Source: a virus | Direction: 5' to 3' (one strand) | Virus record (IMG/VR): IMGVR_UViG_3300031812_000007 | Location: 1 to 42,382 of that record | DNA length: 42,382 nucleotides | Shown: positions 1-42,382 of the stretch, piece after piece | Layout: each line of letters opens with the position of its first letter | Position numbering within the stretch: position 1 is the stretch's first letter | The notes under the pieces: model-generated | The model's database searches: none | The model's input: the letters and a program-made list of their open reading frames with translations, nothing else | Told to the model about the DNA's origin: nothing | Program-made: the position numbers and the translations under genes

Positions 1-207
1 GCACGGGGGATCTCTTTCGAGACCATAAGGCCGCCAACCTCACCCTTCGTGCGCACGAGGCGCACGATGGAGTCAAGGGAGTCAAGCGGCTCACCGAACA
101 CCTGCAACCTCCGTGCCAAGATCACCCGGTCCAGGGCGTCAAGAAAGAGGCCCCAGCCCGGGGATTCCAGCAAGGATTGGAGCGCCCGCTTCTTCGCGAA
201 CAGCTCT
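1..207. repeat. Left copy of 207-bp terminal direct repeat
   Basis: The first 207 bases are repeated at the right end (42176-42382) with a single difference: G at 128 against A at 42303. The overlap means the contig closes into a circle of about 42,175 bases, or that the molecule has direct terminal repeats. Because one gene runs straight across the join, closure of a circular or terminally redundant phage genome is the simplest reading. The mismatch may be a population variant or an assembly error. Confidence 0.95.
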
Positions 208-236
208 TCCTTGCGCTTGAGATCCTCCGGCCTCAC
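1..236 (-). CDS. Conserved head-region protein of 97 aa (5' part; gene continues at the right end of the window)
   Basis: This is the first part of a gene that crosses the circular join; its C-terminal part is at 42118-42175. I choose a GTG start at 236 because AGGAGG lies five bases upstream and the resulting N-terminus (RPEDLKRKEELFAKKRALQ) looks like a normal charged helix. The joined product is 97 aa, helical and rich in charged residues, ending in LLRDEET. It lies between the portal and scaffold genes, so a head-assembly role is inferred; I do not recognise the family. It overlaps the portal 3' end by 98 bases in another frame and may be a frameshifted portal C-terminus. In this copy one codon reads Arg (DRVIL) where the right-hand copy reads Trp (DWVIL). 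Confidence 0.7.
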   Translation of the reverse strand, partial: MRPEDLKRKEELFAKKRALQSLLESPGWGLFLDALDRVILARRLQVFGEPLDSLDSIVRLVRTKGEVGGLMVSKEIPR

Positions 237-2088
237 GTCTACCTCCTGCGGGGACCAAGTTGCCCAACTGGGCCTGCTTCGCAACTATCTCATCAGGACG
301 CAGCTCGAACTGCGTGATGTTACGCAGCCCGGCAAGCTGGGCCACCCAAGAGAAGATCCCCGCGATGTCGTATTTGGCAATCACCTCAGGCACCTGCGTC
401 ATGGTGGCGAGAAGCTCCCGCCAGAGCATGGCTTGCGCCACCCGGTCTATAGGCATTGTACCATCTACGGGCACGAAATCATAGAACCCCGCAATGTCCT
501 CGGGCCGAACTTCAACCACCTGGGGCAGCCCGGTCCGGCGGGCCAGATCCCCGGCAAGCCGCACCTTGATCGGCTCGGTGTACATCTCCTGGCTGTTTTG
601 AAGCAGGACCTGAGCCAGCGGCTCCCAGCCGATGACGGAGCAGAACTCGGCTAGGACCTTCAAGCGGTTGATGCCGAAGGAGGTAGCTGTGCGGACCTCC
701 GTCGCGGTCTTGCGCCCGCCGGGGTACACCACACCCATCATGTTGTCGGTCACGCCCGTAACCCGCTGGATCAGCTCCATCAGGAGCTTCACGTCCTGAA
801 AGTGAGTCACCGTGACGTCCGCAATGGACACCTGGGCGAACGCCGTCCGCGGATCGGTGCCGTAGGCTGTAGGCAGCAACTGGGCGATGAAGCCCGGACC
901 GCGCTCCAGCTGCGCCACATTGATCTTCGAGGGATCTACGATCAGTTGGTTGTTGAGCATCTGGCGAACGTTCGCCATGCGGCTGTCAATCAGCCAGTTC
1001 AAGACGTCCGACAGCGGGGCGGTGATTTCAAGCATGCCCCGGGAGCTGTGGCTGTAGCCGTCGAACTCATAGGTCTGTACGAAGTACGGGAACCGGCCGT
1101 GTGAGAGGCCTAGGGGCCTCGCCCCAATGATCACCCGGCCCTCGGCCACCGTGAAGACCCACTTCTCAGGCCACACTTGGTCTCCCAGGTTCCACTCGGC
1201 CGGCGACAGCTCCCAAACGATCTCCCACAGGCGGACCCGGCTCGGCGTGCGGCTCCTCTCGTCGAAGTGCATGGACATGCGCCATTCGTCCACCTCCTCT
1301 GGGAGGTCCTGCGGGAACCGCTCCTCCCGACCCGTGTAGTCAGCCATGCCTCGAGAGATCTGGTCCACGTTGAAGTATTCACCGGACTCGGAGCGGCGCA
1401 AGATCTCGTTCCAGCCCACGATCACGCGCCGACCACAGAACTCTCCACTCTGGAAGTTCGTGAGGGACACGCCCGGGTCCACGATGAAGTCGTACGGGCT
1501 TACGTTGATCAGCTTGTTGCCCTCGTACGTCGTGATCAGGTCGTAGACCTCCTCCTCGCGCCGGGTCCCGGGGATCGGGATTCCCATGAACTCCCGCGGG
1601 ACCTCCACGCGACGGCGGACGCCGGTCTGCTCTACAGCCCAGTAGTTGCAGACGACGCCCACGCCGTACTTCACCAGGTCCATGAGCCAGACGTAGAGGG
1701 GAACCAGCATGCGGCCCACGTGCACCTGATAGTCAACGATGGCCTCCACGGCTTGGGTCTGGGCCTCGGCCTGGCCGTGCCGTCCTACGTACTGGAAGAT
1801 GGGCGAGCGAGCCAGAAACACCGACGAGAGGTAAGTGTGGGCGGCCATCGCCATGGCGTAGCTGTAAGGGATGAACAGCGTGCGGTACTGCGGCTTGCCC
1901 GCCTCCCGCTTGGCTCTGCGTTGAGCCTCGGCCTCGGTCTCCGGGATGTAGGCCTTGAAGTGCTCCTCCGCCTTGCGCCACGCAGCATAGCGGTCGGCCA
2001 TCTTGCGGCGCGAGGCCATGTAGCGCTCCGTCAGGGCGTCTAGAAGGAGCCGGTGCTTCTCCGAATCGTAAGGAATTACGGTGCCCAC
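139..2088 (-). CDS. Portal protein (head-tail connector)
   Basis: A 649-aa protein encoded directly after the large terminase. Size and position fit a podovirus portal: the dodecameric ring at one capsid vertex through which DNA is packaged and ejected, and which the terminase docks on. No short diagnostic motif is available; the call rests on gene order, length and the helical, Gln/Arg-rich middle part (VTGVTDNMMGVVYPGGRKTA, near residue 450), which resembles portal proteins of this type. Start is GTG at 2088 with GGAG eight bases upstream; it overlaps the terL end by 13 bases, suggesting coupled translation. The last 38 residues (from VPAGGRREAGG) are Gly/Ala/Arg-rich and look like out-of-frame reading of the overlapping next gene, so the natural C-terminus may differ. 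Confidence 0.8.
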   Translation of the reverse strand: MGTVIPYDSEKHRLLLDALTERYMASRRKMADRYAAWRKAEEHFKAYIPETEAEAQRRAKREAGKPQYRTLFIPYSYAMAMAAHTYLSSVFLARSPIFQYVGRHGQAEAQTQAVEAIVDYQVHVGRMLVPLYVWLMDLVKYGVGVVCNYWAVEQTGVRRRVEVPREFMGIPIPGTRREEEVYDLITTYEGNKLINVSPYDFIVDPGVSLTNFQSGEFCGRRVIVGWNEILRRSESGEYFNVDQISRGMADYTGREERFPQDLPEEVDEWRMSMHFDERSRTPSRVRLWEIVWELSPAEWNLGDQVWPEKWVFTVAEGRVIIGARPLGLSHGRFPYFVQTYEFDGYSHSSRGMLEITAPLSDVLNWLIDSRMANVRQMLNNQLIVDPSKINVAQLERGPGFIAQLLPTAYGTDPRTAFAQVSIADVTVTHFQDVKLLMELIQRVTGVTDNMMGVVYPGGRKTATEVRTATSFGINRLKVLAEFCSVIGWEPLAQVLLQNSQEMYTEPIKVRLAGDLARRTGLPQVVEVRPEDIAGFYDFVPVDGTMPIDRVAQAMLWRELLATMTQVPEVIAKYDIAGIFSWVAQLAGLRNITQFELRPDEIVAKQAQLGNLVPAGGRREAGGSQAQGRAVREEAGAPILAGIPGLGPLS

Positions 2089-3533
2089 CCTGCGAACTCC
2101 TCTACCGGCGCTACTTCGTAGAGGGACGCGACCTCCGGCAGCGCCAGCTCCTGCGCGGCCTCTACGGCCCGCGCCACGGCGTCAATGACGTCGTCGTGCT
2201 TCCCTTGCGGGAAGACGCCGAATTGCTCGATGAACTCCCTGTGAGCATGGTGAACGAATAACCGCCCTTGTGAAGCAATTCCTGACAGGGCCTGGTCCAC
2301 ACGGTGGACCTTGCTGCGCCGGTCCGAAGGGCTGTCAATCTGCACGTACCGCCCACGGTTCCGCATCGCGTTCTCCAAGATCCAGCGGAGGGTGCGCTGG
2401 TAAGCGACACCCTCCACCCGGACCTTGAGGGGCCTCCACTTGTCAAGGAGACGGAAGAACTCCGTCACGGTCCACTCCGGTGTGTGGCCGCGTGACATGG
2501 AGTAGTCGAGGAGGAAGTAGCCGGCCTTGCTGAAGCCGACAACGGCCAGAACTTCGTAGTCTCGATCACCGAGACCCTTCTCCATCTGAGCGTCTGTGAC
2601 GGGCGGCACCGGGTCAATGCCCATCACGGTGATAAGGTCCTCGGGCAGCGCCTCCCAGTACCGGAGCCACTCCAAACGGAAGCGGGAGCCTTCCTCGCCC
2701 ACGGCGGTGCACTCCATCTCGCGGAGCCACAGGCGGAGGTAGTGCTGGCCCCGGCGCATGTGCGCCTCCTTCTCCGCCTTGAGGGTCTCCGTAGGAAACC
2801 TCTCAGGCCACCGGCTCTCGCCGCTCTCATCGAAGATACCGAACTTGCGCGAGGCCCAGGCCGGGTCCCGGTGGCAGTTGTTGATCAGGTCGTCCTCGTG
2901 CAGGGAGGTGGCCAGGATCACGATCTTGGCATCCGGACATTCGGTCTCCGGCGCGAGGCTCTTGTCCAGCGCGCCGAAGACGAGGTCCTCGATCTTGCGG
3001 CGCTGCTCGGGCGTGGCCGCGGTCTCTTCGTTCATGGGGTCGTCTACGACGATCAGGTCGGGACGATAGTCCCCTATGTTGATGCCGCGGATCTGGCCGG
3101 TGATGCCGAGGGCCATCACCGTGGCCCGATGACCGAACGGTCTGAGGTGGATCTCCATCACGTCCTCAGTCCATCGCCGCCCCTTCTCCACGCCGAACAC
3201 CGTGGTCCAGAAGCGGTTGAACTCGACCTGGGTGCGAAGCCAGTTCAGCGAAGCCTTGGCGTGCTCCTGGCTGAGGCCCACAAACAGCACGGTGCGCGAG
3301 ACACCGTACACGAGGCGCTTCGCCACATAGGCCCGCAGAATGGTCGTCTTCGCCGCGCCGCGGAACATCTCCAGCGCGACACGGCGGTGCTGCGGGTCCT
3401 CAAGGATCTTGAACACCTCTGCGTGGAACGGCGGCGAGGGCTGGCGGAACGTCCCCTTGAAGAACGTGCGACAGAACAACAGGGGGTCAACCGCGCACGC
3501 CTTCACCAGATCCGACAGGGAGGAGTCTTTCAT
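2076..3533 (-). CDS. terL: Terminase large subunit (DNA packaging ATPase and nuclease)
   Basis: A 485-aa packaging motor. The N-terminal ATPase shows a Walker A-like FRGAAKTT (57-64; K62) and Walker B LIVVDDP (160-166; D164, D165). The C-terminal RNase H-like nuclease shows the first metal-binding Asp in MGIDPV (D307) and a late acidic motif KHDDVIDA near residue 445. TerL pumps DNA into the prohead through the portal and cuts it at the end. Length is typical. The ATG at 3533 is preceded by GAGGAAAG and overlaps the terS end by 47 bases, so the two subunits are probably translationally coupled. Confidence 0.95.
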   Translation of the reverse strand: MKDSSLSDLVKACAVDPLLFCRTFFKGTFRQPSPPFHAEVFKILEDPQHRRVALEMFRGAAKTTILRAYVAKRLVYGVSRTVLFVGLSQEHAKASLNWLRTQVEFNRFWTTVFGVEKGRRWTEDVMEIHLRPFGHRATVMALGITGQIRGINIGDYRPDLIVVDDPMNEETAATPEQRRKIEDLVFGALDKSLAPETECPDAKIVILATSLHEDDLINNCHRDPAWASRKFGIFDESGESRWPERFPTETLKAEKEAHMRRGQHYLRLWLREMECTAVGEEGSRFRLEWLRYWEALPEDLITVMGIDPVPPVTDAQMEKGLGDRDYEVLAVVGFSKAGYFLLDYSMSRGHTPEWTVTEFFRLLDKWRPLKVRVEGVAYQRTLRWILENAMRNRGRYVQIDSPSDRRSKVHRVDQALSGIASQGRLFVHHAHREFIEQFGVFPQGKHDDVIDAVARAVEAAQELALPEVASLYEVAPVEEFAGWAP

Positions 3534-3936
3534 CTTTCCTCGGCAAGGACTCCCGGTACTGCTCAGCGATCTTGCGGGCCTCCATCAGCTCCGTTGCGGT
3601 GACGTGGAAGTGCAACTGAGGCTGCACCGGGGCCGGTTCCGGCCCGGACTTCAGGAGGTCCATGACCGCGCGCTCACTCAGCTCGCCCTTCACCAGAAGC
3701 TCCTCAGCTCGCTCCGCGGCAAGGAGCCGGAGGGCCTCAAGACGAGCCTTCAGGCTCAGGACCGACTCCGCCCCCAACTCACGCGCGCGGGCCGCGTACT
3801 CGGCCTTGAAGCTGTCACTCTGCACGAGCTGCGCCACCCAGCCCGGGCGCAAGCCCAGGGCCTTCGCACAGTCGCGAACCCGCCCCTCCGGGTTCAGGAG
3901 GTACCAATGCAGTACGGCCTGGGCCTTCGGCCCCAT
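3487..3936 (-). CDS. terS: Terminase small subunit
   Basis: A 149-aa protein directly upstream of terL. The N-terminal part contains a helix-turn-helix-like stretch (VRDCAKALGLRPGWVAQLV, about residues 20-38), followed by long charged helices and a Pro-rich linker, as in small terminases that recognise phage DNA and regulate TerL. I place the start at ATG 3936. A longer TTG start at 3975 is unlikely because that TTG is the first triplet of a -35 box (TTGACA) and has no ribosome binding site. With the promoter found there, the mRNA would begin only a few bases before the ATG, so translation may be leaderless. This is the first gene of the leftward late block. Confidence 0.75.
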   Translation of the reverse strand: MGPKAQAVLHWYLLNPEGRVRDCAKALGLRPGWVAQLVQSDSFKAEYAARARELGAESVLSLKARLEALRLLAAERAEELLVKGELSERAVMDLLKSGPEPAPVQPQLHFHVTATELMEARKIAEQYRESLPRKDERLLPVGSGEGVRG

Positions 3937-3945
3937 CTCAGCCAC

Positions 3946-3975
3946 AGTGTACCCCAGTCCGCAAGGACCTGTCAA
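3946..3975 (-). promoter_or_regulatory. Sigma-70-like promoter of the leftward (late) block
   Basis: On the minus strand, TTGACA (3975-3970) is followed after 18 bases by TACACT (3951-3946). The -10 box ends nine bases before the terS ATG at 3936, so the predicted transcript has almost no leader. It is the only good promoter-like sequence I found in front of the leftward block. Confidence 0.55.
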
Positions 3976-4321
3976 GAGGGGTGATTAGATGGTGTCATTA
4001 ATTGGAACCGGGGTAGCGGAGGGTGGGGGAAGGGGACGCGCGACGCCGAGGCCTGTATGGGGGGATTGGGTCCGGGAAGAGCGCGGATGCCGGTGGTAGG
4101 GGAAGTGTGCGCACTTCGTGCGCAGTGCGAGCAGGGCATAGGTACAGGCGCAGCGAGTGCGCGGCTTGCGCCACAGGCGTGCGCACTTCGTGCGTTAGGG
4201 ATGCGGGAGTGCACGGTAGCGCAGGCGGCAGCATGCCTGGGGTGCGGTAGAGCGCGCAGGCAGTGTGCGGCAGGAGCGCGGGGTGGCGGCAGGGAGTGTG
4301 CAGCAAGCCTGCATGCGCAGA
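3976..4321. other. Divergent intergenic control region, G-rich and repetitive
   Basis: About 345 bases without a credible gene separate the leftward late block from the rightward early block. The plus strand is G-rich and C-poor and full of variants of AGTGCGC/GTGCGGCAG, with two perfect copies of a 16-base hairpin repeat. Candidate roles are a packaging recognition site (it abuts terS), operator sites, or additional promoters. Short reading frames here have no ribosome binding sites and biased composition. Confidence 0.6.
4107..4194. repeat. Two copies of a 16-bp hairpin repeat
   Basis: GTGCGCACTTCGTGCG occurs at 4107-4122 and at 4179-4194, exactly 72 bases apart. Each copy can fold with a CGCAC/GTGCG stem and a three-base TTC loop; in the first copy the stem extends to seven pairs (4108-4114 with 4118-4124). 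Confidence 0.85.
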
Positions 4322-4366
4322 TTTAACATTAAAATTGCTTCATGGTGCACCAAATTGTGATATAAT
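4322..4366 (+). promoter_or_regulatory. Early promoter P1 with extended -10 and palindromic upstream elements
   Basis: TG at 4358-4359 plus TATAAT at 4361-4366 form an extended -10 (TGnTATAAT). Upstream lie a perfect 10-bp palindrome TGGTGCACCA (4343-4352) and a near-palindrome TTTAACATTAAA (4322-4333). The latter is the exact reverse complement of the element in promoter P3 (6760-6771), and the following ~10 bases are also conserved between the two. It drives the first rightward gene, whose ATG follows at 4384 after TAGGAGG. Confidence 0.75.
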
Positions 4367-4383
4367 GGAGTTAGGAGGTTACC

Positions 4384-4806
4384 ATGCAGGCGTACAAGCT
4401 CGTCAGAATCGAGAAGCCGCCGGCGGAAGCCTGGCGGGATTTGAAAGATACCGCCAACCAGCTAGCAGAGCAGATCTGCCAACTGATCACCGAGAACGCT
4501 CGAGACGCGGAGAGCGTCTCGGGCCAGAGGGTAGCGCGTGTGGAGATGCGGAAGGGTGACTTCCGAATCGTGGCAGAGCGGAACACCCCGTTTGGGGATC
4601 CGATCTGGCCACGTGTTCACGTGGCTCACGTATCGGAAGGGTGGGGGAAGACCCTTCCGGATCATCCCATTCGAGGCGACAGTATCCTGTGGACGCACTG
4701 GCCTTTCAAGGCCAGTCAGATGCGCGGTATGATCTCCGCGCTCATGGAAGTGAGCGCGGAGGATATCCAGGCGGCGGTGGACGCCGCACTAGACAACGAG
4801 CAGTGA
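4384..4806 (+). CDS. Early protein of unknown function, 140 aa
   Basis: First gene of the rightward block, directly behind promoter P1, with a strong ribosome binding site (AGGAGG, six bases before ATG). The acidic 140-aa product has an N-terminal helix (about residues 15-45), a central mixed region rich in Trp and Pro (GDPIWPRVHVAHVSEGWGK) and a C-terminal acidic helix (SAEDIQAAVDAALDNEQ). No signal peptide or membrane segment. I do not recognise a family. First-expressed phage genes often encode host takeover or anti-defence proteins; that is only an inference from position. A strong terminator-like hairpin follows. Confidence 0.75.
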   Translation: MQAYKLVRIEKPPAEAWRDLKDTANQLAEQICQLITENARDAESVSGQRVARVEMRKGDFRIVAERNTPFGDPIWPRVHVAHVSEGWGKTLPDHPIRGDSILWTHWPFKASQMRGMISALMEVSAEDIQAAVDAALDNEQ

Positions 4807-4814
4807 CCAGCGCC

Positions 4815-4848
4815 TGGGGCGGGCTTCGGCCCGCCCCATTTTTGTTTT
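4815..4848 (+). terminator. Rho-independent terminator-like hairpin
   Basis: GGGGCGGGC (4816-4824), loop TTCG, GCCCGCCCC (4829-4837), then TTTTTGTTTT (4839-4848): a textbook intrinsic terminator on the plus strand. The ribosome binding site of the next gene (GGAGGG, 4849-4854) begins right after the T tract and no new promoter fits in between, so the element probably attenuates rather than fully stops transcription. Confidence 0.85.
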
Positions 4849-4857
4849 GGAGGGAAT

Positions 4858-5145
4858 ATGGTGACGAGAGCGAAAAAGCTTGAGAGCATGGAAGAACTGA
4901 AATCCCTGTTTCACTCGAGCGTGCACGATGCGCTAGAGCAGCTAGCGCGCGATGCACAGTACATCGTGGTGTACGAGGTTCTCGACATGTGGTCATCTAG
5001 GTCCGGTCACCGAACCGCCCTCAAGGTCGGGCCGGGATGCTCTGTCGAGACGCTGGAGCAGGCGCTACAGATCTGGCTTGGGGATCTGCCGTCTCAACGG
5101 CAGTACCCTGTGGCGTACTGGGAGGGAAAAACTGATGAAGGTTAG
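4858..5145 (+). CDS. Family B early protein (95 aa), paralogue of the gene at 11641
   Basis: A 95-aa protein that aligns over its length with the product of 11641-11937. Shared blocks are KKL.S..EL, YIVVY (near residues 35-39), ALKVGP.C..(Q)TL.(E/Q)AL and YPVAYWE at the C-terminus. Predicted alpha/beta, no membrane segment. The function is unknown. In both places the gene sits next to a family A gene (5135 here, 11337 there), which suggests duplication of a module or a functional pair. The ATG is preceded by GGAGGG directly after a terminator hairpin; the end overlaps the next gene by 11 bases. Confidence 0.75.
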   Translation: MVTRAKKLESMEELKSLFHSSVHDALEQLARDAQYIVVYEVLDMWSSRSGHRTALKVGPGCSVETLEQALQIWLGDLPSQRQYPVAYWEGKTDEG

Positions 5146-5470
5146 AATTGGGACTACAAACTGGGTCTGCGGAGAGATCCTCTCCGCAGATCGGATCGAG
5201 ATCCGGTTTGACACTTTGGTCATTGAAGGGGACGGGGTGGATATCTCCCTTCCGTTCAACCCCGGAGACCTGGAAATCCAGGTCTGGGTATATGCCCCGC
5301 AAGGGGTTACCCTGACCCTGGAAGGCAAGTACGAGCTCCGGATACCTTCCAGCTTGGGCATTCGTTCGTTCCACGATGGGTGCCTTGAGGTTAAGGCACA
5401 CAGGGATGCGTTTTGTGTGAAGGTTTGGCAGTACAAGGCGCTCTGCCTGAAAGAGGCGGAGGCCGAGTAA
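5135..5470 (+). CDS. Family A small beta-rich protein (copy 1, 111 aa)
   Basis: First of five paralogues in the early block (others at 5486, 8459, 8841 and 11337). The pattern is a short N-terminal strand (MKVRIGTTN), a G-x-I-x-x-A-x-R segment (GEILSADRIEI), then alternating hydrophobic strands with PFNPGDLEI in the middle, ending in a charged tail. This looks like an all-beta fold. The function is unknown and there is no catalytic signature, Cys cluster or signal peptide. The ATG at 5135 has GGAGGG upstream and overlaps the end of the preceding family B gene. Confidence 0.75.
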   Translation: MKVRIGTTNWVCGEILSADRIEIRFDTLVIEGDGVDISLPFNPGDLEIQVWVYAPQGVTLTLEGKYELRIPSSLGIRSFHDGCLEVKAHRDAFCVKVWQYKALCLKEAEAE

Positions 5471-5485
5471 CCGCTTTGAGGGAAG

Positions 5486-5818
5486 GTGTCCATGCACGTT
5501 ACAATCAGGAGTACCAATTCCATTCGAGGCACGATCCTGAACGCGAATCGTGTTGGGATCGGCTGCAACTTGCTGATCGTTGAAAGCGATAGGCTTAACT
5601 ACACGATTCCATTCAAGCCGGGAAGCATCGAGCTTGAGGTTAGGATCCCCGAGCAGGCTGCATTGGCATCGTGGGGATCCTTCAAGATCCGGCTTCCAGC
5701 GGATTCTACACTGTACATTCAAACAGTAGAAGGTCAAGTACGGATTAGCAGCGATGGCAAGGGATCCCTCGACGTGCTAGGAGTGATGGTCTGGATCGAG
5801 CAAGCGTCTACTGAGTAA
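5486..5818 (+). CDS. Family A small beta-rich protein (copy 2, 110 aa)
   Basis: Adjacent paralogue of 5135-5470: MHVTIRSTNSIRGTILNANR matches the N-termini of copies 1 and 4, and PFKPGSIELEV matches PFNPGDLEI of copy 1 and PVEPGSVEI of copy 4. It is predicted to be nearly all beta strand. Function unknown. It is the last gene before the large non-coding palindrome region and is followed at once by a strong terminator hairpin. Confidence 0.75.
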   Translation: MSMHVTIRSTNSIRGTILNANRVGIGCNLLIVESDRLNYTIPFKPGSIELEVRIPEQAALASWGSFKIRLPADSTLYIQTVEGQVRISSDGKGSLDVLGVMVWIEQASTE

Positions 5819-5826
5819 CCGCCGGT

Positions 5827-5869
5827 GGGAGGGTAGGGTGACAGCATCCTACCCTCCCCTTTTTGTTTT
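5827..5869 (+). terminator. Rho-independent terminator
   Basis: An 11-bp perfect stem, GGGAGGGTAGG (5827-5837) with CCTACCCTCCC (5848-5858), a 10-base loop, then TTTTTGTTTT (5860-5869). It closes the first early gene group. Transcription must restart from P2 beyond the non-coding region. Confidence 0.9.
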
Positions 5870-5910
5870 CAAGCACTTACAAGTCGAAAACCTCGAGCGA
5901 AAACGCAGGT

Positions 5911-5940
5911 TAGTGGTCACTAACCTAGTGGTCACTAACC
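5911..5940. repeat. Tandem 15-bp palindromic repeat
   Basis: TAGTGGTCACTAACC occurs twice head to tail (5911-5925, 5926-5940). With the two preceding bases the first copy forms an 8-bp inverted repeat, GGTTAGTG/CACTAACC (5908-5925), with a GT spacer. The form suggests paired protein-binding sites (iteron- or operator-like) beside the large palindrome. Confidence 0.85.
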
Positions 5941-5978
5941 GGATTGCGGCCAATTGCGGCTGATACCAGCCTGACTGC

Positions 5979-6260
5979 GGCCAGCGGAGGCCAGTAGAGG
6001 CCAGTGGAGGCCGGTAGAGGCCATAGCGGCCAATTTTCAGGGACCTGGGGGTATCTGTCGTGGGTTCTATATGGTTCCATTGTATTTATAATGGTGCCAT
6101 CCCTATATATAGTTCTATAACATTAATTTTTTTTAATAATACCCACATATAGATAGCACCATTAAGAATGGCACCATCATTTAACCCACGACGGATAGGC
6201 CGGGGGTCCTGGAAATTGGCCTTAATGGCCTCTAGTGGCCTCTAGTGGCCTCCAGTGGCC
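5979..6260. other. About 280-bp imperfect palindrome with AT-rich core: candidate replication origin
   Basis: A gene-free segment with two-fold symmetry about position 6124-6125. The outer arms carry GGCC at 10-bp spacing: 5979, 5989, 5999, 6009, 6019, then 6028 on the left; 6218, 6227, 6237, 6247, 6257 on the right. Inner matching pieces are GGCCAATTT (6028) with its complement at 6213-6221, TATCTGTCGTGGGTT (6052-6066) with its near-exact complement at 6183-6197, and ATGGT(T/G)CCATT (6071-6081) with its complement near 6167-6177. The middle (about 6081-6155) is extremely AT-rich, including an eight-T run, in an otherwise GC-rich genome. Helically phased repeats around an easily melted core fit a replication origin; a recombination, packaging or bidirectional control site is possible. 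Confidence 0.65.
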
Positions 6261-6319
6261 TCTACCAGCCGCAGGCGGATCAGATGGGCAGTAATGGGTA
6301 GCAATGGTAATCAATAGTT

Positions 6320-6374
6320 GCAGCGCACCCCTTCACTTTGGGGCTTGCGCTGCAGGCTACAGATGTGCTATAAT
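6320..6374 (+). promoter_or_regulatory. Early promoter P2 with upstream inverted repeat
   Basis: TTGCGC (6345-6350) and, 18 bases later, TATAAT (6369-6374) with TG at 6366-6367 (extended -10). An inverted repeat overlaps the -35 box: GCAGCGCA (6320-6327) with TGCGCTGC (6346-6353), plus inner CCCC/GGGG pairs. The hairpin or operator could control P2. It restarts transcription after the terminator at 5827-5869. Confidence 0.7.
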
Positions 6375-6422
6375 TCAGGGGGCCGCCCGCGCTCGGGCTG
6401 TGTCCACGATGGAGGTTGGAGC

Positions 6423-6764
6423 ATGCTCAGAAGGAAAGACCGCATACAGTTCCCGGAGCAGCAGATCGTGTATCTGCTGCGCAAACTCAGGGCTGAAGGC
6501 CAAGTTTCGATCCGCTTCGAGTCTCCCCACGTTGCATCGAAGTTCCGCTTCATGCTGTACGCTTGGCGCAACTTGCAGCGCGCTGCCGAGTACCAGGGCT
6601 TAGAGCCTGAACTGGCAGCGACCGCTGAGACGTTCGTGGTCTCTGTAGATGGCCCGATCCTGAAGCTGTACGGTGACCGTTGGGACTGGCTGGACGAGGC
6701 GCTGCTAGACGGCAAGCCGCTGCGCGAGTGGCTGCGCCGGGAGGGGAAGGTGAAGGACCTTTAA
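6423..6764 (+). CDS. Small basic early protein, 113 aa, unknown function
   Basis: I choose the ATG at 6423 because it lies behind promoter P2 with GGAGGTTGGAG in front; a longer reading frame from 6318 would start upstream of the -10 box. The product begins LRRKDRIQFPEQQIVYLLRK, is rich in Arg/Lys and aromatic residues, and is predicted to be mostly alpha-helical with a beta segment near residues 70-85. It could bind nucleic acid, but no known fold is evident. It is the only gene between promoters P2 and P3, next to the putative origin, so a role in early control or replication start is possible (inference). Confidence 0.7.
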   Translation: MLRRKDRIQFPEQQIVYLLRKLRAEGQVSIRFESPHVASKFRFMLYAWRNLQRAAEYQGLEPELAATAETFVVSVDGPILKLYGDRWDWLDEALLDGKPLREWLRREGKVKDL

Positions 6765-6815
6765 TGTTAAAGTGGTTTCATCTTGGCGTTTCTCAGCGCC
6801 AAGATGTGCTATAAT
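6760..6815 (+). promoter_or_regulatory. Early promoter P3 with 10-bp perfect inverted repeat
   Basis: TATAAT at 6810-6815 with TG at 6807-6808 (extended -10). A perfect 10-bp inverted repeat, CATCTTGGCG (6779-6788) with CGCCAAGATG (6797-6806), ends just before the -10 box. Upstream is TTTAATGTTAAA (6760-6771), the exact reverse complement of the P1 element; the bases after it also match P1. It drives the operon that includes the anti-CRISPR gene. Confidence 0.75.
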
Positions 6816-6838
6816 GAGAATAGAAGGAAGGAGGACCC

Positions 6839-7174
6839 ATGAGCAAGCAGTCAATTGAGGAGAGGCTGGCCAGTCCCGATTGCCCGGTTCTGTTCATCCC
6901 CGACAGGGGGGTGATCGAGTACCTCAAACCGGGAGACCTCGCCATTGACTGCTTCGGCAGGGCAGCCGAAGTGGTCGAGATCGCCTACCGCGGGGAAACC
7001 CGTGATGGGCGGTCGTACATTGGATTCTACACCCGCCTAGGAGACCACTCTACGGTCTCCCAGTCGTACGTGGAGGGACGGCTGGTGCGAACCATTCCGC
7101 TCACTGGCTGGTTCACCAGCCATGAACTGGACGAGATCGAGCAAAGGTTGTTGAAACAGGAGGGTTCCCGGTGA
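6839..7174 (+). CDS. Early protein of unknown function, 111 aa
   Basis: First gene behind promoter P3, with AAGGAGGACCC before the ATG. The middle (LKPGDLAIDCFGRAAEVVEI to about residue 85) alternates strands and turns like a small SH3-type barrel, followed by a C-terminal helix (HELDEIEQRLLKQ). No membrane or catalytic signature. The stop overlaps the GTG start of the anti-CRISPR gene by four bases (GTGA), so the two are translationally coupled. That makes this a candidate anti-defence partner, but the function is unknown. Confidence 0.75.
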   Translation: MSKQSIEERLASPDCPVLFIPDRGVIEYLKPGDLAIDCFGRAAEVVEIAYRGETRDGRSYIGFYTRLGDHSTVSQSYVEGRLVRTIPLTGWFTSHELDEIEQRLLKQEGSR

Positions 7175-7551
7175 TCATCGCCAACGCGCTCTCCCTCAAC
7201 ATGCTCCCGCCGGGTTGCACTTCCGGCGGCATCATCTTCCGCCGCTTGAGCCTCGAAGAGGCTCAACGGCTCGTCCGCGAGGCGGACACGGTTGTGTCCG
7301 CCATCGGGCACGCGGACACCGCCCGGCTGGTCGGCGCGCAGCTCGGTGTCGAGCTAGCCGCCGACCGGCGCTCCGTCACCCTAGGTGACGAGCTCACTCT
7401 CGTGGCCCAGTACATTGGGCCCCGCCTCCCTGAGGGCGCAACGGAGCTCCCTCAGGGCGCGCGGATCGAGTACTTTTTGGTCCGCCTCGCCTCCGGCGAG
7501 GAACTCGCCGGACGGGGCGACCACGTGTTTTTCCCCCAGGGCGGGCGCTAG
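7171..7551 (+). CDS. AcrIII-1 type viral ring nuclease (DUF1874), anti-CRISPR
   Basis: A 126-aa protein of the DUF1874 family, whose characterised members are ring nucleases (AcrIII-1). They bind and rapidly cut cyclic tetra-adenylate, the second messenger of type III CRISPR systems, and so block Csm6/Csx1-type effectors. Visible signatures: N-terminal strand IIANALSLNML, which resembles the ANAFSINML of the archaeal virus SIRV1 protein; SAIGHADTA with the catalytic-type histidine at residue 47; and GPRLPEGA with Arg85 and Glu88, positions associated with the active site in the family. A C-terminal tail (from about residue 107) extends beyond the usual core. Start is GTG at 7171 after AGGAGGG, overlapping the previous stop; the ATG alternative at residue 11 would remove strand 1. 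The stop lies in the loop of a terminator hairpin. Confidence 0.9.
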   Translation: MIIANALSLNMLPPGCTSGGIIFRRLSLEEAQRLVREADTVVSAIGHADTARLVGAQLGVELAADRRSVTLGDELTLVAQYIGPRLPEGATELPQGARIEYFLVRLASGEELAGRGDHVFFPQGGR

Positions 7552-7570
7552 GCCCGCCCTCTTTGTTTTC
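7538..7570 (+). terminator. Terminator-like hairpin overlapping the end of the anti-CRISPR gene
   Basis: AGGGCGGGC (7538-7546), loop GCTAG containing the stop codon, GCCCGCCCT (7552-7560), then CTTTGTTTTC (7561-7570). The next ribosome binding site (GGAGG, 7571-7575) follows immediately, as at 4849. It probably gives partial termination after the anti-CRISPR gene. Confidence 0.75.
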
Positions 7571-7579
7571 GGAGGACGC

Positions 7580-7837
7580 ATGGCGAAATCCAAGGCCGGT
7601 ACATGGTCAGCAATCCGCGGCGGTTGCATCGCCGCTGTGGTCGAGCTGAACGACGCCGGCGAAGCCACTCTCATGAGGCCGCAGCAATGCGGCCCGGACG
7701 GCTGGGAGTTGACGGCGGAGTGGGGGTACTACCCCGATTGTACCCCTGCAGACGCCATTACTATCCTGCGGCGGGCCGCGCCGGGGTCGCGCATCGTGCG
7801 AGGCATCCCGCGCCCGCTTCCGTTGGAGAAGTACTAA
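7580..7837 (+). CDS. Small early protein, 85 aa, unknown function
   Basis: Begins MAKSKAGTWSAIRGGCIA after GGAGG. Compact alpha/beta composition with strands in the first half (CIAAVVELNDAGEATLM), a Trp/Tyr-rich centre (GWELTAEWGYYPD) and a helix (PADAITILRRA). No recognised domain. The stop and the next ATG share one base (TAATG), so translation is coupled with the 72-aa protein that follows. Confidence 0.7.
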   Translation: MAKSKAGTWSAIRGGCIAAVVELNDAGEATLMRPQQCGPDGWELTAEWGYYPDCTPADAITILRRAAPGSRIVRGIPRPLPLEKY

Positions 7838-8055
7838 TGCGACAAGCAGAAGTAGTAGTCGGACAGAAATACCTCGCCCAAGTGGACGGTGACCTCGTCA
7901 TCGTGCGGGTCACCGCCCGCATGCCTTGGCGTCGCGGCCGCCTCGACGTGTTCGAGGCCGAAGACCTAGCCACAGGCCGCCGCATCCACGTCACGTCCGC
8001 GCGGCTGCTGGGTTACGTGACGAGGGAGGACCTGCAGCGATGGATCCAGGATTAG
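7837..8055 (+). CDS. Small SH3-like protein, 72 aa
   Basis: Reads VVVGQKYLAQVDGDLVIVRV, then a basic loop (RMPWRRGRL), FEAEDLATGRRIHV and a terminal helix. The strand-turn order resembles small SH3/KOW-like barrels (inference from pattern only). The start overlaps the previous stop; the end overlaps the next gene by 16 bases. Function unknown. Confidence 0.7.
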   Translation: MRQAEVVVGQKYLAQVDGDLVIVRVTARMPWRRGRLDVFEAEDLATGRRIHVTSARLLGYVTREDLQRWIQD

Positions 8056-8462
8056 TGCTGGTTTACAAGGTGGTCCGCAGGACCGAGCAAGGCACGCTCG
8101 TGTCCTGCCTTATGGACCACCCTGAGCTCCTGGTTGAGTACAAGCCCGGCGAGTGGGCCGAGGCCCCGGTGGGCGGGCTGTTGGTCTTCTGGAGCCGGGC
8201 ATCCGCCGACGGCTTCGCTCAGAGGCTTCGCGCCAAGACGCACAACCGCTATGAGGTCTGGGAGTGCGAGGCGAAGGAGTCGGTCCAGCTCCCGGGCCTC
8301 CGGGTGGCCTGCACCGATATGGTAAACGCGGTCAAGTGGCTATGGGGGCACCCCTGCCTCCGGCCGGTCGCAGACGAAATCCGCCTGGGCGGCTTCGGTA
8401 GCTGGCCCACGGGCACGTGGGCCTTCAGGCGGGTGCGCTTGCTCAGGAGGTGTGAAGGATGA
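8040..8462 (+). CDS. Early protein of unknown function, 140 aa
   Basis: The ATG at 8040 lies behind GGGAGGACC inside the end of the preceding gene. The product starts MDPGLVLVYKVVRRTEQGT and is rich in Trp and charged residues, with helix ADGFAQRLRAKTHNR near the middle and five cysteines in the C-terminal two thirds without zinc-finger spacing. I do not recognise it. Its stop overlaps the next ATG (ATGA), so it is coupled to the family A copy at 8459. Confidence 0.7.
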   Translation: MDPGLVLVYKVVRRTEQGTLVSCLMDHPELLVEYKPGEWAEAPVGGLLVFWSRASADGFAQRLRAKTHNRYEVWECEAKESVQLPGLRVACTDMVNAVKWLWGHPCLRPVADEIRLGGFGSWPTGTWAFRRVRLLRRCEG

Positions 8463-8806
8463 CGGTTCAAGTGGTCTCTGATAGCCGGATTTCCGGCATC
8501 TTTACCAACGTCAAGCTGCTGCGAGTGGACAGGGCGTGTGCTGAGGTTGTCACGCCCAGCGACGCCTTCACGATGTCGGTGGAAGCCGGCAAGTGGTTGG
8601 CAACCGTCGAAGCCCCTCAAGGCCTCGTCATCCGGACCGCTGACGGCGGCATCACGATGCACGGTGACTTGAGGGTGAAGGTGACCGGCATGGGGCGTGT
8701 CCACGTAGACATGCCCACAGATAAGTGGTTCTCAGTGAACGCGCCGCTTGTAACCTTCGACGGCAGCGGCGCGGAAGAGGAGAAGGAGAAGTCCCGGCGG
8801 GGGTAA
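8459..8806 (+). CDS. Family A small beta-rich protein (copy 3, 115 aa)
   Basis: The most divergent of the five family A proteins. The N-terminal layout (MTVQVVSDSRISGIFTNVK) and the alternating strands (VEAPQGLVI, LRVKVTG, RVHVDMP) match the others, and it ends in an acidic then basic tail (GAEEEKEKSRRG). AGGAGG is eight bases before the ATG. Function unknown; the next copy follows after 34 bases. Confidence 0.7.
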   Translation: MTVQVVSDSRISGIFTNVKLLRVDRACAEVVTPSDAFTMSVEAGKWLATVEAPQGLVIRTADGGITMHGDLRVKVTGMGRVHVDMPTDKWFSVNAPLVTFDGSGAEEEKEKSRRG

Positions 8807-8840
8807 CCGGCCTCCGCCCACCTAGATGTAAGGAGGACCT

Positions 8841-9179
8841 ATGCACGTGACAATCAATAACAATGGACCTATTAATGGCTGGGTATACTCCGCCAGGCGG
8901 GTTGAAGTCGCGCCCGACGTAATTTCGCTGGCGGTCGGATCCACGGACATTCAGGTGCCCGTAGAACCCGGCAGTGTGGAAATCCGAGTCTTAGCGCCCA
9001 ACGGCGTTCTCCTGGGCACGAACGACGTTGAGCTTTACGTCAACGCGAACCTCAACATCCACGTTGAGGCGCACGGGCGCATCGCCGTCAAGGCGCGAGA
9101 CGTGGACGGGTTCTCGATGACCACTTGGGTTGTTCGGCTCGCCGAGCCTGAGAAGAACGAGCGAGAGCGTACGCGTTAG
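8841..9179 (+). CDS. Family A small beta-rich protein (copy 4, 112 aa)
   Basis: MHVTINNNGPINGWVYSARR matches copy 2 at the start, and PVEPGSVEIRV matches copy 2 (PFKPGSIELEV). Strands continue to WVVRLAEPE, then a charged tail (KNERERTR). Strong ribosome binding site AAGGAGGACCT. Function unknown. Confidence 0.75.
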   Translation: MHVTINNNGPINGWVYSARRVEVAPDVISLAVGSTDIQVPVEPGSVEIRVLAPNGVLLGTNDVELYVNANLNIHVEAHGRIAVKARDVDGFSMTTWVVRLAEPEKNERERTR

Positions 9180-9187
9180 GAGGAAAC

Positions 9188-9490
9188 ATGGACCCCAATT
9201 CGGTGAGAGAGCATGTAGCGCGTAGCATCTTGGTGGATGCCGCGCTCGACACCTACTACGAAGCCCGGAAACAGGCCGACACGGACAGTTTCGAGAGCGA
9301 CGCGTGGCGGTGCTTCGGAGAAGCCCTTCGAGGCATCGAGCTGTGGATCTGTCAGGTTTATCACCACGGATTCCCGCCGGAGCAGGCCGACGAGCGTTTC
9401 CTAGAACATGAGGCTCAGCGGCGCGGACTGGGCACGGACACGCCGTCCGTGATCATTGACCGCGAGCTAGCTCGGAGAGGGTCACGATGA
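9188..9490 (+). CDS. Helical early protein of unknown function, 100 aa
   Basis: Preceded by TTAGGAGGAAAC. Predicted mostly helical: VREHVARSILVDAALDTYYE, then WRCFGEALRGIELWICQVYH and a basic C-terminus. No domain recognised. Its stop overlaps the next start (ATGA). Confidence 0.7.
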   Translation: MDPNSVREHVARSILVDAALDTYYEARKQADTDSFESDAWRCFGEALRGIELWICQVYHHGFPPEQADERFLEHEAQRRGLGTDTPSVIIDRELARRGSR

Positions 9491-9684
9491 AGGTCCGCGT
9501 GGTCTGCAACTTTCAAACCTTCAGGTTCGAGGACGTGCTCCGGCTCGGAATCGAGCCGAAGCGCGTTCGCATCGAGACCGCCGACGGGCAGGTGACTGAG
9601 TTGCCGTTCGACCACGCGTACGGCCTAGCGACAGTGGTCGTGTTCGAGGAAATCATGAGGAGGGCTTATGGACCGCACGAGTGA
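9487..9684 (+). CDS. Small early protein, 65 aa
   Basis: MKVRVVCNFQTFRFEDV, then IETADGQVTELPF and a C-terminal helix. The strand content recalls family A, but the match is too weak to assign it there. The terminal RRAYG residues are encoded by the next gene's ribosome binding site and start, so their likeness to the end of the 11337 product (RTYGH) has no meaning. Overlaps the next gene by 17 bases. Confidence 0.65.
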   Translation: MKVRVVCNFQTFRFEDVLRLGIEPKRVRIETADGQVTELPFDHAYGLATVVVFEEIMRRAYGPHE

Positions 9685-10015
9685 CGACATCATCAAGGCC
9701 CTGCAGGCAGCCATGGGGCCGGAGGCCTCGCTCGAGGACGCCGAGGCCGTCTATGAGTTCTGGGGGCACGAGGAGTGCCTCAGGCTCATCGAAAAACCGG
9801 ATTCGAAGTTCTTCCAGGCCGCGGTCGAAATCGCTGTCTCTGACCTTCGACCCACTGTGGACAGCCTCTTAGCGGAGATCCTGACATACGTGGAGTCCAT
9901 CGACCTTTGGGAAGGCGACCGCTTGGCTCTAGAAGCGAACTCCTACCAGCTTCTAGTGTCCGCGCAGAGGCTGCATGGTCTCTTGAAGTCCAAGGAGGAG
10001 CAGGATGGCGTCTGA
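9668..10015 (+). CDS. Family C early protein (115 aa), paralogue of the gene at 11062
   Basis: The segment AEAVYEFWGHEECLRLIEKP aligns with ALAFLDYWGLEEALRILETQ in the 87-aa product of 11062, followed by a similar helix (AAVEIA / RAIDEA). Predicted all-helical with an extra C-terminal helix pair. Function unknown. The two family C genes flank the DNA methyltransferase gene, so one may have arisen by duplication around it. GGAGGG precedes the ATG. Confidence 0.7.
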   Translation: MDRTSDDIIKALQAAMGPEASLEDAEAVYEFWGHEECLRLIEKPDSKFFQAAVEIAVSDLRPTVDSLLAEILTYVESIDLWEGDRLALEANSYQLLVSAQRLHGLLKSKEEQDGV

Positions 10016-11051
10016 AAAGCCCGGCACCGGCTTGAGGTTCATTGACCTGTTTGCCGGAATAGGAGGGATGCGAATGGGCTTCGAGGCGGTGGGAGGACGC
10101 TGCGTCTTTACTTCAGAGTGGGACCCGTGGTGTCAACAAACCTACTGTGCAAACTTCGCCGTTGACCATCCGGTCCGCGGAGATATCCGTCATGTTTCCG
10201 AGGGCGAGATTCCCGAGCATGACGTGCTGTTGGCGGGATTCCCGTGCCAGCCTTTTTCCGTTGCCGGGGTGTCCGCGAGAAACGCATTGGGACGACCGCA
10301 CGGGTTCCGTTGCCAAACCCAGGGTACGCTGTTTTTCGAAATCGCCCGCATTCTAGCTTCCCATCGCCCGGCGGCATTCCTCCTGGAGAACGTCAAGAAC
10401 CTAGTCCGTCATGACCAAGGGAGAACGTTCAAGATCATCATGCAGACCCTGACGGAGGAGCTCGGCTACCACGTCGATTGGCGGATCATCAACGCTAGAG
10501 GGTGGGTCCCTCAGCGCAGGGAGCGCATTTTCATCGCAGGCTTCCGAGCCGATACCGGTTTCTCTTTCAAGGACCTACAGGTCCCCGACCCGGACAAAGG
10601 GCCGCGGCTCCGCTCGATTCTGCATCCGGAGGACGGCACTGAGGAGCCGGAGCCTCCGTACACCGAGGGCCCCACAGCCAAGGTCGCCGCCAAGTACACG
10701 CTGAGCGAGAAGTTATGGTCCTGCTTGATAAATCACAAAGAGAGGCACAGGCAAAAGGGCAACGGCTTCGGGTACGGTCTCTTCGGACCGGATGACGTAG
10801 CAAGGACGCTGTTAGCGCGCTACTGCTATGACGGTGCCGAGATCCTGATCCGGCAGGACGGAAAGCCCCCGCGCAAGCTGACGCCGCGGGAATGCGCAAG
10901 GTTGATGGGTTTCGACGGACCCGGAAGGAGGCTGTTCCGGATTCCGGTTTCGGACACCCGGGCTTATCGGCAGTTTGGTAACGCGGTTGTCGTTCCGGTC
11001 GTGGAAAGCATTGCAAGACTTATGCTTCCCCACATACTTCAAGTTAAATAG
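10005..11051 (+). CDS. DNA (cytosine-5) methyltransferase, Dcm type
   Basis: A 348-aa enzyme that transfers a methyl group from S-adenosylmethionine to carbon 5 of cytosine in DNA. All main motifs are in order: I, DLFAGIGG (14-21); IV, GFPCQPFS with the catalytic Cys81; VI, ENV (128-130); VIII, QRRER (170-174); IX, RKLTPRECARLMGF (290-303); X, QFGNAV (323-328). The target recognition region contains GNGFGYGLF and ARYCYDGAEILI, which resemble E. coli Dcm and EcoRII-type enzymes (CCWGG); the target is inferred, not shown. No restriction enzyme gene is nearby, so it probably protects phage DNA from host restriction or alters expression. AAGGAGG precedes the ATG, which overlaps the family C gene by 11 bases. 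Confidence 0.95.
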   Translation: MASEKPGTGLRFIDLFAGIGGMRMGFEAVGGRCVFTSEWDPWCQQTYCANFAVDHPVRGDIRHVSEGEIPEHDVLLAGFPCQPFSVAGVSARNALGRPHGFRCQTQGTLFFEIARILASHRPAAFLLENVKNLVRHDQGRTFKIIMQTLTEELGYHVDWRIINARGWVPQRRERIFIAGFRADTGFSFKDLQVPDPDKGPRLRSILHPEDGTEEPEPPYTEGPTAKVAAKYTLSEKLWSCLINHKERHRQKGNGFGYGLFGPDDVARTLLARYCYDGAEILIRQDGKPPRKLTPRECARLMGFDGPGRRLFRIPVSDTRAYRQFGNAVVVPVVESIARLMLPHILQVK

Positions 11052-11061
11052 AGGGACTTAC

Positions 11062-11325
11062 ATGCTGTCTGAGAAGCTCGAAATCCGCAACGAGCGCGAG
11101 TTGATCCACTACCTGGCTCGCGCCATCAAGCTGGCGGAGCTAGGGCCGTACTGCCATCCGGACTACTGCAAGCCGTCGGAGAACGACGCCCTGGCGTTTC
11201 TCGACTACTGGGGCCTCGAAGAGGCCTTGCGCATTCTCGAGACCCAGGACGAGGAGCGGCTCGCCCGGGCCATTGACGAGGCGTGGCACGCCGGGGCTTG
11301 GGAGGACTATGAGGACGAATGTTAG
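11062..11325 (+). CDS. Family C early protein (87 aa)
   Basis: Shorter paralogue of the 9668 product; see the shared D/E-x-W-G-x-E-E block (LDYWGLEEALRIL). Helical and acidic, with two cysteines (CHPDYC) in the middle that the paralogue lacks. The ATG at 11062 is preceded by GAGGGA; longer readings would begin inside the methyltransferase gene. Function unknown. Confidence 0.7.
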   Translation: MLSEKLEIRNERELIHYLARAIKLAELGPYCHPDYCKPSENDALAFLDYWGLEEALRILETQDEERLARAIDEAWHAGAWEDYEDEC

Positions 11326-11336
11326 AAGGAGGACAG

Positions 11337-11651
11337 ATGAAAGTTGACATCGTCACAACAAACTCTTTCGGGGGAAGCTTCCCCTCCACGAACAAGCTTT
11401 CAGTGTTCAGCGACTTAGTCCGGGTGGAAACCTTGGACGGTAAGTTCGAGGTACCGATCTTAGACGGTGAAGCGAGGATTACCGTCAAGGCTGACAGCTA
11501 TATGAACGCCTTCATTGGAGCCTGCGCTCTAGCCGTGAAGGGGACCGTTCAGGTTCTAGTGAAGGACCGGCAGATCACCTGTGAGGGCTTGGACGATTCC
11601 AAGTTCAAGGCGGAGTGCAAGGAGATCATTTGGAGGACCTATGGCCACTGA
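11337..11651 (+). CDS. Family A small beta-rich protein (copy 5, 104 aa)
   Basis: MKVDIVTTNSFGGSFPSTNK follows the family A start pattern (strand, TTN/STN, Gly, strand), then VRVETLDGKFEVPI and repeated strands. I use the ATG at 11337, preceded by AAGGAGGACAG. It overlaps the family B gene at 11641 by 11 bases, repeating the A-B pairing seen at 4858-5470. Function unknown. Confidence 0.7.
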   Translation: MKVDIVTTNSFGGSFPSTNKLSVFSDLVRVETLDGKFEVPILDGEARITVKADSYMNAFIGACALAVKGTVQVLVKDRQITCEGLDDSKFKAECKEIIWRTYGH

Positions 11652-11937
11652 CGTGAAGAAACTAACCAGCTTCCAAGAGCTGGAAGAGATGTTCGTTCCG
11701 GAGTTCCGCGAGGACCTCCGAAAGCTGGCACACGGTGCCCGGTACATTGTGGTGTACCAGAACGTAGACCTGACCTCGTTCTGGTTCGGTGCTCGAAGTG
11801 CGCTTAAGGTGGGCCCGAGCTGCCAAGTTCAGACCCTGTTAGAGGCCTTGGAGGGCTTCATTCAGGAGCCGATGTCGGGTAGGCTCTATCCGGTGGCCTA
11901 CTGGGAGTCGCCCGAAGCTGCGAAGGAGGTGAACTGA
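11641..11937 (+). CDS. Family B early protein (98 aa), paralogue of the gene at 4858
   Basis: MATDVKKLTSFQELEEMF, then ARYIVVYQNVD, SALKVGPSCQVQTLLEAL and LYPVAYWES: collinear with the 95-aa product at 4858. The start at 11641 is set by GGAGGACCT and by alignment with the paralogue; an upstream in-frame start at 11581 would add unrelated residues. It shares one base with the next start (TGATG). Function unknown. Confidence 0.75.
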   Translation: MATDVKKLTSFQELEEMFVPEFREDLRKLAHGARYIVVYQNVDLTSFWFGARSALKVGPSCQVQTLLEALEGFIQEPMSGRLYPVAYWESPEAAKEVN

Positions 11938-12152
11938 TGCCGCGAGGCCGCACACCCAGGGGCGACAGCCCCGTCCGTTGGGTCATTTGGCTGCCGGGCG
12001 AGCTGGCGGCCAAGGTTGAGCTTCTGCTCTACGATCCGCTCCTGCAGCGCCCGCGCTACGGCATGAAGAGCGAGGCATGCCGCCAAGCGCTGGAGCTGTG
12101 GCTTGAGCAGGTTGCCGGAGGTGAACATGGTAAGAGCCAGACTCCTGCTTGA
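11937..12152 (+). CDS. Putative ribbon-helix-helix-like small protein, 71 aa
   Basis: A basic N-terminus (MPRGRTPRGDSP), one short strand (VRWVIWLP), a helix (GELAAKVELLLYD), then a second helix (SEACRQALELWLEQ). This beta-alpha-alpha order is that of ribbon-helix-helix DNA-binding proteins, so a transcription regulator is plausible. The assignment rests on pattern alone. Confidence 0.65.
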   Translation: MPRGRTPRGDSPVRWVIWLPGELAAKVELLLYDPLLQRPRYGMKSEACRQALELWLEQVAGGEHGKSQTPA

Positions 12153-12381
12153 GGCGGCTTACGCCCTGCTTGACGAGCTAGCCTTTCTAGCTCCCTCGAA
12201 GGAGCTGGAACAGATCCTCCGGGAGGTTAGGCAGGCCAGGCTGGAGATGCTCTACAACACGAGATCTGAAGAGGTCACGGACCGGCAGGTTGCCGAGTAC
12301 CTCTGCGATGCCGCGGTCCTGCTGCTGCAAGCCGGGCTGGGCAAGTTGGCGTTTAGGGTCCTTGAAGGGAGCAAGCGATGA
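12127..12381 (+). CDS. Small helical early protein, 84 aa
   Basis: I start it at ATG 12127 (GGAGGTGAAC in front) rather than a TTG at 12103. Entirely helical and Leu/Ala-rich (AAYALLDELAFLA, CDAAVLLLQAGLGKLAF), without charge-free membrane segments. Function unknown. ATGA overlap with the next gene. Confidence 0.65.
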   Translation: MVRARLLLEAAYALLDELAFLAPSKELEQILREVRQARLEMLYNTRSEEVTDRQVAEYLCDAAVLLLQAGLGKLAFRVLEGSKR

Positions 12382-12707
12382 CACTGAAATCCGAGATCAT
12401 GCTGTGGGTTGCCGAAAACGTTGCCCAGTGTCTAGTAGGCGCTGCTGACTGTCTCTCTCAGCAGTTGGGAGACACCATTGAGAAGGCGCTGCCTGAGCAC
12501 AAGGACCTCGAAGAGGCTTGCCTGGGCAACGATGACGGTTTCGCCTTGGCGGACATCATCGAGTCTGCTGAGTGGCTCGCCGACGTTTGGAACCAGATCA
12601 GCGAGCAGCCGGATGTGTCGCTTCAGTTGGCGGCTATCGCTGCCGGCACAGCGAAAAGGCTCAAGGAAACAGCTTCGACGCTTAAGGAGGATTGTTGCGA
12701 TGTATGA
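12378..12707 (+). CDS. Helical acidic early protein, 109 aa
   Basis: MTLKSEIMLWVAENVAQCLV..., all-helical, acidic, with a helix-rich centre (ADIIESAEWLADVWNQISEQ) and a Cys pair at the C-terminus (DCCDV). No known domain. Coupled to its neighbours by overlapping stop and start codons. Confidence 0.65.
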   Translation: MTLKSEIMLWVAENVAQCLVGAADCLSQQLGDTIEKALPEHKDLEEACLGNDDGFALADIIESAEWLADVWNQISEQPDVSLQLAAIAAGTAKRLKETASTLKEDCCDV

Positions 12708-12906
12708 CGAACTTGACATTGTGACCTTGGTCACCGAAGCGCGAGCGAAAATCCTGCGCGGAGAGGAGGTCCCGCTCGAAGAGCTGCGGCAGGCTCTCGC
12801 CGCGGTTCGAAAGGCGCGGGCCGCCCTCGTAGGGGCGAAGCCCAAGCGCAGGTCCGCCAAGGTGAAGTTGGAGGAGATCTTCGATGATCAAGGGCAGGCC
12901 CTTTGA
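12700..12906 (+). CDS. Small basic helical protein, 68 aa
   Basis: MYDELDIVTLVTEARAKIL, a long helix through LRQALAAVRKARAALV, then a basic stretch (GAKPKRRSAKVK). GGAGG lies nine bases before the ATG at 12700. It overlaps the nuclease gene by 23 bases, so it may be a small accessory of the recombination genes. Function unknown. Confidence 0.65.
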   Translation: MYDELDIVTLVTEARAKILRGEEVPLEELRQALAAVRKARAALVGAKPKRRSAKVKLEEIFDDQGQAL

Positions 12907-13762
12907 GCCGGTCGAGTTCTTGGACTCCACGGGAGTCCGGGACTTTCGGGCTTGCCCGGCCCGCTTCTACTGGCGCTACGCCCGCCGCTTAGCGCCGAGA
13001 GCGCCCAACGTCCACCTGATCGCGGGCGGGGCTTTCGCCGCAGGGCTGGCGGAGTACCGCCGCACAGGGAGTGAGGAGCTGGGCCTGAAGGCCCTCTTGG
13101 CAGCCTACACGCTGGACTCGGTGGACGACAAGCACCGGGCGAAAGCCCTGGACCGCGTGGTGACGGCTTACGCCGCTTACCTAGACCGGTACGGCAACAG
13201 CCCCGTGCCCCTGCGCCTTGCGGATGGCACGCCCACGATCGAGGTGAGTTTCACCCTTGAATTGCCCCTGAGCTGGAGCGACGGCACGCCGATGCTCTAC
13301 TCCGGTCGCATTGACCTCATCGGGGAGCATCCGGAGCTGGGCGTCGTGGTCGTGGACGAGAAGACCTGCCGCTCTCTAGAGCGAGACACCAGCTCTTGGG
13401 AGCTGCGGGGCCAGTTCTGGGGCTACGTCTGGGCGGCCCGGCAGTTGAGCTTCGATCCCAGGTGGATTCTCGTCCGCCGCGTGGCGCTCCAGGTGACCGC
13501 TATAGACTTCAGCACCGTCATAATCGGCGTAGCCGACTGGCGCATCGAGCGCTGGTTCGAGGAGTTGTGCTTCACGGCTCGGCAGTTGCGCGATGCCGTG
13601 GAGAGAAACCTGTGGTCTCAGAACCTGGGCGACGCCTGCTCCTCCTATGGGGGCTGCCCGTTCCGTCAGCTCTGCGTCCTTCAGGAGCCTCACGGATGGG
13701 AAGCCGCCTGCGGTTTCGAGGTGCAGGAGTGGAACCCGGTTGTAGTTACTAAGGAGGAATGA
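12884..13762 (+). CDS. Cas4/RecB-like PD-(D/E)XK nuclease with Fe-S cluster cysteines
   Basis: A 292-aa nuclease. Catalytic core: SGRIDLI (Asp144) and VVVDEKT (Glu159, Lys160), followed by GQFWGYVWAARQL, which corresponds to the QxxxY motif. Cys24 near the N-terminus and Cys252, Cys258 and Cys264 in ACSSYGGCPFRQLC have the spacing of the iron-sulphur cluster that staples Cas4/AddB-type nucleases. Expected to resect DNA ends in phage recombination together with the Sak4-like ATPase and SSB encoded just downstream. A role in CRISPR adaptation is not supported: no cas genes or arrays are present. Confidence 0.85.
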   Translation: MIKGRPFEPVEFLDSTGVRDFRACPARFYWRYARRLAPRAPNVHLIAGGAFAAGLAEYRRTGSEELGLKALLAAYTLDSVDDKHRAKALDRVVTAYAAYLDRYGNSPVPLRLADGTPTIEVSFTLELPLSWSDGTPMLYSGRIDLIGEHPELGVVVVDEKTCRSLERDTSSWELRGQFWGYVWAARQLSFDPRWILVRRVALQVTAIDFSTVIIGVADWRIERWFEELCFTARQLRDAVERNLWSQNLGDACSSYGGCPFRQLCVLQEPHGWEAACGFEVQEWNPVVVTKEE

Positions 13763-14004
13763 TGTACACCGGTACCGATCAGCTCTTTCGTGAGAGGGAT
13801 GCGCTTCGCTCCGCGATTGAAAAGCTGGAGAAGGCCTACGAGGCAGTGGACGACATCAGCTACTACTATTTCGATCTAGATGTGGTCACGAGGTTGGAGG
13901 ACATCACGCTCCGCATCGAGAAGCTGCGAAAGCGCTTGCGCAGGGACCTGTCGTCTGTCGAGAAAGAGCTTCTGGAGGCGAAGCCATGCAGCGGCACGGA
14001 GTGA
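13762..14004 (+). CDS. Small coiled-coil protein, 80 aa
   Basis: Heptad-rich and charged: RERDALRSAIEKLEKAYEAV and EDITLRIEKLRKRLRRDL with a Tyr-rich break (ISYYYFDLD). I prefer the second of two adjacent ATG codons (13762) because it leaves four bases after AGGAGG rather than one. Lies between the nuclease and ATPase genes and overlaps both, so an accessory recombination role is possible. Function unknown. Confidence 0.65.
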   Translation: MYTGTDQLFRERDALRSAIEKLEKAYEAVDDISYYYFDLDVVTRLEDITLRIEKLRKRLRRDLSSVEKELLEAKPCSGTE

Positions 14005-14795
14005 AAGTCTTCCTGTGCGGCCCGCAGGGAGTAGGCAAGACCTATTCCCTGCGGACCCTTCTTGACCCGTCTCTCGACCTCAAGGTCGCGGCGCTCTTCA
14101 CTGAGCCGAGTCCGCAGAACGTGCTGCGGGAGTACCTGAACCACGAGCGCTTCTACTGGACCTACCTACCGCCCTACGCCCCGGACTGGTCCACGCTCAT
14201 TGACGTGGGTAAGAAGCTGAACCTGCTTGCGCCCGCGGACCTTCAGAAGATGAAGGGCGTGGACCATGCGTCTTCGACGCAGTTGCTGGACTTCCTCAAG
14301 CTCTGCAACGACTTCGTGGACGCCAAGGGGCGTCGTGTGGGCGACATCGGCCAGCTCGGCACCGACTGGGCCTTCGTGGTGGACAGCCTCACAGGCCTCA
14401 ACCGCATGGCCCGCGCCCTTGTGGTGGGGGCGAAGCCCGTGCTGTCGCAGCCCGATTGGGGCGTTGCCATGGACAACCTGCAGCGCATCATTGACACCCT
14501 CGCGGTGGCGCTGAAGTGCCATCTCATCATCACCGCCCACATCGAGTACGTGCTTGACGAGATGGCCGGCAACGTGGCCAAGTTCGTGATCCACACCCTA
14601 GGCCGCAAGCTCGGCCCGGTGCTCGGCGTGAACTTCGACGAGATCATCCTCGCCCGGCGCGAGGGAGACAAGTTCTTCTGGTCAACAGCGGACCCCAAGA
14701 TGGACCTTCGGTCCTCCCATCTGCCGTTGTCCAACAACCTGCAACCGAGTTTCGTCACGCTCATCCAGGCGTGGCGAGGAGCTAACGCCAAATAG
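13986..14795 (+). CDS. Sak4-like RecA-fold ATPase (single-strand annealing/recombination)
   Basis: A 269-aa P-loop ATPase. Walker A GPQGVGKT (12-19), Walker B-like WAFVVDSL (128-135; Asp133), then LIITAHIEYV, which fits a sensor strand. Size, single RecA-like core and the neighbouring SSB gene match Sak4 proteins of tailed phages, which promote annealing with help from SSB. It overlaps the coiled-coil gene. Alternative: another AAA_24-type phage ATPase of unknown function. Confidence 0.8.
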   Translation: MQRHGVKVFLCGPQGVGKTYSLRTLLDPSLDLKVAALFTEPSPQNVLREYLNHERFYWTYLPPYAPDWSTLIDVGKKLNLLAPADLQKMKGVDHASSTQLLDFLKLCNDFVDAKGRRVGDIGQLGTDWAFVVDSLTGLNRMARALVVGAKPVLSQPDWGVAMDNLQRIIDTLAVALKCHLIITAHIEYVLDEMAGNVAKFVIHTLGRKLGPVLGVNFDEIILARREGDKFFWSTADPKMDLRSSHLPLSNNLQPSFVTLIQAWRGANAK

Positions 14796-14804
14796 GAGGA
14801 AACA

Positions 14805-15254
14805 ATGCTGTTCGATCCCAACGCGTTTCTCAACGCTACCGTTACGGGTGCGATGAGCACCCGCGTCCCGGTGGTCCCGGAGGGCGAGTACATTGCCGGG
14901 ATCACCGGCGTCCGCGTCCGCGCGGTCACTCGAGATGACGGCACGCAGGCTGTGATCTTGGACGTGACCTGGCGCATCTCCGACAGCCCCGCGCTGTCGG
15001 ACAAGGACCTAGCCAACGTCCCCGTGCGTCAGTCCATCTTCTTGGACCTGACGCCTGAGGGCACGCTGGACCTCGCTCCGACCAAGAACATCCGCTTGGG
15101 CCGGTTGCGCGAGGCCGTGCGCCAGAACGACCCGGGGCGGCCCTGGTCCCCAAAGATGCTGGAGGGCCAGGTGGCCCGGATCCGAGTCACGCACCGCGTG
15201 GACCCGGAGACCGGGGACGTCTACAACGACGTCGCCCAGGTGAATGCCGTCTAG
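14805..15254 (+). CDS. Probable single-stranded DNA-binding protein
   Basis: A 149-aa protein predicted to be mostly beta: VPEGEYIAGITGVRVRAVTR, ILDVTWRI, RQSIFLDLTPEG, then a helix and a final strand (VARIRVTHRVDPETG). This layout, and the place right after the Sak4-like gene, match DUF669-like phage SSB proteins with an OB fold. It lacks the acidic tail of bacterial SSB. The call is by context and pattern. Confidence 0.6.
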   Translation: MLFDPNAFLNATVTGAMSTRVPVVPEGEYIAGITGVRVRAVTRDDGTQAVILDVTWRISDSPALSDKDLANVPVRQSIFLDLTPEGTLDLAPTKNIRLGRLREAVRQNDPGRPWSPKMLEGQVARIRVTHRVDPETGDVYNDVAQVNAV

Positions 15255-15260
15255 CGCTCA

Positions 15261-15284
15261 GGGGGTGGGGACCTCCCCACCCCC
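15261..15284 (+). terminator. Strong G/C hairpin between genes
   Basis: GGGGGTGGGG (15261-15270), loop ACCT, CCCCACCCCC (15275-15284). There is no T tract; AGGAGG of the next gene follows at 15290. It may stabilise mRNA ends or pause polymerase rather than terminate. Confidence 0.5.
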
Positions 15285-15300
15285 ATCTCAGGAGGCACGG

Positions 15301-16548
15301 ATGCAGTTCGTGAAGATCTCAGAAATCCAAGTGGAGCCGAGCCGGTTCCGCAAGACGGTTGAGGAAGAGCCGCTTCAGGAGCTAGCAGAGTCCATCCTGG
15401 AGCACGGCCTACTTCATCCCCTCGTGGTGCGAAGAGAGGGCATGAGGCTCATCTCAGGCGAGCGCCGCCTGCGCGCGATTGACCGGCTTTACAGCCGGGG
15501 CAAGACCGTTCGCTTTGGGGATACAGAGGTTCCGCCGGGCTGCGCCCCGGTTCTGGTCGTAGACCGCTCCGAGCTTCAGGTCCGCGCACTGGAGCTGGAG
15601 GAGAACCTGCGTCGGGTGGACCTACCGTGGCAGGAGAAGGTGGCGGCTATCGCCGCGATCCACGAGATGAAGAGGGCGGAGTCTGAGGACTGGGCTTTGA
15701 AGGACACCGCCGAGCTGCTTTCGGAGAAGGGGGTGAAGGCCTCTGTGCCCACGGTGAGGCAGGCGGTGATCCTGAACCGCTACCTGTCCCATCCCGAGAT
15801 TGCCCGCGCTCCAAGCCAGAGGGAGGCCTTGAAGCGGCTTTGCCGGGTGGCGGAGCTTCAGCTCCGTCAGGCTATCGCCAAGAGAGACCCCGACAGCCCG
15901 CTAGCGAACAAGCTCGTGTTCCGACAGGTGGACGCGCGGGAGGGGCTGAAAGCCCTTGAAGAGCCGGTAGACGTCTACATCGTGGATCCGCCCTACCACG
16001 CGAGGAAGCACAGCTTCTGGGAGGCCTGGCCTCCGGACAACTGGAGGCACATTTCGCCCCTTCTGAGCGAGGTGGCGCAGCTCATGGCCGAGAAGGGGCC
16101 GTCGGCCCACGCCTACGTGTTTTGCACCACTCGCCGCTTTGCTGATCTTGCGGAGCTGATGGAGAAAGCCGGATGGAAGGTTTGGGCGAAGCCCTTCATC
16201 TGGGTGCGCGAAGGAGCGCAGTCGAAATACACGGTTGGACATGTAGATGCCTACGAGCCGATCCTGTTTGCGGTGCGTGGAGCGAGGTCTCTTGTCAACA
16301 TAGGGCCGGACGTGATTCTGTGCCCAAGCGTGGGCTCAGCCCAGAAGCCCACAGAGTTGTACGTGGAGCTTCTAAGGCGCAGCGCCTATCCCGCAAGTGT
16401 GGTCTGCGACCCCTTCTGCGGCTCCGGTCCCATCTTCGGGGCCGCGAACCGCCTGGGCCTGAAGGCCTACGGCTTTGACACGGACTCGGAGGCAGCGGCC
16501 ATGGTCTTGGAGCGCCTCAAGCAGATTGAACAGGAGCGGGTGAGATGA
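15301..16548 (+). CDS. ParB-like domain fused to a DNA (adenine-N6/cytosine-N4) methyltransferase
   Basis: A 415-aa two-domain protein. Residues 1-110 are a ParB/Srx-type domain: LVVRREGMRLISGERRLRA with the GERR motif (53-56) and ENLRRVDLPW (101-110). Residues about 205-415 are an amino-methyltransferase of the beta order: VDPPY (228-232), KPTELY (349-354), then CDPFCGSG (369-376) and a final FDTD. It should methylate an exocyclic amino group of A or C in DNA using S-adenosylmethionine; the ParB part may supply target binding or nucleotide hydrolysis. Such fusions are common in phages and mobile elements. The ATG at 15301 follows AGGAGGCACGG. The DPPY form favours adenine N6, without certainty. 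Confidence 0.88.
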   Translation: MQFVKISEIQVEPSRFRKTVEEEPLQELAESILEHGLLHPLVVRREGMRLISGERRLRAIDRLYSRGKTVRFGDTEVPPGCAPVLVVDRSELQVRALELEENLRRVDLPWQEKVAAIAAIHEMKRAESEDWALKDTAELLSEKGVKASVPTVRQAVILNRYLSHPEIARAPSQREALKRLCRVAELQLRQAIAKRDPDSPLANKLVFRQVDAREGLKALEEPVDVYIVDPPYHARKHSFWEAWPPDNWRHISPLLSEVAQLMAEKGPSAHAYVFCTTRRFADLAELMEKAGWKVWAKPFIWVREGAQSKYTVGHVDAYEPILFAVRGARSLVNIGPDVILCPSVGSAQKPTELYVELLRRSAYPASVVCDPFCGSGPIFGAANRLGLKAYGFDTDSEAAAMVLERLKQIEQERVR

Positions 16549-18884
16549 AGGTACCGTTTGAGGGTCCTCTAGACAGCCCCGTCTGGGTCGTGGGCGAGGC
16601 CCCGGGAGTTGAGGAAGAGCTTCAGGGCCGCCCGTTCGTTGGCTCCTCCGGGCGGGAGCTGACGAACATGCTGCACCAGGCCGGGATCGTCCGCACTTCG
16701 TGCAGAGTCTCGAACGTCTTCAAGACCCGTCCGCCGAACAACGACATCTCCCACTTCGTAGCGAAGCGCAAGCGCGCGCCGTGGCCGGACGCTGTCCAGT
16801 TCCATGGGAGGTGGGTTCGGGCGGACCAGTTTCTAGATGTAGAGGACCTTCTTGCGGAGATCCGCACCCACAAACCCAAGGTGGTCCTCGCCTTGGGCGA
16901 CGTCGCCCTGTGGGCCTTGACAGGCCGCAGCGGCATCGGCACTTGGCGAGGCTCCATTCTTCCCTTCGAAGAAGGAACGTACGTCGTTCCTACCTACCAC
17001 CCGGCAGCGATCCTGCGCCAGTGGTCCGACCGCAAGGACGTGATCGTGGACATGAAGCGGGCGCTGTGGCTCACTACAGGCGAGCGCCGGCCTCCCGCAT
17101 GGTCCACTTACGTGGACCCCTCCTTCGATGAAGCCCTTGAGTTCATCGAGGAATGCAAGCACCAGTCCATGGTGTCCCTCGACCTTGAGACGGGCAGCGG
17201 CCAGATCCTTTGCATCGGACTGGCCTTCGGCCATGAAGCCATGTCCATCCCCTTGGTTCATGACAGCGTCAGCCGGTGGAGCGAGGGGGAGGAGCTTCAG
17301 CTCCTCCTGTCGCTTCGCGAGCTGTGCAGCTCCGGGCGCGTGGTGGGCCATAACCTGCTCTACGACGCCTTCTGGCTTGCCTGGCTCTTTGCCATCCGGC
17401 TGACGCCGAAGCTGGACACGATGCTGGCGCACCATCTGTGCTTCCCCGGCACCAAGAAGAGCCTCGCTTATTGCGCTTCCCTCTACTGCGACTGGTACAC
17501 CTTCTGGAAGCACGAGCGCTACGGCGGTGAGGAGGAGAAGAAGGACTGGCCTACGGCCTTGCTGGAACAGCAGGCCTTGCGCCGCTACAACTGCCTTGAC
17601 TGTCTCTACACCCTCCAGGTGGCGGAAGCCCTTTACCGCATCGTGGATGCGCGGCAGCTCCACCGGCAGCTCTCTATCCAGATGGGTCTTTTCGCCCCCG
17701 TGCTCAAGATGGAGCTGCGGGGCCTCCCCGTGGACGTGGAGGAGCGTCAGCGCATGTCCACGGCGGCTGTGAAGGCGATCTCTGATCGCCTTGCCTACCT
17801 CCGACAACTGTTCGGCCACGATGTGGACCCCTGGGCCACCCGTCAAGGCGGCCAGCTCCACAAGCTCTTCGCAGAGGACTTCGGGCTTCGCCTCCCTCTA
17901 GACAGGAAGACCAAGAATCCCTCGGTGGGAGACGAAGCCCTTGATGAGCTTGCACGGACGGAGCCGCTTCTAGCCCCGGCCATCCGGGCCATTCGGGAGG
18001 CCCGCTCCGTGCGGAGCATGCGCTCGGGCCTGCTTCAGGCTCCCGGACCCCTGGACCGGCTCTATTGCAGCTTCAACCCGGCTGGCACCGCCACCTTCCG
18101 CTTCTCGTCAAGCCGGAACCCTTTGGGGTGGGGCACCAATTTGCAGAACATCCCCAAACCTGGGGCGAAGGGCAAGGCCTCCATCCCCGATGAAGTCGGC
18201 TCACCCAGGGCACTAATCGTGCCCGATCCCGGCTACGTCCTCATCGAAGCGGACCTTGAGCGCGCGGACCTGTACGTGGTAGTGTGGGAGGCGGATGACG
18301 AAGTGCTGAAGCACCTCATCCGCCACGAGGACATCCACGAGGCCAACGCCAAGGTCATCGGGACGAACCGCGACTTCGCGAAGCAGTTCGTCCACATGGT
18401 CAACTACGGGGCGAAGCCGCGCACGGTGGCCAAGACCCTGCGCATCTCCGTGGCCTGGGCCACCCAGTGCCGGAACCGGTGGTTCGCGGAGCATCCGAAG
18501 ATCCTGCAGTGGCACGAGCGCATTGATCGGGAGATCAGGGAGAATCGCCGAGTCCGGAACCGGTTCGGTTACGAGCTGATCATCTTCGACCGGCCTGAGG
18601 ATGCGCTTACGGAGGCTCTCGCCTGGATTCCCCAGTCCACCGTGGCCATCTGCACGAACCTCGGGCTTCTAAACATCGAGCGAGACCCTGAGGCTCGGCG
18701 GCTTGACATTCAGCCTCTGGCTCACTGGCACGACGCCCTCCTGCTTCAAGCGCCGGAGGCCCGCCTCCGGGAGGCCTTGGAGGTGGTGAAGCGCTGCATG
18801 TCCGTAGTGGTTCCGTACCCGGACCCGCTTGTGATCCCCGTAGACGTCAAGTATGGCCTTCGCCAATCAGAGATGAAGAAATGA
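16545..18884 (+). CDS. Family A DNA polymerase with N-terminal uracil-DNA-glycosylase-like domain
   Basis: A 779-aa fusion. Residues 1-180 resemble family 4/5 uracil-DNA glycosylases: GEAPG (17-21), GRPFVGSSG (28-36) and a late YHPAA with His152; the four cluster cysteines of family 4 enzymes are not all visible. Residues about 205-370 are a 3'-5' exonuclease with SLDLE (Asp213, Glu215), GHNLLYDAF (Asp274) and RYNCLD (Tyr348, Asp352). The polymerase part has motif A EADLERADLY (Asp570), motif B around K613 to YG (621-622), and motif C HWHDALLL (His729, Asp730). Three usually conserved positions differ: Glu of motif A is Asp575, the motif B aromatic is His617, and the motif C Glu is Ala731. 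Role: the replicative polymerase. Confidence 0.92.
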   Translation: MKVPFEGPLDSPVWVVGEAPGVEEELQGRPFVGSSGRELTNMLHQAGIVRTSCRVSNVFKTRPPNNDISHFVAKRKRAPWPDAVQFHGRWVRADQFLDVEDLLAEIRTHKPKVVLALGDVALWALTGRSGIGTWRGSILPFEEGTYVVPTYHPAAILRQWSDRKDVIVDMKRALWLTTGERRPPAWSTYVDPSFDEALEFIEECKHQSMVSLDLETGSGQILCIGLAFGHEAMSIPLVHDSVSRWSEGEELQLLLSLRELCSSGRVVGHNLLYDAFWLAWLFAIRLTPKLDTMLAHHLCFPGTKKSLAYCASLYCDWYTFWKHERYGGEEEKKDWPTALLEQQALRRYNCLDCLYTLQVAEALYRIVDARQLHRQLSIQMGLFAPVLKMELRGLPVDVEERQRMSTAAVKAISDRLAYLRQLFGHDVDPWATRQGGQLHKLFAEDFGLRLPLDRKTKNPSVGDEALDELARTEPLLAPAIRAIREARSVRSMRSGLLQAPGPLDRLYCSFNPAGTATFRFSSSRNPLGWGTNLQNIPKPGAKGKASIPDEVGSPRALIVPDPGYVLIEADLERADLYVVVWEADDEVLKHLIRHEDIHEANAKVIGTNRDFAKQFVHMVNYGAKPRTVAKTLRISVAWATQCRNRWFAEHPKILQWHERIDREIRENRRVRNRFGYELIIFDRPEDALTEALAWIPQSTVAICTNLGLLNIERDPEARRLDIQPLAHWHDALLLQAPEARLREALEVVKRCMSVVVPYPDPLVIPVDVKYGLRQSEMKK

Positions 18885-18890
18885 ACTGCA

Positions 18891-20108
18891 ATGAGAAAGT
18901 TCAAGGGATGGCTCGAAGCGTACCTGGAGTTTACAGGGCCTACGGAGGCCCCCACTGTATTCCACTTCTGGGTGGGTGTCGGCACCATCGCTGCGGTGCT
19001 CCGCCGTAAGGTCTACATCAACCAGGTCTTCTTCGAGTGGACCCCCAACTTCTACATCTGCCTCGTCGCCCCGCCCGGTGTCGCGACGAAGTCCAGCGCC
19101 ATCGGCATCGGTGAGCAGTTGCTCGCTGATCTGGGAACCATCCGGCTTGGCCCCAGTGCGGCCACATGGCAAGCCATGATCAAGATCCACGTAGAGGCGG
19201 CGGAAGCCGTTCAGATGCCTGACGGGTCGTGGATGCAGATGTCCTGCGTGACATACTGCACCTCCGAGCTTGGGACCCTTGTCAACTTCCACGACCCGCA
19301 GATGATTGACGTGCTGTGCGATCTGTGGGACGGAAGGAGGACCTGGTCCAAGGCGACAGCCCACTTCGGCTCTGCCGTGCTGGGCAACCCGTGGGTGAAT
19401 ATCATCGCGGCCACGACGCCGGCTTGGTTGTCGGACAACCTGCCGACAAGCCTGCTCGCCGGAGGCTTCGTCGCGCGGACGGTGTTCGTGTACGCGGACC
19501 GGAAGCGCCAGCTTATTGCCTATCCCAAGGAGCACTTCGCCAAGGTTCAGCACAGGGTTCGGAGGGAGGATCTGCTGAGCGATCTAGAGAGAATCTCCCT
19601 TCTCAAGGGAGAGTTCCAACTAACGCCGGAGGCCATTGAGTGGGGCACGAAGTGGTATGAGAAGCTCTACCACGAGTTGCAGTCTGCGCAGACCACCGAG
19701 TGGCAAGGATACCTTGCCCGGAAGCAGACCCACGCCCACAAGTTGGCTATGGTCCTGTCCGCTTCCCGCTCCGACTCCATGGTCATCGAGGCAAGTGACC
19801 TGCAACGGGCCGTGCGGTACCTTGATGAGATCGAAGCGGGCATGTTCGAGGTCCACCGCATGATGGTGTTCACGTCGGAGGGCGAGCAGACCAGCCGGTT
19901 AGTGGACCTTGTGGCCAAGCGCGGCCCGATGCCCCTCTCGGTCCTCTACAGGGCCTACTTCTCCCGCTACGGAACGAGCTTTCAGGACTTTCAGAAGATC
20001 CTGGAGTCCGCCCTTCGGGCAGGCCTTATTGTGGAGTGGGCTGACGGGGGGCGGATACTGGTGGGTACGCCTGCCTCAGCTCCCGAGCAAGGGGAACAAG
20101 TTCCTTAG
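18891..20108 (+). CDS. DUF3987-like replicative helicase/ATPase
   Basis: A 405-aa protein with a P-loop-like LVAPPGVATKSSAIGIG (K67, S68; Gly of the usual GKS/T replaced by Thr66), the later NPWVNIIAATTPAWLSDNLP and AGGFVARTVFVYA. These match the core of DUF3987-type phage helicases encoded beside family A polymerases. A C-terminal winged-helix-like part (about 330-395; LVDLVAKRGPMPLSVLYRAY) may bind DNA. It would unwind DNA at the fork; no primase domain is visible, so priming may come from the host. The ribosome binding site is weak. Last gene of the rightward block; its end overlaps the opposing late gene by 83 bases. Confidence 0.7.
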   Translation: MRKFKGWLEAYLEFTGPTEAPTVFHFWVGVGTIAAVLRRKVYINQVFFEWTPNFYICLVAPPGVATKSSAIGIGEQLLADLGTIRLGPSAATWQAMIKIHVEAAEAVQMPDGSWMQMSCVTYCTSELGTLVNFHDPQMIDVLCDLWDGRRTWSKATAHFGSAVLGNPWVNIIAATTPAWLSDNLPTSLLAGGFVARTVFVYADRKRQLIAYPKEHFAKVQHRVRREDLLSDLERISLLKGEFQLTPEAIEWGTKWYEKLYHELQSAQTTEWQGYLARKQTHAHKLAMVLSASRSDSMVIEASDLQRAVRYLDEIEAGMFEVHRMMVFTSEGEQTSRLVDLVAKRGPMPLSVLYRAYFSRYGTSFQDFQKILESALRAGLIVEWADGGRILVGTPASAPEQGEQVP

Positions 20109-23100
20109 AGAGCGGGTAGCCGCGGAGGCGGAGCTGGGTGTTCTTCACCCGGGTGCGGAGGGACTCGGCCAGCTCCCGAGCCGTGATCCGGAACTCCCTC
20201 GGCGCAGTGCGGTTGAACTCCACAATTTCCCGCCGGGCGTCTGCGGCTGCCTCTCGGTCCTTTGTGGCAATCGCACGAGTGTAGGCGGAAAGGATGGCCG
20301 ATCTACGGCCGGTGTAGTAGCGGACCATGTCATTCAGCACAATGTTCCGCTCCGCCTCTACCGCCACCCGAGTGGGCTGGAAGCCCAGGGCCTGCCCTAC
20401 GATCTCTGCGATGTGACCCGGGTTGTGCAGGTCGAACTTGACGATGACCCTGCCGTGGGAATCCGTGGCTGCGCCGAGGCTCAGGTACTCCGCTGCCCGG
20501 GCTATGTTCCGCACGACGGCGGGGGCCGCGACGCGCAGCGTGTAGAGGGAGTCCGACCCGTGGGTCATCATGGCCTTGGCCATGGTGGTCATGGTGGAGG
20601 CACCGGCACCGGCTGTCTCCAGGATCATCCCCAGCACGGCCTCCTTCCACTCCCTCTCACCGAGCAGTCCTGCAACCAGCGGCTCTGTGGGCAGGACGTA
20701 GCCCATCTGAATGGAGGGTGCTATGTTGAAGGCCGGGAAGGGCACGCCGAAGAGGCGCTCCGAGGCTACAAGGCCCAGCGAGTACTTGGACAACCCGTCC
20801 ACCAGATAGTCGGGGTTCGTGCCCAGCTCGGCGAGGAAGCGCCGGATCAGGAGGAGTAGGTCTGTGTAGGGGTTTTCCGAGCCGAGAAGCTCCTTGGCCT
20901 TCGTCAGCAGAAGCTTCAACAGGTCCGCGATGTTCTTGGCGAAAGGCAGACCGGCGAGGCCTCCTAACAGGCCCATCCCAAGCCAATACCGCCACCCACC
21001 CTTGCTCTTGAGACTGAACTGCCCCTCCTTCCCCGTGAAGCTGTAGTAGAGGGCGTTCTGCAGGAACATGCGGAACACGAAGAAGGGCGCGGCGATGCCT
21101 CGCATCAAGCGGGGCCGGGCAAGGCGGGTGTACTCGAACATCGTATCGTCCACCGCCTTGCGGGCAAGGCGGAATGCCTCCTCCGGCCCCGCCCCCTTGG
21201 CGGCAGCCAGCCGGTACGTCGCCACGAACGTGACTCGGCGCATGAACTCCTCAGAAAGCCGGAACCCGTACGTGGCCCAATCGAGCAGAGGTTTGAGGAC
21301 TCGATCTCCGAGGTCCAAGGGCAGCGCCCTCGTCAGGAGCTGCCGCTCGGCGTAGGCCGAGACCTCAGTTGCATAGCTCTCGTTGATGAAGCCTTCCTTC
21401 ACCGCTCGCCTGACCGCGTCCGCCACGTCGGAGAGGTTCTCCATGTAGCGGCTCGGCTTGGAGATGTGGGCGATAGCCCGGGACAGCTCCCTAACCGTTG
21501 CGCGGTCTCCGTAGGTGTCAGCCAGGTAGGGGTAAGTGAAGAGCGGGAGCTGCGTGAGGTTGACGAGGATCTGCTTGGGGTTGAACCCGAAGTACCACAG
21601 GAACAGCCCGCCTCGCAGAACGGCGAACTCGTGCCCCGGATTCATCAGGTATTCGTAGTGCCGGTTCACCTCACTCACCAGCCGGTCGTACGCCACCGAG
21701 TCAAGGGGCTGCTTGGCGGCCAGCTCTTTGAGGTCGCTTATGGCCTGCTCCAGCTCCCATCGGTACTTCAACCTGGGCAGGTGGTTTGACACCGAGCGCA
21801 TGTAGCTGGCGTAGGCCCGCTGGGCATCCCGTGAGAAGCCCTTGATCCCGCGGCGACGTCGCAGGTACTTCACGAAGCTCCGGCCCGGCGCGTAGCGGTA
21901 CATGATGTCCTTCAACAGGACCTTCTGCTCGTCGCTCAGCTCCAGTTGAGAGGCTAGCTGCCTGAACAGCGAGGGCGGAAAGCCCGTGAAGTTGTGCACG
22001 GCGTCCCCGGCCATTTGCACCTTCACCTGGACTGCGTCCGCGGGGAACTTCTTCAGCATCTCCGCCTGATAGGCTTTAGCCTCCCGCAGGCGCTCCCACG
22101 ACGTCACCTCCACCGTGTCCCCTTCCTTGAATCGGCGGTCCTCGTAGGTTACCGGGCCTTTGGCCTTGATCACGACCATGTACTTCCCGAATCTGGCCAT
22201 CGGGAAGTAGGTCCTGTCCCTCAGCCTCGCGAACTCGATTCGGATCTCCGTCTCGCGCAGGAACTTGTCAATGGTATCCCCGCCCAGCTTGTTGGATTCC
22301 TCGATCAGCTCCTGCTCAAGGGTGTTGAGCACCCACTTGAGGTCCCCCAGCACGCGGTGGAACACCCACATCACTTCCTTGTCCGCACCCAGCTTCTTGG
22401 CCAGCTCGTTGATCTCCTCCTGTGTGAGGGGTCTACCGAGGGTCTCCGACTTCTCGGTGGCTTGCAGGAGCATCTCACTCAGGATGTTCGCCCTGCGCAC
22501 GCCGAGGCGGGACCACTCAGTGAGGCGGTCGTAGGCCATGCTGGTGATAGACGTCTTGTAGGGCAGCCACTTGCCCCTCGCAATGTCTACGTACCGCCGC
22601 AGAGGCTCGATGTGCGGGTTCCGGTCCGCCCATTGCAGGATGTGCAGCGCCCACTTGGAGAACCACCCGAACCGGACTGTGGTCTGCTGCACGTCCTGTT
22701 GCACGCTGGGCGGCAGGGCTTGCGCCCCTACGAAGCTGGAGAGTTGGGGGTCCGGCTCGGGGGTTCGGGGTTCTCGGATGTACTCGAAGTAGGCATCGTC
22801 GGCTGGCTGTCTTTTCCAACTGCCTGGAGCAAATCGTTCAGGGTCAAGCCAGCGTTCACCTCCGCCCATTGAAGGGGTCTGTCCCCGGGTTCTTCCGGCA
22901 GCTGGAAGCCCAGCAGTCGGGCCGCCGCCTCTACTGCCAGGAGCAGCTCCGCTACGTCCTTCGAGCGCAGTCGGGGGTCCGACAGGACCAGGTGTTTGGT
23001 AATCGCTAAGTCGTCCTTGTGCCTCTTGTCCGGGCCTAGCTCCAAGTGGTGCTGGACGAACTGCTTCAAGTAGTCTGGTACTTGCCTCATATACCCTCCT

Positions 23101-26100
23101 GTAATGCTGCGTCACAATTTCGCTTCGATCCAGCGGTCTGCGTTGTATTGACGAGAACACGCTATAGCTTTCCTTCCAGAACTTCTCTTGTAGGGCCTTT
23201 TCGATCTCATCTACGGTCTTCTTGTCACGCCCGATGATGGACTCCGTGATCCTTGCTAGCGCGTTAGCGAGACCGAACTTCATCTCCGGGTCCAGCGCAT
23301 CTATCTCTCTAAGGGTCTGAGAGAACTCTTGGTCGTGTTTGAAGGCCGTAATGTGGGACAACTCGTGGATCACCGTTTTCACTACGTTCAAGGCCCACGC
23401 AGTCAGCGTCGGTTCCTCTGAGGAGACCACGCCGGAGGGAAGCCTCAAGAAGAAATTCCCCGTGAACACTATAGTCGCTTCGTTGTTCCCCCAGTGGTGA
23501 ACGAAGTACGCGCGCATCTCTTCGGCGGCTACAGGGCTGACAGTGTAGGCTACTCTGATCTTGGGCAGGGTTCCATACCTTCGCATCCAAGGGGGGGAGT
23601 TCTGGATTCGTTCGAGGTACTCGTCTACCGTCAGGCGAATAAAGTTCATGAACGTAGAGATGTTCTTCAGCCGTTTGAAGGCTGCCTTGACGGTCTCCGG
23701 AGTAGGCTCCATAACAAGGAAGAGCTTCTCTCCCGATAACAGATAGGGATGGAATGTCTCCCGCCATGCCTGTGCGTCGGTGATGGACTCGGAGAACACC
23801 AAGTAGTATGTGCCTGTGGGGTCCGGGTGCCGGAGGAGGTGCTGGTGTGCGGCCTCGTCGGTTATCTCTCGCAGGAAATAGTTCTGTTGGGGGTCGGCGG
23901 AGTGCCTGTGTAGGAAGTCCCACCATCGGCTGTTGACCGGGTCAAGCCCTAGGGTCAAGGCTCGGCGCACAAGCCGATAGGCGTCGTTTCCCAGGCTATC
24001 AGCCGCCCGGACGATCTCATGGACCAGACGCCGGTAGCTCGGGCTTTGCATCGCCCTCTGCCACGTCTCTGCTCCGTAGAGGACGGACAAGTCCCTCGTG
24101 ATTGTAGCGGTCCTTGCGTCTTGGGGGAGTGAAGGGTCTGCTGCCCCCGCCGCTCGCACAATGGGAAGGATGCCGTATGAGGTTTGGATCTCCGTGGGGG
24201 AGCTGACAGCGATCTGTAGGGGCGGCGGCGGCAGGTCCGGTGCAGGACTTGTCTCCTCCCAGAACTGCGTGTAGGCCTCCAAGAGACTCCGGTACTTCTC
24301 CGAGAGCATGCTCAGCTCGGGGCCTGTAAACAGGCCGGTGGTGTCTACGAACCCGGCCTTGAGGCCAAGGCGCTTCAGTCTTTCAAGGTACTCAGAGTAC
24401 GCGAAGTCCCACTTCGTGGCGTGGAACTCCCGCGCCTCGGACCACAGCGCCCTGTACTCTGAGACGGGCCTCAACTGCCCTGTGCGAGGAAGCTTTCTTG
24501 GTCGCTCCTGAACGAACTGGTACAGGTTCTTGAACAGGTACGCCAGTGTCTCGTTGGGATCTTCGATCCTAGCGGTAGCGCCGATCTCTTGAAGGGCTTG
24601 CTCCAACCTCTGCACGATCCGGGGCCGGGCCGGGTCCATGGCCCGGATAGTTGCAAGTAGGGCCTGCTGGAAGTTCTGCGACCCGTGGAGCAGGGAGAAT
24701 GTGTGCGCCAGCTCGTGCGCAATTGAGTTCGTCAGTTGGTGCGGGTTCAGGGCCGCGGCAGGCCCCACCGAGATGTGGAAGCCCTCACCGTCCAGCCTTG
24801 GGTCGAGTCGCAGGATGGTGGAGGCATCCGGCCAGTCAATGCCAAGGCGGATGCCGCGGTACTGCTCTCTGAGCAGGCCGAATGTCTGCGGGGCGGATTG
24901 CGCCGCGGCGTCTAGGGCAAGCCGGATGGAGTCGTCAACGGCTGCGAGCCACTTCTGCAGGCTCTCAGGCAGGGAGCTGAAGCTCTCCGAGAAGCCCTCG
25001 ATGGGCCGCGGGCCGCCTTCGCCCACCTGGAAGACCTCAAGCGGCCTCCCGTCAGGGAGCTTCACCTCCACCTTGGGCATCTGCACATGCTCGTAGCCCA
25101 TCACATTCACGAGGTCCAAGATCGCCCTGCGCTCCTTCGGGCTTCTGGACAGGGCTACAAGCCGGGACAGAATCTCGTTCGCTTGCGCGAGGCGCAGGGT
25201 TTGCTCGCGGCTTGCCTCCTGCAGCTTCTGCACGATGGGGACCATCTCAGGGCGGGTGAACGGCCCCAGCTTATCGTCTGGCAGCTCGATGCCCGTGCTC
25301 TCCTTCACTGCAAACCGAACCGTTGTAGGCAGGTCCACAGGGTTGAGATCTTCCACGTGGATGATAGGCCTCGCCCCTTCCTCGGTCTGCAACTGCAAGG
25401 AGACCTTCGGTCCGATGGCCAGGTGCGGGGGCGTTACGCCCTCGGGCAGGGCCTCCTTGATGGCCTGAGCCAAGGGCGCAGCTTGGATCGTCAGCTCGTC
25501 CAGCTTCGAGCTGGGAGTCACCATGCCGGTGTCAACGACGGAGGAGGGCACCTTGAGCCGCTCCGTGCGGCTCTGAGCGTCTACGGCCTCGATCTGGGCC
25601 AGCTCTTGCACAGGTGACGGCTCTGCTGGGGAGGGGGCCGAAGGCCTCGTCGCGAAGTGCTCTATCACCCCACCGGCTCCACCGAAGAGGCCTCCGACCA
25701 CAGCGGCTGCGGCTCCCGCATTGATCACTCGTTCGAGGATCTCTTCACCGGCAACCGGAATCTTGTTTATGCGCACTGCCTGAATGTCAAGCAGCTCTTG
25801 AGCGACCTCAGTGGGAACCTCTGTTGCCACACCCTTAAGGGCTTCTGATGCGAACTTTTTGAGAGCGGGGGAGGTAGCCTTGCTGGTGACGGCCTCCTCC
25901 AACACCTTTCGAGGTATAAGCTTGATCTTGCCCAAGAACCTAAGTGGGGTCACCACGTCTAGCCCCGCCTTGAGAGTACCGATTGGCAATGCCGTGTTTC
26001 GGGCCTGTTCATGGGGAACTCCCCTGCTGGCCAGCTCGTTGTATGTCTCGCCGGCGTTCAGCATGAAGGCCCCGATAAGGGCACCGACGGTTGCACCTAC

Positions 26101-26493
26101 CGGCCCGCCGAGCACGGCACCTGCTGCGCCGGATGCAGCGACAGCTCCCATGAAGGGAACCTGGCTCGCGGCGTTTGTGATGATCCAGTTGACGGCGTCT
26201 CCGACGTTTCTGATTTGGGTGACGCTGGGGATAGGCGTTTCCTCTGGGGGTGGGCCTGGTTTTACGATTCCAAAGGCCGTGGCAGTGCCGCGAAGGGAGT
26301 GAAGCACCCCCGTGACCCCCGACGCGAGGCCCTCAAGAATCCCACTGGCCTGCTTCGGCTCCTTCGCCAAGGCCTGCACTTCAGGTGGCAGGTCCTCAGG
26401 CTTCACCGGAATGGGGCTAGCGAGCGCGCGCACTTCAGGTGGCAGGTTTTCAGGTCTCACTGGGATTGGTGTCTTCACTTGGTTCTGAACCAC
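20026..26493 (-). CDS. Giant polyvalent/ejection protein with two zincin-like domains, 2155 aa
   Basis: Last gene of the late block. The N-terminus has two tandem copies of IPVxPExLPPEVxALA (about 9-43), then an Ala/Gly-rich hydrophobic region (about 110-150). Two metallopeptidase-like motifs follow: HELAHTFSLLH (593-603) and HELSHITAFKH (1043-1053), both HExxH with a third His six residues on. A Pro/Gly/Arg-rich stretch (about 1145-1220) overlaps an embedded reading frame. The C-terminal ~900 residues resemble the large alpha-helical domain of phage polyvalent proteins, with FGFNPKQILVNLTQLPLF near 1630 and an amphipathic or membrane-active stretch after it. Such proteins are packaged and ejected with DNA. 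Start is GTG at 26493, overlapping the previous gene by 19 bases. Confidence 0.75.
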   Translation of the reverse strand: MVQNQVKTPIPVRPENLPPEVRALASPIPVKPEDLPPEVQALAKEPKQASGILEGLASGVTGVLHSLRGTATAFGIVKPGPPPEETPIPSVTQIRNVGDAVNWIITNAASQVPFMGAVAASGAAGAVLGGPVGATVGALIGAFMLNAGETYNELASRGVPHEQARNTALPIGTLKAGLDVVTPLRFLGKIKLIPRKVLEEAVTSKATSPALKKFASEALKGVATEVPTEVAQELLDIQAVRINKIPVAGEEILERVINAGAAAAVVGGLFGGAGGVIEHFATRPSAPSPAEPSPVQELAQIEAVDAQSRTERLKVPSSVVDTGMVTPSSKLDELTIQAAPLAQAIKEALPEGVTPPHLAIGPKVSLQLQTEEGARPIIHVEDLNPVDLPTTVRFAVKESTGIELPDDKLGPFTRPEMVPIVQKLQEASREQTLRLAQANEILSRLVALSRSPKERRAILDLVNVMGYEHVQMPKVEVKLPDGRPLEVFQVGEGGPRPIEGFSESFSSLPESLQKWLAAVDDSIRLALDAAAQSAPQTFGLLREQYRGIRLGIDWPDASTILRLDPRLDGEGFHISVGPAAALNPHQLTNSIAHELAHTFSLLHGSQNFQQALLATIRAMDPARPRIVQRLEQALQEIGATARIEDPNETLAYLFKNLYQFVQERPRKLPRTGQLRPVSEYRALWSEAREFHATKWDFAYSEYLERLKRLGLKAGFVDTTGLFTGPELSMLSEKYRSLLEAYTQFWEETSPAPDLPPPPLQIAVSSPTEIQTSYGILPIVRAAGAADPSLPQDARTATITRDLSVLYGAETWQRAMQSPSYRRLVHEIVRAADSLGNDAYRLVRRALTLGLDPVNSRWWDFLHRHSADPQQNYFLREITDEAAHQHLLRHPDPTGTYYLVFSESITDAQAWRETFHPYLLSGEKLFLVMEPTPETVKAAFKRLKNISTFMNFIRLTVDEYLERIQNSPPWMRRYGTLPKIRVAYTVSPVAAEEMRAYFVHHWGNNEATIVFTGNFFLRLPSGVVSSEEPTLTAWALNVVKTVIHELSHITAFKHDQEFSQTLREIDALDPEMKFGLANALARITESIIGRDKKTVDEIEKALQEKFWKESYSVFSSIQRRPLDRSEIVTQHYRRVYEASTRLLEAVRPAPLGARPGQEAQGRLSDYQTPGPVGPPTALEGRSGAAPGSRGGGPTAGLPAAGRTRGQTPSMGGGERWLDPERFAPGSWKRQPADDAYFEYIREPRTPEPDPQLSSFVGAQALPPSVQQDVQQTTVRFGWFSKWALHILQWADRNPHIEPLRRYVDIARGKWLPYKTSITSMAYDRLTEWSRLGVRRANILSEMLLQATEKSETLGRPLTQEEINELAKKLGADKEVMWVFHRVLGDLKWVLNTLEQELIEESNKLGGDTIDKFLRETEIRIEFARLRDRTYFPMARFGKYMVVIKAKGPVTYEDRRFKEGDTVEVTSWERLREAKAYQAEMLKKFPADAVQVKVQMAGDAVHNFTGFPPSLFRQLASQLELSDEQKVLLKDIMYRYAPGRSFVKYLRRRRGIKGFSRDAQRAYASYMRSVSNHLPRLKYRWELEQAISDLKELAAKQPLDSVAYDRLVSEVNRHYEYLMNPGHEFAVLRGGLFLWYFGFNPKQILVNLTQLPLFTYPYLADTYGDRATVRELSRAIAHISKPSRYMENLSDVADAVRRAVKEGFINESYATEVSAYAERQLLTRALPLDLGDRVLKPLLDWATYGFRLSEEFMRRVTFVATYRLAAAKGAGPEEAFRLARKAVDDTMFEYTRLARPRLMRGIAAPFFVFRMFLQNALYYSFTGKEGQFSLKSKGGWRYWLGMGLLGGLAGLPFAKNIADLLKLLLTKAKELLGSENPYTDLLLLIRRFLAELGTNPDYLVDGLSKYSLGLVASERLFGVPFPAFNIAPSIQMGYVLPTEPLVAGLLGEREWKEAVLGMILETAGAGASTMTTMAKAMMTHGSDSLYTLRVAAPAVVRNIARAAEYLSLGAATDSHGRVIVKFDLHNPGHIAEIVGQALGFQPTRVAVEAERNIVLNDMVRYYTGRRSAILSAYTRAIATKDREAAADARREIVEFNRTAPREFRITARELAESLRTRVKNTQLRLRGYPLSKELVPLARELRQAYPPVSAPRQPTPQ
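22728..23090 (-). CDS. Embedded overlapping reading frame, 120 aa, with strong ribosome binding site
   Basis: Lies wholly inside the 2155-aa gene in another frame. The ATG at 23090 is preceded by AGGAGGGTAT, as good a ribosome binding site as any in this genome, and an in-frame TGA lies eight codons upstream. The product reads like a real soluble helical protein (VPDYLKQFVQHHLELGPDKR, DVAELLLAVEAAARLLGF, GLTLNDLLQAVG) and ends in a Pro/Ser tail. Over the same bases the large frame is low-complexity Pro/Gly/Arg. Either an overprinted gene or a sign of compensating frameshifts in the large gene. Function unknown. Confidence 0.5.
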   Translation of the reverse strand: MRQVPDYLKQFVQHHLELGPDKRHKDDLAITKHLVLSDPRLRSKDVAELLLAVEAAARLLGFQLPEEPGDRPLQWAEVNAGLTLNDLLQAVGKDSQPTMPTSSTSENPEPPSRTPNSPAS

Positions 26494-27632
26494 TGCCCGT
26501 CACTCCGCATCTCGTATACCTTCCCATCCGAGGTCTCAACTGCACGGACGTACTCGGGACTAGAGGGCTGAATCAGCCGTGCACTTTTACCGCTAGGTGC
26601 CGAAGAGGCAGCCTGACCGTACTCACTCTGCTCGTAGATTCTAGCAGCCCTTCTCGCGAGGCCGATAGCCCTCGAAAACTCCTCCTCCGTCACGTCCGGA
26701 GGGAAGTTGCGGAAAACCTCCCTAATTAACTCAGCCTCCAGCTCCTTGGGAGACTTCCCCTCCTTAGCGGCCTCAAGGACCTTGAGTTGGAGGCTTTTCT
26801 CCAAGATGTCAAGCCTTCGTCTCTCCAGTTTCACCCTCTCGGCTTGTATGCCCACTTGAGCTTTCCGGTAGGCCTCTTGGGAGGCCACATCCCGCTCCGT
26901 AGCGCCCACCCGCCTCTCTTCAAGACCCAGCTTCCTCTCTTCCAGCTCCCGCTTCTTCTCAGCCTCTCTTATCTCCTCATCGAGTTTTCTAGCTTTCAGC
27001 GCCAGCTCGTCCCTGCCAAGTTGAAGATTTCCCTCTACTTGTTTCTCGAAGGTCTCGGCTCTTCTCCTATCAATTTCGACCTTGGTCTTTACGACGTCAG
27101 CCTCCTCATGTGTCTTTCTAGCCTCAGCCTGAGTCCTTCCGGTCTCAGCCCGCGTGCGCTCGATGTCCGCCAAGGTCTTAAGCTCTTGGAGCTGCTGCTG
27201 CCGCTGGGCCATCTGCTGGGCGTACCGCATCCACTGCAACTGCGCAAGAGTGTTGTAGCCCTGCACGAGGGCCTGCGTGGCGGCCATCATGCCGCTCTCG
27301 CCCACCTGGCGGGGCTGCGCCATCCGCTGGGCCACTGTGGCGGCAGCCATGGCCAGGTCCGGGAGCATGGCCCTCAGCCTCGACGGGGGCTTGGCCTCCT
27401 CCGGGCGGGGCGGAGCAATGATTGCTGGAGGCGGAGGAATCCTTGCCAGTGGCGGAGCCGTCGTGACCGCGACAGGAGGCACACCGGTCCAGTAGACGTC
27501 CTCAGGAGACGGCGTGCCCGGCGGAGGAGCTGCCTCCTTCTTCTTGTTCTTCTTCGGAGGAGGCAACGGCACGGCGACAGCCGCCGGGCCAAGGGCCTCG
27601 TACCATTCAGGTGGAATGTAGAACGGATACAT
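26475..27632 (-). CDS. Pro-rich and long coiled-coil virion protein, 385 aa
   Basis: Residues 1-85 are Pro/Lys-rich and probably disordered (PLPPPKKNKKK, IPPPPAIIAPP). Residues about 90-300 form a continuous charged coiled coil with Gln/Arg/Glu heptads (AQRQQQLQELKTLADIERTR; EERKLGLEERRVGATERDVA). The C-terminus is short and mixed. Between two large ejection-type genes, it is probably an inner core or ejection protein; no enzyme motif. The ATG follows GGAGGTGAAGC. Function inferred from position. Confidence 0.65.
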   Translation of the reverse strand: MYPFYIPPEWYEALGPAAVAVPLPPPKKNKKKEAAPPPGTPSPEDVYWTGVPPVAVTTAPPLARIPPPPAIIAPPRPEEAKPPSRLRAMLPDLAMAAATVAQRMAQPRQVGESGMMAATQALVQGYNTLAQLQWMRYAQQMAQRQQQLQELKTLADIERTRAETGRTQAEARKTHEEADVVKTKVEIDRRRAETFEKQVEGNLQLGRDELALKARKLDEEIREAEKKRELEERKLGLEERRVGATERDVASQEAYRKAQVGIQAERVKLERRRLDILEKSLQLKVLEAAKEGKSPKELEAELIREVFRNFPPDVTEEEFSRAIGLARRAARIYEQSEYGQAASSAPSGKSARLIQPSSPEYVRAVETSDGKVYEMRSDGQWFRTK

Positions 27633-27635
27633 GCT

Positions 27636-28949
27636 TCACCTCCCAGCAAGGAAATAGCCAAGGTGCGGCACCAGCGCAGGAATGTACTGCGAAAGCTGCC
27701 ACACGGACTCACCGAGCGGGCGACCGACCACTGGGGCCGGGGGCCCGGGCATGGGGGCACCGGCTCCGCCGCCTTCTGGGGGTGGTGGGGGCGGAGGGGG
27801 TGTGACAACAGTGGTTGTGGTGTCAGTCGTAGTGGTCTCGGTAGAGGTCGTAGTGGTGTCCTGCCAAGTGGTCCACGTGGTTGTGAAGGTGAGCGGAGGC
27901 CAGGGCGTGGTTCTGCCCGGTGCGCCTATGGTAGTGGGTAAGGGTGATGTGTGATACTCCTCCTCGGGTCTGGTCGTGGTCACGTCCACGACGAAAGTGA
28001 TTCCAGGAATGGGAATGTAGACATCCCGGATAGGATCGTAGATCCACCCAGGGGGGAATGTCACGGTTCCCCCAGTCTCGGTGACTGTGGTTGTGGTCGT
28101 CTCGGTTTGGGTTGTGGTTTCTTGAGGAGGTGAGGTGTACGTCGTAACCGAGAAGGTAATTGGAGGGTATGGAATGTAGACGCCTCGAAACGGGTCGTAG
28201 ATCCACCCTTCGGTAGCTGTAGTCGTCTCGGTTTGAGTTGTAGTTTCCTGAGGAGGCGAGGTGTACGTTGTGACCGAGAAGATAATTGGGGGGTATGGAA
28301 CGTAGACGCCTCGAAACGGGTCGTAGATCCATCCACTCAAGGTACTCGGAGTACGTGAAGTCCCACTTCCCGAAGGAAGAGGGGAAGTAACTGGCGTGAC
28401 CTTGCTCTCGTCTGGAGGTGAAGTAACTCCAGTGACCGAGTAGACAGGAATCCACTGGCCGGTCTTGTAATTCCATATCCAATCTACGATCCCAGCTTCG
28501 GGATCCGGCTCCGGCTTCTCCGCGAAGACAGGAAGCCACTCACCGGTATCGGGGTCCCACCTCCAATCTACGATTCCAACCTCGGGCCTCGGCTCCGGCT
28601 TCTCCGGAATGCTCGGCCCCCCTCCACCACCGAACAGATCCTGCCCCGGAGGTCTAGGTTCCCAAGGGCCTATTAGAGGCGGTCTACCTTGCAGAGGCGG
28701 GGGAAACGACGGAGTCCAAATGGAGCCAGAGGACCCGGGGGTTGTGTCAGTAGGTCTAGGGGCTGTAGTGGTAACGGTTATGCTGAAGTCGGGGTACCTC
28801 CACTCCCCGGTTCTGGGGTCGAAGTATATGCTCCTTATCAGCCTGTCTAGAAGAGAACTCGACCCCCCTCCCAACAAGTTAGGAGGAACGCCTGAGGGTA
28901 CGCTGGTGTACCACGAAAGGACCCAATCCCAAAACCAGGCGTTCGGCAT
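27636..28949 (-). CDS. Thr/Pro-rich repeat protein with six W-x-x-DP modules, 437 aa
   Basis: I start it at ATG 28949, one base after the preceding stop (TGAGATG). The protein holds six copies of a short aromatic module: IYFDPRTGEWRYP, WRWDPDTGEWLPV, WIWNYKTGQWIPV, WIYDPFRGVYVPYP, WIYDPFRGVYIPYP and WIYDPIRDVYIPIP. They are joined by Pro/Glu-rich and then Thr-rich linkers (ETTTQTETTT, DTTTTSTETTTTDTTTT), with a run of eight prolines near the C-terminus. Modules 4 and 5 are encoded by a 126-bp tandem DNA repeat. The regular spacing suggests a flexible, elongated virion or tail component, perhaps binding a surface polymer. No family recognised. Confidence 0.7.
   Translation of the reverse strand: MPNAWFWDWVLSWYTSVPSGVPPNLLGGGSSSLLDRLIRSIYFDPRTGEWRYPDFSITVTTTAPRPTDTTPGSSGSIWTPSFPPPLQGRPPLIGPWEPRPPGQDLFGGGGGPSIPEKPEPRPEVGIVDWRWDPDTGEWLPVFAEKPEPDPEAGIVDWIWNYKTGQWIPVYSVTGVTSPPDESKVTPVTSPLPSGSGTSRTPSTLSGWIYDPFRGVYVPYPPIIFSVTTYTSPPQETTTQTETTTATEGWIYDPFRGVYIPYPPITFSVTTYTSPPQETTTQTETTTTTVTETGGTVTFPPGWIYDPIRDVYIPIPGITFVVDVTTTRPEEEYHTSPLPTTIGAPGRTTPWPPLTFTTTWTTWQDTTTTSTETTTTDTTTTVVTPPPPPPPPEGGGAGAPMPGPPAPVVGRPLGESVWQLSQYIPALVPHLGYFLAGR
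28097..28335. repeat. 126-bp tandem DNA repeat inside the repeat-protein gene
   Basis: The segment 28097-28208 recurs at 28223-28335 at an offset of 126 bases (42 codons), about 90% identical by eye. It encodes the fourth and fifth WIYDPFRGVY modules with their Thr-rich linkers. In-frame unit size allows module number to change by slippage or recombination. Confidence 0.8.
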
Positions 28950-28950
28950 C

Positions 28951-29760
28951 TCACCACCACCCAATCAGTCGCCCTAAGTAGGGCAGCAAGCTCAGTAAGT
29001 AGGACGCCCACTGGGCGGCTGCGCCCGGGGCGGAGCCATGCACCTCGCTCGTGGTCTCACCGCCCAACGGGATGCCAACCAACCGCATGTACTCCTGCAG
29101 GGCCAGTCGTGGAGCCATCTGCCCCCACTGGAACCTTGCGATGTCCTCATTGATCCGGGCCTGCTCCAAGGCCCGCTCCTGCGCCCCGACTCCGCTTAGC
29201 ACTTGGCCCGGGAAGGCCAAGGTCTGCTGGATCGTCGGAATCGCCCCAATGCCACTGAGGGCTGCTTGCAGCCCCGTCTCGTAGGCTCGATTGTACATCT
29301 GAGAGGAGATGTTCCCCATCTCCTGCGCGGCCCGCTGCATGGCAAGGCCCTCGGCCAGCGCCTGGCGCGTGCCCCCATAGCTCCCGGAGGCCACCGCCCC
29401 GCTCCGGATAGCCGGGAGGGCCTGCTCCCTTAACTGCTGCATCACCGGCTGGATTGCTCCCTGTACAGCAGCCCTGATGTACGGGTTCCTCTCCACGTCA
29501 TAGGCCTGCATCAAGAAGTTCGCAGTCGGGATCGCGCCCTCAGCGAGCTGGGCCATCGGCCCTGCCTGCTCCTGGAGGTACTGATGCGCCAGGACCTCCG
29601 CGGGCCTGAAGTCTGCTACGGTGGACCCGGGATAGAACTGGGGCGGCCCCTGCTCATACTGCCTCCTAGCCTCTTGGAGGCCGTGCAGCAGGTACGGCAA
29701 CTGGACCGATGGTACGCTAGTGGACGATACCGTCCTTGTCGTCCCGGCGCTCTTGGACAT
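28951..29760 (-). CDS. Probable internal virion/ejection protein, 269 aa
   Basis: Predicted helical, Gln/Ala-rich: PVMQQLREQALPAIRSGAVA, SGSYGGTRQALAEGLAMQRA, MYNRAYETGLQAALSGIGAI. Similar Gly/Ala-rich helical proteins lie between nozzle and large ejection genes in many podovirus-like genomes, and are proposed to be ejected with DNA. The hydrophobic C-terminus (WASYLLSLLPYLGRLIGWW) could insert in a membrane. GGAGG lies nine bases before the ATG; the start overlaps the GNAT gene by 44 bases. Confidence 0.65.
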   Translation of the reverse strand: MSKSAGTTRTVSSTSVPSVQLPYLLHGLQEARRQYEQGPPQFYPGSTVADFRPAEVLAHQYLQEQAGPMAQLAEGAIPTANFLMQAYDVERNPYIRAAVQGAIQPVMQQLREQALPAIRSGAVASGSYGGTRQALAEGLAMQRAAQEMGNISSQMYNRAYETGLQAALSGIGAIPTIQQTLAFPGQVLSGVGAQERALEQARINEDIARFQWGQMAPRLALQEYMRLVGIPLGGETTSEVHGSAPGAAAQWASYLLSLLPYLGRLIGWW

Positions 29761-30196
29761 TGCCCCCTACCTCCTTAACTACGACCGAGTATACCTCACG
29801 AAAGCCCAGACCGGCTAGCTTCCTTACCCAGCCACGTCGGCCTACCACTTCAATCCGTTGAAGCCCTTGCTCCCTACAGAACTGCTCCAGGACACGCAAG
29901 AGGGCCTCCATCCACACACTCAGGTTCTTGCCTTGCAGGGTCACCACCCGCAGGATCGCAATGCGAGGGAAGTCCACGACCTGGGTCGTAGCGACCCCCA
30001 CAATCCGATCATTCTCAAGGACGGCCCAGATCTGAATCCTTCCCTCCTCGAAGCCCTTCAAGAGGTCTTCAACCTCCATCTCACCGTTGGCGTACTTGAG
30101 CGCCTGGTGGGTCCAGTCGTGGAGCCACTGAAGCACTCGCTCCGTCCCGACGGAGACCCACGTGACTTGGTATACGGACACTACAGCTTCACCCAT
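29717..30196 (-). CDS. GNAT-like acetyltransferase-fold protein, 159 aa
   Basis: Residues about 45-140 follow the GNAT order: IWAVLENDRIVGVATTQVV (strands 2-3), AILRVVTLQGKNLSVWMEAL (strand 4, then the acetyl-CoA-binding helix), GLQRIEVVGRRGWVRKLAGL and FREVYSVVVKEV. The pyrophosphate loop is not canonical (usually Q/RxxGxG/A), so activity and substrate are uncertain. Such proteins are frequent in late regions of podovirus-like phages, of unknown role. It overlaps the coding ends of both neighbours. Confidence 0.65.
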   Translation of the reverse strand: MGEAVVSVYQVTWVSVGTERVLQWLHDWTHQALKYANGEMEVEDLLKGFEEGRIQIWAVLENDRIVGVATTQVVDFPRIAILRVVTLQGKNLSVWMEALLRVLEQFCREQGLQRIEVVGRRGWVRKLAGLGFREVYSVVVKEVGGNVQERRDDKDGIVH

Positions 30197-30384
30197 GTCC
30201 CGTTGACCCTTGCGTAGTAGCCCCGACCGGAGCCGGGGTTCCAGTTCGTCCCGTCCGCATACACCACCATCGGCTCGTAGATCCGACGCGGCTCCCTGTG
30301 CTGCTCCTTGAGGAGCAGCTCTCTCAGCTCCTGCACCTCAGCGCGGAGCGCCTCAAGCTGCTGTTGAAGGTCGTCTACAACCAT
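30181..30384 (-). CDS. Small virion-region protein with N-terminal coiled coil, 67 aa
   Basis: Residues 1-30 form a leucine-rich coiled coil (LQQQLEALRAEVQELRELLL); residues 39-67 form a compact segment (VVYADGTNWNPGSGRGYYAR) that looks like a small beta module seen at the C-terminus of some phage structural proteins. GGAGG is seven bases before the ATG. It sits between the nozzle and GNAT genes; probably a minor virion or assembly protein, by position only. Confidence 0.65.
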   Translation of the reverse strand: MVVDDLQQQLEALRAEVQELRELLLKEQHREPRRIYEPMVVYADGTNWNPGSGRGYYARVNGTWVKL

Positions 30385-31919
30385 CCCAGATCCTCCGCAA
30401 CCTCCAAGGCGTAGCCGTGCAGGGTCCAGTCTTGCGTCCCCGTGTGCTCAAACCTGATGTCGAAGAACCGTCCGGTGACGTATACGTCTACCTTCTTCTC
30501 GTTTGTCGTGTAGATCTTCTGCACCACCGGTCCAGCTTCGTCCGACAGGTGCATCCGGCCACGCACCGTCACAAGGAACGACGTGGGCGTTGGGGCCTCA
30601 AAGCGAGGCCAAATGGACATGAGACGCTTCACGCGCGGGGGCGGCTCAATGGAGAGCCACTTGCGCTCCAGCACGCTGTGCGTCTCGCCAACCGTTCGCG
30701 AGGGCCGCTTGACAGTGCTGTCCGCACACGCAAGCACGATGCTCCCAATCACCTCCCGGCTGGCTACCGCCCCTATGTCCCACTGATCCCTTCCGGAGTT
30801 CCAGTCCCCGCTGCTGCCGCTCCACCGGTCCACAGCCGACCTAGCAACCCCAACCGCAGCAGCCCCCATTACCCTGCTAAGGGACCTGATGGTCCATGTG
30901 TTGTATGCCCAGTTCCACACCAAGGCTGTGTCCAGCTCCGTACCTCCCGTCGGAAACAGGATCCACACCTCACGTGTCAGACGGTCCGGCACCACACAGA
31001 CCCGGTGGCGGCTCTGAGCACGCAGGTTCCTGAAGAACCAGGACCGAACCTTGGGTGTGGCAATGCTCTGCACGCCGCCCTGCGACAGCAGGACGATGTC
31101 GTTGTCCGTCACCACGAAGTGGCCTGTGCCGATGTCGGCTACCGCCCCAAGCGCTAGGATGCCTGAGGTGTTCGACACCTGGGAGAAGGCAAACACGCTC
31201 ATGCCGCCGACATAGCGCATGGCCCAGGTGGAGGTTTCACCGTAGATGATGTTCACATCACCCAGGGGGAGGCAGTCCACCAAGGCGTCCGATCCCGGCA
31301 CAAGCACCACTTCTCCCGCGTCCACTGCGGGGTCCGCCTCGTTCCAACTGGCCGGTACCGTACCCGGGTCTGCGGTGTGAGACCACTTCACCATGCGCGG
31401 GAAGGTACCCGAACTCTTCTTGACGTTGAGCGCCACTAAGTGGTACTTGAAGGGCCGCAAGGCCCCAGCCGTGGTGCCCGCGGGCCAAGCAGGCAGGTCT
31501 ACCAGCCGTACGCTGACGTCCTGATCAAGCCAAGCCTGCGGCGTGTCTACTCCGTTGTTGAAGATCGGCACGCCGTTGAAGTCTGCTAGGTGCCATCTGT
31601 GCTCCAAGCTCCCGCTGTACGGACCGGAAGTCCGAGTGATGTTTCCCTCGTTTCCCTCCACACTACGGGCGTAGATGCTCTCCCTGTCTGCATAGATGTA
31701 GTGGCTCGTAAGCGTGCCCGGGATGAACATCAACTCCAACGGCTCGACTTGGGTGTCGAAGGCCACCTCAAGGCCCCGTGCCTTCTTGGCGACCCCTTCC
31801 TCAAACACCACTCCTCGAACGTCAGTCCACACGTTGATCGGAACCTGACGGTAGGCGTCGGGAGAGAGGTCCTTCACGACCCCGTGCTCGCCCGGAGATG
31901 TCACCTCAACGAAGATCAT
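30375..31919 (-). CDS. Tail nozzle-like protein (beta-propeller type), 514 aa
   Basis: Nearly all-beta, with repeated W/Y-rich strands (YIYADRESIYARS, IIYGETSTWAMRYVGG, ALVWNWAYNTWTIRSL) consistent with a multi-bladed propeller, as in the tail nozzles of short-tailed phages (T7 gp12, P22 gp10). Directly downstream of the adaptor gene with an ATGA overlap, the expected order. It should form the lower tail tube that opens at infection. Identified by context and strand pattern, not by a unique motif. Confidence 0.65.
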   Translation of the reverse strand: MIFVEVTSPGEHGVVKDLSPDAYRQVPINVWTDVRGVVFEEGVAKKARGLEVAFDTQVEPLELMFIPGTLTSHYIYADRESIYARSVEGNEGNITRTSGPYSGSLEHRWHLADFNGVPIFNNGVDTPQAWLDQDVSVRLVDLPAWPAGTTAGALRPFKYHLVALNVKKSSGTFPRMVKWSHTADPGTVPASWNEADPAVDAGEVVLVPGSDALVDCLPLGDVNIIYGETSTWAMRYVGGMSVFAFSQVSNTSGILALGAVADIGTGHFVVTDNDIVLLSQGGVQSIATPKVRSWFFRNLRAQSRHRVCVVPDRLTREVWILFPTGGTELDTALVWNWAYNTWTIRSLSRVMGAAAVGVARSAVDRWSGSSGDWNSGRDQWDIGAVASREVIGSIVLACADSTVKRPSRTVGETHSVLERKWLSIEPPPRVKRLMSIWPRFEAPTPTSFLVTVRGRMHLSDEAGPVVQKIYTTNEKKVDVYVTGRFFDIRFEHTGTQDWTLHGYALEVAEDLGWL

Positions 31920-32794
31920 TCGTCTTCGAACCCCTTAAACCTCGGATCCGTGCTCGCGACCGCCCGCGAGATGGTTTGGGTAGCGAGTCTCTGCAATGCC
32001 AGCGTGAGGTCCTCCTGAAACAGCACGGCAGCCGATTGGTCACGCAGGTAGCGGGCCACTTGTCGCCCGGCATAGGAGACCAGAACGTCCGGTGCATACG
32101 TGAGCCACCTGTTCTTGTCCGCATCGCCTAAGTTAGCATCCCGTGCATAGTAGAGAATGTTGATGGCGTACGAAGTGTCCGGAATCGGACGGAAGTAGAT
32201 CTTGTCGCCGACCACTGCGTAATAAGCAGGGGGGCTTTGCAAGGGCAGCATGTCTTGGATGCGATGGACTCCCACCTTCCGGAGAGGCCTCCAGCCCCCA
32301 CTTACCTGCAGGGCAGCACTGCTCGTGTGCCCCGACTCGGCATGCTCCCGCAGAAAGTCGTCCGGCAACGTTACGTGCTCGACGCCAGCAGAGGTGCCCA
32401 GCGTGGCGGCTGCTACGAGGAACCACGGGAGCGGCTCCGTAGCCTCCAGGGCGTGCTGGGCCATGATCAGCTCCTGCACGATGTAGTCATCCAGCCCCGT
32501 GCGGCTCCCGAGCCGAGAGGAGATAAGGCTTATCGCCTCAGATTTGGTAAGGCCTAAAGTGGTAACGAACGGCCCCACTGTGGTGCGGTACCACGCAATG
32601 TGGGAGTCACCGGGCTGGGGAGCGTACGTGTAGGTAATAACGTTCCCGGATAGTGTGAAGTCCGCACCCGGCCTCTGCACCACGCCGTTCAGCACGAGCA
32701 AGAGGCTCTGCGGCGGGTCCGGCGCGTACTGGAGGGTGAAGACCCTGTTGGTGCCGTCTATAGCTCCTTGCGGAACTTCACTGTCTCTGAACAC
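31916..32794 (-). CDS. Head-to-tail adaptor with N-terminal beta domain, 292 aa
   Basis: Residues about 1-75 form a beta domain (GTNRVFTLQYAPDPPQSLLL, LNGVVQRPGADFTLSG, YTYAPQPGD), of a kind often attached to phage structural proteins. Residues about 80-292 resemble podovirus adaptors (T7 gp11/P22 gp4 type): helices, then LPDDFLREHAES, GDKIYFRPIP and YAINILYYARDA. It joins the portal ring to the nozzle. GTG start at 32794 with GGGGGAGAG upstream. Fusion of the N-terminal beta domain is the unusual part. Confidence 0.65.
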   Translation of the reverse strand: MFRDSEVPQGAIDGTNRVFTLQYAPDPPQSLLLVLNGVVQRPGADFTLSGNVITYTYAPQPGDSHIAWYRTTVGPFVTTLGLTKSEAISLISSRLGSRTGLDDYIVQELIMAQHALEATEPLPWFLVAAATLGTSAGVEHVTLPDDFLREHAESGHTSSAALQVSGGWRPLRKVGVHRIQDMLPLQSPPAYYAVVGDKIYFRPIPDTSYAINILYYARDANLGDADKNRWLTYAPDVLVSYAGRQVARYLRDQSAAVLFQEDLTLALQRLATQTISRAVASTDPRFKGFEDE

Positions 32795-33137
32795 CTTCTC
32801 TCTCCCCCTTCAGCGCACCCACGGCCATCTCGATGGCTAGATTAATGGCTGAGTCCGGAGCATTCGGAAAGGCCATCTTCAAGGCCTGAAAGGCAATCTG
32901 CCGCAATCCATCTTCAGGCGTGCCGTACGCGAGTAGGGGCACGCCCAAGTGATCAGCGGCATTGAGCAACTCCTTAGGGGTCCTGTTCGGCGTAAGTGCC
33001 GCGATTACACCGCACACCTCATACGCCTTGCGGATGTACGGTACTGCCCGCTCCACGCCCTTGAGCAGCTTGTCTGCAAATCTGCCGCCGAACAGGTCAC
33101 TGAGAAGCTGGCGAAGCTTCGACAGAAACGTCTTCAT
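32778..33137 (-). CDS. Helical protein of unknown function near the lysis genes, 119 aa
   Basis: Starts at ATG 33137, overlapping the previous stop (ATGA). Amphipathic N-terminus (KTFLSKLRQLLSDLFGGRFA), a moderately hydrophobic stretch (VCGVIAALTP) and later helices (AINLAIEMAVGALKG). No confident membrane span or domain. Lies between the membrane coiled-coil protein and the adaptor; may act in lysis or as a minor virion protein. Confidence 0.6.
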   Translation of the reverse strand: MKTFLSKLRQLLSDLFGGRFADKLLKGVERAVPYIRKAYEVCGVIAALTPNRTPKELLNAADHLGVPLLAYGTPEDGLRQIAFQALKMAFPNAPDSAINLAIEMAVGALKGEREGVQRQ

Positions 33138-33745
33138 CTCAACACCCCTACAACAGCGACTGCCGCCGAACCAAGCAGCAACCACTTCTGCCACTTAGAG
33201 AGCTTCGTGGCTTGCTTCACATTGGCCGTGGCCTCCCGCACGTTCTCGGCAATCGCGGGGGTCTCCCGACGCCAAGTGCGCGCGGTCTGGGCCAGCTCTC
33301 CGGCCGTTACCTTGGACGCAGCAGTGAAGCCCAAGACCTGCGGAGTCACAAGCTCCACCATCCGGTTCGTAGACTGGAGGACTCGAGATGCGTCCGCTCG
33401 CAGTACAGACAGCTCGCTCACGAGCTTCTCTTCCGTCGAGGTTAGCCCTCGTTCCACTTGGCGCTCCAAGCCCTCCAGCCTACGATCCAGAACGAGGCGG
33501 AACCCGTCCACCTCGCTCCGAAGGTCCTTCCTCACGGCTCTCAGCTCTGTCCTCAGCTCAGCACGGGTGGCCTGGATCTCAGCGATGGCGGCAGCCCGGG
33601 TGGCGCGGATTTCATCCACCGCGTCGGCCCGGGCTGCACGGACTTCGTCCCTGATGCCCAGGACCGCTTCCCGGACCCCCGCCGCGAGCCACGCAAAGCT
33701 GAGGGCCACAACCATGACACCGATGCTAAGAGCCTCACGCAACAC
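33134..33745 (-). CDS. Membrane-anchored coiled-coil protein, possible spanin-like lysis protein, 203 aa
   Basis: Hydrophobic segment at residues about 6-24 (SIGVMVVALSFAWLAAGV), a long Arg/Ala/Glu coiled coil (about 30-120; VDEIRATRAAAIAEIQATRA), and a second hydrophobic end (LLLGSAAVAVVGVL). Directly follows the lysozyme gene with an 11-base overlap. An N-terminal membrane anchor plus coiled coil next to an endolysin recalls inner-membrane spanins, but the C-terminal hydrophobic end is atypical. GTG start. Confidence 0.6.
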   Translation of the reverse strand: MLREALSIGVMVVALSFAWLAAGVREAVLGIRDEVRAARADAVDEIRATRAAAIAEIQATRAELRTELRAVRKDLRSEVDGFRLVLDRRLEGLERQVERGLTSTEEKLVSELSVLRADASRVLQSTNRMVELVTPQVLGFTAASKVTAGELAQTARTWRRETPAIAENVREATANVKQATKLSKWQKWLLLGSAAVAVVGVLR

Positions 33746-34187
33746 CGCTCAACCCCCGAAGGAAGATGGCTCTCTCTCGCTTCCTTCTATCGTACAGGCC
33801 TCTTGAGAACCGCCCCTTCACGTTGGACCACCGCAGGAACTCATCGGCGGCCTCCTGATACCTGCCCTCCTTCAGCAGCCTCACAAGGGTGGAACGCTCC
33901 ATCGCCTTCGTCCCCACGTTGTAGGTCCACAGAACTAGCGCGTCCCACTGATTCTGGTTCAGCCTGACACCCTGCAAGGCCTTGCGCAGGGCTGGCTCGA
34001 CCACTTTGCTGATGTGCTCCACCATCAGCTTCCGAGCCTCCTCCCGCGTGATGGACTTGCCCTTGTACTTCTCCGGGTCCACGTGGGTCCCGAAGCCGAT
34101 GGCGTGGCCCTTTACATCGAACTTCAAGATCGGCGTAAAGCCCTCCAGGCTCTCTAGAATCTTCAGGGCTTCCTCGCTGACCTTCAC
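33735..34187 (-). CDS. GH24 lysozyme (endolysin)
   Basis: A 150-aa T4-lysozyme-family muramidase that cuts the glycan strands of peptidoglycan at lysis. LESLEGF holds the catalytic-type Glu15, FDVKG the Asp24 at the usual spacing, then HAIGFGTH. The Thr normally found just before IG is Ala29, and the loop is one residue shorter than in T4 lysozyme. The C-terminal half (NQWDALVLWTYNVG, LVRLLKEGRYQEAADEFLRW, FSRGLYDRRKRERAIF) is typical. I choose GTG 34187 (GAGG eight bases upstream) over GTG 34196. No signal peptide, so it needs the holin encoded at 37620. Confidence 0.88.
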   Translation of the reverse strand: MKVSEEALKILESLEGFTPILKFDVKGHAIGFGTHVDPEKYKGKSITREEARKLMVEHISKVVEPALRKALQGVRLNQNQWDALVLWTYNVGTKAMERSTLVRLLKEGRYQEAADEFLRWSNVKGRFSRGLYDRRKRERAIFLRGLSGVA

Positions 34188-34238
34188 GTTGCCCACCTCA
34201 CAATGTCAATCTCCGAGCGTGCTGGTGCAATGGCGATT

Positions 34239-36839
34239 CTACCTGACATCCGGACCACTCCAATACCAGCGCAGCGCGTCAACAGCCTTAGAAGACGCTT
34301 CCCGCGTATCTACGTAGAAGACCGGAGCCATGGCGGCGGTGGTGGAAATGTTAGTATTAATGGTCACGTCCGGACCATCGTCCAAGTTGAACACGATAGT
34401 GCCCGACGTCGTAGAACGGATTCTGAGTTTGTGCCAGTTTTCGTCCACTGACACCCCAGATGCAGTGCGAGTGTTGTTTGTTCCGTTGTGCGTGGAGAAA
34501 AAGAACTGCGTATCGCCCGCGGTTGTGTCGAAACTGAGTCCAATGTGGGCATTGGTCCAAATGTCAAACGTGCCACCCCTTATGTAACCAACGAACATTC
34601 TCACGTTGGAAGTAGCATTCAAGCGGAAGCGAAATACCGAATCCCAGCCAGCATAGCTCCCGATCCTACCGATTATCGTGCCCCCCGGTCCAATACTACC
34701 AAGGCTGATAGCACAGAAGCTACCGCTCGTATTAGAGCTGGTTAACCGTACCGTCTTCGACCCATTGCCAGTGCCGACATGGGTTGCCCCGCCGTTGGTG
34801 CAGGACAGCTCCCATCCGTAGGTGCCTATGGTGTTCGATGTGGTTGCTCTGTTCGGGAAATTCTCACGATACCAGAGAACGGTCTCGTCCAGCGCGTCGA
34901 AGCTCCCTCCGCCTCCACTCACCGTAACCGGTTTCCACTGTGACTCAGACGCGCTCCACACCAGAGCCTGCCCGTCGCTCGGAGCGGCGCTGGACACATT
35001 GCGGCCCTGAATCCTAGCGACCGTGGTGGAACCTACGTCTCCGGTCACATCGCCCGCCAGCGTGTGGCTGTGCGCATCAAAGCACACCCACGCACCATTG
35101 ATCCGCCGAGCGATTGCACCGGTGCCGCTGCCCGTGCAGGTCGCAGCCACTGTGCAATCTGAGCAATAGCCGTACGAGCCGTTTGCAAAACTGTCTAGTT
35201 GCGAGTAACTCAGCGTGAAGCCTTGCACTCTTAAACCGGAACCTGAGTACGGCGTGCTTGGCAACGCGATTGAACCAAAATGGTTGTCTGCTGCGAGGCC
35301 GTTCGTTCCGCTGTACGCGATACCTGTAGTTGTATTTACCGTGTATGTGAACAAGTTCCCGCTGAACAATGCCGCATCCACGTACTGATTCGCCGATATG
35401 ACCGCACTGCAAGTCGCGCTTGGCATGTGAGTAAAACTGTTGTTCGCTACTAGGGCATAGTAGATCGGCACACCGTTTTGACCGGCTAGCGTTATTGCGG
35501 GGCTGTTACCACTCACCACACGGAACTGATTCCCGATGATGCCGACCGTAGAGATGTAACCGCCTCCCGTTGCCGTTTGGATTCGGATGCTGCCCATACC
35601 GTCAAAAGCGTTCCCTTCGATTAGCCCAGCGCCTGTGTTTTGGCCTCCGTTCAGAAAATCCAAAGCGTACCCTCCGTTTCCAGTGAACTTGTTCCCAATC
35701 AAGCCCGTGAAACCACATCTTGAGTAAACTCCCGTCTCCACTTCCAGAATTTGAGTCTGCTGAATCAGCGCTTCGCATGCATCCGAGTTGTCCGAATGTA
35801 TTACCGAAACCCCTACCGAGCCAGAAAAAGATGCATCGGCTAGCCGAAGTACAGAATCTCGAATGTGGAGCCTGGTTACACGATCCACATCTACGGCTTT
35901 CCAGAACCTAACTATCCAAACCCCGTCCAGACCCAAATATTCCAGCCATTTGTTTGCTGCCTGGTTAACCTTTATTGCTGAACCGCTTGACGATGCTCCA
36001 GCCGACCGAGTCATGGTTATGTTCCTGAATCTCACAGCGCGCACATAGTTTGCATCCGGTATGGAAATTACAAACAGATCACCGGCCCCGCCCGCACGAT
36101 ACAATACCGAACCACGCGAAACATCCCAGTCTACACCAGAGCCTTCGATAGTAACCGAGCTGGCAATGTCCAGTTGGCCTACAAGGTAGATGCCAGGTGG
36201 AAACCAAACCGTTCCGCCTACAGCTTGGGCGGCATTTATCGCTGACTGGATTGACGTTGTATCATCCGTTACGCCGTCACCGCGCGCACCAAACGCCTTC
36301 ACATTGAACACGGCTCCGCCCTGATCCCGCAACTCAGCCTTGATCGGTTTGGAAGAAGAGACATCCGACGTGCTTTCCGTGAGTGAGGAGTTACCTAAAG
36401 TAGACCCTGTAACCCACCTAGCCAAGCTGCCTGCGCTACCGCTGCCGCCAACACCGCCGCCGCCCGTGCCACACGGCCCCGCCGCACTCTCAAGGCGCGC
36501 CCCGTCCGGCGCTACCTGGACGCACCTACCGCCCACCCAACTGGCCTGACCGGTACCGCCCCTATTCAGTTGCAGTACACCCCTCGTCTGGCGGTTGATG
36601 TCCACCTGAGTCTGCGCGTGCCCGAAGAGGGCACAGAGCAACAAACAGGCCAGCCAGTAGAACCTCTGCCTCGAACCGTTCCCGGATCGAAAGAGTGCTG
36701 ACTTCAACCTGCCCACCTCCACCAACTTACTGAGCCTCCAGACGGCTGTCGTGCGCGGAAGCCCTGCATAGGCCGCATAGTCCGCAGCCGTGAAGGAGCC
36801 TTGGGGCGGAGCCGCCCCAGTCCCGCACCTGAGACGCAT
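34239..36839 (-). CDS. Tail spike with pectate-lyase-type beta helix and unusual N-terminus, 866 aa
   Basis: ATG 36839 has GGAG in front and lies 11 bases after the preceding stop. Residues about 14-60 look like a winged helix (FTAADYAAYAGLPRTTAVWR), then a hydrophobic stretch (FYWLACLLLCALFGHAQTQ, 60-78), like a signal peptide or anchor. From about 175: VFNVKAFGARGDGVTDD and GGTVWFPPGIYLVG begin a pectate_lyase_3 beta helix that should bind or cut a host surface polysaccharide. Around 590-640 is HTLAGDVTGDVGSTTVARIQ, common in tail fibres; the last ~200 residues resemble a concanavalin-like lectin domain (ENWHKLRIRST). An alternative TTG start at 36707, eight bases after GGAGG, would drop the winged helix. 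Confidence 0.8.
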   Translation of the reverse strand: MRLRCGTGAAPPQGSFTAADYAAYAGLPRTTAVWRLSKLVEVGRLKSALFRSGNGSRQRFYWLACLLLCALFGHAQTQVDINRQTRGVLQLNRGGTGQASWVGGRCVQVAPDGARLESAAGPCGTGGGGVGGSGSAGSLARWVTGSTLGNSSLTESTSDVSSSKPIKAELRDQGGAVFNVKAFGARGDGVTDDTTSIQSAINAAQAVGGTVWFPPGIYLVGQLDIASSVTIEGSGVDWDVSRGSVLYRAGGAGDLFVISIPDANYVRAVRFRNITMTRSAGASSSGSAIKVNQAANKWLEYLGLDGVWIVRFWKAVDVDRVTRLHIRDSVLRLADASFSGSVGVSVIHSDNSDACEALIQQTQILEVETGVYSRCGFTGLIGNKFTGNGGYALDFLNGGQNTGAGLIEGNAFDGMGSIRIQTATGGGYISTVGIIGNQFRVVSGNSPAITLAGQNGVPIYYALVANNSFTHMPSATCSAVISANQYVDAALFSGNLFTYTVNTTTGIAYSGTNGLAADNHFGSIALPSTPYSGSGLRVQGFTLSYSQLDSFANGSYGYCSDCTVAATCTGSGTGAIARRINGAWVCFDAHSHTLAGDVTGDVGSTTVARIQGRNVSSAAPSDGQALVWSASESQWKPVTVSGGGGSFDALDETVLWYRENFPNRATTSNTIGTYGWELSCTNGGATHVGTGNGSKTVRLTSSNTSGSFCAISLGSIGPGGTIIGRIGSYAGWDSVFRFRLNATSNVRMFVGYIRGGTFDIWTNAHIGLSFDTTAGDTQFFFSTHNGTNNTRTASGVSVDENWHKLRIRSTTSGTIVFNLDDGPDVTINTNISTTAAMAPVFYVDTREASSKAVDALRWYWSGPDVR

Positions 36840-36850
36840 CAGCTCCGCCT

Positions 36851-37648
36851 CTAAAGCTTCAAAAGTGAAACCGGCTTCAGACTTGGCAGGGGATACAGGA
36901 TCTTTCGCACCCCTACCTGCTCCGGAGCCACGTCGAGCACCACCGCTCCGATGTCCGGCACCATCCGGTACACGCTCCGACGCCGCATGAAGCGAGTCTG
37001 CAATTGCCAGCACGGAGTCACCACCGCGTGCTTGCTCGCGTGTTCCACGTGCACGAAGTAGTGCGCGTGGCTCCTCACGATCACGTCTGCCTTCGGCAGG
37101 CAGCCCGCCTTTCCCGCCAACGCGGACCATAGCGCCTCCCTGTCAATGGCTACTGCTCGGTAGAGTCCGGTTCCTGTAGAGATGCCATGAGCAAAGTTGA
37201 CAACAACTCCACCACATTCCAGATCAAGGACCTCTCTCGTATAAACTCCTGCACCAAGTCCGGTGTAGGCAGTTCCGACCCGGCTCGCCACCACCTCCAC
37301 CTCCCGGCCCACCTCCGAGTCGTGGAATTCGGTGCCCTGAATGAAGAACCACTTTGCGCTCCGACAGCCGAGTGCCTGCAATACCTGTAGGCAGGCCTCG
37401 GCCTGATCCACAGGACTCTGGAGGCACAGCTCTCCTCTTCGCCCGTCCACCAAGTCGCCGTTGACCACCACAACATCCGGACGGAGCCGCCTGACGCGGG
37501 CCGCCAGGTCCATCCAGCAGTCCCAAAGGTACTTCTGGCCGATATTCTGCCGGATCTCGTTCCCGCGACTGTCGTGGTAGCCGGGAGGAAGCAGTCCATA
37601 GACACTCCCTACGTGAAGGTCACTGACCACCAGAATCCGTACCGCCAT
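36851..37648 (-). CDS. Calcineurin-like metallophosphoesterase
   Basis: A 265-aa two-metal phosphoesterase. Motifs in order: VSDLHVGS (Asp10, His12), VNGDLVDG (Asp65), GTEFHD in place of GNHE/D (105-110), FAHGIS (His154) and SHAHYFVH in place of GHTH (His194, His196). The Asn of GNHD is replaced by Thr. Phage relatives are common, with unproven substrates: phosphodiesters, cyclic nucleotides or nucleic acid ends are candidates. The position between holin and tail spike genes gives no clear role. ATG with AGAAGG upstream; it starts inside the holin 3' end. Confidence 0.85.
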   Translation of the reverse strand: MAVRILVVSDLHVGSVYGLLPPGYHDSRGNEIRQNIGQKYLWDCWMDLAARVRRLRPDVVVVNGDLVDGRRGELCLQSPVDQAEACLQVLQALGCRSAKWFFIQGTEFHDSEVGREVEVVASRVGTAYTGLGAGVYTREVLDLECGGVVVNFAHGISTGTGLYRAVAIDREALWSALAGKAGCLPKADVIVRSHAHYFVHVEHASKHAVVTPCWQLQTRFMRRRSVYRMVPDIGAVVLDVAPEQVGVRKILYPLPSLKPVSLLKL

Positions 37649-38027
37649 CAGCCTTCTCTACAACTCTTTTCAGCGCGTCCGGAAGCGGCACGCCCACCTG
37701 TACGCAGTGCTTCAGGATCGAAGCCGCTTCAAGCACGCAGTAATAGCCCGCAGCCACAGTCGCAAGGTCAACCGGCAAGCCGGGAACTACCTGATAGGAG
37801 TCAAGGATCCAACCAACCCCCACCACGCACCAGATGAACATCTTGCGCGCGCCGCCCATCAACATCACGCGGGACCGGAAAGACGCTGTGGCCACAGCGG
37901 ACACCAACCCCACCGCCACGTCCAGCGCGTTGAGCATGATGAGTGCCCGGACAAGTGCCGGTAGGTTCACGAAGAACTGGGCAAGGCTACCCAGAACCAA
38001 TGCCGGTACCACCAACCGCCCGTTCAC
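37620..38027 (-). CDS. Holin
   Basis: A 135-aa membrane protein with three hydrophobic segments (about 5-25, LVVPALVLGSLAQFF; 30-48, ALIMLNALDVAVGLVSAVA; 65-105, MFIWCVVGVGWILD and VDLATVAAGYYCVLEAASIL) and a charged C-terminus (DALKRVVEKADGG). This is the layout of the phage_holin_4 family, which opens the membrane for the endolysin. I start it at GTG 38027 because GGAGG lies six bases in front; an upstream TTG lacks one. It overlaps its neighbours on both sides. Confidence 0.8.
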   Translation of the reverse strand: MNGRLVVPALVLGSLAQFFVNLPALVRALIMLNALDVAVGLVSAVATASFRSRVMLMGGARKMFIWCVVGVGWILDSYQVVPGLPVDLATVAAGYYCVLEAASILKHCVQVGVPLPDALKRVVEKADGGTDSGGQ

Positions 38028-38220
38028 GCAGCACCTCCAACACAATCTCCCGGACAAGGTCCCGGATGTTCTGTACAGGAGGCGGTGCGGGTACTACCTC
38101 CACCTCCGGCTTGGCGTTATCCGGTACCTGCCGGAACTCAAGAGACGGATGGAACCTGTCCCGAGGATCAAAGTCGAAGACCTCACGGATCTTGCCATTC
38201 TGGATCAATGCCCACTTCAT
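37987..38220 (-). CDS. Small tail-fibre-region protein, 77 aa
   Basis: MKWALIQNGKIREVFDFDP at the start resembles short proteins encoded next to tail fibre genes in podovirus-like phages; then a Pro-rich linker (VEVVPAPPPVQ) and a helix (IRDLVREIVLEVLRERA). The ATG shares a base with the preceding stop (TGATG). Possible fibre accessory or chaperone; function unproven. Confidence 0.65.
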   Translation of the reverse strand: MKWALIQNGKIREVFDFDPRDRFHPSLEFRQVPDNAKPEVEVVPAPPPVQNIRDLVREIVLEVLRERAVGGTGIGSG

Positions 38221-39221
38221 CACTTGTACTCCCACACAATGACTGCGCCAGAAGCGCCGTCGGAGCCGCTGCCGGGTCCGGAGACCCCAGCTCCCCCGCC
38301 TCCAGGGAACCTGCCAAGTGCGGCTGACGAGGCAGCGCGGAAGTTGCCACCACCATACCCGTAGGGAAAGTTTCCATCCGGTCGCCCTCCAAACCCATGG
38401 CCCCCGTACAGGTTTATGTCACCGCCACTTCCTGCGCCGCCAGCACCACCGGGAGAACCGCCGCCTCCGGAGCCTCCCGTAGCCGAGCAATAGGTTCCGA
38501 AGGAGGAGGACCCTCCGTTGCCCCCAGGCAGGTTGCCAGGCGTGCCTCCCGCGCCCCCTGAACCTACAGTTACAGACACACTGGACACCGAAGTCACATC
38601 TATGAGCTTGATGGCAACGCCACCGGCTCCGCCACCGCCAGTGCTGGTAGAGGAGCTGTTGTTCCCCGACCCTCCACCACCTCCACCGTACACCTCCACC
38701 AGAACCTTCCTCACCCCAGAGGGCTTCACCCAAGTCCCGCTGGACGTGAAGACCACAACCCGGTACAGCTCCCCTCCCGCCCCGTGGATCGAGGTATCGT
38801 TGATGTGGGCATCAATCTGAGCATGCGTGTAGGTGCCCTTGTTCAGCAGGTTGTTGTGGTCTATCGGCGCTCCATCCCCACCGAAGTGGTCGTGGCTGTC
38901 GCCGTTGGTCACGCCCTTCTCAACCGGGGCAAAGTCCGAGGCATGCTTCCCGTCCACCGTGTCCGCGTTAAGGCCTCCGCCCGGACCCTGCGCAATGAGG
39001 TCATAGGCCGTGCCGGAGCTGTTGACCTTCAGCAACCTGTTGGGCTGAACCGTGGCGGGGAAGCCCAACTGCTCCAGCCCACCCGGAAAGTTCAAGAGGC
39101 TCTTCACAGCCTTCTTGATGTTCCGGATGTGGTCGTCCCCCTCATAGACGGGGTCCTGCGACCCCACCGGCCAGTTCTCGTTGAGATCAGCGAGCTTCTG
39201 AACGTTCGACTCAAGCCCCAC
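38220..39221 (-). CDS. Tail fibre with Gly-rich C-terminal domain, 333 aa
   Basis: Starts GTG 39221, six bases after GGAGG. The N-terminus carries NWPVGSQDPVYEGDDHIRNI, the virion-attachment type start of many tail fibre proteins. A middle part has ADTVDGKHASDF and HTHDH-like repeats (GDSHDHFGGDGAPIDHNNLL), and the C-terminal ~170 residues are Gly-rich (EVYGGGGGGSG, GGSGGGGSPGG, GYGGGNF) ending in SGAVIVWEY, a glycine-rich fold as in adhesin tips. Expected to bind the host surface. The Gly-rich tip is a typical site of rapid host-range change. Confidence 0.85.
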   Translation of the reverse strand: MGLESNVQKLADLNENWPVGSQDPVYEGDDHIRNIKKAVKSLLNFPGGLEQLGFPATVQPNRLLKVNSSGTAYDLIAQGPGGGLNADTVDGKHASDFAPVEKGVTNGDSHDHFGGDGAPIDHNNLLNKGTYTHAQIDAHINDTSIHGAGGELYRVVVFTSSGTWVKPSGVRKVLVEVYGGGGGGSGNNSSSTSTGGGGAGGVAIKLIDVTSVSSVSVTVGSGGAGGTPGNLPGGNGGSSSFGTYCSATGGSGGGGSPGGAGGAGSGGDINLYGGHGFGGRPDGNFPYGYGGGNFRAASSAALGRFPGGGGAGVSGPGSGSDGASGAVIVWEYK

Positions 39222-39232
39222 TACTCACCTCC

Positions 39233-39264
39233 AAAAGACGGGGAGGGGCGGTTAAGCCCCTCCC
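39233..39264 (-). terminator. Terminator-like hairpin before the tail fibre gene (minus strand)
   Basis: Read on the minus strand: GGGAGGGGC (39264-39256), loop TTAACC, GCCCCTCCC (39249-39241), then CG and TCTTTT (39238-39233), followed at once by GGAGG of the tail fibre gene. The same hairpin, T tract, ribosome-site order occurs three times in the early block. Confidence 0.65.
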
Positions 39265-39300
39265 TAGAGCGAGCAAGGAGGACCCATGCGTGGCGAGAAG

Positions 39301-39492
39301 CTAGAGCAAATCGTCCCATCCCCGAGATCCCTTCTTGCGACGGCGCTTGCGCGCGAACTCTTCAGGCGTGTGAGTGGCACCGGTCTCAAGGTTCTTAGCC
39401 TCGATGACCTGATTGCCCTTGAACGCCAGCCGGACTTTCTTTCCCGTCTTGGTCGTTTTGACCCTGTACCGGACTCCCGGACCTAAAGGCAT
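39301..39492 (-). CDS. Small basic protein, 63 aa
   Basis: MPLGPGVRYRVKTTKTGKKV, then LAFKGNQVIEAKNLETGATH and a strongly basic C-terminus (EFARKRRRKKGSRGW). I start it at ATG 39492 with AAGGAG seven bases upstream. It overlaps the end of the glycosyltransferase-like gene by 98 bases. May bind DNA or a capsid surface; unknown. Confidence 0.65.
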   Translation of the reverse strand: MPLGPGVRYRVKTTKTGKKVRLAFKGNQVIEAKNLETGATHTPEEFARKRRRKKGSRGWDDLL

Positions 39493-40195
39493 CTTGTGGC
39501 TCCTTGCTGTTGATCGCGCCGAGCTTGTAGGCGGTCCGCAGGGCCTCCGTGAGCCGCCTCTCGGCCCCACAGTAGTCGTGGATGTACTCCAGGTCTCCGA
39601 TGTGGCCCACCTGGAGCGAAAGACCATGGTCTACGTGGATCGGGAAGCCTGCGGCCTCCACCTTCTCACAGAAGTACCAGTCCTCCCCCATGAAGGTGTT
39701 GTTCGGCATGTACTTCATCAGGAACCACGGCTCTTCAATGGCTCGGAAGACCTGAGTGTCTATGAGGGCAACGCCCAGCCCAATGCGCCAGACCTTTTCG
39801 AGACCGGGGCCGGTGGAGTAAACCACACGGCCCCGGTTGTCCAGCGGGTCTAGCGCTCGGGCGGTGGGAACCGCAGGGAAGGTCTTCACGACCACGTTGC
39901 AAGCAACGAACGGTAACTTCCAAGCAAGCAAGCGATTCAGGGTGTCCGGAGGGAACGTCTGATCTGAGTCCACAAAGAGGATGTGGGTTGCATCCGCCTT
40001 CAGGGCGTCGCGAACCAGCTCCTCCCGCAACTGGGGAAGAATGGACCCGCGCTTGTTGTAAATGGTCAGGGATTGAGACTTGGCCCAAGGCAGGCGATTG
40101 GCAATGAAGTGCATCGCCATACCGGCAAGGGACATCCCAAACTTCGCCGACCATTCACGGCCTGATGGAACGCAGATGATAACTCTCACATCCAT
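39395..40195 (-). CDS. GT-A glycosyltransferase-like protein, 266 aa
   Basis: N-terminal Rossmann-like half: MDVRVIICVPSGREWSAKF, LREELVRDALKADATHILFV, and a DxD-type FVDSDQTF (Asp76, Asp78), which in GT-A enzymes binds the metal and sugar nucleotide. Later GEDWYFCEKVEAAGFPIHVD is typical of phage relatives. The role of these late-region genes is not settled: they may glycosylate virion proteins or act on host glycans. The last ~40 residues (from NSKEPQDAF) are polar and overlap the next gene. Weak ribosome site; the start overlaps no gene but lies three bases from the capsid stop. Confidence 0.75.
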   Translation of the reverse strand: MDVRVIICVPSGREWSAKFGMSLAGMAMHFIANRLPWAKSQSLTIYNKRGSILPQLREELVRDALKADATHILFVDSDQTFPPDTLNRLLAWKLPFVACNVVVKTFPAVPTARALDPLDNRGRVVYSTGPGLEKVWRIGLGVALIDTQVFRAIEEPWFLMKYMPNNTFMGEDWYFCEKVEAAGFPIHVDHGLSLQVGHIGDLEYIHDYCGAERRLTEALRTAYKLGAINSKEPQDAFRSGSPVQGQNDQDGKESPAGVQGQSGHRG

Positions 40196-40198
40196 AGC

Positions 40199-41377
40199 TC
40201 ACACCACGAAGTTCCCAATGTAGCCGTTCGTATTCTCGTGCTGAACCTCAAGCCCCGCTTCCGTGTACCACAGCGCTTCGCGCGCAGCCTTACCCGGGGT
40301 CTGCACGTTGTCAACAAACTTGGTGTCGTACAGGTAGCGGTACTTGAGGCTCGTCGGGTCAAGGATGATCATGCTGTAGGTGTAGCGCGGGTGCACGTTG
40401 AACAGCGGGTGACTGCGGAACAGCAGCGTGCCCTGGGGCAGAACCCAGCGCTGCAACTGCATGCCGTACACCTTCACCACGTCGTTGAACTGAATCCGGC
40501 CCGAACCGCGGGCCAGCTTGTTCAGGCTGTTCAACGCCCCGTTACCGGCCAACACGATGCGCTCGTTCCCCGCCGCAGTGTCGTAGTCGAAGACCCTGTA
40601 CACTGCGTTGAGGAAGGTGTCCTCAGTCGGAGTCGTCGTGAAGATCGTCACGTTGGTCTCGATGAAGTGCCTCAAACCGCCGGTAAACCGCACAGGTTGA
40701 GGACCGGAAGTGTCCTCGAACGGCTTGCCGAAGATGAAGGCAAACTCCATCTGCACGGCGTGATCGAACATCTTCCGACGCTTCTCGTTCTTCCAAGGAT
40801 CGCCCGTACGAGCGTAGGTCTTCTGGGCGGTCCAGGTAATGCCCATCGCCGTTTCGAAGATCTGGCAGTAGTTGTACTTCCTGATCGGGTTCCGGCTGGC
40901 GTAGGCAGGCTTGTCCGTGCCTTCCGGATACGCCGTGCCGAGGCAGGTCAGCCACGTGTTGTTCGGGATGGGCGCTGCGCCGGTCCCTGCAACACCGCGC
41001 TTCACCACGATCTGCGTGTCACTGGTGACGGACGAGATCATGATGTGCTCGTTGTTGTAGGTGGTGGATTCGGACCTCTCCACCTGGAACACCATCCCGG
41101 GCACGCACAGCAAGCCGTTGCCCGCAATGGTCAGGGTGGTGTCAGTGGTAGAGAAGCCCGTGTTGTAGCTGATTCGAACCCGAAGCGGCTCCAGCTTCTC
41201 CTCGAACCAGGAGAACTGCGGATCGTCCACAGCCTCCTCAGCCGTCTTCGACAACAGCGCGGTCAGAGGAGCCGAGCCGTTCGGGTTAAGCCACAAAATG
41301 GCTTCCCGGAAGTTGGTCGGACGCTCATGGTCCCCCCAACTCCCGGTGCCACGGAGACCTGCAAAGGTAATAGGCAT
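40199..41377 (-). CDS. Major capsid protein, SU10/DUF5309 type
   Basis: A 392-aa protein after the scaffold gene. Features seen in the SU10-like capsid family: N-terminal helix after a flexible arm (TNFREAILWLNPNGSAPLTA), a beta insertion (TTDTTLTIAGNG), CQIFETAMGITWTAQKT, the helix KRRKMFDHAVQMEFAFIFGK, TGGLRHFIETNV, and RYTYSMIILDPTSLKYRYLY near the C-terminus. Forms the HK97-fold shell. The ATG follows GGAGGTTGAACG, a strong ribosome site, as expected for the most abundant virion protein. Confidence 0.88.
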   Translation of the reverse strand: MPITFAGLRGTGSWGDHERPTNFREAILWLNPNGSAPLTALLSKTAEEAVDDPQFSWFEEKLEPLRVRISYNTGFSTTDTTLTIAGNGLLCVPGMVFQVERSESTTYNNEHIMISSVTSDTQIVVKRGVAGTGAAPIPNNTWLTCLGTAYPEGTDKPAYASRNPIRKYNYCQIFETAMGITWTAQKTYARTGDPWKNEKRRKMFDHAVQMEFAFIFGKPFEDTSGPQPVRFTGGLRHFIETNVTIFTTTPTEDTFLNAVYRVFDYDTAAGNERIVLAGNGALNSLNKLARGSGRIQFNDVVKVYGMQLQRWVLPQGTLLFRSHPLFNVHPRYTYSMIILDPTSLKYRYLYDTKFVDNVQTPGKAAREALWYTEAGLEVQHENTNGYIGNFVV

Positions 41378-41398
41378 CGTTCAACCTCCGAGAGTTGG

Positions 41399-42115
41399 TT
41401 AGTCCTCAACGAGCTCCGCCCACAGATTCGGCTCGGGTTTCTTTACCGGCTGGGCCGAGCTTGCAGCCCCGCGCCCTGCCGGCACATACGACCTCGGAGA
41501 CGGCGAAGTGGGCCTCGCCTTCTGCTCTGGAGACTTGGGCTTGATTCCGAGCTTTCGCATCGCGATCCGCCCAATGTCCTCGATAGCATCCTCCGGAGTC
41601 GCATCAGGGAAAGCTTTGCGGTACTGGGCCGCGACCTCACGGATCACCGGCTCATAGCGCGGGTCCTTGAGTTCCGGCCACCGCTCAAGAAACTTGCTGT
41701 GCGTGGTCTGCGCGACCTGGTGGCCCTGAATAGCCTGCCCAATCAGGGTAGGCAGCACCGAGTGCAGGGCTGCCAGCACCATCTCGTAGGTCTCCACCTG
41801 GAGACGCGCAGCCAGCGAGGGCAGGACCTTCTCCGGCTCCTCGCGAAGCGATTCGCGCTCTTCGTCCGTGAACGTGAAGCGCTGTGCGATACGTTGTATC
41901 GCATCGTTCCGGGCCTTGGCAAGGGCCTCCGGCGTCAACGCCGGGGGTGCTTGCGCCTCCTGCTGCGCAGGTGCCGGCTCCTCTTGCTGTGCAGGCGCTT
42001 CAGCCTCGGCAGGGGCCTCCTCCTGTGGAGCCTCCGCAGGAGGCTCCTCCGGAGCCAACGCCTGCTGCTCTACCTCCAGCACATCCGCCACTTCAGCAAT
42101 CACCTCTTCCGGCAT
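41399..42115 (-). CDS. Scaffolding protein
   Basis: A 238-aa protein directly upstream of the capsid gene. Residues 1-60 are Glu/Ala/Pro/Gln-rich repeats (EEPPAEAPQEEAPAEAEAPA), the middle is helical (LTPEALAKARNDAIQRIAQR; ERWPELKDPRYEPVIREVAA), and the C-terminus is basic and Pro-rich (PKSPEQKARPTSPSPR). Low complexity, acidic N-terminus and position are typical of internal scaffolds removed before DNA packaging. Confidence 0.8.
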   Translation of the reverse strand: MPEEVIAEVADVLEVEQQALAPEEPPAEAPQEEAPAEAEAPAQQEEPAPAQQEAQAPPALTPEALAKARNDAIQRIAQRFTFTDEERESLREEPEKVLPSLAARLQVETYEMVLAALHSVLPTLIGQAIQGHQVAQTTHSKFLERWPELKDPRYEPVIREVAAQYRKAFPDATPEDAIEDIGRIAMRKLGIKPKSPEQKARPTSPSPRSYVPAGRGAASSAQPVKKPEPNLWAELVED

Positions 42116-42117
42116 AC

Positions 42118-42382
42118 CTACGTCTCCTCATCACGAAGCAGGACCGCCAGGTCCGCCTCGATGTCGTTCAAGATGGCACGGGGGATCTCTTTCGAGACCA
42201 TAAGGCCGCCAACCTCACCCTTCGTGCGCACGAGGCGCACGATGGAGTCAAGGGAGTCAAGCGGCTCACCGAACACCTGCAACCTCCGTGCCAAGATCAC
42301 CCAGTCCAGGGCGTCAAGAAAGAGGCCCCAGCCCGGGGATTCCAGCAAGGATTGGAGCGCCCGCTTCTTCGCGAACAGCTCT
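42118..42382 (-). CDS. Conserved head-region protein of 97 aa (3' part; start lies across the circular join)
   Basis: C-terminal 88 residues of the gene whose start is at 236 at the left end; the shared repeat covers both copies. The sequence (LDALDWVILARRLQVFGEPL, then LVRTKGEVGGLMV and ILNDIEADLAVLLRDEET) is helical, with no recognised domain. Its stop (TAG) lies two bases before the scaffold start. If read only inside this window, the first in-frame ATG would be 42348, giving a falsely short 76-aa protein. Confidence 0.7.
   Translation of the reverse strand, partial: ELFAKKRALQSLLESPGWGLFLDALDWVILARRLQVFGEPLDSLDSIVRLVRTKGEVGGLMVSKEIPRAILNDIEADLAVLLRDEET
42176..42382. repeat. Right copy of 207-bp terminal direct repeat
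   Basis: Identical to 1-207 except A at 42303 against G at 128. See the left copy. Confidence 0.95.

Follow-up and report, generated by a model that had tools for sequence, protein, structure and literature searches.

A phage tail-spike reading frame with a fused winged helix and a signal-peptide-like segment behind a candidate internal start

Why should the reading frame of a phage tail spike open with a helix-turn-helix-like segment, and continue into a signal-peptide-like hydrophobic run, before its beta helix begins? The frame in question lies in a virus record, IMG/VR IMGVR_UViG_3300031812_000007, whose 42,382 nucleotides are referred to throughout as the window. On its minus strand this stretch encodes a capsid protein and an adaptor, both of SU10 type, along with an endolysin and the tail proteins. 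An earlier reading, made from the letters alone, had placed the spike frame at 34239-36839 without naming a strand; the coordinates are right, and the frame runs on the minus strand from an ATG at 36839 to its end at 34239. The longest frame in the window, of 2155 residues (20026-26493, minus strand), shares the strand of the structural genes. For the spike frame we favour, with somewhat better than even confidence, a reading in which a tail spike with a native Sec-type signal peptide has been fused to a winged-helix gene, and would be translated from an internal start, exported, cleaved and later docked on virions.

A tail spike joined to a winged-helix gene

The C-terminal bulk of the frame belongs to a familiar class. 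Residues 178-240 match the rhamnogalacturonase/pectate-lyase family PF12708 with 54.7 bits against a cut-off of 27, and PHROG assigns the protein to the tail spikes (phrog_2234; E-values in Table 1). The gene is of the pectate-lyase beta-helix type, with tail-spike kinship and a late-gene position. It resembles other pectate-lyase-type tail spikes (PF12708; PHROG 2234) in these domain matches and in lying among late genes beside an endolysin, but differs from them at its N-terminus, where a signal-peptide-like stretch stands behind a winged helix. An AlphaFold2 model of the full spike, built from three sequences, had a mean pLDDT of 40 and was set aside.

The N-terminal region was modelled far more confidently: across residues 11-60, blocks of ten residues reach mean pLDDT values of 89-97. 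Helices at residues 18-25 and 29-42 and wing strands at 45-51 and 57-63 indicate that residues ~14-63 form a winged helix, as judged from the helices and the beta wing of the model. The helix-turn-helix-like segment that the sequence-only reading had seen at residues 14-60 is therefore borne out by the model, and also by the profile match to separate genes described below. Foldseek searches with the winged helix returned helix-turn-helix regulators (MarR, PadR and ArsR type), O-methyltransferases and Z-DNA-binding domains among their top rows, the best E-value being 0.056, with zero rows at 0.001; Pfam recognised no helix-turn-helix family on the fused frame.

The origin of this segment is suggested by the gene upstream, a metallophosphatase, for which ten IMG/VR loci with relatives were compared. 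In six of them (L028, L029 (= L022), L030, L035, L031 and L032 (= L023)) the metallophosphatase is followed by a separate, stop-terminated winged-helix gene; five distinct sequences are represented, L030 and L035 encoding the same protein. The fusion occurs in one locus, L026 (= L002; phage G001), and no winged helix was detected by profile in the remaining loci L027, L033 and L034. A profile built from the five separate genes matches the window frame with an E-value of 9.9e-7 in a search of 3375 frames from 13 contigs. When aligned with the window frame, the separate proteins place their final aromatic strand (YW, YQ, YN, YR or FW) on its residues 61-62; they end 2 to 16 residues past this strand, whereas the window frame continues into a hydrophobic core. 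Given a separate gene with its own stop in the relatives, together with this alignment, the winged helix is a neighbour gene that has been joined to the spike here and in G001. Its existence as a gene of its own in five other phages means that it does not belong to the spike proper, and the idea that winged helices are a general component of spikes was rejected: in relatives the domain is free-standing behind the metallophosphatase. The fusion is a trait of this lineage, represented by the window and one close relative, G001 (L002). The sequence-only reading had looked to the start regions of relatives for a verdict on both segments, and the outcome is divided: the winged helix proves to be a separate gene in five phages, while the hydrophobic segment is still present, as judged by eye, in L153, the nearest spike homologue with a start available for comparison.

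The pairing of a metallophosphatase with a small winged-helix gene recurs (window 36851-37648; L022, L023, L028, L030 and L031). The stop codon of the winged-helix gene overlaps an ATG (ATGA) in L022, L028 and L031, and a GTG (GTGA) in L023. A scan of genome contigs with a profile from the metallophosphatase alignment gave zero confirmed relatives.

Table 1. Features of the spike frame and of its two neighbours in the window
Feature	Position	Strand	Basis or remark
Fused frame: winged helix, signal-peptide-like stretch and tail spike	34239..36839	-	866 aa; L002 has the same fusion
Winged helix-turn-helix, residues 14-63 (predicted)	36651..36800	-	Profile of five separate genes; AlphaFold2; alignment
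GGAGGTG, Shine-Dalgarno-like, within winged-helix coding sequence	36714..36720	-	Duplex energy -14.1 kcal/mol
TTG, codon 45, candidate internal start of exported spike	36705..36707	-	Signal rule and Shine-Dalgarno energy
Signal-peptide-like segment from codon TTG45 through Ala75: n-region with positive charge, then core WLACLLLCALFG and GHA|QTQ	36615..36707	-	Signal rule; L002 protein identical there
Linker: RGGTG and cysteine pair C106/C123, 17 residues apart	36468..36605	-	Kin to L153 and L002 linkers
Pectate-lyase-like beta helix, beginning (PF12708, residues 178-240)	36120..36308	-	Pfam E 1.6e-14; PHROG tail spike E 2.4e-16
Metallophosphatase gene, upstream of spike frame	36851..37648	-	PF00149; separate winged-helix gene next in several relatives
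Endolysin gene, immediately downstream of spike	33735..34196	-	PF00959, phrog_7

The signal-like segment and its candidate start

Residues 61-78 of the fused frame read YWLACLLLCALFGHAQTQ and contain the hydrophobic run ending in GHAQTQ that had been picked out from the letters. Signal-like character was judged by a hand-written, home-made rule that demands positive charge; some leaders were missed by it and then judged by eye, namely those of L153 (missed because of the charge requirement), a fibre of phage G016 and one L154 frame. Read from the TTG at codon 45, the frame gives MKSALFRSGNGSRQRFYWLACLLLCALFGHA|QTQ with a predicted cut at GHA75|Q76; the segment opens with MKSALFRSGNGSRQRFY, followed by the core WLACLLLCALFG and G-H-A|Q. 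By the home-made rule this corresponds to the anatomy expected of a Sec signal, with a positive n-region, a hydrophobic core of 7-15 residues and small residues at -3/-1. The window leader scores 5.34. Across 13 phage contigs, in counts that leave out the spikes of the window and G001 themselves, 15 of 4273 internal start codons pass the rule, as do 8 of 847 internal stretches of 70 codons, none of them scoring at least 5.3. When residues 46-85 are shuffled, 1.1% of the shuffles pass and 0 of 20,000 reach the window score, so that the signal shape lies above chance by this rule.

The alternative TTG start noted earlier behind a GGAGG is indeed present, eight bases past that motif (Table 1). 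Its Shine-Dalgarno duplex, calculated against a generic 16S tail, is stronger than those of 23 of the 24 window ATG gene starts tested (25 genes were listed, one of which is not ATG), and among the 634 other internal start codons in frame, 6 have one as strong. The corresponding value for ATG1 is moderate, at -7.5. Two products from the one frame, as had been suggested, are possible. The GGAGG lies in codons for the winged-helix stretch VEVG and may for that reason be a coincidence. The signal would stand at the N-terminus of a product only if translation begins at codons 39-45.

L002, a separate record, shows the frame to be conserved. Over residues 1-113 the two proteins do not differ: the coding sequences show 15 synonymous codon changes and 0 replacements, and five of the 15 fall in codons 64-69, within the hydrophobic core; after residue 113 the window and G001 spikes diverge. 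Upstream only two synonymous codons in 63 differ, a difference too small to speak for or against selection on the winged helix. A search with the leader and linker against 14 phage records gave zero matches.

Signal-like starts on other phage tail genes

The homologue L153 shares the linker and parts of the spike (46% identity over residues 78-209 and 68% over 587-706). It has no winged helix and begins at its own ATG behind AGGAGG with a signal-like MHVLLVVISLCAAAWA|QT, assigned by eye; the frame comes after a long one resembling a tape measure. The N-terminal domain of L153 is 39% identical to that of the G016 fibre-like protein, each of the two opening, as judged by eye, with a signal-like stretch; a scan of genome contigs with the fibre N-terminal domain gave one 30-residue Pandoraea match, which we do not rely on. 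Further signal-like starts occur on spike or tail-region frames of G009/L011 (a PF12708 spike), G017/L022, G018/L023, L154, where the rule fires on four frames, and L003/G002. Family matches are absent for several of these proteins, whose tail role is therefore judged from position and composition. The feature is not universal among kin: three phages with related capsid proteins, G003, G005 and G010, have zero long frames with a signal by the rule, in a count over phages that was not blind and for which frame picking was revised so that the window spike was included. In L149, a 20-residue signal-like stretch precedes a domain matched by PHROG tail-protein profiles: residue 21 falls at profile position 2 in eight PHROG matches and three more keep the same register (11 of 15). 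Loss of the signal would thus leave the N-terminus that such tail proteins normally have.

Spikes in general are another matter. Among the best 80 of 478 confirmed PF12708-type spikes in IMG/VR, 77 have a closed upstream frame, and three of these 77 pass the rule, one of them strongly (L149); of the 207 frames of at least 300 residues in the loci of the same best 80, four pass, three being those same spikes. Signal-like starts are thus rare on spikes, at 3/77 by rule from the best 80 of 478. The sequence-only reading had called an export signal on a phage spike unexpected, which holds for this sample of spikes, but several phages, some of them cultured, bear such signals on genes of the tail region.

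Five phages of Acidobacteriota, the Tunturi records, have been described (PMC11924767), and the terms 'signal peptide' and 'mass spectrometry' have no occurrences in the main text of that article. Tunturi_1 has signal-like starts on five tail-region genes (gp12, 13, 14, 16 and 17), with none on the other 11 of 16 late genes examined, and Tunturi_2 has them on four of nine genes examined. In Tunturi_4 they are absent from the nine genes examined in the first 50 kb and present on both genes examined near the other end (gp113 and gp114); none was seen on 17 examined genes of Tunturi_3 or seven of Tunturi_5, in records scanned in part. Homology between Tunturi_1 gp17 and Tunturi_4 gp114 sets in at residues 390 and 16, respectively, with 47% identity thereafter, yet each has its own signal. 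The rule also fires on small non-tail frames, one in the Tunturi_3 stretch, four in Tunturi_4 and one in Tunturi_5. The tail-region proteins of Tunturi_1, _2 and _4, cultured phages of Acidobacteriota hosts, thus resemble the window spike in bearing signal-peptide-like N-termini on spike or tail genes; unlike it, they have their own start codons, and the winged-helix fusion was not seen. When 15 window proteins were compared by tblastn with the Tunturi stretches examined, the endolysin alone matched.

A conserved signal-like start is also found on BcepC6B gp19 (L068:3658-4731) and its homologue orf35 of Xanthomonas phage PBR31 (L162:2432-3241), while the spike or fibre gene just before each is without one. 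These are short tail fibres (PHROG 11393), related to one another, for which no kinship to the window spike was found here. They are annotated as tail fiber protein and putative structural protein, and the signal goes unmentioned in the annotation rows examined.

Disulfides are available to proteins folding in the periplasm. Cysteine content was compared in a test conceived once the sequences had been seen. The sample consisted of 21 signal-bearing tail-region proteins, hand-picked after their sequences had been seen and some of them mutually homologous; it omits, among others, L003, other L154 genes, Tunturi_2, Tunturi_1 gp16, two G017 genes and G014. Mean cysteine in this sample is 1.82%, compared with 1.14% in 56 signal-free A3 spikes (p 2e-4); the window's nine other structural genes range from 0 to 0.77%, and eight Tunturi_1 genes without a signal from 0 to 1.11%. 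An even number of cysteines is found in 16 of 19 complete signal-bearing proteins, as against 24/49 and 30/61 in controls (Fisher p 0.007 for the former). In the linkers, cysteines are paired 17 residues apart in the window (106/123), in G001 (106/123 and 687/704) and in L153 (213/230, 357/374 and 408/425). The group pattern fits folding outside the cytoplasm; the window spike itself has 11 cysteines after the cut, an odd number that adds no support.

Further genes with signal-like or hydrophobic starts may be mentioned. G017 has two signal-like-start genes amid frames resembling head genes (L043:16596-17393 and L044:1661-2575, both minus strand). G014 has a 900-residue phrog_3287 (virion structural) protein with a weak signal-like start scoring 3.19 (L066:6843-9545), unlike its counterpart in the window (30375-31919), which has none. 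The L003 phage, which shares the C-terminal part of the window spike, has a frame resembling a subtilisin-type protease by eye, with a hydrophobic start, near a lysozyme-like frame (L003:5200-6690).

Proposed export of the spike and competing readings

As the comparison with relatives shows, the spike has been joined in frame to the 3' end of a small winged-helix gene, which is free-standing in other phages. In the favoured reading the working spike would initiate at TTG45, by means of the GGAGGTG lying within winged-helix codons, leave the cytoplasm through the Sec system of the host, be cut after Ala75 and fold with disulfides in the periplasm; it might then meet virions at lysis, or act in released form as a glycan-binding or glycan-cutting protein. 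Initiation at ATG1 would also yield a winged-helix-spike fusion, probably as a minor or by-product. With the spike start moved inside the winged-helix gene, one frame would therefore give both a DNA-binding fusion and an exported spike. We extend this to tailed phages more widely with real hesitation: some of them may make spikes or fibres as Sec precursors that pass through the inner membrane, shed the signal, acquire disulfides in the periplasm and dock on the particle only at lysis, the frame studied here yielding the fusion besides.

The virion proteins pIII and pVIII of M13 are made with Sec signal peptides, and filamentous phages assemble at the membrane without lysis. The scheme proposed for the spike is alike in giving a virion protein a Sec signal, but it concerns a tailed phage with capsid and endolysin genes.

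The competitor that fares best, though we consider it improbable, is that the signal-bearing spike is exported yet forms no part of the virion, being released instead to degrade glycans or to coat surfaces. It would then resemble exported accessory proteins of phages such as lambda Lom, which is described as carrying a membrane-localisation signal peptide and going into the host membrane (PMC12309495). The signal and the cysteine pattern argue for export and not for assembly, as this reading would have it; against it, spike and linker are of tail type, the L149 signal-like start is joined exactly to a domain that opens phage tail proteins, and Tunturi_1 has such starts on five tail-region genes.

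Tail spikes and fibres of tailed phages are generally held to assemble in the cytoplasm. This view, and the 74 of 77 control spikes (from the best 80 of 478) that lack such a segment by rule, would suit a hydrophobic segment that serves no export and is instead inherited sequence or part of the packing of the spike on the tail. We think this unlikely given the cysteine parity and the case of Tunturi_1 gp17 and Tunturi_4 gp114, homologous only from residues 390 and 16 on and yet each with a signal.

ToxR and CadC are membrane-bound winged-helix regulators, and the product expected from ATG1 matches their order of winged helix, hydrophobic segment and outer domain. Were ATG1 the sole start, the winged helix would remain inside the cell and the spike outside, held by an uncleaved membrane anchor; the single open frame, the moderate Shine-Dalgarno sequence of its ATG and the well-folded winged helix of the model agree with this. 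Such an arrangement is nonetheless decidedly unlikely, as the hydrophobic core is of ~12-14 residues with a cut site of A|Q type behind it, relatives encode the winged helix separately, and a spike makes an odd sensor domain. The uncleaved transmembrane helix of ~20 residues expected of a ToxR/CadC-type membrane regulator was not found, the core of 12-14 residues being followed by a cut-site motif.

Chance or an assembly artefact, with a hydrophobic run and a purine-rich stretch mimicking signal and start, is very improbable and was rejected, for single features of this kind do arise by chance but two separate records with synonymous-only change in the segment, the homologue L153, recurrence in cultured phages and the background counts of the rule all speak against it.

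A partial literature search (passages including those from PMC12309495, PMC12633290, PMC11924767 and PMC3426561) turned up no account of spikes or tail fibres that bear signal peptides. Signal peptides together with a disulfide-type cysteine pattern on successive tail genes would imply that tails can be assembled by a second route, or that spikes are secreted into a pool. The N-terminus of such proteins may also be set wrongly in automated gene calls. The reading can be tested directly, as the feature is shared by phages in culture with their hosts (Tunturi_1, _2 and _4 with Tunturiibacter). As to the host of the window phage, Acidobacteriota is a guess, prompted by the A|Q style of the signals and by a gene of the OMP_b-brl_4 type in G016, a type that we take to be linked to Acidobacteriota. 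This G016 gene (L041:1425-4904, minus strand) encodes a 1159-residue outer-membrane beta-barrel of CarboxypepD_reg / OMP_b-brl_4 type with its own signal-like start; it sits among long frames resembling tail genes and may be cargo.
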